From contig JAFQQW010000015.1 in the NCBI GenBank assembly GCA_017410375.1, positions 1 to 32,396 on the forward strand: 32,396 nt of DNA. Direction: 5' to 3'. The translations under genes and the position numbers were made by a program. Under the pieces are notes generated by a model. It saw only the letters and a list, made by a program, of their open reading frames with translations. It was not told the origin of the DNA and searched no databases. Below, piece after piece: positions 1-32,396 of the stretch. Position 1 is the first letter of the stretch. The number at the start of each line of letters is the position of its first letter. The stretch comes from Clostridia bacterium (GTDB lineage: Bacteria; Bacillota; Clostridia; RGIG6154).

Positions 1-250
1 CAGAGTGCGAAAAAGGAAGTTATATTTTGACAATTTGAATTCGTCGGCGTACAAAGGTACGGTAGAGTTCAAATTGGTAAAAAGCAAGCAATGGAGCGGA
101 ATCCTCGATGGATTCCGCTCCATTTAACATCAGTTCGTTCCCGAGATTTTTCACTTCACTTCGTTCGTTCAGAATGACATTGCTTGCGGTAGAACGACTT
201 TTTCGACGGTCTGAACCGCCAAACATTATTGTGTGGCGGTTATTTTTTAT
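1..250 (-). repeat. Dispersed multi-hairpin repeat, copy 1 (short variant, cut by window edge)
   Basis: This is the first of three copies of one intergenic sequence; the others are at 3692-4071 and 8869-9254. Bases 1 to about 140 match copy 3 from 8929 almost base for base, and bases 158 to 217 match its other end. The middle is shorter: about 100 bp present in the other copies is replaced by a short GA/TTTCACTTC stretch, so this is an internal deletion variant. It contains a perfect 15-bp hairpin with stem AATGGAGCGGAATCC and loop tcgat, and a second stem CAATTTGAA/TTCAAATTG. Its right end carries the hairpin AACCGCC (214-220)/GGCGGTT (235-241) followed by a T-run, 13 bp from the stop codon of the DUF1015 gene. 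Minus is given as the strand because that gene would transcribe it in that direction. Short frames across it look like by-products of the repeat. Confidence 0.9.
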
Positions 251-253
251 CAA

Positions 254-1513
254 TTATTTAATTTTTCTTGCTTCTGTATAGAAACGCTTGTCGCAGGCAT
301 CGCCCATAGAGAAAGTTTTTCTCGGGAGTGCACCGTCTAAAATAACCGATTTATAAAGGTCGGCTTTGTCCATGGCATCAAAGATAATACCAAAGTTCTT
401 CGGATTTTCACAAAGGCTTTTTACTACGTCCTCGCCGTGAATATAATCGATTTCACCGCCAAGGGTATCTAAGGTTTTCTGTACCGTTGCAACCGTTAAA
501 TACTCGGTGGGGTCGGTTACGGTTATTTTTTGTTCTTTACCCTCAAAAACAAAGATAAAGCTTTGGCCTTTGGCATTTTCGTCATAGCTTATGGTATATT
601 CTGCTTCTAAAGCCTTGATGAAATCGTTGCCGTTTACGTCAAATACCACTCTGTGAATGGCTTCGAATACCAAAGACTTGTCATGAAGATTTACAAGCTC
701 GCAAAGGGCGTATCTGGCAGGGCTGTTTTTCGCTTTTTCTTCGCCGATTTCCTTTTTTAAGTTTTCATAGTTGGTTTTTGCGGTGGCAAGGGAATGATTG
801 CCGTCGCCCATAGCATAAACCAAAGGCGCACTTTCCTGCACACCGTACTTTGCATTAAAGCTGTCAAGGTCGGAAAGGGCAGAAAGCTTTTTGTCCAGCG
901 AGTCTGCTGCCGAATCAGACAGCTTGTAGCCGGTTAAATGTCCCGAATCCTGCATCAAATCAAAGTCGTAGACTTTCTCGAAGCTATCCTTGATTTTGGC
1001 GTTGCTTTCAATGATGTCGCAATCGGTATCGTCAATCAAAAGCATAATGTGGGGAAGCTCAATGGGAGCATCTTTTCTAACCTTTAATCTGGGCGGGATT
1101 CTGGAAACAATGGTGCCCTCGGTTGCGCGGATTTTGGTTTTGGAGGTGATGGTGTAGTCATATTCTTCCAGGTCTACCGCGCCCACGATGCCAAGACGTT
1201 TTACGCCGTTACGCAAAGTTCTTTCGACAAATATGTACGAATTTTTATATTCGTCAAAAATATCATTTTCCATATAGGTCTGCATGGTAGCGTTTGTGTT
1301 TTGGATACGTTCTTCAATGTCCGCATCGTTTAAATAAATTTCAGGAACGGTAACATAAAGGGTGGAAGCCTCATCTTTTGTTATAGCATGAACTTCGTTC
1401 CAGTATTCCGGCTCGGAGGTGTACTGGTCGCAAGCCACAACACTCCATTTTTTCATTTTTTCAGCATCTTTTGCAAATTTGGGTAAAAGTATATCTGCAC
1501 GGGTAAATGCCAT
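254..1513 (-). CDS. DUF1015 family protein (COG4198)
   Basis: A 419-residue soluble protein recognised as DUF1015 by two conserved blocks: RATEGT at residues 129-134, followed by RIPPR, and GDGNHS at 236-241, followed by LATAK. The length is normal for the family. The biochemical role is not established to my knowledge. In many Clostridia it lies near serine biosynthesis genes; that context is absent here, so no pathway is assigned. The start is supported by AAAGGATGA upstream of ATG and by a sigma-A-like promoter at 1546-1574. Transcription would run leftward straight into repeat copy 1, which may form its 3' untranslated region. Confidence 0.85.
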   Translation of the reverse strand: MAFTRADILLPKFAKDAEKMKKWSVVACDQYTSEPEYWNEVHAITKDEASTLYVTVPEIYLNDADIEERIQNTNATMQTYMENDIFDEYKNSYIFVERTLRNGVKRLGIVGAVDLEEYDYTITSKTKIRATEGTIVSRIPPRLKVRKDAPIELPHIMLLIDDTDCDIIESNAKIKDSFEKVYDFDLMQDSGHLTGYKLSDSAADSLDKKLSALSDLDSFNAKYGVQESAPLVYAMGDGNHSLATAKTNYENLKKEIGEEKAKNSPARYALCELVNLHDKSLVFEAIHRVVFDVNGNDFIKALEAEYTISYDENAKGQSFIFVFEGKEQKITVTDPTEYLTVATVQKTLDTLGGEIDYIHGEDVVKSLCENPKNFGIIFDAMDKADLYKSVILDGALPRKTFSMGDACDKRFYTEARKIK

Positions 1514-1545
1514 TTACAATCATCCTTTCAAAAACATATAGATTT

Positions 1546-1574
1546 ATTTTACCACGGTGAAAGAGAAGTGTCAA
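1546..1574 (-). promoter_or_regulatory. Sigma-A-like promoter of the DUF1015 gene
   Basis: On the minus strand, TTGACA (1574-1569), a 17-bp spacer and TAAAAT (1551-1546) precede the DUF1015 start by about 33 bp. It is back to back with the rightward promoter at 1606-1634. Confidence 0.7.
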
Positions 1575-1605
1575 CCTTTTGTGATAAATTTTTGGAATTG
1601 CAGTA

Positions 1606-1634
1606 TTGCATAGTTATGAAAATTATGATATACT
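1606..1634 (+). promoter_or_regulatory. Sigma-A-like promoter of the alpha/beta hydrolase gene
   Basis: TTGCAT (1606-1611), a 17-bp spacer and TATACT (1629-1634). The TTG at 1606 is also an in-frame candidate start for the hydrolase, but it lies inside the -35 box, so translation must begin further downstream, at 1675. Confidence 0.7.
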
Positions 1635-1674
1635 ATATAAACGAAATAAAGGAGCGATTGGAGAGAGTGTAAAC

Positions 1675-2430
1675 ATGCAACAGACTGAAATTTTAGTAAA
1701 ATCCACCATAGACGGAAGTCTTCAGCCGTCACTTTTTTATAAAGCCGAATCGACCGAAAAACGTCCGCTACTGGTGGGCTTACATACCTGGAGCTGGGAT
1801 CGGTTTAATCAGATTCAGAATATGCTCCCTTTTGCAGAGGCGAACAACTTTAATTTGCTTTTGCCCGACTTCCGTGGTCCGAATTTAAGCTCTAATGCTC
1901 ATTGTACCGAAGCCTGTGCATCGGATTTAGCAAAGCAGGATATTCAAGATGCCATCGATTATGTGATGCAAAAGGAAAATGTGGATGCGGAAAATGTTTT
2001 TCTGCTGGGTGCCAGCGGCGGCGGACACATGGCGCTTATGATGGCAGGTTTTTGTCCTGAATATTTTAAAGCTATTGGCGCATTTGTGCCCATTACAGAC
2101 CTTGAAAAGTGGGCGGGGCAGAATTTAAATTACACAGAACATATTCAGGCTTGTTGCAGTCAGGATGCGAAAGAAATGCAAAAGCGATCGCCTATGCATT
2201 ATATAGACACTATTGCAAAAGCTAATCTTAAAATTTTCCACGGTAAGTTTGACAAATCGGTTCCGGTTACCCAAAGCTTGGAGCTGTATGCACGCCTTAT
2301 GGAGAAATACCCTCAAAGCAAAGTGTTTTTAGACATTTTTGACGGTGGACACGAAATGGATATGCAAGCGGCGGCTTATTGGATTTTGTCGCAGTATAAA
2401 AAAGAAGAAAAAGCCCGGGTAACGGGGTAA
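1675..2430 (+). CDS. Alpha/beta hydrolase, prolyl-oligopeptidase/esterase-like
   Basis: A 251-residue cytoplasmic hydrolase with no signal peptide. The nucleophile elbow is GASGGG with Ser114. The likely acid is Asp193 (in FHGKFDKSVP) and the likely base is His226 (in DGGHEMD), in the usual S-D-H order. An HTW sequence near residue 37 could line the oxyanion hole. The fold is clear but the substrate is not; acyl ester or short peptide hydrolysis are the family options. The start at 1675 is chosen because GGAGAG lies 9 bp upstream, while the longer frame starts inside the promoter. The aminotransferase follows 71 bp later, possibly after a weak terminator. Confidence 0.8.
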   Translation: MQQTEILVKSTIDGSLQPSLFYKAESTEKRPLLVGLHTWSWDRFNQIQNMLPFAEANNFNLLLPDFRGPNLSSNAHCTEACASDLAKQDIQDAIDYVMQKENVDAENVFLLGASGGGHMALMMAGFCPEYFKAIGAFVPITDLEKWAGQNLNYTEHIQACCSQDAKEMQKRSPMHYIDTIAKANLKIFHGKFDKSVPVTQSLELYARLMEKYPQSKVFLDIFDGGHEMDMQAAAYWILSQYKKEEKARVTG

Positions 2431-2446
2431 GGTGTACAATTTTATT

Positions 2447-2466
2447 TTGGGCATCTGCCAATTTTT
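2447..2466 (+). terminator. Possible weak terminator after the hydrolase
   Basis: The stem TTGGGCA/TGCCAA has a 2-base loop and one bulged G, and is followed by TTTTT. It is short and imperfect, so the aminotransferase may still be co-transcribed with the hydrolase. No strong separate promoter for the aminotransferase was seen. Confidence 0.35.
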
Positions 2467-2501
2467 AAGATAGGCGTTTAAATTTAGGAGGATTAAAAAT
2501 T

Positions 2502-3689
2502 ATGGTATCACAAAAAATGTATGAACTGGGCAGTAAGCGAAGCGAAATTCGTGAGCTGTTTGAATACGGTTTAAAGAGAAAAGCGGAAATCGGTGCAGAA
2601 AATGTGTTTGATTTTAGCCTTGGCAATCCCAGTGTTCCGGCTCCGGAATGCGTAAAGGAAGCGCTCTCTGATTTGGTGTTAAACACCGACCCGGTGGTGC
2701 TTCACGGCTACACCTCTGCACAGGGTGCGCCGGATGTGCGTCAAAGCTGTGCAGATTATGTCAATCAAAGCTTCGGCACAAACTACACCGGTGACAATTT
2801 TTATATGACGGTGGGTGCGGCGGCATCTCTTACCATTTCCCTTTCTGCTATTTCAGAGGAAAAAGGCGAGGTTATCTGTTTAGCGCCGTTCTTCCCGGAA
2901 TACACTGTTTTTATCAAGCAGGCAGGTATGACGCCTGTAGTGGTAAAGTGCAGAGAAGAAGATTTTCAGATTGATTTTGATGCGTTACAGGGCGCGATAA
3001 ACGAAAACACCAAGGCGGTTATTGTAAATTCGCCAAACAACCCCTCGGGTGTAGTTCTTTCGCAGGACACCATTGAAAAGCTTGCGGATGTTTTAAAAGA
3101 AGCGGAAAAGAAATACAATAAAGAAATTTACATCATCGCGGATGAGCCATACAGAGAACTGGTGTACACCGAGGGTGTGACCGTTCCGTTTATCCCGAAT
3201 TTCTATAACAACACTTTGGTTTGTTATTCCTTCAGTAAATCTTTGTCTTTGCCGGGCGAGCGTATCGGTTATGTGCTGGTGCCCAACACCGCAAACGACT
3301 GGAAAACCGTTTACTTTGCAGTTTGCGGGGCAGGCAGATCGTTAGGTTTTGTGTGCGCGCCGAGCTTGTTCCAGAGAATTGTACCCAAATGCATCGGCAA
3401 AACCGCAGACATTTCGGTATACAAGAAAAACCGCGACATTTTATGTGACGCGCTTTCCGAATACGGCTTCAAAGTGGCACAGCCTGACGGTGCATTTTAT
3501 CTGTTTGTAAAGGCGATGGAGAACAGCGCAAGTGCATTTTGCGAAAAGGCAAAGAAATACGAGCTTTTGCTTGTCCCCGGTGACAGCTTTGGGTATCCGG
3601 GTTATGTACGTATTTCTTACTGTGTATCCACCGAAATGATTGAAAAATCGCTTCCCTCATTTGAAAAGCTTGCAAACGAATATAAATAA
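2502..3689 (+). CDS. PLP-dependent class I/II aminotransferase (aspartate aminotransferase-like)
   Basis: A 395-residue fold-type I aminotransferase that transfers an amino group between an amino acid and a 2-oxo acid using pyridoxal phosphate. Visible active-site landmarks are NSPNNPSG (176-183), Asp214 and Tyr217 in ADEPYREL, the Schiff-base Lys246 in SFSKSLSLPGERIGY, and a C-terminal substrate-carboxylate Arg in YVRISYC. The length is typical. TTTAGGAGG sits 9-10 bp before ATG. The substrate cannot be fixed from sequence; aspartate and other amino acids are all possible. Transcription runs into repeat copy 2, which starts 2 bp after the stop codon. Confidence 0.88.
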   Translation: MVSQKMYELGSKRSEIRELFEYGLKRKAEIGAENVFDFSLGNPSVPAPECVKEALSDLVLNTDPVVLHGYTSAQGAPDVRQSCADYVNQSFGTNYTGDNFYMTVGAAASLTISLSAISEEKGEVICLAPFFPEYTVFIKQAGMTPVVVKCREEDFQIDFDALQGAINENTKAVIVNSPNNPSGVVLSQDTIEKLADVLKEAEKKYNKEIYIIADEPYRELVYTEGVTVPFIPNFYNNTLVCYSFSKSLSLPGERIGYVLVPNTANDWKTVYFAVCGAGRSLGFVCAPSLFQRIVPKCIGKTADISVYKKNRDILCDALSEYGFKVAQPDGAFYLFVKAMENSASAFCEKAKKYELLLVPGDSFGYPGYVRISYCVSTEMIEKSLPSFEKLANEYK

Positions 3690-3691
3690 AC

Positions 3692-4071
3692 AAAAAGAAC
3701 CGCTTGCGTTCAGTTTCAGACCGTCGAAAAAGTCGTTCTACCGCAAGCAATGTCATTCTGAACGAACGAAGTAAAGTGGCAGTGGCGTTGCCCGAATCAG
3801 AGATTCGGAACACTGTTGCATAGGGGACTGTTAGCCAAATCAAAGATTTGGACAGCACACCTAAAGAATCTCGGGAACGAACTGATGTTAAATGGAGCGG
3901 AATCCATCGAGGATTCCGCTCCATTGCTTGCTTTTTACCAATTTGAACTCTACCGTACCTTTGTACGCCGACGAATTCAAATTGTCAAAATATAACTTCC
4001 TTTTTCTTAAGTCTACAGCGTGTCGATAGGTTTATCGACACGCTGAAAGAACCGCTCGCGGTTCTTTTTTT
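3692..4071 (+). repeat. Dispersed multi-hairpin repeat, copy 2 (complete)
   Basis: A complete copy in opposite orientation to copies 1 and 3, filling most of the 468-bp gap between the aminotransferase and the SLH gene. In the direction of the upstream gene it holds, in order: a hairpin right after the stop codon (GAACCGC/GCGTTC); CCGAATC/GATTCGG (3792-3808); CCAAATC/GATTTGG (3835-3851); the 15-bp stem AATGGAGCGGAATCC (3891-3925, loop atcga); CAATTTGAA/TTCAAATTG (3939-3984) enclosing GTAC/GTAC; the 13-bp hairpin CAGCGTGTCGATA (4016-4045, loop ggtt); and an intrinsic terminator at 4046-4071. It is nearly identical to copy 3 over more than 300 bp. No protein looks plausible in it. Confidence 0.93.
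4046..4071 (+). terminator. Intrinsic terminator at the distal end of repeat copy 2
   Basis: The perfect stem AAAGAACCGC/GCGGTTCTTT has a 2-base loop and is followed by an unbroken T-run. It would end the aminotransferase transcript after the whole repeat has been transcribed. The same GAACCGC stem is used by the terminator at 6104-6131. Confidence 0.85.
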
Positions 4072-4076
4072 ATCAG

Positions 4077-4107
4077 GAACAAACGTTGCGTTTCAGGGAA
4101 CAAACGT
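4077..4107. promoter_or_regulatory. Direct repeat GAACAAACGT, possible operator
   Basis: GAACAAACGT occurs at 4077-4086 and again at 4098-4107, exactly 21 bp apart (two helical turns), ending 3 bp before the -35 box of the SLH gene. Each copy is preceded by TCAG. The first resembles a Gram-positive SOS box (GAAC-N4-GTTC) with one mismatch; the second matches less well. A regulator binding side by side on one DNA face is an equally good reading. Which factor binds is not known. Confidence 0.4.
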
Positions 4108-4110
4108 CTG

Positions 4111-4140
4111 TTGACAGGCATTATTGGCGCATGGTATAAT
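4111..4140 (+). promoter_or_regulatory. Consensus sigma-A promoter of the SLH protein gene
   Basis: TTGACA (4111-4116) and TATAAT (4135-4140) are both perfect, with an 18-bp spacer. The start codon follows 18 bp after the -10 box, so the 5' leader is very short. GAGGTGAT at 4147-4154 is the ribosome binding site. Confidence 0.85.
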
Positions 4141-4157
4141 ATAAATGAGGTGATGAT

Positions 4158-6095
4158 ATGAAAAGGATTGTTTCAATACTACTGTTTTGTACAATGTTTC
4201 TTACATTCCTTTCGGCGGTTTGTTACGGAACACCGTACAGCCCGTGGGCAAAATCCAAGATTGAGGCGGCATATAAAGCTAAAATCATATCTGAGCAGGA
4301 AGAATATGATTTTAAGGCACCTATTTCACGGGCACAATTTTATCATTTAATTGATGATTTTATCGCGCTTAAAACAACATATTATGATGACTGGGAAAAA
4401 GAACTGACCGAGGACGGGAAAAAGCCAATGCCGGCACTGGAAGTGCCGGACGAAGTGGTGGCACACAGCCTGGACTATATGTGGATACACGGCTTTTTAA
4501 AGGGCACAGGCGATGGGAATTTTGGTCTTTTAGATTCGCTGACCCGAGAGGAAGCGGCGTCTATTATTGTGCGTGTTATAAATAAGGTTATGCCGATGGC
4601 GGTGACCGAAAAGTGGTTTGCATATGAAGACTTGAATGAAATTTCCGAATGGGCGAGTGATGATGTGCAAACCATCAGCAACCTGGGCTTGATGTGCGGT
4701 GTGGGCGAAAATCGTTTTGCACCGCAGGAGACCATTACGGTAGAGCAGGCGGTAGTGCTTGTGTACAGAGTTTATGTGGAGTATAAGCTGTCTCAACGGC
4801 TGATGTATGAAGACACCGAACGAAGTATATTGGCACAATATAAAATAGTGGATGAAGCGGACCTGGAAAAGCAAGGAGAAATATCCGTTTTTGAAGCCTT
4901 GCTTGCATTGGATAAAGCAAGATGCGAATATACTGAAGACTTTACAAGTGCCGATTTAAAGGAATGGTATCGGGGGACGCACCTGCAACACATGGATAAC
5001 CTGCCTGACAGCACAAAAGCACTTCTGATGAGACTATGCTATGAAGGAACAAGAAGAATTCTGCGTATTCAGGAAGTGAAAGACCTTCGTTTAGATGAAC
5101 CGCTTACCCATTATCAGGCGATTTTATATGTTTCGCGGTTGATAGGAGATGCTTATTATGATTTTTCGGGTCCCGACGTTCCGACAGAGACGGATGCGCT
5201 GTATGCTTTGGCTTTGAAAAAGGGATTGCTTGATGCAGCGGACACTTCCGGTGCGCAGGAAGCAATTTCACGGCAGGATTTTTATGCACTCTTGCATAAG
5301 GCGCTGTTTGCTGAGTGGGTAAACGCAAGCGCAATGGAAATCTATGTTGAACGCTGGATTGATAGGCTTGAAAAATTGGCGTCGTCAAATGGGATAACTA
5401 CTGCGCCGGAGTCTATAGAATATGTGCCTATTCAGTTAGATGCTCAGTTTACAGAAAATCTGACACTCTTTTGGGAAGTGCCTGAGAATATGCAGGTTTT
5501 AGAAACAGAAGCGTACGGACTTTCGGTGAAGTTAGTCACCAAAGAGGATGAATTGCATCTTCTGTTCGGGTCATCCAGATTTCAAAATCAAGTGGAGGGA
5601 TTTGAGCTTATTGACGGGCTGATAGGATATAAGCGGCTTCCCGATGCGTACAAAAGTGTCCGCATAGAGTATCGTAAAGGCTTGGAAAATATCGTTTATT
5701 ACGCGGAAATTCCGTTGCCGACAATCACGGTGAAACAGGAAATGTCTGCGCCTGTGCCGGACAGATTGATTCGGGGTGAGTACCAACCCGCGCTTAACAA
5801 ATGGAATTCAACAGAAATTTTCCTTGCGGACGGACAAACGTTCGACCCCTCTCTTTATTACATTCTGCGCGGTAAAAGTAATGAATATCGCAAAGAAGAA
5901 TATAATTGGGAAAGTATATTCCTGTTTTGTTCGGAAACGCAGACCAATGCAATAAAGATACCGAAAGAAAAAACTTCTACACTCCGTTTGACAGAAGAAA
6001 TGCGCATACAAAGCCTTGAAATTACAGGTAATCCGGAGTCGGGATTTGTATTCAATCTGTCACCGGTGTCCGAAAAAGTTTTTGAAGTATTATAA
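4158..6095 (+). CDS. Secreted S-layer-homology (SLH) domain protein
   Basis: A 645-residue exported protein. Residues 1-24 form a signal peptide: a basic start, a hydrophobic core rich in L and F, and a likely cut near VCYG. Three SLH-like units follow, at about 26-70, 96-145 and 158-215, with ISRAQF, LTREEA and ITVEQA in place of the typical TRAE motif. SLH domains usually hold proteins to pyruvylated secondary cell-wall polymer. Two further segments (around LTHYQAILYVSRLIG and ISRQDFYALLHKALF) look like degenerate SLH units. The last roughly 220 residues look beta-rich and match no family I recognise. It has its own consensus promoter and a strong terminator, so it is a single-gene unit. 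Confidence 0.82.
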   Translation: MKRIVSILLFCTMFLTFLSAVCYGTPYSPWAKSKIEAAYKAKIISEQEEYDFKAPISRAQFYHLIDDFIALKTTYYDDWEKELTEDGKKPMPALEVPDEVVAHSLDYMWIHGFLKGTGDGNFGLLDSLTREEAASIIVRVINKVMPMAVTEKWFAYEDLNEISEWASDDVQTISNLGLMCGVGENRFAPQETITVEQAVVLVYRVYVEYKLSQRLMYEDTERSILAQYKIVDEADLEKQGEISVFEALLALDKARCEYTEDFTSADLKEWYRGTHLQHMDNLPDSTKALLMRLCYEGTRRILRIQEVKDLRLDEPLTHYQAILYVSRLIGDAYYDFSGPDVPTETDALYALALKKGLLDAADTSGAQEAISRQDFYALLHKALFAEWVNASAMEIYVERWIDRLEKLASSNGITTAPESIEYVPIQLDAQFTENLTLFWEVPENMQVLETEAYGLSVKLVTKEDELHLLFGSSRFQNQVEGFELIDGLIGYKRLPDAYKSVRIEYRKGLENIVYYAEIPLPTITVKQEMSAPVPDRLIRGEYQPALNKWNSTEIFLADGQTFDPSLYYILRGKSNEYRKEEYNWESIFLFCSETQTNAIKIPKEKTSTLRLTEEMRIQSLEITGNPESGFVFNLSPVSEKVFEVL

Positions 6096-6103
6096 GGCAT
6101 AAT

Positions 6104-6131
6104 AAAAAGAACCGCAAGCGGTTCTTTTTTT
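6104..6131. terminator. Bidirectional intrinsic terminator between the SLH gene and upp
   Basis: The perfect 8-bp stem AGAACCGC (6108-6115)/GCGGTTCT (6118-6125) has an A-run on its left and a T-run on its right. It can therefore end both the rightward SLH transcript and the leftward uraA-upp transcript. Confidence 0.88.
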
Positions 6132-6141
6132 ATGTTTGAAA

Positions 6142-6771
6142 TTATTTTGTGCCGAAAATTCTGTCGCCCGCGTCGCCAAGACCCGGAACAATATAGCATT
6201 TTTCATTTAAGCCTTTATCCACGTTTGCACAATAAATGTCCACGTCGGGATGGGCTTTTTTAAGAGCTTCGATGCCTTCGGGTGCAGCAATCAGGCAAAG
6301 GAACTTGATTTGCTTTGCACCGTAGGATTTAATCTGACCCACTGCATCAATGGCAGAACCGCCCGTTGCAAGCATGGGGTCTACCACAACGATTAAACGC
6401 TTATCAATGTCGGGCGGAAGCTTGCAGTAGTATTCGTGGGGCTGCATGGTTTCTTCGTCGCGGTACATGCCGATGTGGCCGACCTTTGCAGAAGGAACCA
6501 GCTTTAAAAGACCGTTTACCATACCTAAGCCTGCACGCAGAATCGGTACGACAGCGAGCTTTTTGCCTCGAATCATTTTCTGGGTTGTTTTCTGAATGGG
6601 GGTTTCAATTTCCACATCTTCAAGCGGCAAATCACGAAGTGCTTCATAGCACATGAGCATGGTGATTTCTTCAACCAATTCGCGGAATTCCTTATTTGTG
6701 GTGGAAGTCTGACGCAAAATGGTGGTTTTGTGCTGAATCAGCGGATGGTCAAATACTGTAACGCTACTCAT
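6142..6771 (-). CDS. upp: Uracil phosphoribosyltransferase
   Basis: A 209-residue cytoplasmic enzyme converting uracil and PRPP to UMP and pyrophosphate (pyrimidine salvage). The PRPP-binding loop [13 protein letters not shown] is at residues 128-140, and the uracil-binding end carries [12 protein letters not shown]. Length and sequence are typical throughout. GAGGAGG lies just upstream of ATG. It is the second gene of an operon with the uracil permease, 12 bp after the permease stop, so uptake and phosphoribosylation are made together. Confidence 0.97.
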
Positions 6772-6783
6772 AATGTCCTCCTC

Positions 6784-8136
6784 TTATTGTTCGTTTTCTG
6801 CTTTGGAAACCATGAGGTTTACGATAATACCAAGAATCAACGCACAAGCGATGGATGTAATGGTAATCTGACCGAACTGTAAGGTGAGACCGCCGATACC
6901 GGAAATCAGAATAGTAGATACAACAAACAGGTTTTTGCTCTGACCGAGGTCAACTGTCTGTACCATTTTCAGACCGGAAACAGCGATAAAGCCGTAAAGT
7001 GCCATACAAACACCGCCCATTACACAAGACGGAATGGAGTTTACGAACGCGATAAAGGGCGAAATAAAAGCAATGAGGATTGCAAGGATTGCTGCCAGAG
7101 CGATGGTTGCAACCGATGCGTTTCTGGTGATTGCTACGCAACCTACAGATTCGCCGTAAGTGGTGTTGGGGCAACCGCCGAAAATAGCACCAACCATGGA
7201 ACCAACACCGTCACCCAGGAGAGTTCTGTGTAAGCCGGGATTTTCAAGCAGGTCTTCTTCGATGATGGAAGAAATGTTTTTGTGGTCTGCAATGTGTTCA
7301 GCAAAAACAACAAATGCAACCGGAATGTATGCAACAGCAATAGTGCTGATGTATGCGGGTGTAATTTCCTTGATGCCGTCTATTGCAGTCAGGAAAGTGA
7401 AGTCCGGAACGGAAATAAATGTTTTTAAGGTTACACCGTCTGCAACCAGTGCTTTAAAGGGTTCAATGTTTAAGATTTTGAGTGCATCGAGTTCAAAAGC
7501 ATAGCCGATTGCAGTGAAAATTGCGGTTACCGCATAGCCTGCAAGGATAGCAATGATGAACGGGATAAGCTTTAAGGTCTTTTTGCCGTATGTAGAGCAA
7601 AGAACAACTACAACGAGTGTGATGAGACCGCAAAGAACGGTAATCAGGGGAGAAGCTGCAACATCAGGAACACTGCCTTTGCAGATATCGCCAACCGCAT
7701 TGCCTGCAAGCGAAAGACCAATCAAAGCAACGGTAGGTCCGATTACAACGGCAGGCATGATCTTGTTAATCCATTTAACGCCTGCAAACTTAACAATGAT
7801 TGCAATCACTACATAAACAAGACCGGCAAAAATCGCACCGATAATCAAGCCTAAGTAGCCAAGGGACATGGATACGCCGCCTGCAAATGCAGCGAACATA
7901 GAGCCGATGAATGCAAAGGACGAGCCTAAGAATACAGGGCTTTGCATTTTGGTGAATGCAAGATACACCAGGGTGCCGAGGCCTGCGCCTACCAGAGCGG
8001 CTGCAGAGCTCATGTTGTTACCGATGATAACCGGAACAACCAGGGTTGCGGTCATAATCGCGAGTAGCTGCTGAATTGCGAAAATCAGAAGCTGGGGAAA
8101 TTTGGGTTTGTCATGAACACCGTAAATCAGTTTCAT
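6784..8136 (-). CDS. uraA: Uracil permease, NCS2 family
   Basis: A 450-residue inner-membrane uracil transporter of the nucleobase-cation symporter-2 family, with about 12-14 hydrophobic segments across its length. Family-like stretches include PVFLGSSFAFIG near residue 70 and the CPNTTYGESVG loop in the second half, which carries the conserved Glu. The start is placed at 8136 because GAGGAGG would touch an ATG at 8145 directly, but lies 9 bp before the ATG encoding MKLIYG. It leads the uraA-upp operon and is driven by the promoter at 8214-8242, with a leader of about 70 nt. No clear PyrR-type attenuator was seen in that leader. Confidence 0.93.
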   Translation of the reverse strand: MKLIYGVHDKPKFPQLLIFAIQQLLAIMTATLVVPVIIGNNMSSAAALVGAGLGTLVYLAFTKMQSPVFLGSSFAFIGSMFAAFAGGVSMSLGYLGLIIGAIFAGLVYVVIAIIVKFAGVKWINKIMPAVVIGPTVALIGLSLAGNAVGDICKGSVPDVAASPLITVLCGLITLVVVVLCSTYGKKTLKLIPFIIAILAGYAVTAIFTAIGYAFELDALKILNIEPFKALVADGVTLKTFISVPDFTFLTAIDGIKEITPAYISTIAVAYIPVAFVVFAEHIADHKNISSIIEEDLLENPGLHRTLLGDGVGSMVGAIFGGCPNTTYGESVGCVAITRNASVATIALAAILAILIAFISPFIAFVNSIPSCVMGGVCMALYGFIAVSGLKMVQTVDLGQSKNLFVVSTILISGIGGLTLQFGQITITSIACALILGIIVNLMVSKAENEQ

Positions 8137-8213
8137 TTTAAACATCCTCCTCTTTCTTTTGTGGCAAAAGCCAATTTTTTTTGATAAAAACCGACAGTTT
8201 TTACTTAATTAAA

Positions 8214-8242
8214 ATTTTACTCCTTTTTTTATGTTTTGTCAA
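8214..8242 (-). promoter_or_regulatory. Promoter of the uraA-upp operon
   Basis: On the minus strand, TTGACA (8242-8237), a 17-bp spacer and TAAAAT (8219-8214). The leader between here and 8136 has only small AT-rich hairpins, for example TTGGC/GCCA near 8165. Confidence 0.72.
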
Positions 8243-8264
8243 TAGATTTTATGGATTTGTTGCA

Positions 8265-8293
8265 TTGACAGAGGCAAGAAAAATTGATATAAT
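8265..8293 (+). promoter_or_regulatory. Promoter of the 5'-nucleotidase-like gene
   Basis: TTGACA (8265-8270), a 17-bp spacer and TATAAT (8288-8293), both boxes perfect. It diverges from the uraA promoter 22 bp away. GGAGG at 8316-8320 lies 8 bp before the start codon. Confidence 0.82.
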
Positions 8294-8328
8294 AAAATCA
8301 CATAAAACAAAAAACGGAGGAAAAGGGG

Positions 8329-8880
8329 ATGCGGATATTTTGTGATGCGGATGATGTGCTTATCAACACGGTGGAGTGTTGGGTGGAGCTGATTAACCGT
8401 ACTTACAACCAAAATGTAAAGCCTGAGGCGGTGACCGACTGGGATGCAACGGTAGCATATCCGATGCTGACTGCCGAGCAGGTGTACGGTGTTCTGAATG
8501 CAGACACCCTCTGGCACATGGTTTCGCCGTTGCCGGGAAGTGTGGAGTATCTTAAAAAGCTGATAGATGACGGACATGAGGTGTATATTACCACCGCGTC
8601 TGACTACCACACAGCAACCACTAAAATTTTAAATTTGCTGAAAATGTTTCCTTACCTGACGGAAAGACATATCATTATAATCAAGAATAAACAGATTCTG
8701 CAGGGCGGAATCATGATTGATGACGGCATACATAATTTAGAGGGCGGAAATTATCAAAAAATACTGTTTACCAAACCGCACAATGCAAGCTATGATGCGG
8801 AAAAGAATGGTATGATTCGTGTGCATGCTTGGGAAGAAATATATGATATAATTTGTAAATTGAGCAAACAAAAAAACTGA
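8329..8880 (+). CDS. 5'(3')-deoxyribonucleotidase-like HAD phosphatase (NT5C family)
   Basis: A 183-residue HAD-superfamily phosphatase. Motif I is DADDV (residues 6-10), giving the nucleophile Asp6 and the acid/base Asp8. Motif II lies in YITTASDYH and the metal-binding aspartates in MIDDGIHNL. Size and order fit the NT5C type, which dephosphorylates (deoxy)nucleoside monophosphates; other small phosphate esters are possible. It diverges from uraA-upp, which fits pyrimidine handling, though co-regulation is only inferred. The stop codon TGA at 8878-8880 is itself part of the first hairpin of repeat copy 3. Confidence 0.8.
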   Translation: MRIFCDADDVLINTVECWVELINRTYNQNVKPEAVTDWDATVAYPMLTAEQVYGVLNADTLWHMVSPLPGSVEYLKKLIDDGHEVYITTASDYHTATTKILNLLKMFPYLTERHIIIIKNKQILQGGIMIDDGIHNLEGGNYQKILFTKPHNASYDAEKNGMIRVHAWEEIYDIICKLSKQKN

Positions 8881-8896
8881 ACGCTTGCGTTCAGTT
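8869..8896 (-). terminator. Intrinsic terminator at the distal end of repeat copy 3, leftward
   Basis: Read leftward, the perfect stem ACTGAACGC/GCGTTCAGT (8894-8876) is followed by seven T residues. It would end transcripts of the hydE operon after the whole repeat. It overlaps the end of the convergent nucleotidase gene. Confidence 0.8.
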
Positions 8897-9229
8897 TCAG
8901 CGTGTCGATAAACCTATCGACACGCTGTCAGAGTGCGAAAAAGGAAGTTATATTTTGACAATTTGAATTCGTCGGCGTACAAATGTACGGTAGAGTTCAA
9001 ATTGGTAAAAAGCAAGCAATGGAGCGGAATCCTCGATGGATTCCGCTCCATTTAACATCAGTTCGTTCCTTAAGATTCTTTAGGGGTGCTGTCCAAATCT
9101 TTGATTTGGCTAACAGTCCCCCATGCAACAGTGTTCCGAATCTCTGATTCGGGCAACGCCACTGCCACTTTACTTCGTTCGTTCAGAATGACATTGCTTG
9201 CGGTAGAACGACTTTTTCGACGGTCTGAA

Positions 9230-9254
9230 ACTGAACGCAAGCGTTCAGTTTTTA
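9230..9254 (+). terminator. Intrinsic terminator at the hydE side of repeat copy 3, rightward
   Basis: ACTGAACGC (9230-9238)/GCGTTCAGT (9241-9249) has a 2-base loop and is followed by TTTTATTT. It would end the nucleotidase transcript. Its T-run overlaps the hydE stop codon. Confidence 0.75.
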
Positions 9255-10265
9255 TTTGTAGTCACCTCTTTCAAAGGCGATAACTCTGTCAATTTTTTTG
9301 AGTGCTGCCTGCAAAAGCTTTAAGCCTTCTTTAGCTTCGGCACCTGTGTACAGCTTGTTGTTGTACAGGGTGTATTTTTTTCGTGCATCATCAGGCGAAA
9401 TGTTTGGCATAACAACATTTGCACCATGCAGAATGCCTTGTTCTCTGCCGTTTTCCGTTAAGCTTCCAAGGGCGGTGGTCGCCGGAAGCAAAAGGTTTGG
9501 TAGCATCATGCGGAGAACTGAAAGAAGGTACAAAGTCAGCGCAACACTTCCTGAGGGTTCGTTTCCGAAAGGTGTATCTTTTTGAGGAATGAACGGCCCG
9601 ATACCCACCATGTGTGGCTTGAAATCCTGTATAAAATACAAATCCTCTGCCAATGTTTTAGCTGTTTGCCCGGGTGAGCCAACCATAAAACCGCAACCGG
9701 TCTGATATCCGATTTCCTTTAAATCGGTAAGACAGCGCATGCGGTTTTTAAGAAGCATATTATCGGGGTGTAAGGACTGATAATGCGCTTCATTTGCGGT
9801 TTCGTGCCGTAACAAATAACGGTCTGCCCCTGCATCAAACCATTTTTGGTATTCATCCCGGCTTTTTTCGCCAAGGGAAAGGGTGAGTGCACAATCGGGA
9901 TATCTGATTTTAATTTCACGGATTAAAGGCAGATAATCTATGTCACCCTCACCGCCTTGCAGCACAAAGGTGCGAAAGCCTGCCTCATAGCCTGCATCGC
10001 AACAGTTTAAAACGTCTGCGTCGGTAAGACGGTACCGATCAATGTTTTTATTGCTTTTGCGGATACCGCAGTACAGACAGTCATTTTTACAGATGTTTGT
10101 AATCTCTACAAGACCGCGGATATAAATTTTGTTGCCAAATATTTCTTCTGTTTTTTCTTTTGCTAAAATCTGAAGTCTGTCCGCGTAAAGTGCGCGGTTT
10201 TCAATCAGTTCTTCAAATTCCGAAAGGCTGAGATGCTCGCCTTTGCAAAGCTTTTCAAAAGGCAT
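9252..10265 (-). CDS. hydE: [FeFe]-hydrogenase H-cluster radical SAM maturase HydE
   Basis: A 337-residue radical S-adenosylmethionine enzyme that acts in building the diiron subcluster of [FeFe]-hydrogenase. The 4Fe-4S motif is C59-x3-C63-x2-C66, followed by GIRKSN as in HydE. RHETAN and LHP downstream are also family-like. Length fits. PylB and BioB are relatives; the GIR-x2-N sequence favours HydE. AAAGGAG precedes ATG. It is the last gene of a three-gene leftward operon, 11 bp after the GTPase-DUF1980 gene. HydF, HydG and the hydrogenase are not in the window. Confidence 0.85.
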   Translation of the reverse strand: MPFEKLCKGEHLSLSEFEELIENRALYADRLQILAKEKTEEIFGNKIYIRGLVEITNICKNDCLYCGIRKSNKNIDRYRLTDADVLNCCDAGYEAGFRTFVLQGGEGDIDYLPLIREIKIRYPDCALTLSLGEKSRDEYQKWFDAGADRYLLRHETANEAHYQSLHPDNMLLKNRMRCLTDLKEIGYQTGCGFMVGSPGQTAKTLAEDLYFIQDFKPHMVGIGPFIPQKDTPFGNEPSGSVALTLYLLSVLRMMLPNLLLPATTALGSLTENGREQGILHGANVVMPNISPDDARKKYTLYNNKLYTGAEAKEGLKLLQAALKKIDRVIAFERGDYK

Positions 10266-10276
10266 AAGGTACTCCT

Positions 10277-11233
10277 TTAGTTAAAATAAACCAGTGGATC
10301 TTCCAAAGCGGTTGTTTCTTCCATGCTTTGTACATGGAAAATGGCGCCTTGTTGCTGATACATTTCGCTGTATGCCACTTCAATCACGGCAGTTATTTTG
10401 ACCCATGTGTTGTTTTTGATCTTGTCTGCATCCTTTTTAACGCACACGAAGCCTGCAAGACCAATGTCGTCGGCGCAACAGGTCATGGCGGGTCTGCCCA
10501 GCACAAAGCCTTCGGGTGGCATTTCCTTCGGGCGGAAAATCATGCCTGAAACGGTAACTGTTTTGCCATGATATTTTTCGGGTTGTTCGGTGCTGTCGAG
10601 ATACAAAGTGCCGAAATCTATATCCTCAACCGTGAAAGCATCCTTTGTTAAATCATAAGGAAGCTCTTCTTTGTCTCTGCCGTCATCCACCGTGCCGTCG
10701 GTGTTTTCAAATAAGATTTGTGCTCTGGGGTTCATACCGCGGGCGATACGGCGGAAAGCCACTTTATCGGTGTTTTCGTCACTGCGGTTGAATACAATCA
10801 TCTCGGATTTGGACATGAAATCAAAGATGAAACTGCGCATGTTCTGAATCTGCGAATCAAAAACCGAAGCGTCTGCAAGACCGATTACCTGATACAAAAA
10901 CCAGCTTTCGGGCTTTTTCACCGAGAACAAGTCCTCTAATGCCCAGGTGCCGTTGTATTCAATTAAAATACGGTCAGGGCTTACGGTACGGTCCAGTTTT
11001 TTTAAGAAGGTTGCACTTAAAGTTTCTTTGTCCTCTACATACACAACCTCTGCATTATATTTTTCCAGTTCTGCGCTGTTATATTCCTCTTCGCCCTCTT
11101 CAAAAACCAGAATTAAAGTTTTTTCGGTGCCGTCCGAGAAATTTTCGTCAAAAACGGTTTCGTTGATAAAAGTGGTTTTCCCACTTTCCAAAAAACCGCA
11201 TACTAAATAAATTGGGACTTTACGTTTTGCCAT
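10277..11233 (-). CDS. COG0523/CobW-like GTPase fused to a C-terminal DUF1980 (YcgQ-type) domain
   Basis: A 318-residue two-domain protein. Residues 1 to about 200 resemble a CobW/COG0523 P-loop GTPase with Walker A GFLESGKTT at 13-21 and NRSD at 149-152 in the NKxD position. The CxCC metal-binding motif that defines most COG0523 metallochaperones is absent; an acidic EEGEEE stretch lies early in the domain. Residues about 206-318 resemble the C-terminal domain of the YcgQ/TIGR03943 family: QPEKYHGKTVTVSG, then MTCCADD at 250-256, WVKI near 277 and DPLVY near the end. In Bacillus, ycgQ and COG0523 genes belong to the zinc-limitation response, so a metal-related role is inferred, not shown. 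It sits 16 bp after the His-rich GTPase gene. Confidence 0.75.
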   Translation of the reverse strand: MAKRKVPIYLVCGFLESGKTTFINETVFDENFSDGTEKTLILVFEEGEEEYNSAELEKYNAEVVYVEDKETLSATFLKKLDRTVSPDRILIEYNGTWALEDLFSVKKPESWFLYQVIGLADASVFDSQIQNMRSFIFDFMSKSEMIVFNRSDENTDKVAFRRIARGMNPRAQILFENTDGTVDDGRDKEELPYDLTKDAFTVEDIDFGTLYLDSTEQPEKYHGKTVTVSGMIFRPKEMPPEGFVLGRPAMTCCADDIGLAGFVCVKKDADKIKNNTWVKITAVIEVAYSEMYQQQGAIFHVQSMEETTALEDPLVYFN

Positions 11234-11249
11234 TGTTTATACCTCACGA

Positions 11250-12383
11250 TTATAAGCCGAAGGCGGCTTTGATTTTGTCTTCTTTTAAGTCTGTGCCGAT
11301 GAATACAATACGACCGGTGTAGTCGGCAGAGCCGTCGCGCAATTCAAATTCGCCGGGTACATAGTCATACTGGAACCAGTTGCCGTCTGCACCCTGCAAA
11401 ATACCCTTGGAACGCAAAATTACGCCACAAGAGCCGTCTTCTAAAGCGGTAAGGGTTTCCTGAATGGCTTTCGGATCCAGCTTTTTTGCAGTTTCCATGC
11501 CGATGCTCTGGAACACATCATCTGCATGGTGATGGTGATGATGCTCGTGTCCGTGACAGCCACAATCGTGGTCATGGTGGTGTTCGTGTTCATGACAACC
11601 GCAATCATGGTCATGATGATGCTCGTGTTCATGACAACCGCAATCATGGTCATGATGATGCTCGTGTTCATGACAACCGCAATCATGGTCATGATGATGC
11701 TCATGCTCGTGGCAGTCGCAATCATGGTCATGGTGATGGTGGTGTGCATGGTGACCGCCACAGTGGGGGCAGGATTCTTCTTCCAGTAAATCCTTTGCAG
11801 CGCCTTCCATAGCATTTAAAATATCTTTTCCGCTCAAAGCGTCCCAATCTGTGGTTACAACGGGTGCTTTTTCGTTCTTGGAACGGATAATTTCCATCGC
11901 CTTGTCCAGTTTTTCCTGGCTGATGGTTGCGGTGCGGCTTAAAACAATAGCAGTTGCACTTTCTAACTGGTTGTTGTAGAATTCACCAAAGTTTTTGCTG
12001 TACATTTTGCATTTGGAAGCATCCACTACAGCGGTGGCAATGTTTACCGAGAGACCGTCTACCGCTTCAACTGCAGAAATAACGTCTGAGAGCTTACCAA
12101 CACCCGAAGGCTCAATAATGATGCGTTCGGGGTTGAAATCCTCGATAATTTTTACCAGAGACTTGCTGAAATCGCCAACTAAGGAACAGCAGATACAGCC
12201 GGAGTTCATTTCGGTTACTTCAATGCCTGCTTCTTTCATGAATCCGCCGTCAATGCCGACATCGCCGAATTCGTTCTCTAAAAGCACCACTTTTTCGCCA
12301 TTTAAAGCTTCTTTTAAAAGTTTTTTGATGAGGGTTGTTTTACCGGCGCCCAGAAAGCCGGAGATAATGTCAATTTTAACCAT
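11250..12383 (-). CDS. COG0523/CobW family GTPase with an inserted His/Cys-rich metal-binding repeat
   Basis: A 377-residue predicted metallochaperone or metal-insertion GTPase. Walker A is GFLGAGKTT (9-17) and the family metal motif GCICCS is at 62-67. The usual NKxD base-recognition motif is replaced by LSRTAT near 148-153. Residues 205-287 form a His/Asp/Cys-rich insert: CPHC, a His run, then five 13-residue repeats of the type HDHDCGCHEHEHH. A CobW C-terminal domain follows to residue 377. Zinc, nickel, cobalt or iron are all possible ligands. It heads an operon with the GTPase-DUF1980 gene and hydE, driven by the promoter at 12421-12449. AGAGG precedes the ATG. Confidence 0.88.
   Translation of the reverse strand: MVKIDIISGFLGAGKTTLIKKLLKEALNGEKVVLLENEFGDVGIDGGFMKEAGIEVTEMNSGCICCSLVGDFSKSLVKIIEDFNPERIIIEPSGVGKLSDVISAVEAVDGLSVNIATAVVDASKCKMYSKNFGEFYNNQLESATAIVLSRTATISQEKLDKAMEIIRSKNEKAPVVTTDWDALSGKDILNAMEGAAKDLLEEESCPHCGGHHAHHHHHDHDCDCHEHEHHHDHDCGCHEHEHHHDHDCGCHEHEHHHDHDCGCHEHEHHHDHDCGCHGHEHHHHHHADDVFQSIGMETAKKLDPKAIQETLTALEDGSCGVILRSKGILQGADGNWFQYDYVPGEFELRDGSADYTGRIVFIGTDLKEDKIKAAFGL
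11538..11732 (-). repeat. Five in-frame 39-bp tandem repeats encoding the His/Cys-rich segment
   Basis: Five units of 39 bp (13 codons) lie head to tail. The three central units are almost identical at base level; the outer two have diverged (DCDC instead of DCGC, HGHE instead of HEHE). Each unit adds six to seven His and two Cys. The near-identity suggests recent copy-number change by slippage or unequal exchange. Confidence 0.92.
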
Positions 12384-12420
12384 ACAAAAACCTCTTTCTT
12401 TGCAAATTATTCTATTTTAA

Positions 12421-12449
12421 ATTATAACACCAACATATATAAAAGTCAA
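12421..12449 (-). promoter_or_regulatory. Promoter of the GTPase-hydE operon
   Basis: On the minus strand, TTGACT (12449-12444), a 17-bp spacer and TATAAT (12426-12421). It is back to back with the GNAT promoter, with 9 bp between the two -35 boxes. No Zur-like palindrome was recognised. Confidence 0.72.
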
Positions 12450-12458
12450 GCAAACCTC

Positions 12459-12487
12459 TTGCCAAATTGAAAAAGCTATGGTATACT
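12459..12487 (+). promoter_or_regulatory. Promoter of the GNAT gene
   Basis: TTGCCA (12459-12464), a 17-bp spacer and TATACT (12482-12487), 25 bp before the start codon. Confidence 0.65.
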
Positions 12488-12512
12488 CTATAAAAAAGAA
12501 AGGGTGGTGGCA

Positions 12513-13097
12513 ATGACATTAAAGCTTTGTGACAGACAGGAAATTGAGCGACTTTACAATACATATCTTGTGCAGGATTTTCCGAAAAATGAATTGAAAC
12601 CGCTCGAGCGGATGCTGACATTGATGGATAAAAACCTGTATTTTGTGTATGCGCTGTATGATGAAGAAGAAAATATGCTTGCTTATGCGTTTTTCAGCGG
12701 TGCCTACGGATGCGAATATGTGCTCCTTGATTATTTTGCGGTGGCAGCAGACAAGCGGGGCAAGGGGATTGGCTCACAGATGCTGACGCTCTTGAAAGAA
12801 GAACTCGGCAAAAACTATGCCGGTGTGATTTTAGAGGCAGAAAATCCCGATTACGCGGAAAATGCAAAGGACTTTGATATCCGTACCCGCAGATTTCAGT
12901 TTTATTTAAATAACGGCTTTTCTTCCACGAAAATGCTTTGCCGTTTGTTTGGTGTGGAATTCCGTTTGTTTGTGTACGCAAAAAAACAGCCTTCCACATT
13001 AAGCCTTGCCTATGCGGCGGTGGATTTGTATAAGGCTTTGATCGAGAAAAAGGATTTAAAGGGCAATATCAGTCTGCGTATTGAAGAATTATTTTGA
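12513..13097 (+). CDS. GNAT family N-acetyltransferase
   Basis: A 194-residue acetyl-CoA-dependent acetyltransferase. The acetyl-CoA pyrophosphate-binding motif A is visible as YFAVAADKRGKGIGSQM at about 74-90 (R-G-K-G-I-G). The last part, with NGF near 130 and a tail to residue 194, is GNAT-like but gives no clue to the acceptor substrate. The start is set at ATG 12513 because GTG codons at 12504 and 12507 fall inside the GGGTGG ribosome binding site. It is a single-gene unit with its own promoter and a terminator at 13125-13152. Confidence 0.78.
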   Translation: MTLKLCDRQEIERLYNTYLVQDFPKNELKPLERMLTLMDKNLYFVYALYDEEENMLAYAFFSGAYGCEYVLLDYFAVAADKRGKGIGSQMLTLLKEELGKNYAGVILEAENPDYAENAKDFDIRTRRFQFYLNNGFSSTKMLCRLFGVEFRLFVYAKKQPSTLSLAYAAVDLYKALIEKKDLKGNISLRIEELF

Positions 13098-13124
13098 CAA
13101 ATTTTAAATTGAATAGAAATTAAG

Positions 13125-13152
13125 AAAAGCGATGCGTTCAAGCATCGCTTTT
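13125..13152. terminator. Bidirectional terminator between the GNAT gene and sfsA
   Basis: Stem GCGATGC (13129-13135)/GCATCGC (13142-13148) with a 6-base loop, flanked by an A-run and a T-run. It lies between converging genes, and its right edge overlaps the end of sfsA. Confidence 0.8.
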
Positions 13153-13849
13153 ATAATTGTATTTGCACAAAATTTCGGGATGTCAGAGTGTCCTCGGAAA
13201 CGGTGCAGTCAATGGCAAGCACCTGCACACCGCTTTTTGCAGCAGAACGGAGTGCGCATGCAAAGGCAGGGTCATTTTCATCGTGCGGTGAAAAGACAGA
13301 CGCGTCTTTTCGCTGAATGACAAACAAAACATACGCCGCATAGCCGTTTCGGATGCATTCTTGCAGCGTTTTTACATGGCGTGCACCACGGGTTGTGGGA
13401 GCATCGGGAAATTTTGCGATACCGTTTTCCACAAGGGTTACGCCTTTGACTTCGATGTAAGCTTGTTTCCCGTTTTTAAATTCGGCATAAAAGTCAAAGC
13501 GGGAACGGTCGGTGCCGTCGGCGGTGCAGTAAAACTGTTCGGCTTTTAAACAGGTTATTTCTCCAAGACCGCCATTTCGCAGAAATTCGCCTGCAACGGT
13601 ATTCGGAGCATTGGAATCAATGTTGACCCAATTATCGTTATGCAACACAGAAATTAAATCATAGGCGGTTTTGCGTTCAGGATTTTGTGCCTTGCAAAGT
13701 CCGCAGGGGGTGCCGGGAATCAAAAGCTCTTTTAAGCGACCTGTGTTTTTTACATGCACCAAAAGAGTTTCTCCGTTTAAAGTAACCTCTGCGGTAAAAC
13801 GGTTTAAACGTTTTAAAAATGTTCCGGTGGTGACGTTTTTGTATTGCAT
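13151..13849 (-). CDS. sfsA: SfsA family protein (sugar fermentation stimulation / nuclease-like)
   Basis: A 232-residue SfsA homologue, recognised by VKNTGRLKELL near residue 36, the central RFDFY and YIEVKGVTL segment, and FPDAPTTRGARHV. The E-V-K residues within a PD-(D/E)xK-like core explain the nuclease annotation used for the family; the physiological role is uncertain. The ATG at 13849 is preferred, with AAAGGAG 11 bp upstream, over an in-frame GTG at 13861 that touches the ribosome binding site. The promoter at 13875-13903 overlaps that of the divergent gene. Confidence 0.9.
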   Translation of the reverse strand: MQYKNVTTGTFLKRLNRFTAEVTLNGETLLVHVKNTGRLKELLIPGTPCGLCKAQNPERKTAYDLISVLHNDNWVNIDSNAPNTVAGEFLRNGGLGEITCLKAEQFYCTADGTDRSRFDFYAEFKNGKQAYIEVKGVTLVENGIAKFPDAPTTRGARHVKTLQECIRNGYAAYVLFVIQRKDASVFSPHDENDPAFACALRSAAKSGVQVLAIDCTVSEDTLTSRNFVQIQL

Positions 13850-13874
13850 GGTATAGTCCACTCCTTTACTTTAC

Positions 13875-13903
13875 AGTATACAACAGAAAATAAAGCTTGA
13901 CAA
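13875..13903 (-). promoter_or_regulatory. Promoter of sfsA, overlapping a divergent promoter
   Basis: On the minus strand, TTGTCA (13903-13898), a 17-bp spacer and TATACT (13880-13875). Its -35 box shares the TTGACAA bases with the rightward promoter at 13897-13925. Confidence 0.65.
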
Positions 13904-13925
13904 GAGGAAATAAAAATAGTAAAAT
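13897..13925 (+). promoter_or_regulatory. Promoter of the DUF6076-like gene, overlapping the sfsA promoter
   Basis: TTGACA (13897-13902), a 17-bp spacer and TAAAAT (13920-13925), 38 bp before the TTG start codon. The -35 box overlaps that of sfsA on the other strand. Confidence 0.65.
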
Positions 13926-13963
13926 AATAAAAAAGATACAAATTATTCCAGGGAGGGGATGCT

Positions 13964-14557
13964 TTGTTTTACTTTGAACAAAATTATATCTGCTTTGAAG
14001 ATGGTATCAGTCATCCGTTAAACAGATGGCTTGCACAGCAAAGCTTAACAGACGAAAGGGTGTTTAAGCTTCTTTGCGGTGCACAGAAGGGACAAGGAAA
14101 AATAAACGCGCAGTTTAAAGACGGTAAACTTATGTTTGAGGGAGATGCGGCAGAAGTGGCAGTCGGCATGCTTAAAATTTTAGAGCTTCCCATAAACCGT
14201 TGCGAAAACTGCGGAAGATTTTTTGCACCACAAAGCCGTACGGATGAAAAGTATTGTAATTATGTCATGGACGGAGAAGAATCCTGCCGTAAAATCGGTG
14301 CAGGCAAAACCTTCCGCAAAAACAATGAAGGGGATGCGGGATACACAGAGTTTATGAAGCATACTAAGCATCTTCGGTATTTAAAGAACAAGGGAAAGCT
14401 TTCGGAAAGTGCGTTTAAGCAACAGTATGCGGAAGCTAAAAAATGGCTGGCGGAATACAGAAATGGGAATTTGCAGACTGAAAAAATTGCATCGGCTTTG
14501 CCCGAACCTGAAATCAAACCGCAGACAAGAGAAAATATTGCATCATATTTATTGTAA
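13964..14557 (+). CDS. Hypothetical zinc-ribbon-like protein (DUF6076-like)
   Basis: A 197-residue soluble protein. A four-cysteine cluster, C80-x2-C83 then C98 and C108 (in ENCGRFFAP ... EKYCNY ... EESC), looks like a small zinc-binding unit similar to DUF6076 proteins of Firmicutes. A Lys-rich helical region follows (about 120-170). Function is not known. The frame opens with TTG at 13964, about 5-7 bp after GGGAGGGG; no in-frame ATG is close to that site. It has its own promoter and lies between sfsA and galK. Confidence 0.6.
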   Translation: MFYFEQNYICFEDGISHPLNRWLAQQSLTDERVFKLLCGAQKGQGKINAQFKDGKLMFEGDAAEVAVGMLKILELPINRCENCGRFFAPQSRTDEKYCNYVMDGEESCRKIGAGKTFRKNNEGDAGYTEFMKHTKHLRYLKNKGKLSESAFKQQYAEAKKWLAEYRNGNLQTEKIASALPEPEIKPQTRENIASYLL

Positions 14558-14561
14558 AATT

Positions 14562-14586
14562 TTCAAAAAAGGCTTTCTTTTTTGAA
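14562..14586. other. AT-rich stem-loop before galK
   Basis: A 10-bp stem, TTCAAAAAAG/CTTTTTTGAA, with loop GCTTT lies just after the DUF6076-like gene. There is no T-run beyond the stem, so it is at best a weak terminator. It covers the expected -35 region for the galK -10 box TATACT at 14597-14602, whose own -35 box is poor. Confidence 0.4.
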
Positions 14587-14644
14587 GAAACTATGGTATA
14601 CTTTAGAAAATAACAGACTTTAATCAATAAAGGAGTTTAAGATT

Positions 14645-15835
14645 ATGCAGATTGCTGAAATCAAAAAAATGTTTTTAGAAACCTTTGGCGGTGAGGATAA
14701 GGATTTAAGAGTCTTTACTTCTCCGGGCCGTGTAAACTTAATCGGTGAACACGTGGATTATTGCGGCGGACCGGTATTTCCGGCGGCGCTTACCATGAAA
14801 ACCACCATCGTTGCAAGAAAGAGAAATGATAATAAAATCCGTTTAAAGGCAACCGACTTGGATATTCTGGTGGAAGCTGAAATCGGAGATCTGGAAAAAT
14901 GGAAAGGTCAGCTCAAATGGGGTGACTATCAGCTTGGTGTTGCTGTGGAAATGGAAAAAGCAGGGTACACCTTAACCGGTTGCGATTTGATGTATGACGA
15001 TACCGTTCCGCACGGCGGCGGTTTGTCTTCCTCTGCGGCAATTGAGGTATCTACCGCACTGATGTTTGCAAAATTCTCTAATGAAGCGAACGACAAGCCG
15101 GATGCACCCATTAACATGGTGGAAATGGCGCTGCTCAGCCAAAAAGCAGAACACAATTACATCGGTGTTAAATGCGGTATTATGGATCAGTTCGCTTCCG
15201 CAATGGGTAAAGCAGACCATGCAATTTTCTTAGATTGTGCAACCCTCGGCTATGAGCTGGTTCCGCTCAATTTAGGGGACTGCTGTCTGATTATTTCCAA
15301 CACCAACAAAAAGCATTCTTTAGGTGCGTCCAAATACAACGAGCGCCGTATGGAATGTGAAGCAGGTCTTAAGGCTCTGCAGACCGTAATGCCCGAAATC
15401 AAACAGCTTGCTGACGTTTCACCCGAAGAATTTGAACAGCATAAAGCGGTTATTACAGACCCCATCGTTCAAAAGAGAATCAAGCACGTTGTTCTGGAAT
15501 GTGCACGTGTACATAAGAGTGTGCAGGCACTTAAGGCAGGAGATATCGCAACCTTCGGTCAGTTGATGAATGATTCGCACGATTCGTTGCAGTACGATTA
15601 TGAAGTGTCTTGTGACGAGCTGGATATTTTGGCGCAGGAAGCAAGAAAATTGCCTTACGTTATCGGCTCAAGAATGACCGGTGCAGGCTTTGGCGGTTCT
15701 ACCGTAAGCATTGTAAAGACTGCCCATGCGCAGGATTTTATCAATACACTTGACCCGTTGTATGAAGAAAAGGTAGGCTATAAAGCTTCGTTCTACATTT
15801 CGGATATCGGCGACGGCGGTATGGAAGTTAAATAA
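14645..15835 (+). CDS. galK: Galactokinase
   Basis: A 396-residue GHMP-family kinase that phosphorylates alpha-D-galactose with ATP, the first committed Leloir step. The galactokinase signature GRVNLIGEHVDY is at 28-39, the ATP-binding motif PHGGGLSSSAA at 122-132, and the catalytic-type Asp181 in GIMDQFAS. The C-terminal motif GAGFGGS is also present. Length is typical. AAAGGAG lies 9-10 bp before ATG. A stem-loop separates it from the next gene, whose C-terminal half is a mutarotase-like domain that would make the alpha anomer galactokinase uses. galT and galE are not in the window. Confidence 0.96.
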   Translation: MQIAEIKKMFLETFGGEDKDLRVFTSPGRVNLIGEHVDYCGGPVFPAALTMKTTIVARKRNDNKIRLKATDLDILVEAEIGDLEKWKGQLKWGDYQLGVAVEMEKAGYTLTGCDLMYDDTVPHGGGLSSSAAIEVSTALMFAKFSNEANDKPDAPINMVEMALLSQKAEHNYIGVKCGIMDQFASAMGKADHAIFLDCATLGYELVPLNLGDCCLIISNTNKKHSLGASKYNERRMECEAGLKALQTVMPEIKQLADVSPEEFEQHKAVITDPIVQKRIKHVVLECARVHKSVQALKAGDIATFGQLMNDSHDSLQYDYEVSCDELDILAQEARKLPYVIGSRMTGAGFGGSTVSIVKTAHAQDFINTLDPLYEEKVGYKASFYISDIGDGGMEVK

Positions 15836-15838
15836 TAA

Positions 15839-15867
15839 AAAGGTAAGGCGATTTTCGCCTTACCTTT
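15839..15867 (+). terminator. Stem-loop after galK, possible leaky terminator
   Basis: A perfect 13-bp stem, AAAGGTAAGGCGA/TCGCCTTACCTTT, with a TTT loop, but only a broken T-run (CTTT-C-TT). It lies 21 bp before the next start codon. Partial read-through into the fusion gene is likely, since no separate promoter is visible between them. Confidence 0.6.
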
Positions 15868-15888
15868 CTTCACGAAAGGAAGAATCTG

Positions 15889-17316
15889 ATGGAACTGATA
15901 ATTGCAACCAATAATCAGGGGAAAGTGCGGGAATTTAAGAATAAGCTGAAAGATTATGAGGTTTTTTCCCTGAAAGATAAAGGTATTGACATTGAGGTAG
16001 AGGAAGACGGCACCACATTCGAGGAAAATGCGATAAAAAAAGCAAGAGCGGTTTGTGACCTGACCGGAAAGATGACCATTGCGGACGATTCGGGGTTAGA
16101 GGTGTTTGCACTTGATAATGCACCCGGCATTTATTCGGCCCGCTACGGCGGTGAGGGATTAAGCGACAAGCAGCGTTATATCAAGCTTTTGGAGGACATG
16201 GAAAACAAGACAGAGCGCGGTGCGCGATTTGTCAGCGTGATTGCCATCTGCTATCCGGACGGCAGAGACGTGACTCTCCGCGGTGAGTGCTACGGCGAGA
16301 TTTTAAAAGCTCCCGACGGGGACGGCGGATTCGGGTATGACCCGGTATTTTACTATCCGCCCTTAAATAAAACCTTTGGCACATTAACTTTGGAAGAGAA
16401 AAATGAAGTGAGCCACAGAGCAAGAGCACTTGAAAAGTTAGAACGCTTTTTCACAGATGAGTCAGTTGTGTTGGGCAACGGCGTTTTACATGCGGAAATT
16501 GTTGCCCGCGGTGCGGAGGTACGTAAGCTTGTCAATGTGAAAAACGGTGAGGATTTGCTGAATACCGATTTTAAGGTGTGGAATTATACAGCGCCTGCGC
16601 TGTTCCCGGTTCTGGGCAAGACCAAAGACGAGGCGGGCTATTACTACGGCGGAAAGCATTATGACATTAACCCCCACGGCTTTGCAAGAGAAAGCGTTTT
16701 TAAACTGGTGCATGCTTCCGAAACAACCGCAACCTATGTGCTTTGCGAAAACGAAAACACTTTAAAGAGTTATCCCTTTGCGTTCCGCTTTTATGTAACC
16801 CATACATTGGAGGAAAATTTCTGGAAAGTGGCTTATAAAGTAGAAAATACTGACAACAAGGCGCTGTTCTTTAACCTGGGTTCTCATGAAGCATACAAAC
16901 TTGGAGACGATTGGGAAAACTACTTCATTGAATACGAGAAGGAAGAAAATTTAAAAGAGAATATCTTAAAAACAAGGGCTTGGATGACACAGAAGAAATT
17001 CGGCACAAAAGAAAAAGTGCTTCCGATTTACAATGAAAACAGGAATCTCTTTTATTTCTCTAAAGATTTAAATTCCTCCTGGGTTCAGTTGAATTACAAA
17101 AATAAGCCGATTGTACGCGTGCATTATGACCTTGCCGATACGGTTTGTGTGGGCCTCTGGCGTGCAAGAAAAGGAAATTTCTACTGCATAGAGCCGTGGT
17201 TTGGTGTGGCGGATTCCCGGTATGAAAGTACCCATGCGGAAGAAAAAGAAGGACTTAACTGGTTACAGCCCGGAGCGTCCTTCGAAAGAAAGCATAAAAT
17301 GGAATTCTTTCTTTAA
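15889..17316 (+). CDS. Fusion protein: RdgB/HAM1 nucleotide pyrophosphatase + aldose-1-epimerase-like domain
   Basis: One uninterrupted 475-codon frame with two complete-looking enzymes. Residues 1-188 are a RdgB/HAM1 (ITPase) domain that hydrolyses non-canonical purine NTPs such as ITP, dITP and XTP to the monophosphate. It shows TNNQGKVREF (7-16), ADDSGL (65-70), GGFGYDPVF (146-154) and SHRARAL (175-181). Residues about 192-475 resemble a galactose-mutarotase/LacX-type domain, with its GNGVLHAEIVARGAEV opening, HGFAR near 263-267 and a C-terminal IEPW. Only about four residues join them. AAAGGAAG precedes the ATG. Position after galK suits the epimerase half. Domain identity is fairly sure; whether one polypeptide is really made should be checked. 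Confidence 0.85.
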   Translation: MELIIATNNQGKVREFKNKLKDYEVFSLKDKGIDIEVEEDGTTFEENAIKKARAVCDLTGKMTIADDSGLEVFALDNAPGIYSARYGGEGLSDKQRYIKLLEDMENKTERGARFVSVIAICYPDGRDVTLRGECYGEILKAPDGDGGFGYDPVFYYPPLNKTFGTLTLEEKNEVSHRARALEKLERFFTDESVVLGNGVLHAEIVARGAEVRKLVNVKNGEDLLNTDFKVWNYTAPALFPVLGKTKDEAGYYYGGKHYDINPHGFARESVFKLVHASETTATYVLCENENTLKSYPFAFRFYVTHTLEENFWKVAYKVENTDNKALFFNLGSHEAYKLGDDWENYFIEYEKEENLKENILKTRAWMTQKKFGTKEKVLPIYNENRNLFYFSKDLNSSWVQLNYKNKPIVRVHYDLADTVCVGLWRARKGNFYCIEPWFGVADSRYESTHAEEKEGLNWLQPGASFERKHKMEFFL

Positions 17317-17349
17317 GAGTTGACAAATTTATAAATAATTTCAGATTTA

Positions 17350-17379
17350 GAAAAAGCGCGATTTCAATCGCGCTTTTTC
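17350..17379. terminator. Bidirectional terminator after the fusion gene
   Basis: A perfect 13-bp stem, GAAAAAGCGCGAT/ATCGCGCTTTTTC, with loop TTCA. A- and T-runs within the stem give termination signals for both the rightward fusion gene and the leftward DUF1540 gene. Confidence 0.85.
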
Positions 17380-17405
17380 GTTTAAGAAGAGAAGAAAAGA
17401 GGAAA

Positions 17406-17741
17406 TCAGTTTTTGAAAGATGCACAGTAGGTCTGATCGGACGTACCGCAGTCACAGCCTGCGCAGGCACAGGTTACATCAATGTCCGAGAGCATGCAAT
17501 GACAGTCTTCATTGTAGGTGCATTTTTGTGCGTCGCAGTGGATGGTGGTTTCGCCACCCTTTACAGAACAACCGCAGGAATTGACCATGTTGCCTGAGGG
17601 GGTGAAGGTTTTACAGCAGGTACTGTCTGCTTTTTCTGCGTCCTTACCGCCAATGTTGATGCCGTTTGCTGTGCAGTAGCTGTTGCTGTAAAAAGCACAG
17701 TCGGTTACGCCGCATTTTACTGTGTTTGTTTTGTTTTCCAT
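17406..17741 (-). CDS. DUF1540 domain protein, two Cys-rich repeats
   Basis: A 111-residue small protein with 16 or so cysteines arranged in two similar halves. The first opens with VKCGVTDCAFYSNSYC and the second with IHCDAQKCTYNEDCHC; each ends with a C-x-x-F pattern (CKTF, CASF). This is the DUF1540 layout, common in spore-forming Clostridia and probably metal-binding; its function is not established. AAAGGAG lies 9 bp before ATG. It converges with the fusion gene and is divergent from bofA. Confidence 0.85.
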   Translation of the reverse strand: MENKTNTVKCGVTDCAFYSNSYCTANGINIGGKDAEKADSTCCKTFTPSGNMVNSCGCSVKGGETTIHCDAQKCTYNEDCHCMLSDIDVTCACAGCDCGTSDQTYCASFKN

Positions 17742-17853
17742 TTCAAAACACTCCTTTCGGGGTTAATTTGTTCAAAAAGCAAAAAAATATTCATAGTTTT
17801 GTCCTTTTTTGCATAGGTTTTAGTGTAATTGTACCGAACCGGGAGAGAAAAAT

Positions 17854-18129
17854 ATGAACCAGAACCCGATGGAATTTTTTGTAGCTTTTGTATTAGGTCT
17901 TATTTTGCTGTTTATTTTAATCAGACTTTTGTATGTTCCCTTAAGAATGGCACTGAAACTGTTTATAAATTCCATAGCAGGCGGTGCTTTACTGCTTTTC
18001 CTGAACTTACTTTTAAGGCTTTTCGGAATGTCGGTGGGCATAAATGCCGTAACTTCCGCGATAGCAGGCGTTCTCGGGGTTCCGGGTATTGCGCTGCTTT
18101 TGTTTTTGCAAATCATTCTGCGCGCCTAA
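17854..18129 (+). CDS. bofA: BofA family protein (pro-sigma-K processing inhibitor type)
   Basis: A 91-residue membrane protein with two to three hydrophobic segments. In the second half, a conserved GVLGVPGIALLL motif follows an IN-x-x-T-x-x-x-x-G sequence, as in BofA. In Bacillus, BofA holds the SpoIVFB protease inactive until engulfment is complete, so sigma-K is released on time. Its presence points to a sporulating ancestry. GGGAGAG lies 5-6 bp before ATG. No convincing sigma-A promoter is seen; a sporulation sigma factor could be used. glgB starts 82 bp later from its own promoter. Confidence 0.85.
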   Translation: MNQNPMEFFVAFVLGLILLFILIRLLYVPLRMALKLFINSIAGGALLLFLNLLLRLFGMSVGINAVTSAIAGVLGVPGIALLLFLQIILRA

Positions 18130-18135
18130 ATTCCC

Positions 18136-18164
18136 TTGACAAAAGGAGGCGTTAGCGTTATAAT
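18136..18164 (+). promoter_or_regulatory. Promoter of the glycogen operon
   Basis: Perfect TTGACA (18136-18141), a 17-bp spacer and perfect TATAAT (18159-18164), 46 bp before the glgB start. GGAGGAG is the ribosome binding site. Confidence 0.85.
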
Positions 18165-18210
18165 AATAGTATAAAGATAGATAAATTCTTCGAAGGAGGA
18201 GAACCGCTTT

Positions 18211-20112
18211 ATGCGTTTTTGGGATGAACACAGATCGGACATTGAACTTTTTTATGCGGGGACCTCTGCGAAAAGCTATGAATTTTTAGGTGCTCACCCT
18301 GTCGAAAACGGCGTGCACTTTGCCGTTTTTGCTCCGAATGCGGAGTCTGTGGCGGTGGTGGGTTCTTTTAATGCCTGGGATGCATCCAAAAATCCCATGC
18401 AAAAGGACGGCGGTGTCTGGCATGCCTTTGTGGAGGGCGCAGGACATGGTGATTCCTATAAATTTTCCATTCAACATGGTGGACAGACCTTTTTAAAGAG
18501 TGATCCGTATGCCTTTTACAGTGAGCTTCGTCCGGATACGGCATCGGTTATCTGGAAGCACGAGGACTTTGCGTGGACCGACGAAGAATATTTTGAAGAA
18601 AAACAAAAGGTTTTGTTTGCGCGCAGTCCCGTAAATATTTATGAAGTGCACTTAGGCTCTTTTAAACAAAAAGAAGACGGAAGCTACTATACCTACAGAG
18701 AGCTTGCGCCTATGCTCACAAACTATGTTTTGCAGATGGGCTATAATTATGTTGAAATTCTGCCCCTTTGTGAGCATCCGTTAGATGCGTCCTGGGGTTA
18801 TCAGACTACCGGCTATTATTCCATCACCTCCCGTTACGGCACGCCGGAGGATTTTAAATATTTTGTAAACGAATTACATTCTGCCGGCATCGGTGTGATT
18901 TTAGACTGGGTACCCGGTCACTTTTGCCGGGATGCACACGGTCTGCGGTATTTTGACGGCACGCCCGTTTTTGAAGCGGAAAACACCGTAAAGGCAGACA
19001 ATCCCGGTTGGGGCACCACCAATTTTGATTTTTCCAAGCATCATGTTTGTTCATTTTTAAAATCCAATGCAGACTATCTGTTTTCCATCTATCACATTGA
19101 CGGCATCCGTGCCGATGCGGTGGCAAACATGCTGTCCTTTGATTTCGGAAAGGCGCGCTGCAACGAGCTGAAAAATCAGTATGACGGCTACGAAAACATT
19201 GAAGCAATCTGCTTTTTGCGGGATTTAAACGGCTATATCCGTCAGGCGTATCCCGGTCGATTGATGTGTGCGGAGGATTCTTCGGACAGACCCGGTATCA
19301 CACAGCCTACCGAAATCGGCGGTTTAGGGTTTACCTTTAAGTGGAACATGGGTTGGATGAATGATACCTTAGAATATATGAAGCAGGATCCGCTTTATCG
19401 AAAAGGTATGCACGATAAATTGACTTTTCCGTTATTTTATGCGTTTAACGAGCATTATATTCTTCCGTTGTCGCACGATGAGGTGGTGCACGGAAAGTGC
19501 TCTATGGTAGAAAAAATGCCGGGCTATCGGGAAGATAAGCTGGCACAGCTTAAGACCTACTACACTTACATGTATTCCACTCCGGGTAAAAAGCTGATGT
19601 TTATGGGTAACGAATTCGGACACGCACTGGAATGGCGTTTTTATGAGGGATTGGAATGGAATTTACTGCAATTCCCGGAATATGCAGGGGTTAAAGCCTT
19701 TGTGGCGGATTTGAATCATCTTTACTTAAAAGAAGCGGCACTCTGGGAGCAGGACACCGGTTGGGAAGGCTTTGGTTGGAGTGACGCAAAGGATAAAGAG
19801 GGAAGCATTTTTGCGTATGTCAGATACGGCACACGCAGAGAGGATACAGTGGTGGTTGTTTTGAATTTCACCCCCGTATATCATGAGGAATTTATCTTGG
19901 GCGTTCCGTTTTTTATTGAGTATCGGGAAATTCTGAATGCGGATGGTAGTCTTTACGGCGGTCAAAACCGTTTGAACCGTGGCCTGCTGATACCGAGGGC
20001 AGAGGCAAGAGGCGATATGCCCTATAGCCTTAAAATGAAGCTGCCGCCCTTTGGCGCGGTTTTGCTTAAGCCTTATTATCCGCAGGAAGAACTAAACAAG
20101 CCGGAGGGATAA
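18211..20112 (+). CDS. glgB: 1,4-alpha-glucan branching enzyme
   Basis: A 633-residue GH13 enzyme that makes alpha-1,6 branches in glycogen by cutting and re-attaching alpha-1,4 chains. A CBM48-type beta domain spans about 24-105 (FAVFAPNAESVAVVGSFN). The GH13 barrel shows DWVPGHF at 232-238, DGIRADAV with nucleophile Asp302, CAEDSS with Glu355 as acid/base, and SHDEVVHGK with Asp423. Length is typical. It leads the operon glgB - C_GCAxxG_C_C - glgC - glgD; its stop is 2 bp before the next ATG, and GGAGG within its last codons serves that gene. Confidence 0.96.
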   Translation: MRFWDEHRSDIELFYAGTSAKSYEFLGAHPVENGVHFAVFAPNAESVAVVGSFNAWDASKNPMQKDGGVWHAFVEGAGHGDSYKFSIQHGGQTFLKSDPYAFYSELRPDTASVIWKHEDFAWTDEEYFEEKQKVLFARSPVNIYEVHLGSFKQKEDGSYYTYRELAPMLTNYVLQMGYNYVEILPLCEHPLDASWGYQTTGYYSITSRYGTPEDFKYFVNELHSAGIGVILDWVPGHFCRDAHGLRYFDGTPVFEAENTVKADNPGWGTTNFDFSKHHVCSFLKSNADYLFSIYHIDGIRADAVANMLSFDFGKARCNELKNQYDGYENIEAICFLRDLNGYIRQAYPGRLMCAEDSSDRPGITQPTEIGGLGFTFKWNMGWMNDTLEYMKQDPLYRKGMHDKLTFPLFYAFNEHYILPLSHDEVVHGKCSMVEKMPGYREDKLAQLKTYYTYMYSTPGKKLMFMGNEFGHALEWRFYEGLEWNLLQFPEYAGVKAFVADLNHLYLKEAALWEQDTGWEGFGWSDAKDKEGSIFAYVRYGTRREDTVVVVLNFTPVYHEEFILGVPFFIEYREILNADGSLYGGQNRLNRGLLIPRAEARGDMPYSLKMKLPPFGAVLLKPYYPQEELNKPEG

Positions 20113-20114
20113 AC

Positions 20115-20528
20115 ATGAACAACAGACAAGAAAAGGCGTTGGCTTTGCATGATAAAGGATATAACTGCTGTCAGGCGGTGGCACTGGCTTTTTTGGACTG
20201 CTTTGATGTGGACGATAAGGCTTTGTATAAGCTTTGTGAGGGCTTTGGCTTTGGAATGGGCAATAGCGATGGCGTTTGCGGTGCCCTTTCGGGCGCAGTT
20301 ATGCTTGCGGGACTAAAAAACAGCGACGGAAATACAGATGGCGGAAAAACAAAGAGAGAGACATATAAAATTTCGGCTGCCATGTACAAGGCGTTTGCGG
20401 AAAAGGCAGGCAGTGTGATTTGCCGTACCTTAAAGGGAAAGAACAATCAGGATGTTCCGCTATATTCCTGTAACGATTGCATTACCACCGCTGTAGAAAT
20501 TGCACAGAAGATATTAGAGACAGAATAA
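20115..20528 (+). CDS. C_GCAxxG_C_C family protein (putative redox protein)
   Basis: A 137-residue protein of the family named for its cysteine pattern. Visible are Cys18-Cys19 in YNCCQAV, the CGALSG signature at 55-60, Cys103, and C119-x2-C122 near the C-terminus. The family is thought to be redox-active or metal-binding, but no reaction is known. It sits between glgB and glgC with 2 bp to the first and 47 bp to the second, so it is almost certainly co-transcribed with glycogen genes. Why it is there is unclear. Confidence 0.85.
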   Translation: MNNRQEKALALHDKGYNCCQAVALAFLDCFDVDDKALYKLCEGFGFGMGNSDGVCGALSGAVMLAGLKNSDGNTDGGKTKRETYKISAAMYKAFAEKAGSVICRTLKGKNNQDVPLYSCNDCITTAVEIAQKILETE

Positions 20529-20575
20529 AAATTACGACTTTTCAGGTCGCAAAGATAAAGAGAGGATGAACAAAA

Positions 20576-21724
20576 ATGGCAAAAAAAGAAATGGTCGCAA
20601 TGATTCTTGCCGGCGGACAGGGGTCTCGTTTGAAATCATTGACCACAAATGTAGCGAAACCGGCGGTGGCGTTTGGCGGTAAGTACAAAATTATTGATTT
20701 TGTGCTCAGCAACTGTGCCAATTCCGGTATTGATACAATTGGTATCTTAACCCAGTACAAGCCCTGGGCACTGAATGAACATGTCGGCATCGGTAAAGCG
20801 TGGGACTTAGACGTTTACCATGGCGGTGTATCCATTCTGCCTCCCTACATGAGCGAAGCAGGCGGTGACTGGTATAAGGGTACAGCAGATGCGATTTATC
20901 AGAATTTGTATTTTATGGACAGATACAATCCCGAATATGTGCTGATTCTGTCGGGTGACCATATTTACAAAATGGACTATGATAAAATGTTGGAGCATCA
21001 CATCAAGCAGGGTGCGGACTCCACCATTGCAGTTATTGATGTGCCCATGCACGAGGCGTCCCGTTTTGGTATCATGAACGTAAATCCGGACATGACCATT
21101 TATGAGTTTGAAGAAAAACCTGCAAACCCCAAAAGCACACTTGCATCTATGGGTATTTATATCTTTACTTATGCAACATTGCGCGAATATCTGACCGCGG
21201 ATGCAAAGGTGGAAGGCTCTGCCCATGACTTTGGTAAAAACATTATTCCCAACATGTTAAATGACGGTAAAAAGCTTTGCGCTTATAACTTTGACGGGTA
21301 CTGGAGAGATATTGGTACCATCGACAGCATCTGGGAAGCAAATATGGATTTGCTTAACCCTGATAACGAGCTGAATCTGTATGATGATGACTGGAAAATC
21401 TGCACCAAGACAGAGGCACTTCCGGCGCAGCACATCGGTGAAAATGCACATGTGAAAAACAGCCTGATTTCGGAAGGAAGCATTATTCTGGGCAATGTGG
21501 AAAATTCGGTGATTTTCCCGGGCGTATATGTGGCGGAGAATGCACACATCAAGGATAGTGTGGTTATGAGTAATGCACGCATTTTGAGCGGTGCAAAGGT
21601 ATTAAAATGTATTGTAGGCACCCGCACAACCGTAAACGGTGACAATGTGGTGGGGAACGGCGAAACGGTAACCTTGATTGAAGATAATATCAACATCAAG
21701 CCCGAAACCTATGCAGGCAATTAA
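20576..21724 (+). CDS. glgC: Glucose-1-phosphate adenylyltransferase, catalytic subunit
   Basis: A 382-residue enzyme making ADP-glucose from glucose-1-phosphate and ATP, the committed step of glycogen synthesis. The nucleotidyltransferase loop LAGGQGSRL is at 11-19, followed by [36 protein letters not shown] and EEKPANPKS are present, and a left-handed beta-helix-like hexapeptide region follows from about residue 285. GAGAGG lies 10 bp before ATG. GlgD follows after 14 bp; in Firmicutes the two form a mixed enzyme. Confidence 0.97.
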
Positions 21725-21738
21725 AGGAGGGACGAAAA

Positions 21739-22857
21739 ATGCTTAGAAACTATATGGGTATTATTAACCTGGAAGAAAAAGAAAGTGATATCAGAAGCCT
21801 TACAGCAAACCGTCCCATCGCAACCATTCCGATTGGGGGCAGATTCCGCGTGATGGATTTTGTTCTGTCCAATATGGTGCGCGCAGGTCTGACACATATT
21901 TCGGTGTTTGCAAAAAAAACCACCCGTTCGCTGTATGACCATTTGGGAAGCGGTAAGCCCTGGGACCTGGACAGAAAAAATGACGGTCTGTTTATTTTTT
22001 CCAACACCCTTTTGGGTACTGCAGAGCATACAAATGCCAAATCCTTTGCCGGCAACATGGAATTTTTCAGCCGCGCAAAGCCTGAAAATGTAATTTTAGC
22101 CTCTTCTTATATGGTGGCAAATATGGATTTAGAATACATGGCTGAACAGCACGAGGCTTCGGGTGCAGACATCAGTGTTGTATACAAAACTATAAATAAC
22201 GGTGAAAATGCATTTTTGAACTGTGATGTGATTCAGTTCAACAAAGAAAACCGCGTTATAAATGTGGCTAAAAATATTGGTATTGAAAACAATGTAAATA
22301 TTTGTATGGAAGTTTTCTTTATGAAGAAAAAGCTGCTTACCGAAATTCTTTATAAGGCTGCAGCACTCGGTACATCAGGCGCATTCAAAGAAGTGATTTA
22401 CGATTTGATTATGACACAACACGTAAATGCAATTCCCTTTAACGGATATGCAGCTTGTGTAAATTCGGTAGAATCGTTTTATAACGCAAACATGGATATG
22501 CTGGCTCTGGATGTTACCGGTGAGCTTTTCTCCAGCATTCATCCGATTTATACCAAAACAAAAGACTCTCCGCCGGCACATTATATCAGCGGCAGCGATG
22601 TGGCACATTCTATTGTGGCAGACGGCAGTGTGGTGCGCGGAAAGGTTAAAAATTCTGTTGTGTTCCGCAATGTCCGTATCGGCGAAGGTGCGGAGCTTGA
22701 CGGTTGCATAGTGCTTCCGAATGTAGTGGTTGGAGACGGTGCGAAGCTCAAAAACGTGATTGTGGACAAGAGCGTGACGGTAGATGCCGGCATAACGGTA
22801 GAATGTCCCAAGCAGTATCCGCTTGTTTTAGAACGGAAATCCTACAATAAAGCATAA
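21739..22857 (+). CDS. glgD: Glucose-1-phosphate adenylyltransferase, GlgD regulatory subunit
   Basis: A 372-residue GlgC paralogue. The N-terminus LRNYMGIINLEEKESDIRSL lacks the GG-x-G-x-R-L nucleotide loop, as is normal for GlgD. PIGGRFRVMDFVLSN and the C-terminal hexapeptide repeats are kept. In Firmicutes GlgD pairs with GlgC and raises its activity. It is preceded by AAAGGAGGG, and it ends the operon at a strong terminator. Confidence 0.95.
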   Translation: MLRNYMGIINLEEKESDIRSLTANRPIATIPIGGRFRVMDFVLSNMVRAGLTHISVFAKKTTRSLYDHLGSGKPWDLDRKNDGLFIFSNTLLGTAEHTNAKSFAGNMEFFSRAKPENVILASSYMVANMDLEYMAEQHEASGADISVVYKTINNGENAFLNCDVIQFNKENRVINVAKNIGIENNVNICMEVFFMKKKLLTEILYKAAALGTSGAFKEVIYDLIMTQHVNAIPFNGYAACVNSVESFYNANMDMLALDVTGELFSSIHPIYTKTKDSPPAHYISGSDVAHSIVADGSVVRGKVKNSVVFRNVRIGEGAELDGCIVLPNVVVGDGAKLKNVIVDKSVTVDAGITVECPKQYPLVLERKSYNKA

Positions 22858-22891
22858 AAAGAAAATCTGCCGTTTGGCAGATTTTCTTTTT
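22856..22891 (+). terminator. Terminator of the glycogen operon
   Basis: A long stem, AAAAAGAAAATCTGCC/GGCAGATTTTCTTTTT, with loop GTTT, ending in a T-run. It overlaps the glgD stop codon region. Confidence 0.88.
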
Positions 22892-22912
22892 ATGTGAAAT
22901 TTTTAAAAGGTA

Positions 22913-22941
22913 TTGCGTAAAGCGCAAAAATCTGCTATACT
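22913..22941 (+). promoter_or_regulatory. Promoter of the DUF1385 gene
   Basis: TTGCGT (22913-22918), a 17-bp spacer and TATACT (22936-22941). The in-frame TTG at 22913 lies inside this -35 box, which rules it out as a start. Confidence 0.65.
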
Positions 22942-22990
22942 TATAATAGAGAAATATGTAGCATTACTTGACATATACAAGGAGGAAATT

Positions 22991-23923
22991 ATGGCAAAAA
23001 AGGAACATAAAACGTCTATTGGCGGCTCTGCCGTTATGGAAGGCGTTATGATGCGCGGTCCTGAAAAAATGGCTGTGGCGGTGCGTAAGCCTGATGGGGA
23101 AATTGCAATGGATTTAAAGGATATCAAGGCACCGAACAAGCGGTTCTGGCTGTGGAGACTGCCCATTATCCGCGGTTGTATCGGTTTTTTTGAGTCCATG
23201 GTGACCAGCACCAAGGCTTTGATGTTTTCGGCAGAATTTATGGATATTGAAGAGGAAGAACCCTCGAAATTTGATGCGTGGTTGGAAAAGGTATTTGGCG
23301 ATAAGCTCAAAGATGCAGTAATTTATATTGCAGTTGTTTTTTCCGTTCTGATGTCGGTGGGGCTTTTCATTTTACTGCCTACCTGGCTGGGAAGTCTGGT
23401 CAGTCTCTTTGTGGATAACCATTTTGTTTTATCTGCGGCTGAAGGCATTATCCGTATTGCGATTTTCTTAGGTTATCTTACGTTGGTATCTCTGATGCCC
23501 GACATCCGTCGCGTATTTCAGTACCATGGTGCGGAGCATAAAACCATTGCCTGTTATGAAGCGGGTGAGGAGCTGACTGTGGAAAACGCACGCACAAAAT
23601 GCCGTCTGCATCCCAGATGCGGCACAAGCTTTTTGCTGATTGTTATGGTTATTAGTATTATTACTTTTTCATTTCTGAGTTGGGACAATATCTGGATGCG
23701 TACGCTGACCCGTCTGTCGCTTTTGCCGGTGGTTGCAGGCGTATCCTATGAAATTATAAAATTTGCAGGCCGTCATGACAATTGGTTTACTGCCATTTTA
23801 AGCTGGCCCGGTAAAATGCTTCAGAAAATCACCACAAAGGAGCCGGACGACAGCCAGTTAGAGGTGGCGATTGCTTCCATGCAGGCAGTTATTCCGGAAA
23901 ACCGTGACGAAGCGGAGTGGTAA
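22991..23923 (+). CDS. DUF1385 family membrane protein
   Basis: A 310-residue protein with GGSAVMEGVMMRGP near the N-terminus, about four membrane segments (roughly 108-130, 150-170, 212-230 and 240-258), and conserved polar loops FQYHGAEHK (176-184) and HPRCGTSF (207-214), which suggest a metal or redox site. Function is not known. In Clostridia this gene is commonly followed by prmC and prfA; here prmC follows 1 bp after the stop codon. AAGGAGG lies 5 bp before ATG 22991, which fixes the start. Confidence 0.9.
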   Translation: MAKKEHKTSIGGSAVMEGVMMRGPEKMAVAVRKPDGEIAMDLKDIKAPNKRFWLWRLPIIRGCIGFFESMVTSTKALMFSAEFMDIEEEEPSKFDAWLEKVFGDKLKDAVIYIAVVFSVLMSVGLFILLPTWLGSLVSLFVDNHFVLSAAEGIIRIAIFLGYLTLVSLMPDIRRVFQYHGAEHKTIACYEAGEELTVENARTKCRLHPRCGTSFLLIVMVISIITFSFLSWDNIWMRTLTRLSLLPVVAGVSYEIIKFAGRHDNWFTAILSWPGKMLQKITTKEPDDSQLEVAIASMQAVIPENRDEAEW

Positions 23924-23924
23924 G

Positions 23925-24722
23925 ATGACGGTCAGACAGGCGTATGCATATTGCGTAGAAAAACTGGGTAAAGCCGACGGTGCCATCTTGTTTTCGCATT
24001 TGACTGGGATGAATACGGCACAAATGCTGTCTTCGCCCGATCAAAATACCGATGCAGATTTCGATGCGGCAATTCAAAGAGCATTGACTGGAGAGCCTAT
24101 TCAGTATATTGTGGGGACAACCGAATTTATGTCGCTTCCCTTTAAAGTGACTCCGGCGGTGCTCATTCCGCGTCAAGACACAGAAACATTGGTGGAGTTT
24201 GCTTTAGAGCAACTGAAAGACGTGAAAAATCCTGCAGGTTTAGACCTTTGTACCGGCTCGGGTTGTATTGCCGTTTCGTTGGCACACTATGCAGGTGCAA
24301 AGATGCAGGCTGTGGATTTAAGTGCACAGGCACTTGCGGTGGCAAAGGAAAACGGTGCTGAAAACCGTGTACAGATTCAATGGATTTTAGCAGACGCAAA
24401 GACGTTTTCGGATGCAGAAAATGTAGATTTTGTGGTTTCTAACCCGCCCTATATTGAATCGGCGGTGGTGGACAGTTTAGAGAAAAAAGTTAAGGATTTC
24501 GAGCCGCGCATGGCTTTAGACGGTGGTGCGGATGGCTTGGACTTTTACGGATGCATTGCAAAAAACAGTAAAAAAATGCTGAAAAAAGGCGGTTTTCTGG
24601 CGGTGGAAATCGGATACAATCAGGGGAACGCTGTAAAAAACATCTTTGAAAGTGTTTTTGAAAACACGGTTGTGCTGCAGGATTTATGCGGTAATGACCG
24701 GGTGGTGTATGCATTCAAGTGA
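23925..24722 (+). CDS. prmC: Peptide chain release factor N5-glutamine methyltransferase
   Basis: A 265-residue SAM-dependent enzyme that methylates the glutamine of the GGQ motif in release factors RF1 and RF2. The N-terminal helical domain is followed by IPRQDTE (81-87), the SAM-binding LCTGSGCIAV (108-117) and the catalytic NPPY (173-176). ATG at 23925 is 1 bp after the DUF1385 stop, with GGAG inside the previous gene; a longer frame from 23871 overlaps that gene and is not preferred. The usual partner prfA does not follow; a surface-protein gene does. Confidence 0.95.
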   Translation: MTVRQAYAYCVEKLGKADGAILFSHLTGMNTAQMLSSPDQNTDADFDAAIQRALTGEPIQYIVGTTEFMSLPFKVTPAVLIPRQDTETLVEFALEQLKDVKNPAGLDLCTGSGCIAVSLAHYAGAKMQAVDLSAQALAVAKENGAENRVQIQWILADAKTFSDAENVDFVVSNPPYIESAVVDSLEKKVKDFEPRMALDGGADGLDFYGCIAKNSKKMLKKGGFLAVEIGYNQGNAVKNIFESVFENTVVLQDLCGNDRVVYAFK

Positions 24723-24729
24723 GGGATAT

Positions 24730-27700
24730 ATGAAAAAGAGATTGGTTGCGGGGGTGCTTTTGTGTCTGTTTCTGATGCAAAGCACGGTCTTTGCGCATTG
24801 GGCGGACCCGTATTGCACACTGCTACAGAAAAATCAAATCATGTTTGGGGATGAACAGGGCTTCCGTGCGGATGACCCTTTGCTTCGGTGCGAATTTGCG
24901 GCTATGCTCAATCGCGCCTTTTCTTTTTCGGTAAAAAGCAGTGCAGACATGCCGGATGTACCAAAAAATGCCTGGTATTACAAGGATTGTGCGATATTAT
25001 ATAATGCAGGTGTGCTGACGGGGGATGAAAACAAACACATCAACCCCGAGCAAACCGTAACCCGTGCGGAAATGGCGGTTATGCTGAGCCGTGCCATGGG
25101 ACTTTCGGTGCAGAATAAAAAAAGCCCCGATGTGGAGGATGCTCCGAACTGGGCATACGGTGCGGTGCTTGCTTTAGAGGAAATGAATATTGTTTCGGGC
25201 TATCCGGACGGCACATTCCGCGGAAACAACAATCTGCTTCGGGGTGAAGCGGCGGCGGTGCTTGCCAAAATCTTAGAGGCGGGTGCTTTTTCGGGCGGAA
25301 ACGGCAGTATTGCAAATCCGTACCGCATCACAAAGCCGGAGCAGTTTGCGTTTATCAGTACGGACAGGACGGCGTCTTACCGCTTGATGTGTGATGTGGT
25401 TTTTGATGAGATTCCCATGCCGGTTATCGGAAGTAAAGAAATGCCGTTTAACGGGACTTTTGACGGCGGTTTTTATCGGATTATTGCCAAAAACAGTCAG
25501 GACGCCAGCAATGTACTGTTCGGCTGTGTTGGCTTGAGCGGTATGGTTACAAAGGTGCGTTTGCTTTGCCCCGATACCCGTATGGCTCTTTGTGATACCA
25601 ATAATGGTAAAATTACCCTTTGTGCCAACACCTCCTTTATAAACGGTACGCCTGACTATGTAAAGCAGTTTGGCGGTATTGCCTATGAAAACTACGGAAA
25701 AATTGACCGTTGTTACAATGCCTCGGATGTGGTGGCGCTGGATGCAGAGCATACGGCAGGCGGTATTGCGGGCTTGAATGACGGCACGGTGGAAAATTGC
25801 TTTAATGTGGGAACTGTGGCGAAAAGCTGTGGTGCGATTGCAGGTGAAAACAAGGGGAAAATTCAGAATTGCTATACCCTTTCCGGTGAAATCACAAACA
25901 GCGGTAAAGGTACCGAAACAAATGTGTACAGCGGTAAAAATCCGGGTGCGCATTTTTCGGCGGAAGCTTTTGTGCCGCAGAACCGTGTAACGGGTATCGC
26001 GGATTTCCCGTTTATGGGTAATGAAAATTTTACACACTATGCAGGCGGCGAAGGGGTTTTGGATAATCCTTATCGGATTGAAACGATTGCACAGTTTGAA
26101 AATATTTCTGAAAATCCGGATAAATTTTTTGTACAGACCGCAGATCTTAAAGGTATAACCCGAAGCGTTTTCGATTTTTCGGGTGTATATGACGGCAATG
26201 GCTACAAACTGCAAACCGTACGCTTGCAGGCAGACGCGGATACGGCATTGTTTTTACAAAATGACGGCGTTTTGAAAAACGTACACATTACCGACGGCTC
26301 AATCCGCTCAAAAAATAATGTGGCAGGTCTGGCGATGCACAACAACGGTCAAATCAGCGGTTGCTTTTTCGAGGGAAGCCTTTCGGGTGGAAGCTCTGCA
26401 GGACTTGTGTATCAGAACGGAAAGCAGGGCATTATTTCTGAAAGCTACACCCTCGGCAGAATTGAAGCAGGCGGTCGGGCATCGGGACTTGTTTTCCAAA
26501 ACGACGGGACTGTTTCAGATGTGTACAGTGCGGCAGAGGTACTGAGTGCCCAAGGCTGTGGTATTGCGTTTTACAATTCGGGTAGCTTGAAATCGGCATA
26601 TTTTGCAGGCTCGATGCCACAAGGGTCGGGAGGTCTGATATACAGTAACAGCGGAACGGCAATTTACGGGTACACCTTTCTGGAGCCTGCCGTTCTGACA
26701 AACAACGGAAAAACAGAAAATGTGGTTACTGCGGCACAAAGTCAGATGAAAAACATAGATATGTATTTCGGCTTTGATACGATTCATGTGTGGGAGTCTT
26801 CGGCAGACGGTGCATATCCTTATCCCGTGCTGACTAAAAATCCGCACTATACTGTGCAGTATACCGAGAATTATACCGAGTTTGCAGGCGGTGACGGCAG
26901 TGCGAACAACCCTTATAAGATTGTGACGCCGAAGCATTTGCAGAAGGTAAAGGACTATCCGGGTGCGCACTTTATTCTGATGAACAATCTGAATCTGGCA
27001 GAGACGCAAACCGATTCAAAGGCGCTGGTTGCGGATGTGTTTTACGGTACCTTTAACGGAAACCGTATGCAGATTTTAGGGCTTTCGGGTGACAAACCGC
27101 TTTTCGGCGAAAACTACGGAAGTGTTTCGGCGCTCTATATTAAAGATGCGAATCTTTCGGGTGAAAGCATAGCACCCTTTGCAATGAAAAATTACGGCAC
27201 GATTTCAAAATGCAGTTTTATCGGCGATATGCAGGCGGAAAACGGTGCAGGTCTGGTGCTTGCAAATGAAGGAAGAATAGAACTCTGTAATACCGACGGG
27301 AATTTTAACGGCAGCTATCTGGCGGGATTGGTGCTTTCAAACAGCGGTACGGTTTTGGAATGCCATTCTGCGGTGCGTATGTCGGGTAAAGAAGCTTACG
27401 GTCTTGTGAAAAATGACGGCGGTACGGTATCTGACAGTTGGTTTGGCGGATATCTTACAGCCAATAATCTGTATCCCACCGCACAAGCAGGTGTGAAAAA
27501 CTGTTATTATCTGAATTACTACGGAAGAGCGGACAGCGAAGCAAAAAGTATTGCGGATTTTCGTGACAATCCGCCTCGGCTTGGCGAAAACTGGCAACAA
27601 AAAGACGGATTCCCGGTCTTAAAAAATATGCCGGAAATGACCTTGCCGTTATTTGATATGGAAGGGGACGGCAGTGCGGAAAATCCGTACAAAATCCGTC

Positions 27701-29727
27701 TGGCAAATCAGCTTCGGTATCTGGGCATGTACCCCGACAGGCATTTTGTGCTGGTGCAGAATATTAAAGCAAACGACTTGCTTTTTACACCGGTAGAAAC
27801 GTTCCGTGGCGTGCTGGACGGCAATCAGAAAACGATATCCCTTTTGACTGTTTATGGAGAACAGGCAGGTCTTGTACAGCGCTTGGAAGGAAAAATCAAG
27901 AATCTGATTTTTGCTGATGTTATGGCGGAAGGCAGAGCGGAAACCGGAGCGGTTGCGGCAATCAACAGCGGTGTTATAGAAAACTGTACCGTTAAAAGCG
28001 GAAGAATCGGAACGGCAGGTCTGTACGCAGGTGGTATCTGTGGTCGGAATGCCGGAGACGGACTTTTAGACAGATGTGAAAATGGTGGCGATGTATTTTC
28101 GGCATATGCAACCGGCGGTGTGTCGGGCATCAATGAAGGCACGGTCGTGCTGTGCAGAAATATCGGTGGTGCGGTGGCAACTGCCCAGGCAGTGCAGGGA
28201 ATTGCCGGTGGTATTGCAGGCGTGAATAACGGTGTGATTGACCGGTGCTATAATAACGGCAAAATTTTTGCGTATTCCGAATCGGAAGCGTCAAATGCCG
28301 GCGGTATTGCAGGTTTGCAGCAAAACAGCATTTCCAATGGGTACAACACCGGCGAAATCCATGCAAAAGCAAAGAAACAGGCATATGCAGGCGGTATTGC
28401 AGGTGTGAGCGCGAAAAAAACAGAAATCCGTGCTTGCTATAATACGGGCTTTACCAATGCAACTGCAGATGAAACCGGTATGGGTTCGGCTTCAGGCAAG
28501 GCGAACGGCGGTACGCTTTACGGCTTTGTACATGAGAACACGGTGGCAGAGCCGGTGGGAGCAGGGGCTATGAAAGAGGATTTTGTGACCCCGCAGGCGA
28601 TTGACGTGATGTATCGCAAGGAAGGATACAAAACCTTCGATTTTGACTCTGTTTGGGGCTTTGAATACGACAACGGTTTTTATACGGCTCAGCTGAAGGA
28701 AAACCCACAAAAAATTAAAATTGCGGAAGAAAATCTGACCGATTTTGCAGGTGGTGACGGCAGTATGGATAACCCCTACAGAATCTTAACCCCTGAGCAA
28801 CTGAACAATGTTCGTAAACATTTGGGAGCAACCTTTGTGCTTTTAGGTGATATTGATATGTCAGGCTATTGCAAAGCGCGTTCCTTTAAGCCTATCGGGG
28901 ACAATGTATTCAGCTTTTACGGGTTGTTTGTGGGAAATAATTATCAGATTTCGGGCTTGAAAATAGACGGAGAAGAGTTTGGTTTGTTCCGTGAAAATCA
29001 TGGTGAAATCTACAACTGCTTCTTTGAGGATATCTCGGGCAACGGCTCGGGCGGTACAGTTGCGGCGTATAACACGGGTCTGATTTATAACTGTATGCAA
29101 ATCGGTGCGCAGCAGGCAACAGGAAATAGCGAAAATGTCAACCGAGGCGGTCTGGTGGGCGTAAACAAGAGCACCGGCATGGTGATTTCTTCTTACAATG
29201 CAGGCGATATTTCGGTGCAGGGTGAAAATGTGCAGGTGGGCGGTATCGCGTACGGCAATCATGGTGTGATTTCCGGCTCGTTTAATTCGGGAGAAATTAC
29301 GGCAAACGCACAAAAGCTTTCGGTTTCGGGCGGTATTGCGGCACACAATTTCGGTATTGTGTCGGATTGCTACAGCGCCAATACCATACGGGCTGAATCC
29401 GAAATTGCGCAAAACAGCTTTGCAGGCGGTATTGTAGGCAATAACGGTGGTACGGTGGTGAACACGTATTTCAGCGGTGATTCGGTTTCGGCAAGTAATT
29501 TCGGCAGTATTGCGGCAACCAATACCTCTGCGGTGTATAATGGCTATTATATGGGCAGGCAGGGCATTGGCAGGGACAACGGCAGCTCGGAAAATGTGAT
29601 GCAATGCACCGACCAACAGCTTAAGATGCACGATACTTTTGCAGGGTTCGATTTTGAAAATATGTGGATTATGGACGCTTCTTTTAAATATCCGTATCCC
29701 CAGTTTATTGAAATTGCACACAGATAA
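24730..29727 (+). CDS. Very large SLH/GLUG-repeat surface protein
   Basis: A 1665-residue exported protein. The signal peptide spans 1-22 (MKKRLVAGVLLCLFLMQS..., likely cut after VFA). Three SLH units lie at about 23-66, 75-125 and 134-184, with CEFAAM, TRAEMA and RGEAAA motifs for binding the cell-wall polymer. The rest is five modules, each opened by GG-x-G-x-x-x-NPY(R/K)I at 25288, 26038, 26881, 27658 and 28744, followed by many GLUG-type strands such as GGIAGVNNGVIDRCYN. Such repeats fold as a beta-solenoid and are common in adhesin-like proteins; the binding partner is unknown. GAGGG overlaps the prmC stop codon, giving close coupling. A longer frame starting inside prmC is rejected because the signal peptide begins at 24730. 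Confidence 0.9.
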   Translation: MKKRLVAGVLLCLFLMQSTVFAHWADPYCTLLQKNQIMFGDEQGFRADDPLLRCEFAAMLNRAFSFSVKSSADMPDVPKNAWYYKDCAILYNAGVLTGDENKHINPEQTVTRAEMAVMLSRAMGLSVQNKKSPDVEDAPNWAYGAVLALEEMNIVSGYPDGTFRGNNNLLRGEAAAVLAKILEAGAFSGGNGSIANPYRITKPEQFAFISTDRTASYRLMCDVVFDEIPMPVIGSKEMPFNGTFDGGFYRIIAKNSQDASNVLFGCVGLSGMVTKVRLLCPDTRMALCDTNNGKITLCANTSFINGTPDYVKQFGGIAYENYGKIDRCYNASDVVALDAEHTAGGIAGLNDGTVENCFNVGTVAKSCGAIAGENKGKIQNCYTLSGEITNSGKGTETNVYSGKNPGAHFSAEAFVPQNRVTGIADFPFMGNENFTHYAGGEGVLDNPYRIETIAQFENISENPDKFFVQTADLKGITRSVFDFSGVYDGNGYKLQTVRLQADADTALFLQNDGVLKNVHITDGSIRSKNNVAGLAMHNNGQISGCFFEGSLSGGSSAGLVYQNGKQGIISESYTLGRIEAGGRASGLVFQNDGTVSDVYSAAEVLSAQGCGIAFYNSGSLKSAYFAGSMPQGSGGLIYSNSGTAIYGYTFLEPAVLTNNGKTENVVTAAQSQMKNIDMYFGFDTIHVWESSADGAYPYPVLTKNPHYTVQYTENYTEFAGGDGSANNPYKIVTPKHLQKVKDYPGAHFILMNNLNLAETQTDSKALVADVFYGTFNGNRMQILGLSGDKPLFGENYGSVSALYIKDANLSGESIAPFAMKNYGTISKCSFIGDMQAENGAGLVLANEGRIELCNTDGNFNGSYLAGLVLSNSGTVLECHSAVRMSGKEAYGLVKNDGGTVSDSWFGGYLTANNLYPTAQAGVKNCYYLNYYGRADSEAKSIADFRDNPPRLGENWQQKDGFPVLKNMPEMTLPLFDMEGDGSAENPYKIRLANQLRYLGMYPDRHFVLVQNIKANDLLFTPVETFRGVLDGNQKTISLLTVYGEQAGLVQRLEGKIKNLIFADVMAEGRAETGAVAAINSGVIENCTVKSGRIGTAGLYAGGICGRNAGDGLLDRCENGGDVFSAYATGGVSGINEGTVVLCRNIGGAVATAQAVQGIAGGIAGVNNGVIDRCYNNGKIFAYSESEASNAGGIAGLQQNSISNGYNTGEIHAKAKKQAYAGGIAGVSAKKTEIRACYNTGFTNATADETGMGSASGKANGGTLYGFVHENTVAEPVGAGAMKEDFVTPQAIDVMYRKEGYKTFDFDSVWGFEYDNGFYTAQLKENPQKIKIAEENLTDFAGGDGSMDNPYRILTPEQLNNVRKHLGATFVLLGDIDMSGYCKARSFKPIGDNVFSFYGLFVGNNYQISGLKIDGEEFGLFRENHGEIYNCFFEDISGNGSGGTVAAYNTGLIYNCMQIGAQQATGNSENVNRGGLVGVNKSTGMVISSYNAGDISVQGENVQVGGIAYGNHGVISGSFNSGEITANAQKLSVSGGIAAHNFGIVSDCYSANTIRAESEIAQNSFAGGIVGNNGGTVVNTYFSGDSVSASNFGSIAATNTSAVYNGYYMGRQGIGRDNGSSENVMQCTDQQLKMHDTFAGFDFENMWIMDASFKYPYPQFIEIAHR

Positions 29728-29757
29728 AAAATGCACCCGTCAGGGTGCATTTTTTTA
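29726..29757. terminator. Terminator between the surface protein and the 62-residue gene
   Basis: The perfect stem ATGCACCC (29731-29738)/GGGTGCAT (29743-29750) with loop GTCA is flanked by A- and T-runs, so it can act in both directions between converging genes. Confidence 0.88.
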
Positions 29758-29943
29758 TCTGTTCTTTTTTAATCGTGCTTTAGCCTCTTCAACCGTTTCA
29801 CCGTTGTGGGTCAGATACTGCTCAACGAAGGCGTCTTCGATTTTTTTATATCCGCCTACCACGGCGTTTTCGATTTTTCTGTAGCCATCGGTAACGTGCT
29901 CTGCAATTTTTTCATTTGCTTTAACAAGCTTTGATTTCGCCAT
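29755..29943 (-). CDS. Small conserved protein, 62 residues, with KIE repeats
   Basis: A 62-residue, highly charged, probably helical protein. Two similar decamers, GYRKIENAVV (20-29) and GYKKIEDAFV (31-40), sit in its middle, and a GETVEEAKARLKK tail follows. I recall look-alike short proteins in other Clostridia but know of no function. The ATG at 29943 is chosen because AAAGGGG lies 6 bp upstream and the frame before it overlaps the neighbouring gene. It follows the membrane protein by 11 bp and is likely co-transcribed with it. Confidence 0.7.
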   Translation of the reverse strand: MAKSKLVKANEKIAEHVTDGYRKIENAVVGGYKKIEDAFVEQYLTHNGETVEEAKARLKKNR

Positions 29944-29954
29944 GCTTTTCCCCT

Positions 29955-30323
29955 TTACTTTATACCTTTTGTGATGGGAATGAGCGCAAGTAACAGCAAA
30001 ATGCCGACTAAGCCGATAACAGTACCGAGAATGATGCTTTCCCATACCAGGCAAAAGCACATGCCTACGCCTAAGGTCAGCGCACCGACAATGCCAAGCA
30101 CACTAAGCATAAAAATTCTGCCGTCAAAACGGATGGATGCTTTGCCCTCCATCTTTCTCCATACTATAAAAGTAATGAAGCTCAGCACAAGACCAACCGT
30201 TCCGAAAACAATTCCGGGCTTGAACGCATTCCATTCGGGTAAAAGTGCCATGCACATCCCAAGCGCAAACAAAACACCCGAAATTGTGCCCAACATCATG
30301 GCAACAAAACTGCTTTTTTTCAT
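29955..30323 (-). CDS. Four-helix membrane protein with an internal duplication
   Basis: A 122-residue membrane protein with four hydrophobic segments (about 7-28, 36-55, 70-92 and 96-117). The two halves resemble each other: LG-x-x-x-G-x-L-x-x-x-GMC occurs at 11-24, and a similar LGIVGALTLGVGMC at 76-89, each followed by W/E and a Gly-rich helix. No known family name; function unknown. GGAGG precedes ATG. It is transcribed divergently from a TetR-type regulator and shares an operator-like region with it, so it may be that regulator's main target. Confidence 0.75.
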   Translation of the reverse strand: MKKSSFVAMMLGTISGVLFALGMCMALLPEWNAFKPGIVFGTVGLVLSFITFIVWRKMEGKASIRFDGRIFMLSVLGIVGALTLGVGMCFCLVWESIILGTVIGLVGILLLLALIPITKGIK

Positions 30324-30356
30324 AATAAAACCTCCAAAAATATATTTGTATTAAAA

Positions 30357-30436
30357 CAACACTTGTCTTTTTAATACAATTATAGTATAATGGAGCAGGT
30401 GGAAAAATTCAATCATCAATTTCGCAACAAGTGTTG
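30357..30436. promoter_or_regulatory. Paired inverted repeat, likely TetR operator
   Basis: CAACACTTGT (30357-30366) and its exact reverse complement ACAAGTGTTG (30427-30436) lie 70 bp apart. The first overlaps the -35 box of the regulator promoter; the second lies just upstream of its ribosome binding site. The pair could bind a TetR dimer at each site or loop the DNA between them. A weak leftward promoter (TTGTAT at 30379-30374) would place the first half-site in its spacer, so both directions could be controlled. Confidence 0.55.
30363..30391 (+). promoter_or_regulatory. Promoter of the TetR-type regulator
   Basis: TTGTCT (30363-30368), a 17-bp spacer and TATAAT (30386-30391). The -35 box overlaps one arm of the inverted repeat, as expected for autorepression. 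Confidence 0.65.
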
Positions 30437-30453
30437 GGATAATGGAGGCATAT

Positions 30454-30960
30454 ATGAACGTTAAAAACAATAAAAGACGAAGAGGATCGGTGGAAAAAAT
30501 AGAAAAAGCATTCATCAATATGCTTCAGGATAAAAATATAAATCAGATTTCGGTAACCGATATCTGCAAAGCAACAAACTTGAACCGTAGTACCTTTTAT
30601 GCGAATTTTTTAGATGTATATGACCTGGCAGACCGATTGCGTGAAAAGCTGGAACAGGATTTTAACGCGCAGTTTCAGGACGGGGCAAGCCGGGATGCGG
30701 AAACTATGTTTAAGCACATATATGAAAATCAGATTTTCTATAAAATATATTTTAAATTAGGATATGATGATAAGCATCAGGCGTTTGTGTATGACACGGT
30801 AAGAGCGGAAAATGATTTTCAGGGCAAAAACATCAAATACCATATTGAGTTTTTTCGCAACGGCTTAAACAGCATCATCAAAATGTGGTTGGCGGAGGGG
30901 TGTAAGGAGACACCTGAGGAAATGGCTGCCATCTTAAAAAGCGAATATAAAGGCAGATAA
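30454..30960 (+). CDS. TetR/AcrR family transcriptional regulator
   Basis: A 168-residue regulator. The N-terminal helix-turn-helix is ISVTDICKATNLNRSTFYANF at about 32-52, after a basic KNNKRRRG start. The remaining part is a helical ligand or dimer domain with no clue to its ligand. GGAGG lies 5 bp before ATG 30454; an in-frame ATG at 30442 lies before this site and is not used. It is divergent from the 122- and 62-residue genes and probably represses them and itself through CAACACTTGT sites. It is the last gene before the integrative element. Confidence 0.85.
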   Translation: MNVKNNKRRRGSVEKIEKAFINMLQDKNINQISVTDICKATNLNRSTFYANFLDVYDLADRLREKLEQDFNAQFQDGASRDAETMFKHIYENQIFYKIYFKLGYDDKHQAFVYDTVRAENDFQGKNIKYHIEFFRNGLNSIIKMWLAEGCKETPEEMAAILKSEYKGR

Positions 30961-31157
30961 AATAAAAACGACAAGATTCTTAAAGAAACTTGTCCGTGAA
31001 AGTTGTGTATCTTTTCACAACTGCTCAAAAGTCGTTAAAAGTTGATTATATCAGCTTTTGCGGCTTTTTTGCTTTTCACCTTATCTTTTCATAAGTTCTT
31101 GAAATTTGTTATATTTTCAATGTGAAAAGTAGTAAAAAAAGTAGTAACTTTCTTTTT
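30961..31157. other. Junction region between chromosome and integrative element
   Basis: This 197-bp AT-rich gap has no gene. It holds a 25-bp near-palindrome (30970-30994; GACAAG/CTTGTC outside, TTCTT/AAGAA inside), the stem AGTTGTG/CACAACT near 31000-31022, a 10-bp stem AAAAGTTGAT/ATCAGCTTTT (31037-31059), CTTTTCAC as a direct repeat (about 31011 and 31072) with GTGAAAAG inverted near 31122, and a doubled AAAGTAGTAA just past the integrase stop. In Tn916-like elements int faces the nearby end, so the attachment site should lie here. The exact core cannot be set without the other end. Confidence 0.5.
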
Positions 31158-32348
31158 CTACATAGCCATTACTCGCTCCATTTCTTCCTTTGCTGAAGCT
31201 GAAGTAGCGTGAGCGTAGTAATCTAATGTGATTCTTATATTTTTATGTCCCATAATATATTGTAGAGCTTTTGGATTCATACCTTTGTTTGCCATATTCG
31301 TGCAAAATGTATGCCGGAAAATATGTGGGGATATTGTCGGTAACTCAATACCATCTGTTTCTTCGTACTTTTCAACAATCTTATCCAACGCACCTCTGTA
31401 TGATTTTGAATTTCTCGGAACACCTTTATGATTAAAGAAAAGAAAATTTTTGTGTCCTTCAATCTCATACTGTTCAGGTCTTGGTCTTGCTAATATATTT
31501 TGTAGAGCTTGATATACTATTCTGCTCATAGGAATTTGTCTGTAACTCATTTGTGTTTTGGGTGGGATAATATTAAACCCACTTTTTTTATTTCCTACAA
31601 GTTGATGGTTTACATCTATTAGCTGATTATTGAAATCCAAATCATTAAGTGTAAGTCCACACAATTCAGAAATTCTCAATCCCGTACCCAACAAAACAAG
31701 AAAATCGTCATAGAATTTGCAATATCTCTTATGATGCTGTACAAAATCAAGAAAAGCTTTCTCTTGCTCTTTTGATAGAGGTACAGATGGTTCAGTATCA
31801 TTTTCTATTAGCTCTCTAATATCAAAATGAAAAGGATTTTTTCTTATACAATCATCAACAACCGCTATATAAAATACTGCACTCATTGAACGCTTGTGAT
31901 TTTTCACGGTGCTATAAGCATAACCATTTTTCCTTAATCGGATGAGCCATTCTTTAGCATCTGACATTTTCACTTTTTCTATTGCCATTCGTCCAAAAGC
32001 ATCATTTTCAAGTATGTTGCGAAGCTGATTTCTATTAAGTACGGTTGCTTCTTTTACATTGGCATTTTGTTTTATACGCTTATCGTAAAGTTCAAGAACG
32101 GTCATTTTACCGCCTTTAGTATCAATACCATCATCGAGATCTTTTCGTATTTGCTTTTCCTTTTCTCTCAGCGATATATCATCACGTTTTCCTGCCGGAG
32201 TTTTGTCCGTAGGAACTAATTTCCACGCATAAACAAATTGTGGTTTTCCATATCCATCAACATATTTATAGGCATATCTGCCGTCTTTTCTTTGGCTCTC
32301 TCCCGTCTGTAAAATACGGTTTTTATTATCTCTCCGTTTTTCTGACAT
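31158..32348 (-). CDS. int: Tn916-type tyrosine recombinase (integrase)
   Basis: A 396-residue site-specific recombinase that excises and inserts an integrative element. The N-terminal arm-binding domain (about 1-65, with RRDNKNRILQTGESQRKDG) resembles that of Tn916 Int. A core-binding SAM-like domain follows, then the catalytic domain with Arg in GTGLRISELCGL, HIFRHTFC, and GHKNIRITLDYYAH supplying the final His and Tyr. All expected residues are present and the frame is intact, so it is probably active. GGAGAA precedes ATG. The gene is clearly AT-richer than the neighbouring chromosome, a sign of transfer. Any xis gene would lie to the right, outside the window. Confidence 0.93.
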   Translation of the reverse strand: MSEKRRDNKNRILQTGESQRKDGRYAYKYVDGYGKPQFVYAWKLVPTDKTPAGKRDDISLREKEKQIRKDLDDGIDTKGGKMTVLELYDKRIKQNANVKEATVLNRNQLRNILENDAFGRMAIEKVKMSDAKEWLIRLRKNGYAYSTVKNHKRSMSAVFYIAVVDDCIRKNPFHFDIRELIENDTEPSVPLSKEQEKAFLDFVQHHKRYCKFYDDFLVLLGTGLRISELCGLTLNDLDFNNQLIDVNHQLVGNKKSGFNIIPPKTQMSYRQIPMSRIVYQALQNILARPRPEQYEIEGHKNFLFFNHKGVPRNSKSYRGALDKIVEKYEETDGIELPTISPHIFRHTFCTNMANKGMNPKALQYIMGHKNIRITLDYYAHATSASAKEEMERVMAM

Positions 32349-32396
32349 TCTTAATTCTCCTTTCCCAAACAGAAAGAGCCTTGATATGTCTATAAA

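Follow-up and report, generated by a model that had tools for sequence, protein, structure and literature searches.

Enzymes of the RdgB/HAM1 family hydrolyse dITP, XTP and ITP and are homodimers. The usual protein, represented by Ham1 of S. aureus (PDB 4bnq) and RdgB of E. coli (PDB 1k7k), ends at about residue 195. RdgB also occurs in frame with other domains, as in RNase PH-RdgB and RdgB-QueA proteins, and NCBIfam NF002698 (PRK02491) is a longer RdgB model with an N-terminal extension. LacX-type proteins are represented by structures from L. acidophilus (PDB 3dcd) and L. casei (PDB 3q1n), and a mutarotase fused to another enzyme is known from yeast Gal10 (PDB 1z45), which joins UDP-galactose 4-epimerase and galactose mutarotase. 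Here we analyzed a stretch of 32,396 nucleotides from a Clostridia bacterium (the window), in which an RdgB domain is followed in the same reading frame by a LacX-type domain.

An RdgB domain and a LacX-type domain share one reading frame

The gene located at positions 15889-17316 (plus strand) is a single open frame of 475 amino acids with zero internal stops. The features of this gene and of the region upstream are:

14645-15835, plus strand: galK, galactokinase (above the cut-off of NCBIfam NF003705), directly upstream of the fusion in all three species of the genus
15837-15869, no strand assigned: hairpin with a 15 bp stem in the gap between galK and the fusion, terminator-like on the minus strand in a scan whose number of sites is not above that of shuffled sequences
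15889-16458, plus strand: RdgB/HAM1-type XTP/dITP diphosphatase domain, residues 1-190 (PF01725, NF011397, PDB 4bnq, motifs)
16444-16470, plus strand: junction, with about two residues between the RdgB helix and the LacX strand (alignment, model)
16459-17313, plus strand: LacX-type aldose 1-epimerase (galactose-mutarotase-like) domain, residues 191-475 (PF01263, PDB 3dcd, PDB 3q1n, Foldseek)

Residues 3-186 match Ham1p_like (Pfam PF01725, E value 4e-65); the match covers model positions 1-185 of 186 and reaches 219.5 bits with a curated cut-off of 22.5, which places this half in the RdgB/HAM1 family at full length. It likewise exceeds the curated cut-off for the NCBIfam XTP/dITP diphosphatase NF011397 (247.6 versus 234), and PDB 4bnq matches it with an E value of 3e-52. 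The RdgB motifs ATNNQGK, EEDGTTFEENA, ADDSGLEV, PGIYSARY, GGFGYDPVF and SHR are present, and the columns of the active-site motifs NxxK, FEEN, DDSGL, YSAR, GFGYDP and SHR are invariant or nearly so in ten RdgB sequences. This half shares the full domain, all motifs and a close structural match with the S. aureus and E. coli proteins, but the fusion adds a C-terminal enzyme domain of 285 residues.

Residues 192-359 match Aldose_epim (Pfam PF01263, E value 1e-16) with 61.7 bits, the curated cut-off being 27. Since the alignment with the LacX-type structure 3dcd spans residues 196-471, the epimerase-like domain is full length; 3q1n was also matched. The complete LacX-type domain spans about residues 193-475 and directly follows the complete ITPase. 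An earlier sequence-only reading of this DNA had proposed an in-frame fusion of these two domains with a very short joint, and both points were borne out, the former by Pfam, NCBIfam, PDB 3dcd and the uninterrupted frame, the latter by an alignment of the three species of the genus (the window's genome, G001 and G002) that has no gap at the junction.

An AlphaFold2 model, calculated from an alignment of nine sequences, showed that both domains fold (mean pLDDT 85.7, pTM 0.77). In this model the last RdgB helix (residues 176-190) is separated by about two residues from the first LacX strand (residues 193-196). A Foldseek search with the model ranked LacX-type and HAM1 structures at the top, and 3dcd was matched with an E value of 1e-24 and a TMt of 0.81, showing a full-length LacX-type fold.

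Production of a separate epimerase from an internal start was considered and rejected, since neither a conserved in-frame start across the fused copies nor a convincing Shine-Dalgarno-like motif was found at the junction, and the window has no internal start bearing such a motif. A weak AAGG ahead of an ATG at residue 184 is present in G002 only.

The fusion is found in one genus of gut Clostridia

Each of the three species that represent the genus in the genome set has the same domain order, in three separate assemblies. The two relatives are uncultured Clostridia, one of them from sheep rectum. The fusion of G002 has 475 amino acids and shares 59% identity with the window's protein, and that of G001 shares 61% identity over 420 amino acids, after which the contig ends. 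The family's three remaining genera have rdgB as an unfused gene. An occurrence as two genes in related strains had been named beforehand as an observation that would speak against the fusion; it is not seen within the genus but is seen in those three genera.

Outside the genus, no fusion was present among the matches listed for 391 evenly sampled genomes of the class and for a sample of 398 genomes from the phylum. A fusion would outscore a lone RdgB and hence rank near the top of such match lists; both sets are samples, and further occurrences are possible. Plasmid and phage collections contained no match covering 80% of the fusion query, and in viral contigs relatives of RdgB were found but not of LacX. 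These data confirmed that the fusion is genuine and, in the sampled genomes of the class and phylum, confined to one small genus of gut Clostridia. No description of an RdgB-LacX fusion was found in the open-access literature on RdgB/ITPase fusions, which agrees with the initial impression that it had not been reported; the domain pairing is conserved and apparently undescribed.

A single RdgB, the fused copy, was detected in the window's genome; the only detected RdgB of this organism thus sits inside a two-enzyme protein. Two proteins of the epimerase family were found in the same genome, the fused domain and a separate canonical GalM encoded on another contig.

The galactose gene context is older than the fusion

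In G001 and G002 the genes are arranged in the order galT-galK-rdgB::lacX. An unfused rdgB in the order galT-galK-rdgB is found in G003, which belongs to the family of this genus, and in G022, G056 and G082 of a second family (f18), and G005 carries galK-rdgB with the epimerase domain absent. Because galK and rdgB are adjacent without an epimerase in these five genomes, the galactose context goes with rdgB and precedes the fusion. The earlier statement linking the position behind galK to the epimerase half is therefore misleading. The remark that nothing evident would bring the two enzymes together loses weight as well, since any gene landing behind rdgB would become the end of a galactose operon.

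The window lacks galT ahead of galK (14557-14645), where it is present in both sister species and in G003. Another GalP_UDP_transf protein, with an open frame of 503 residues, is encoded on contig C58 of the window's genome.

In a tree of 42 LacX domains, the three fused ones group together (support 100/100), and their common stem is 1.35 changes per site long; there is thus good support for the fused form having arisen once. The LacX of G003 is located elsewhere in this tree. Direct descent of the fused LacX from the family's own LacX, as represented by G003, obtained no support from the tree, in which the long stem makes the placement unsure. Adjacent but unfused rdgB and lacX genes were not found in the loci examined; the intermediate step is unseen.

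Active-site residues and divergence of the LacX-type half

Residues H263, H333 and E435 match residues that are found in all 39 comparison sequences and represent the catalytic His, His and Glu. Every fused copy keeps H263 and H333, and E435 is kept in both copies that extend to this position (the window's genome, G000, and G002). In related mutarotases, the counterparts of these residues are proposed to act as general acid/base and in binding of the substrate (PMC5902678); the positions were matched to those of that work with our own family alignment. The fused domain shares the full-length fold and the conserved His, His and Glu with the LacX-type proteins from L. acidophilus and L. casei, but differs from them in having no start of its own, in its divergence from the sampled stand-alone LacX proteins and in changes of several otherwise conserved residues. 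The family-conserved positions altered in the fused group are S213, W224, F349 and F384.

Within the genus, identity is 44-55% in the LacX half; the RdgB half reaches 70-83% and galK 80-82%. In three other genera, where the two are separate genes, LacX shows 59-99% and RdgB 62-96% identity, and the difference between the two is reduced or disappears. Third codon positions, most likely saturated, differ at 53-65% of sites. In both halves, the first and second codon positions have changed less than the third, and both halves thus still look like selected protein.

Interpretation of the fusion

We interpret the gene as encoding a bifunctional protein of two complete, independent enzymes that arose by one fusion in the ancestor of the genus and brought both under shared expression, a reading to which we assign a probability of about 0.7. 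The N-terminal half is predicted to release pyrophosphate from ITP, dITP and XTP by hydrolysis, leaving the monophosphate. For the C-terminal half, the predicted reaction is interconversion of aldose anomers, possibly those of galactose ahead of GalK, and the two halves would fold and act independently of each other. In the genus ancestor, a LacX-type gene only distantly related to the LacX of the relatives probably landed behind rdgB, at a time when rdgB would already have been the last gene of the galT-galK-rdgB cluster, and the stop between rdgB and lacX would then have been lost. The history of the fusion thus seems readable as an old cluster followed by one joining at its end. The consequence of the joining is most likely shared expression at the end of the galactose operon and not substrate channelling, which is disfavoured because, to our knowledge, no metabolite connects ITP hydrolysis with hexose mutarotation. 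An odd fusion would here be explicable by gene order and not by shared chemistry, which cautions against taking 'Rosetta stone' links as functional partnership.

An artefact in the form of a missed frameshift or stop, or of an assembly chimera at about position 16455, could be suspected since both relatives come from metagenomic draft assemblies; however, three species in three assemblies agree in architecture and in a gapless junction, and no start with a Shine-Dalgarno-like motif is located at the junction in the window, so that this explanation is refuted for practical purposes. A point against two fully active enzymes is the lower conservation of the LacX half compared to the RdgB half, which is more pronounced than in the three other genera, and given this fast divergence the function of the LacX half may be relaxed or changed. 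We consider it possible, though rather doubtful, that only the RdgB half is strongly selected and that the LacX half is a tolerated C-terminal passenger, slowly decaying or changing its role. Such a passenger would be consistent with the identity values within and outside the genus, with the deviations at S213, W224, F349 and F384, and with the second mutarotase, since a canonical GalM elsewhere in the genome possibly already covers galactose mutarotation. It agrees less well with the lack of stops and frameshifts in two complete copies and one cut by a contig end despite saturated third positions, with the retention of H263, H333, E435 and most invariant residues, and with a structure model that is confident across most of the LacX domain.

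The very short joint of conserved length, the accelerated divergence of the sugar domain among the fused proteins and the long-standing position of rdgB beside galT-galK could also point to a functional coupling: a sugar or nucleotide-sugar would be sensed or processed by the C-terminal domain, which would thereby regulate the ITPase half or pass its product on to it. We regard this as improbable, as the two reactions have no known metabolite in common, the active sites of both halves look standard, and the rdgB of relatives lies in the gal cluster without any sugar domain. It is likewise improbable that the sugar domain, changing quickly once fused, has acquired a new role tied to the ITPase, such as sensing of galactose or acting on a sugar released from non-canonical nucleotides or nucleotide-sugars; if true, this role would couple nucleotide cleaning to galactose use. 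The independent action of two complete enzymes remains our preferred reading.

Comparison with other fusions and further genes in the window

Like Gal10, the fusion combines a mutarotase with another enzyme in the context of galactose metabolism. The partner in Gal10 is a Leloir enzyme and its mutarotase is a canonical GalM, whereas the partner here is a nucleotide-pool enzyme; with PF01725 as its N-terminal domain, the protein is not a GalE-type epimerase joined to GalM. The other RdgB fusions likewise carry RdgB in frame with another domain but have different partners, and the partner in NF002698 also differs from LacX. Two such proteins were observed in the genomes analyzed, RNase PH with RdgB (L072:724-2106, G189:C8; 460 amino acids) and RdgB with a QueA-type queuosine synthesis protein (PF02547; L074:1492-3156, G037:C51; 554 amino acids), both in frame.

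The search for LacX in the 391 genomes of the class listed about 100 matches, and besides the genus the only confirmed fusion among them is a Sir2-LacX protein of G047. This protein of 518 amino acids (L048:787-2343, G047:C6) combines a Sir2-family domain (PF02146) in frame with a LacX-type aldose-epimerase; as in the RdgB-LacX fusion, the LacX-type domain forms the C-terminal part behind a housekeeping enzyme of unrelated kind, in this case a sirtuin. A long LacX frame in G116 contains no recognisable second domain, as judged by reading the translation alone.

Just downstream of the fusion, a small cysteine-rich protein with two DUF1540 repeats is encoded on the minus strand (17406-17741). 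An open reading frame of 1693 amino acids (24646-29727) contains S-layer homology domains and has no further Pfam match. A Tn916-type integrase (PF02920 and PF00589) is located at the contig end (31158-32348), which suggests the boundary of a mobile element.
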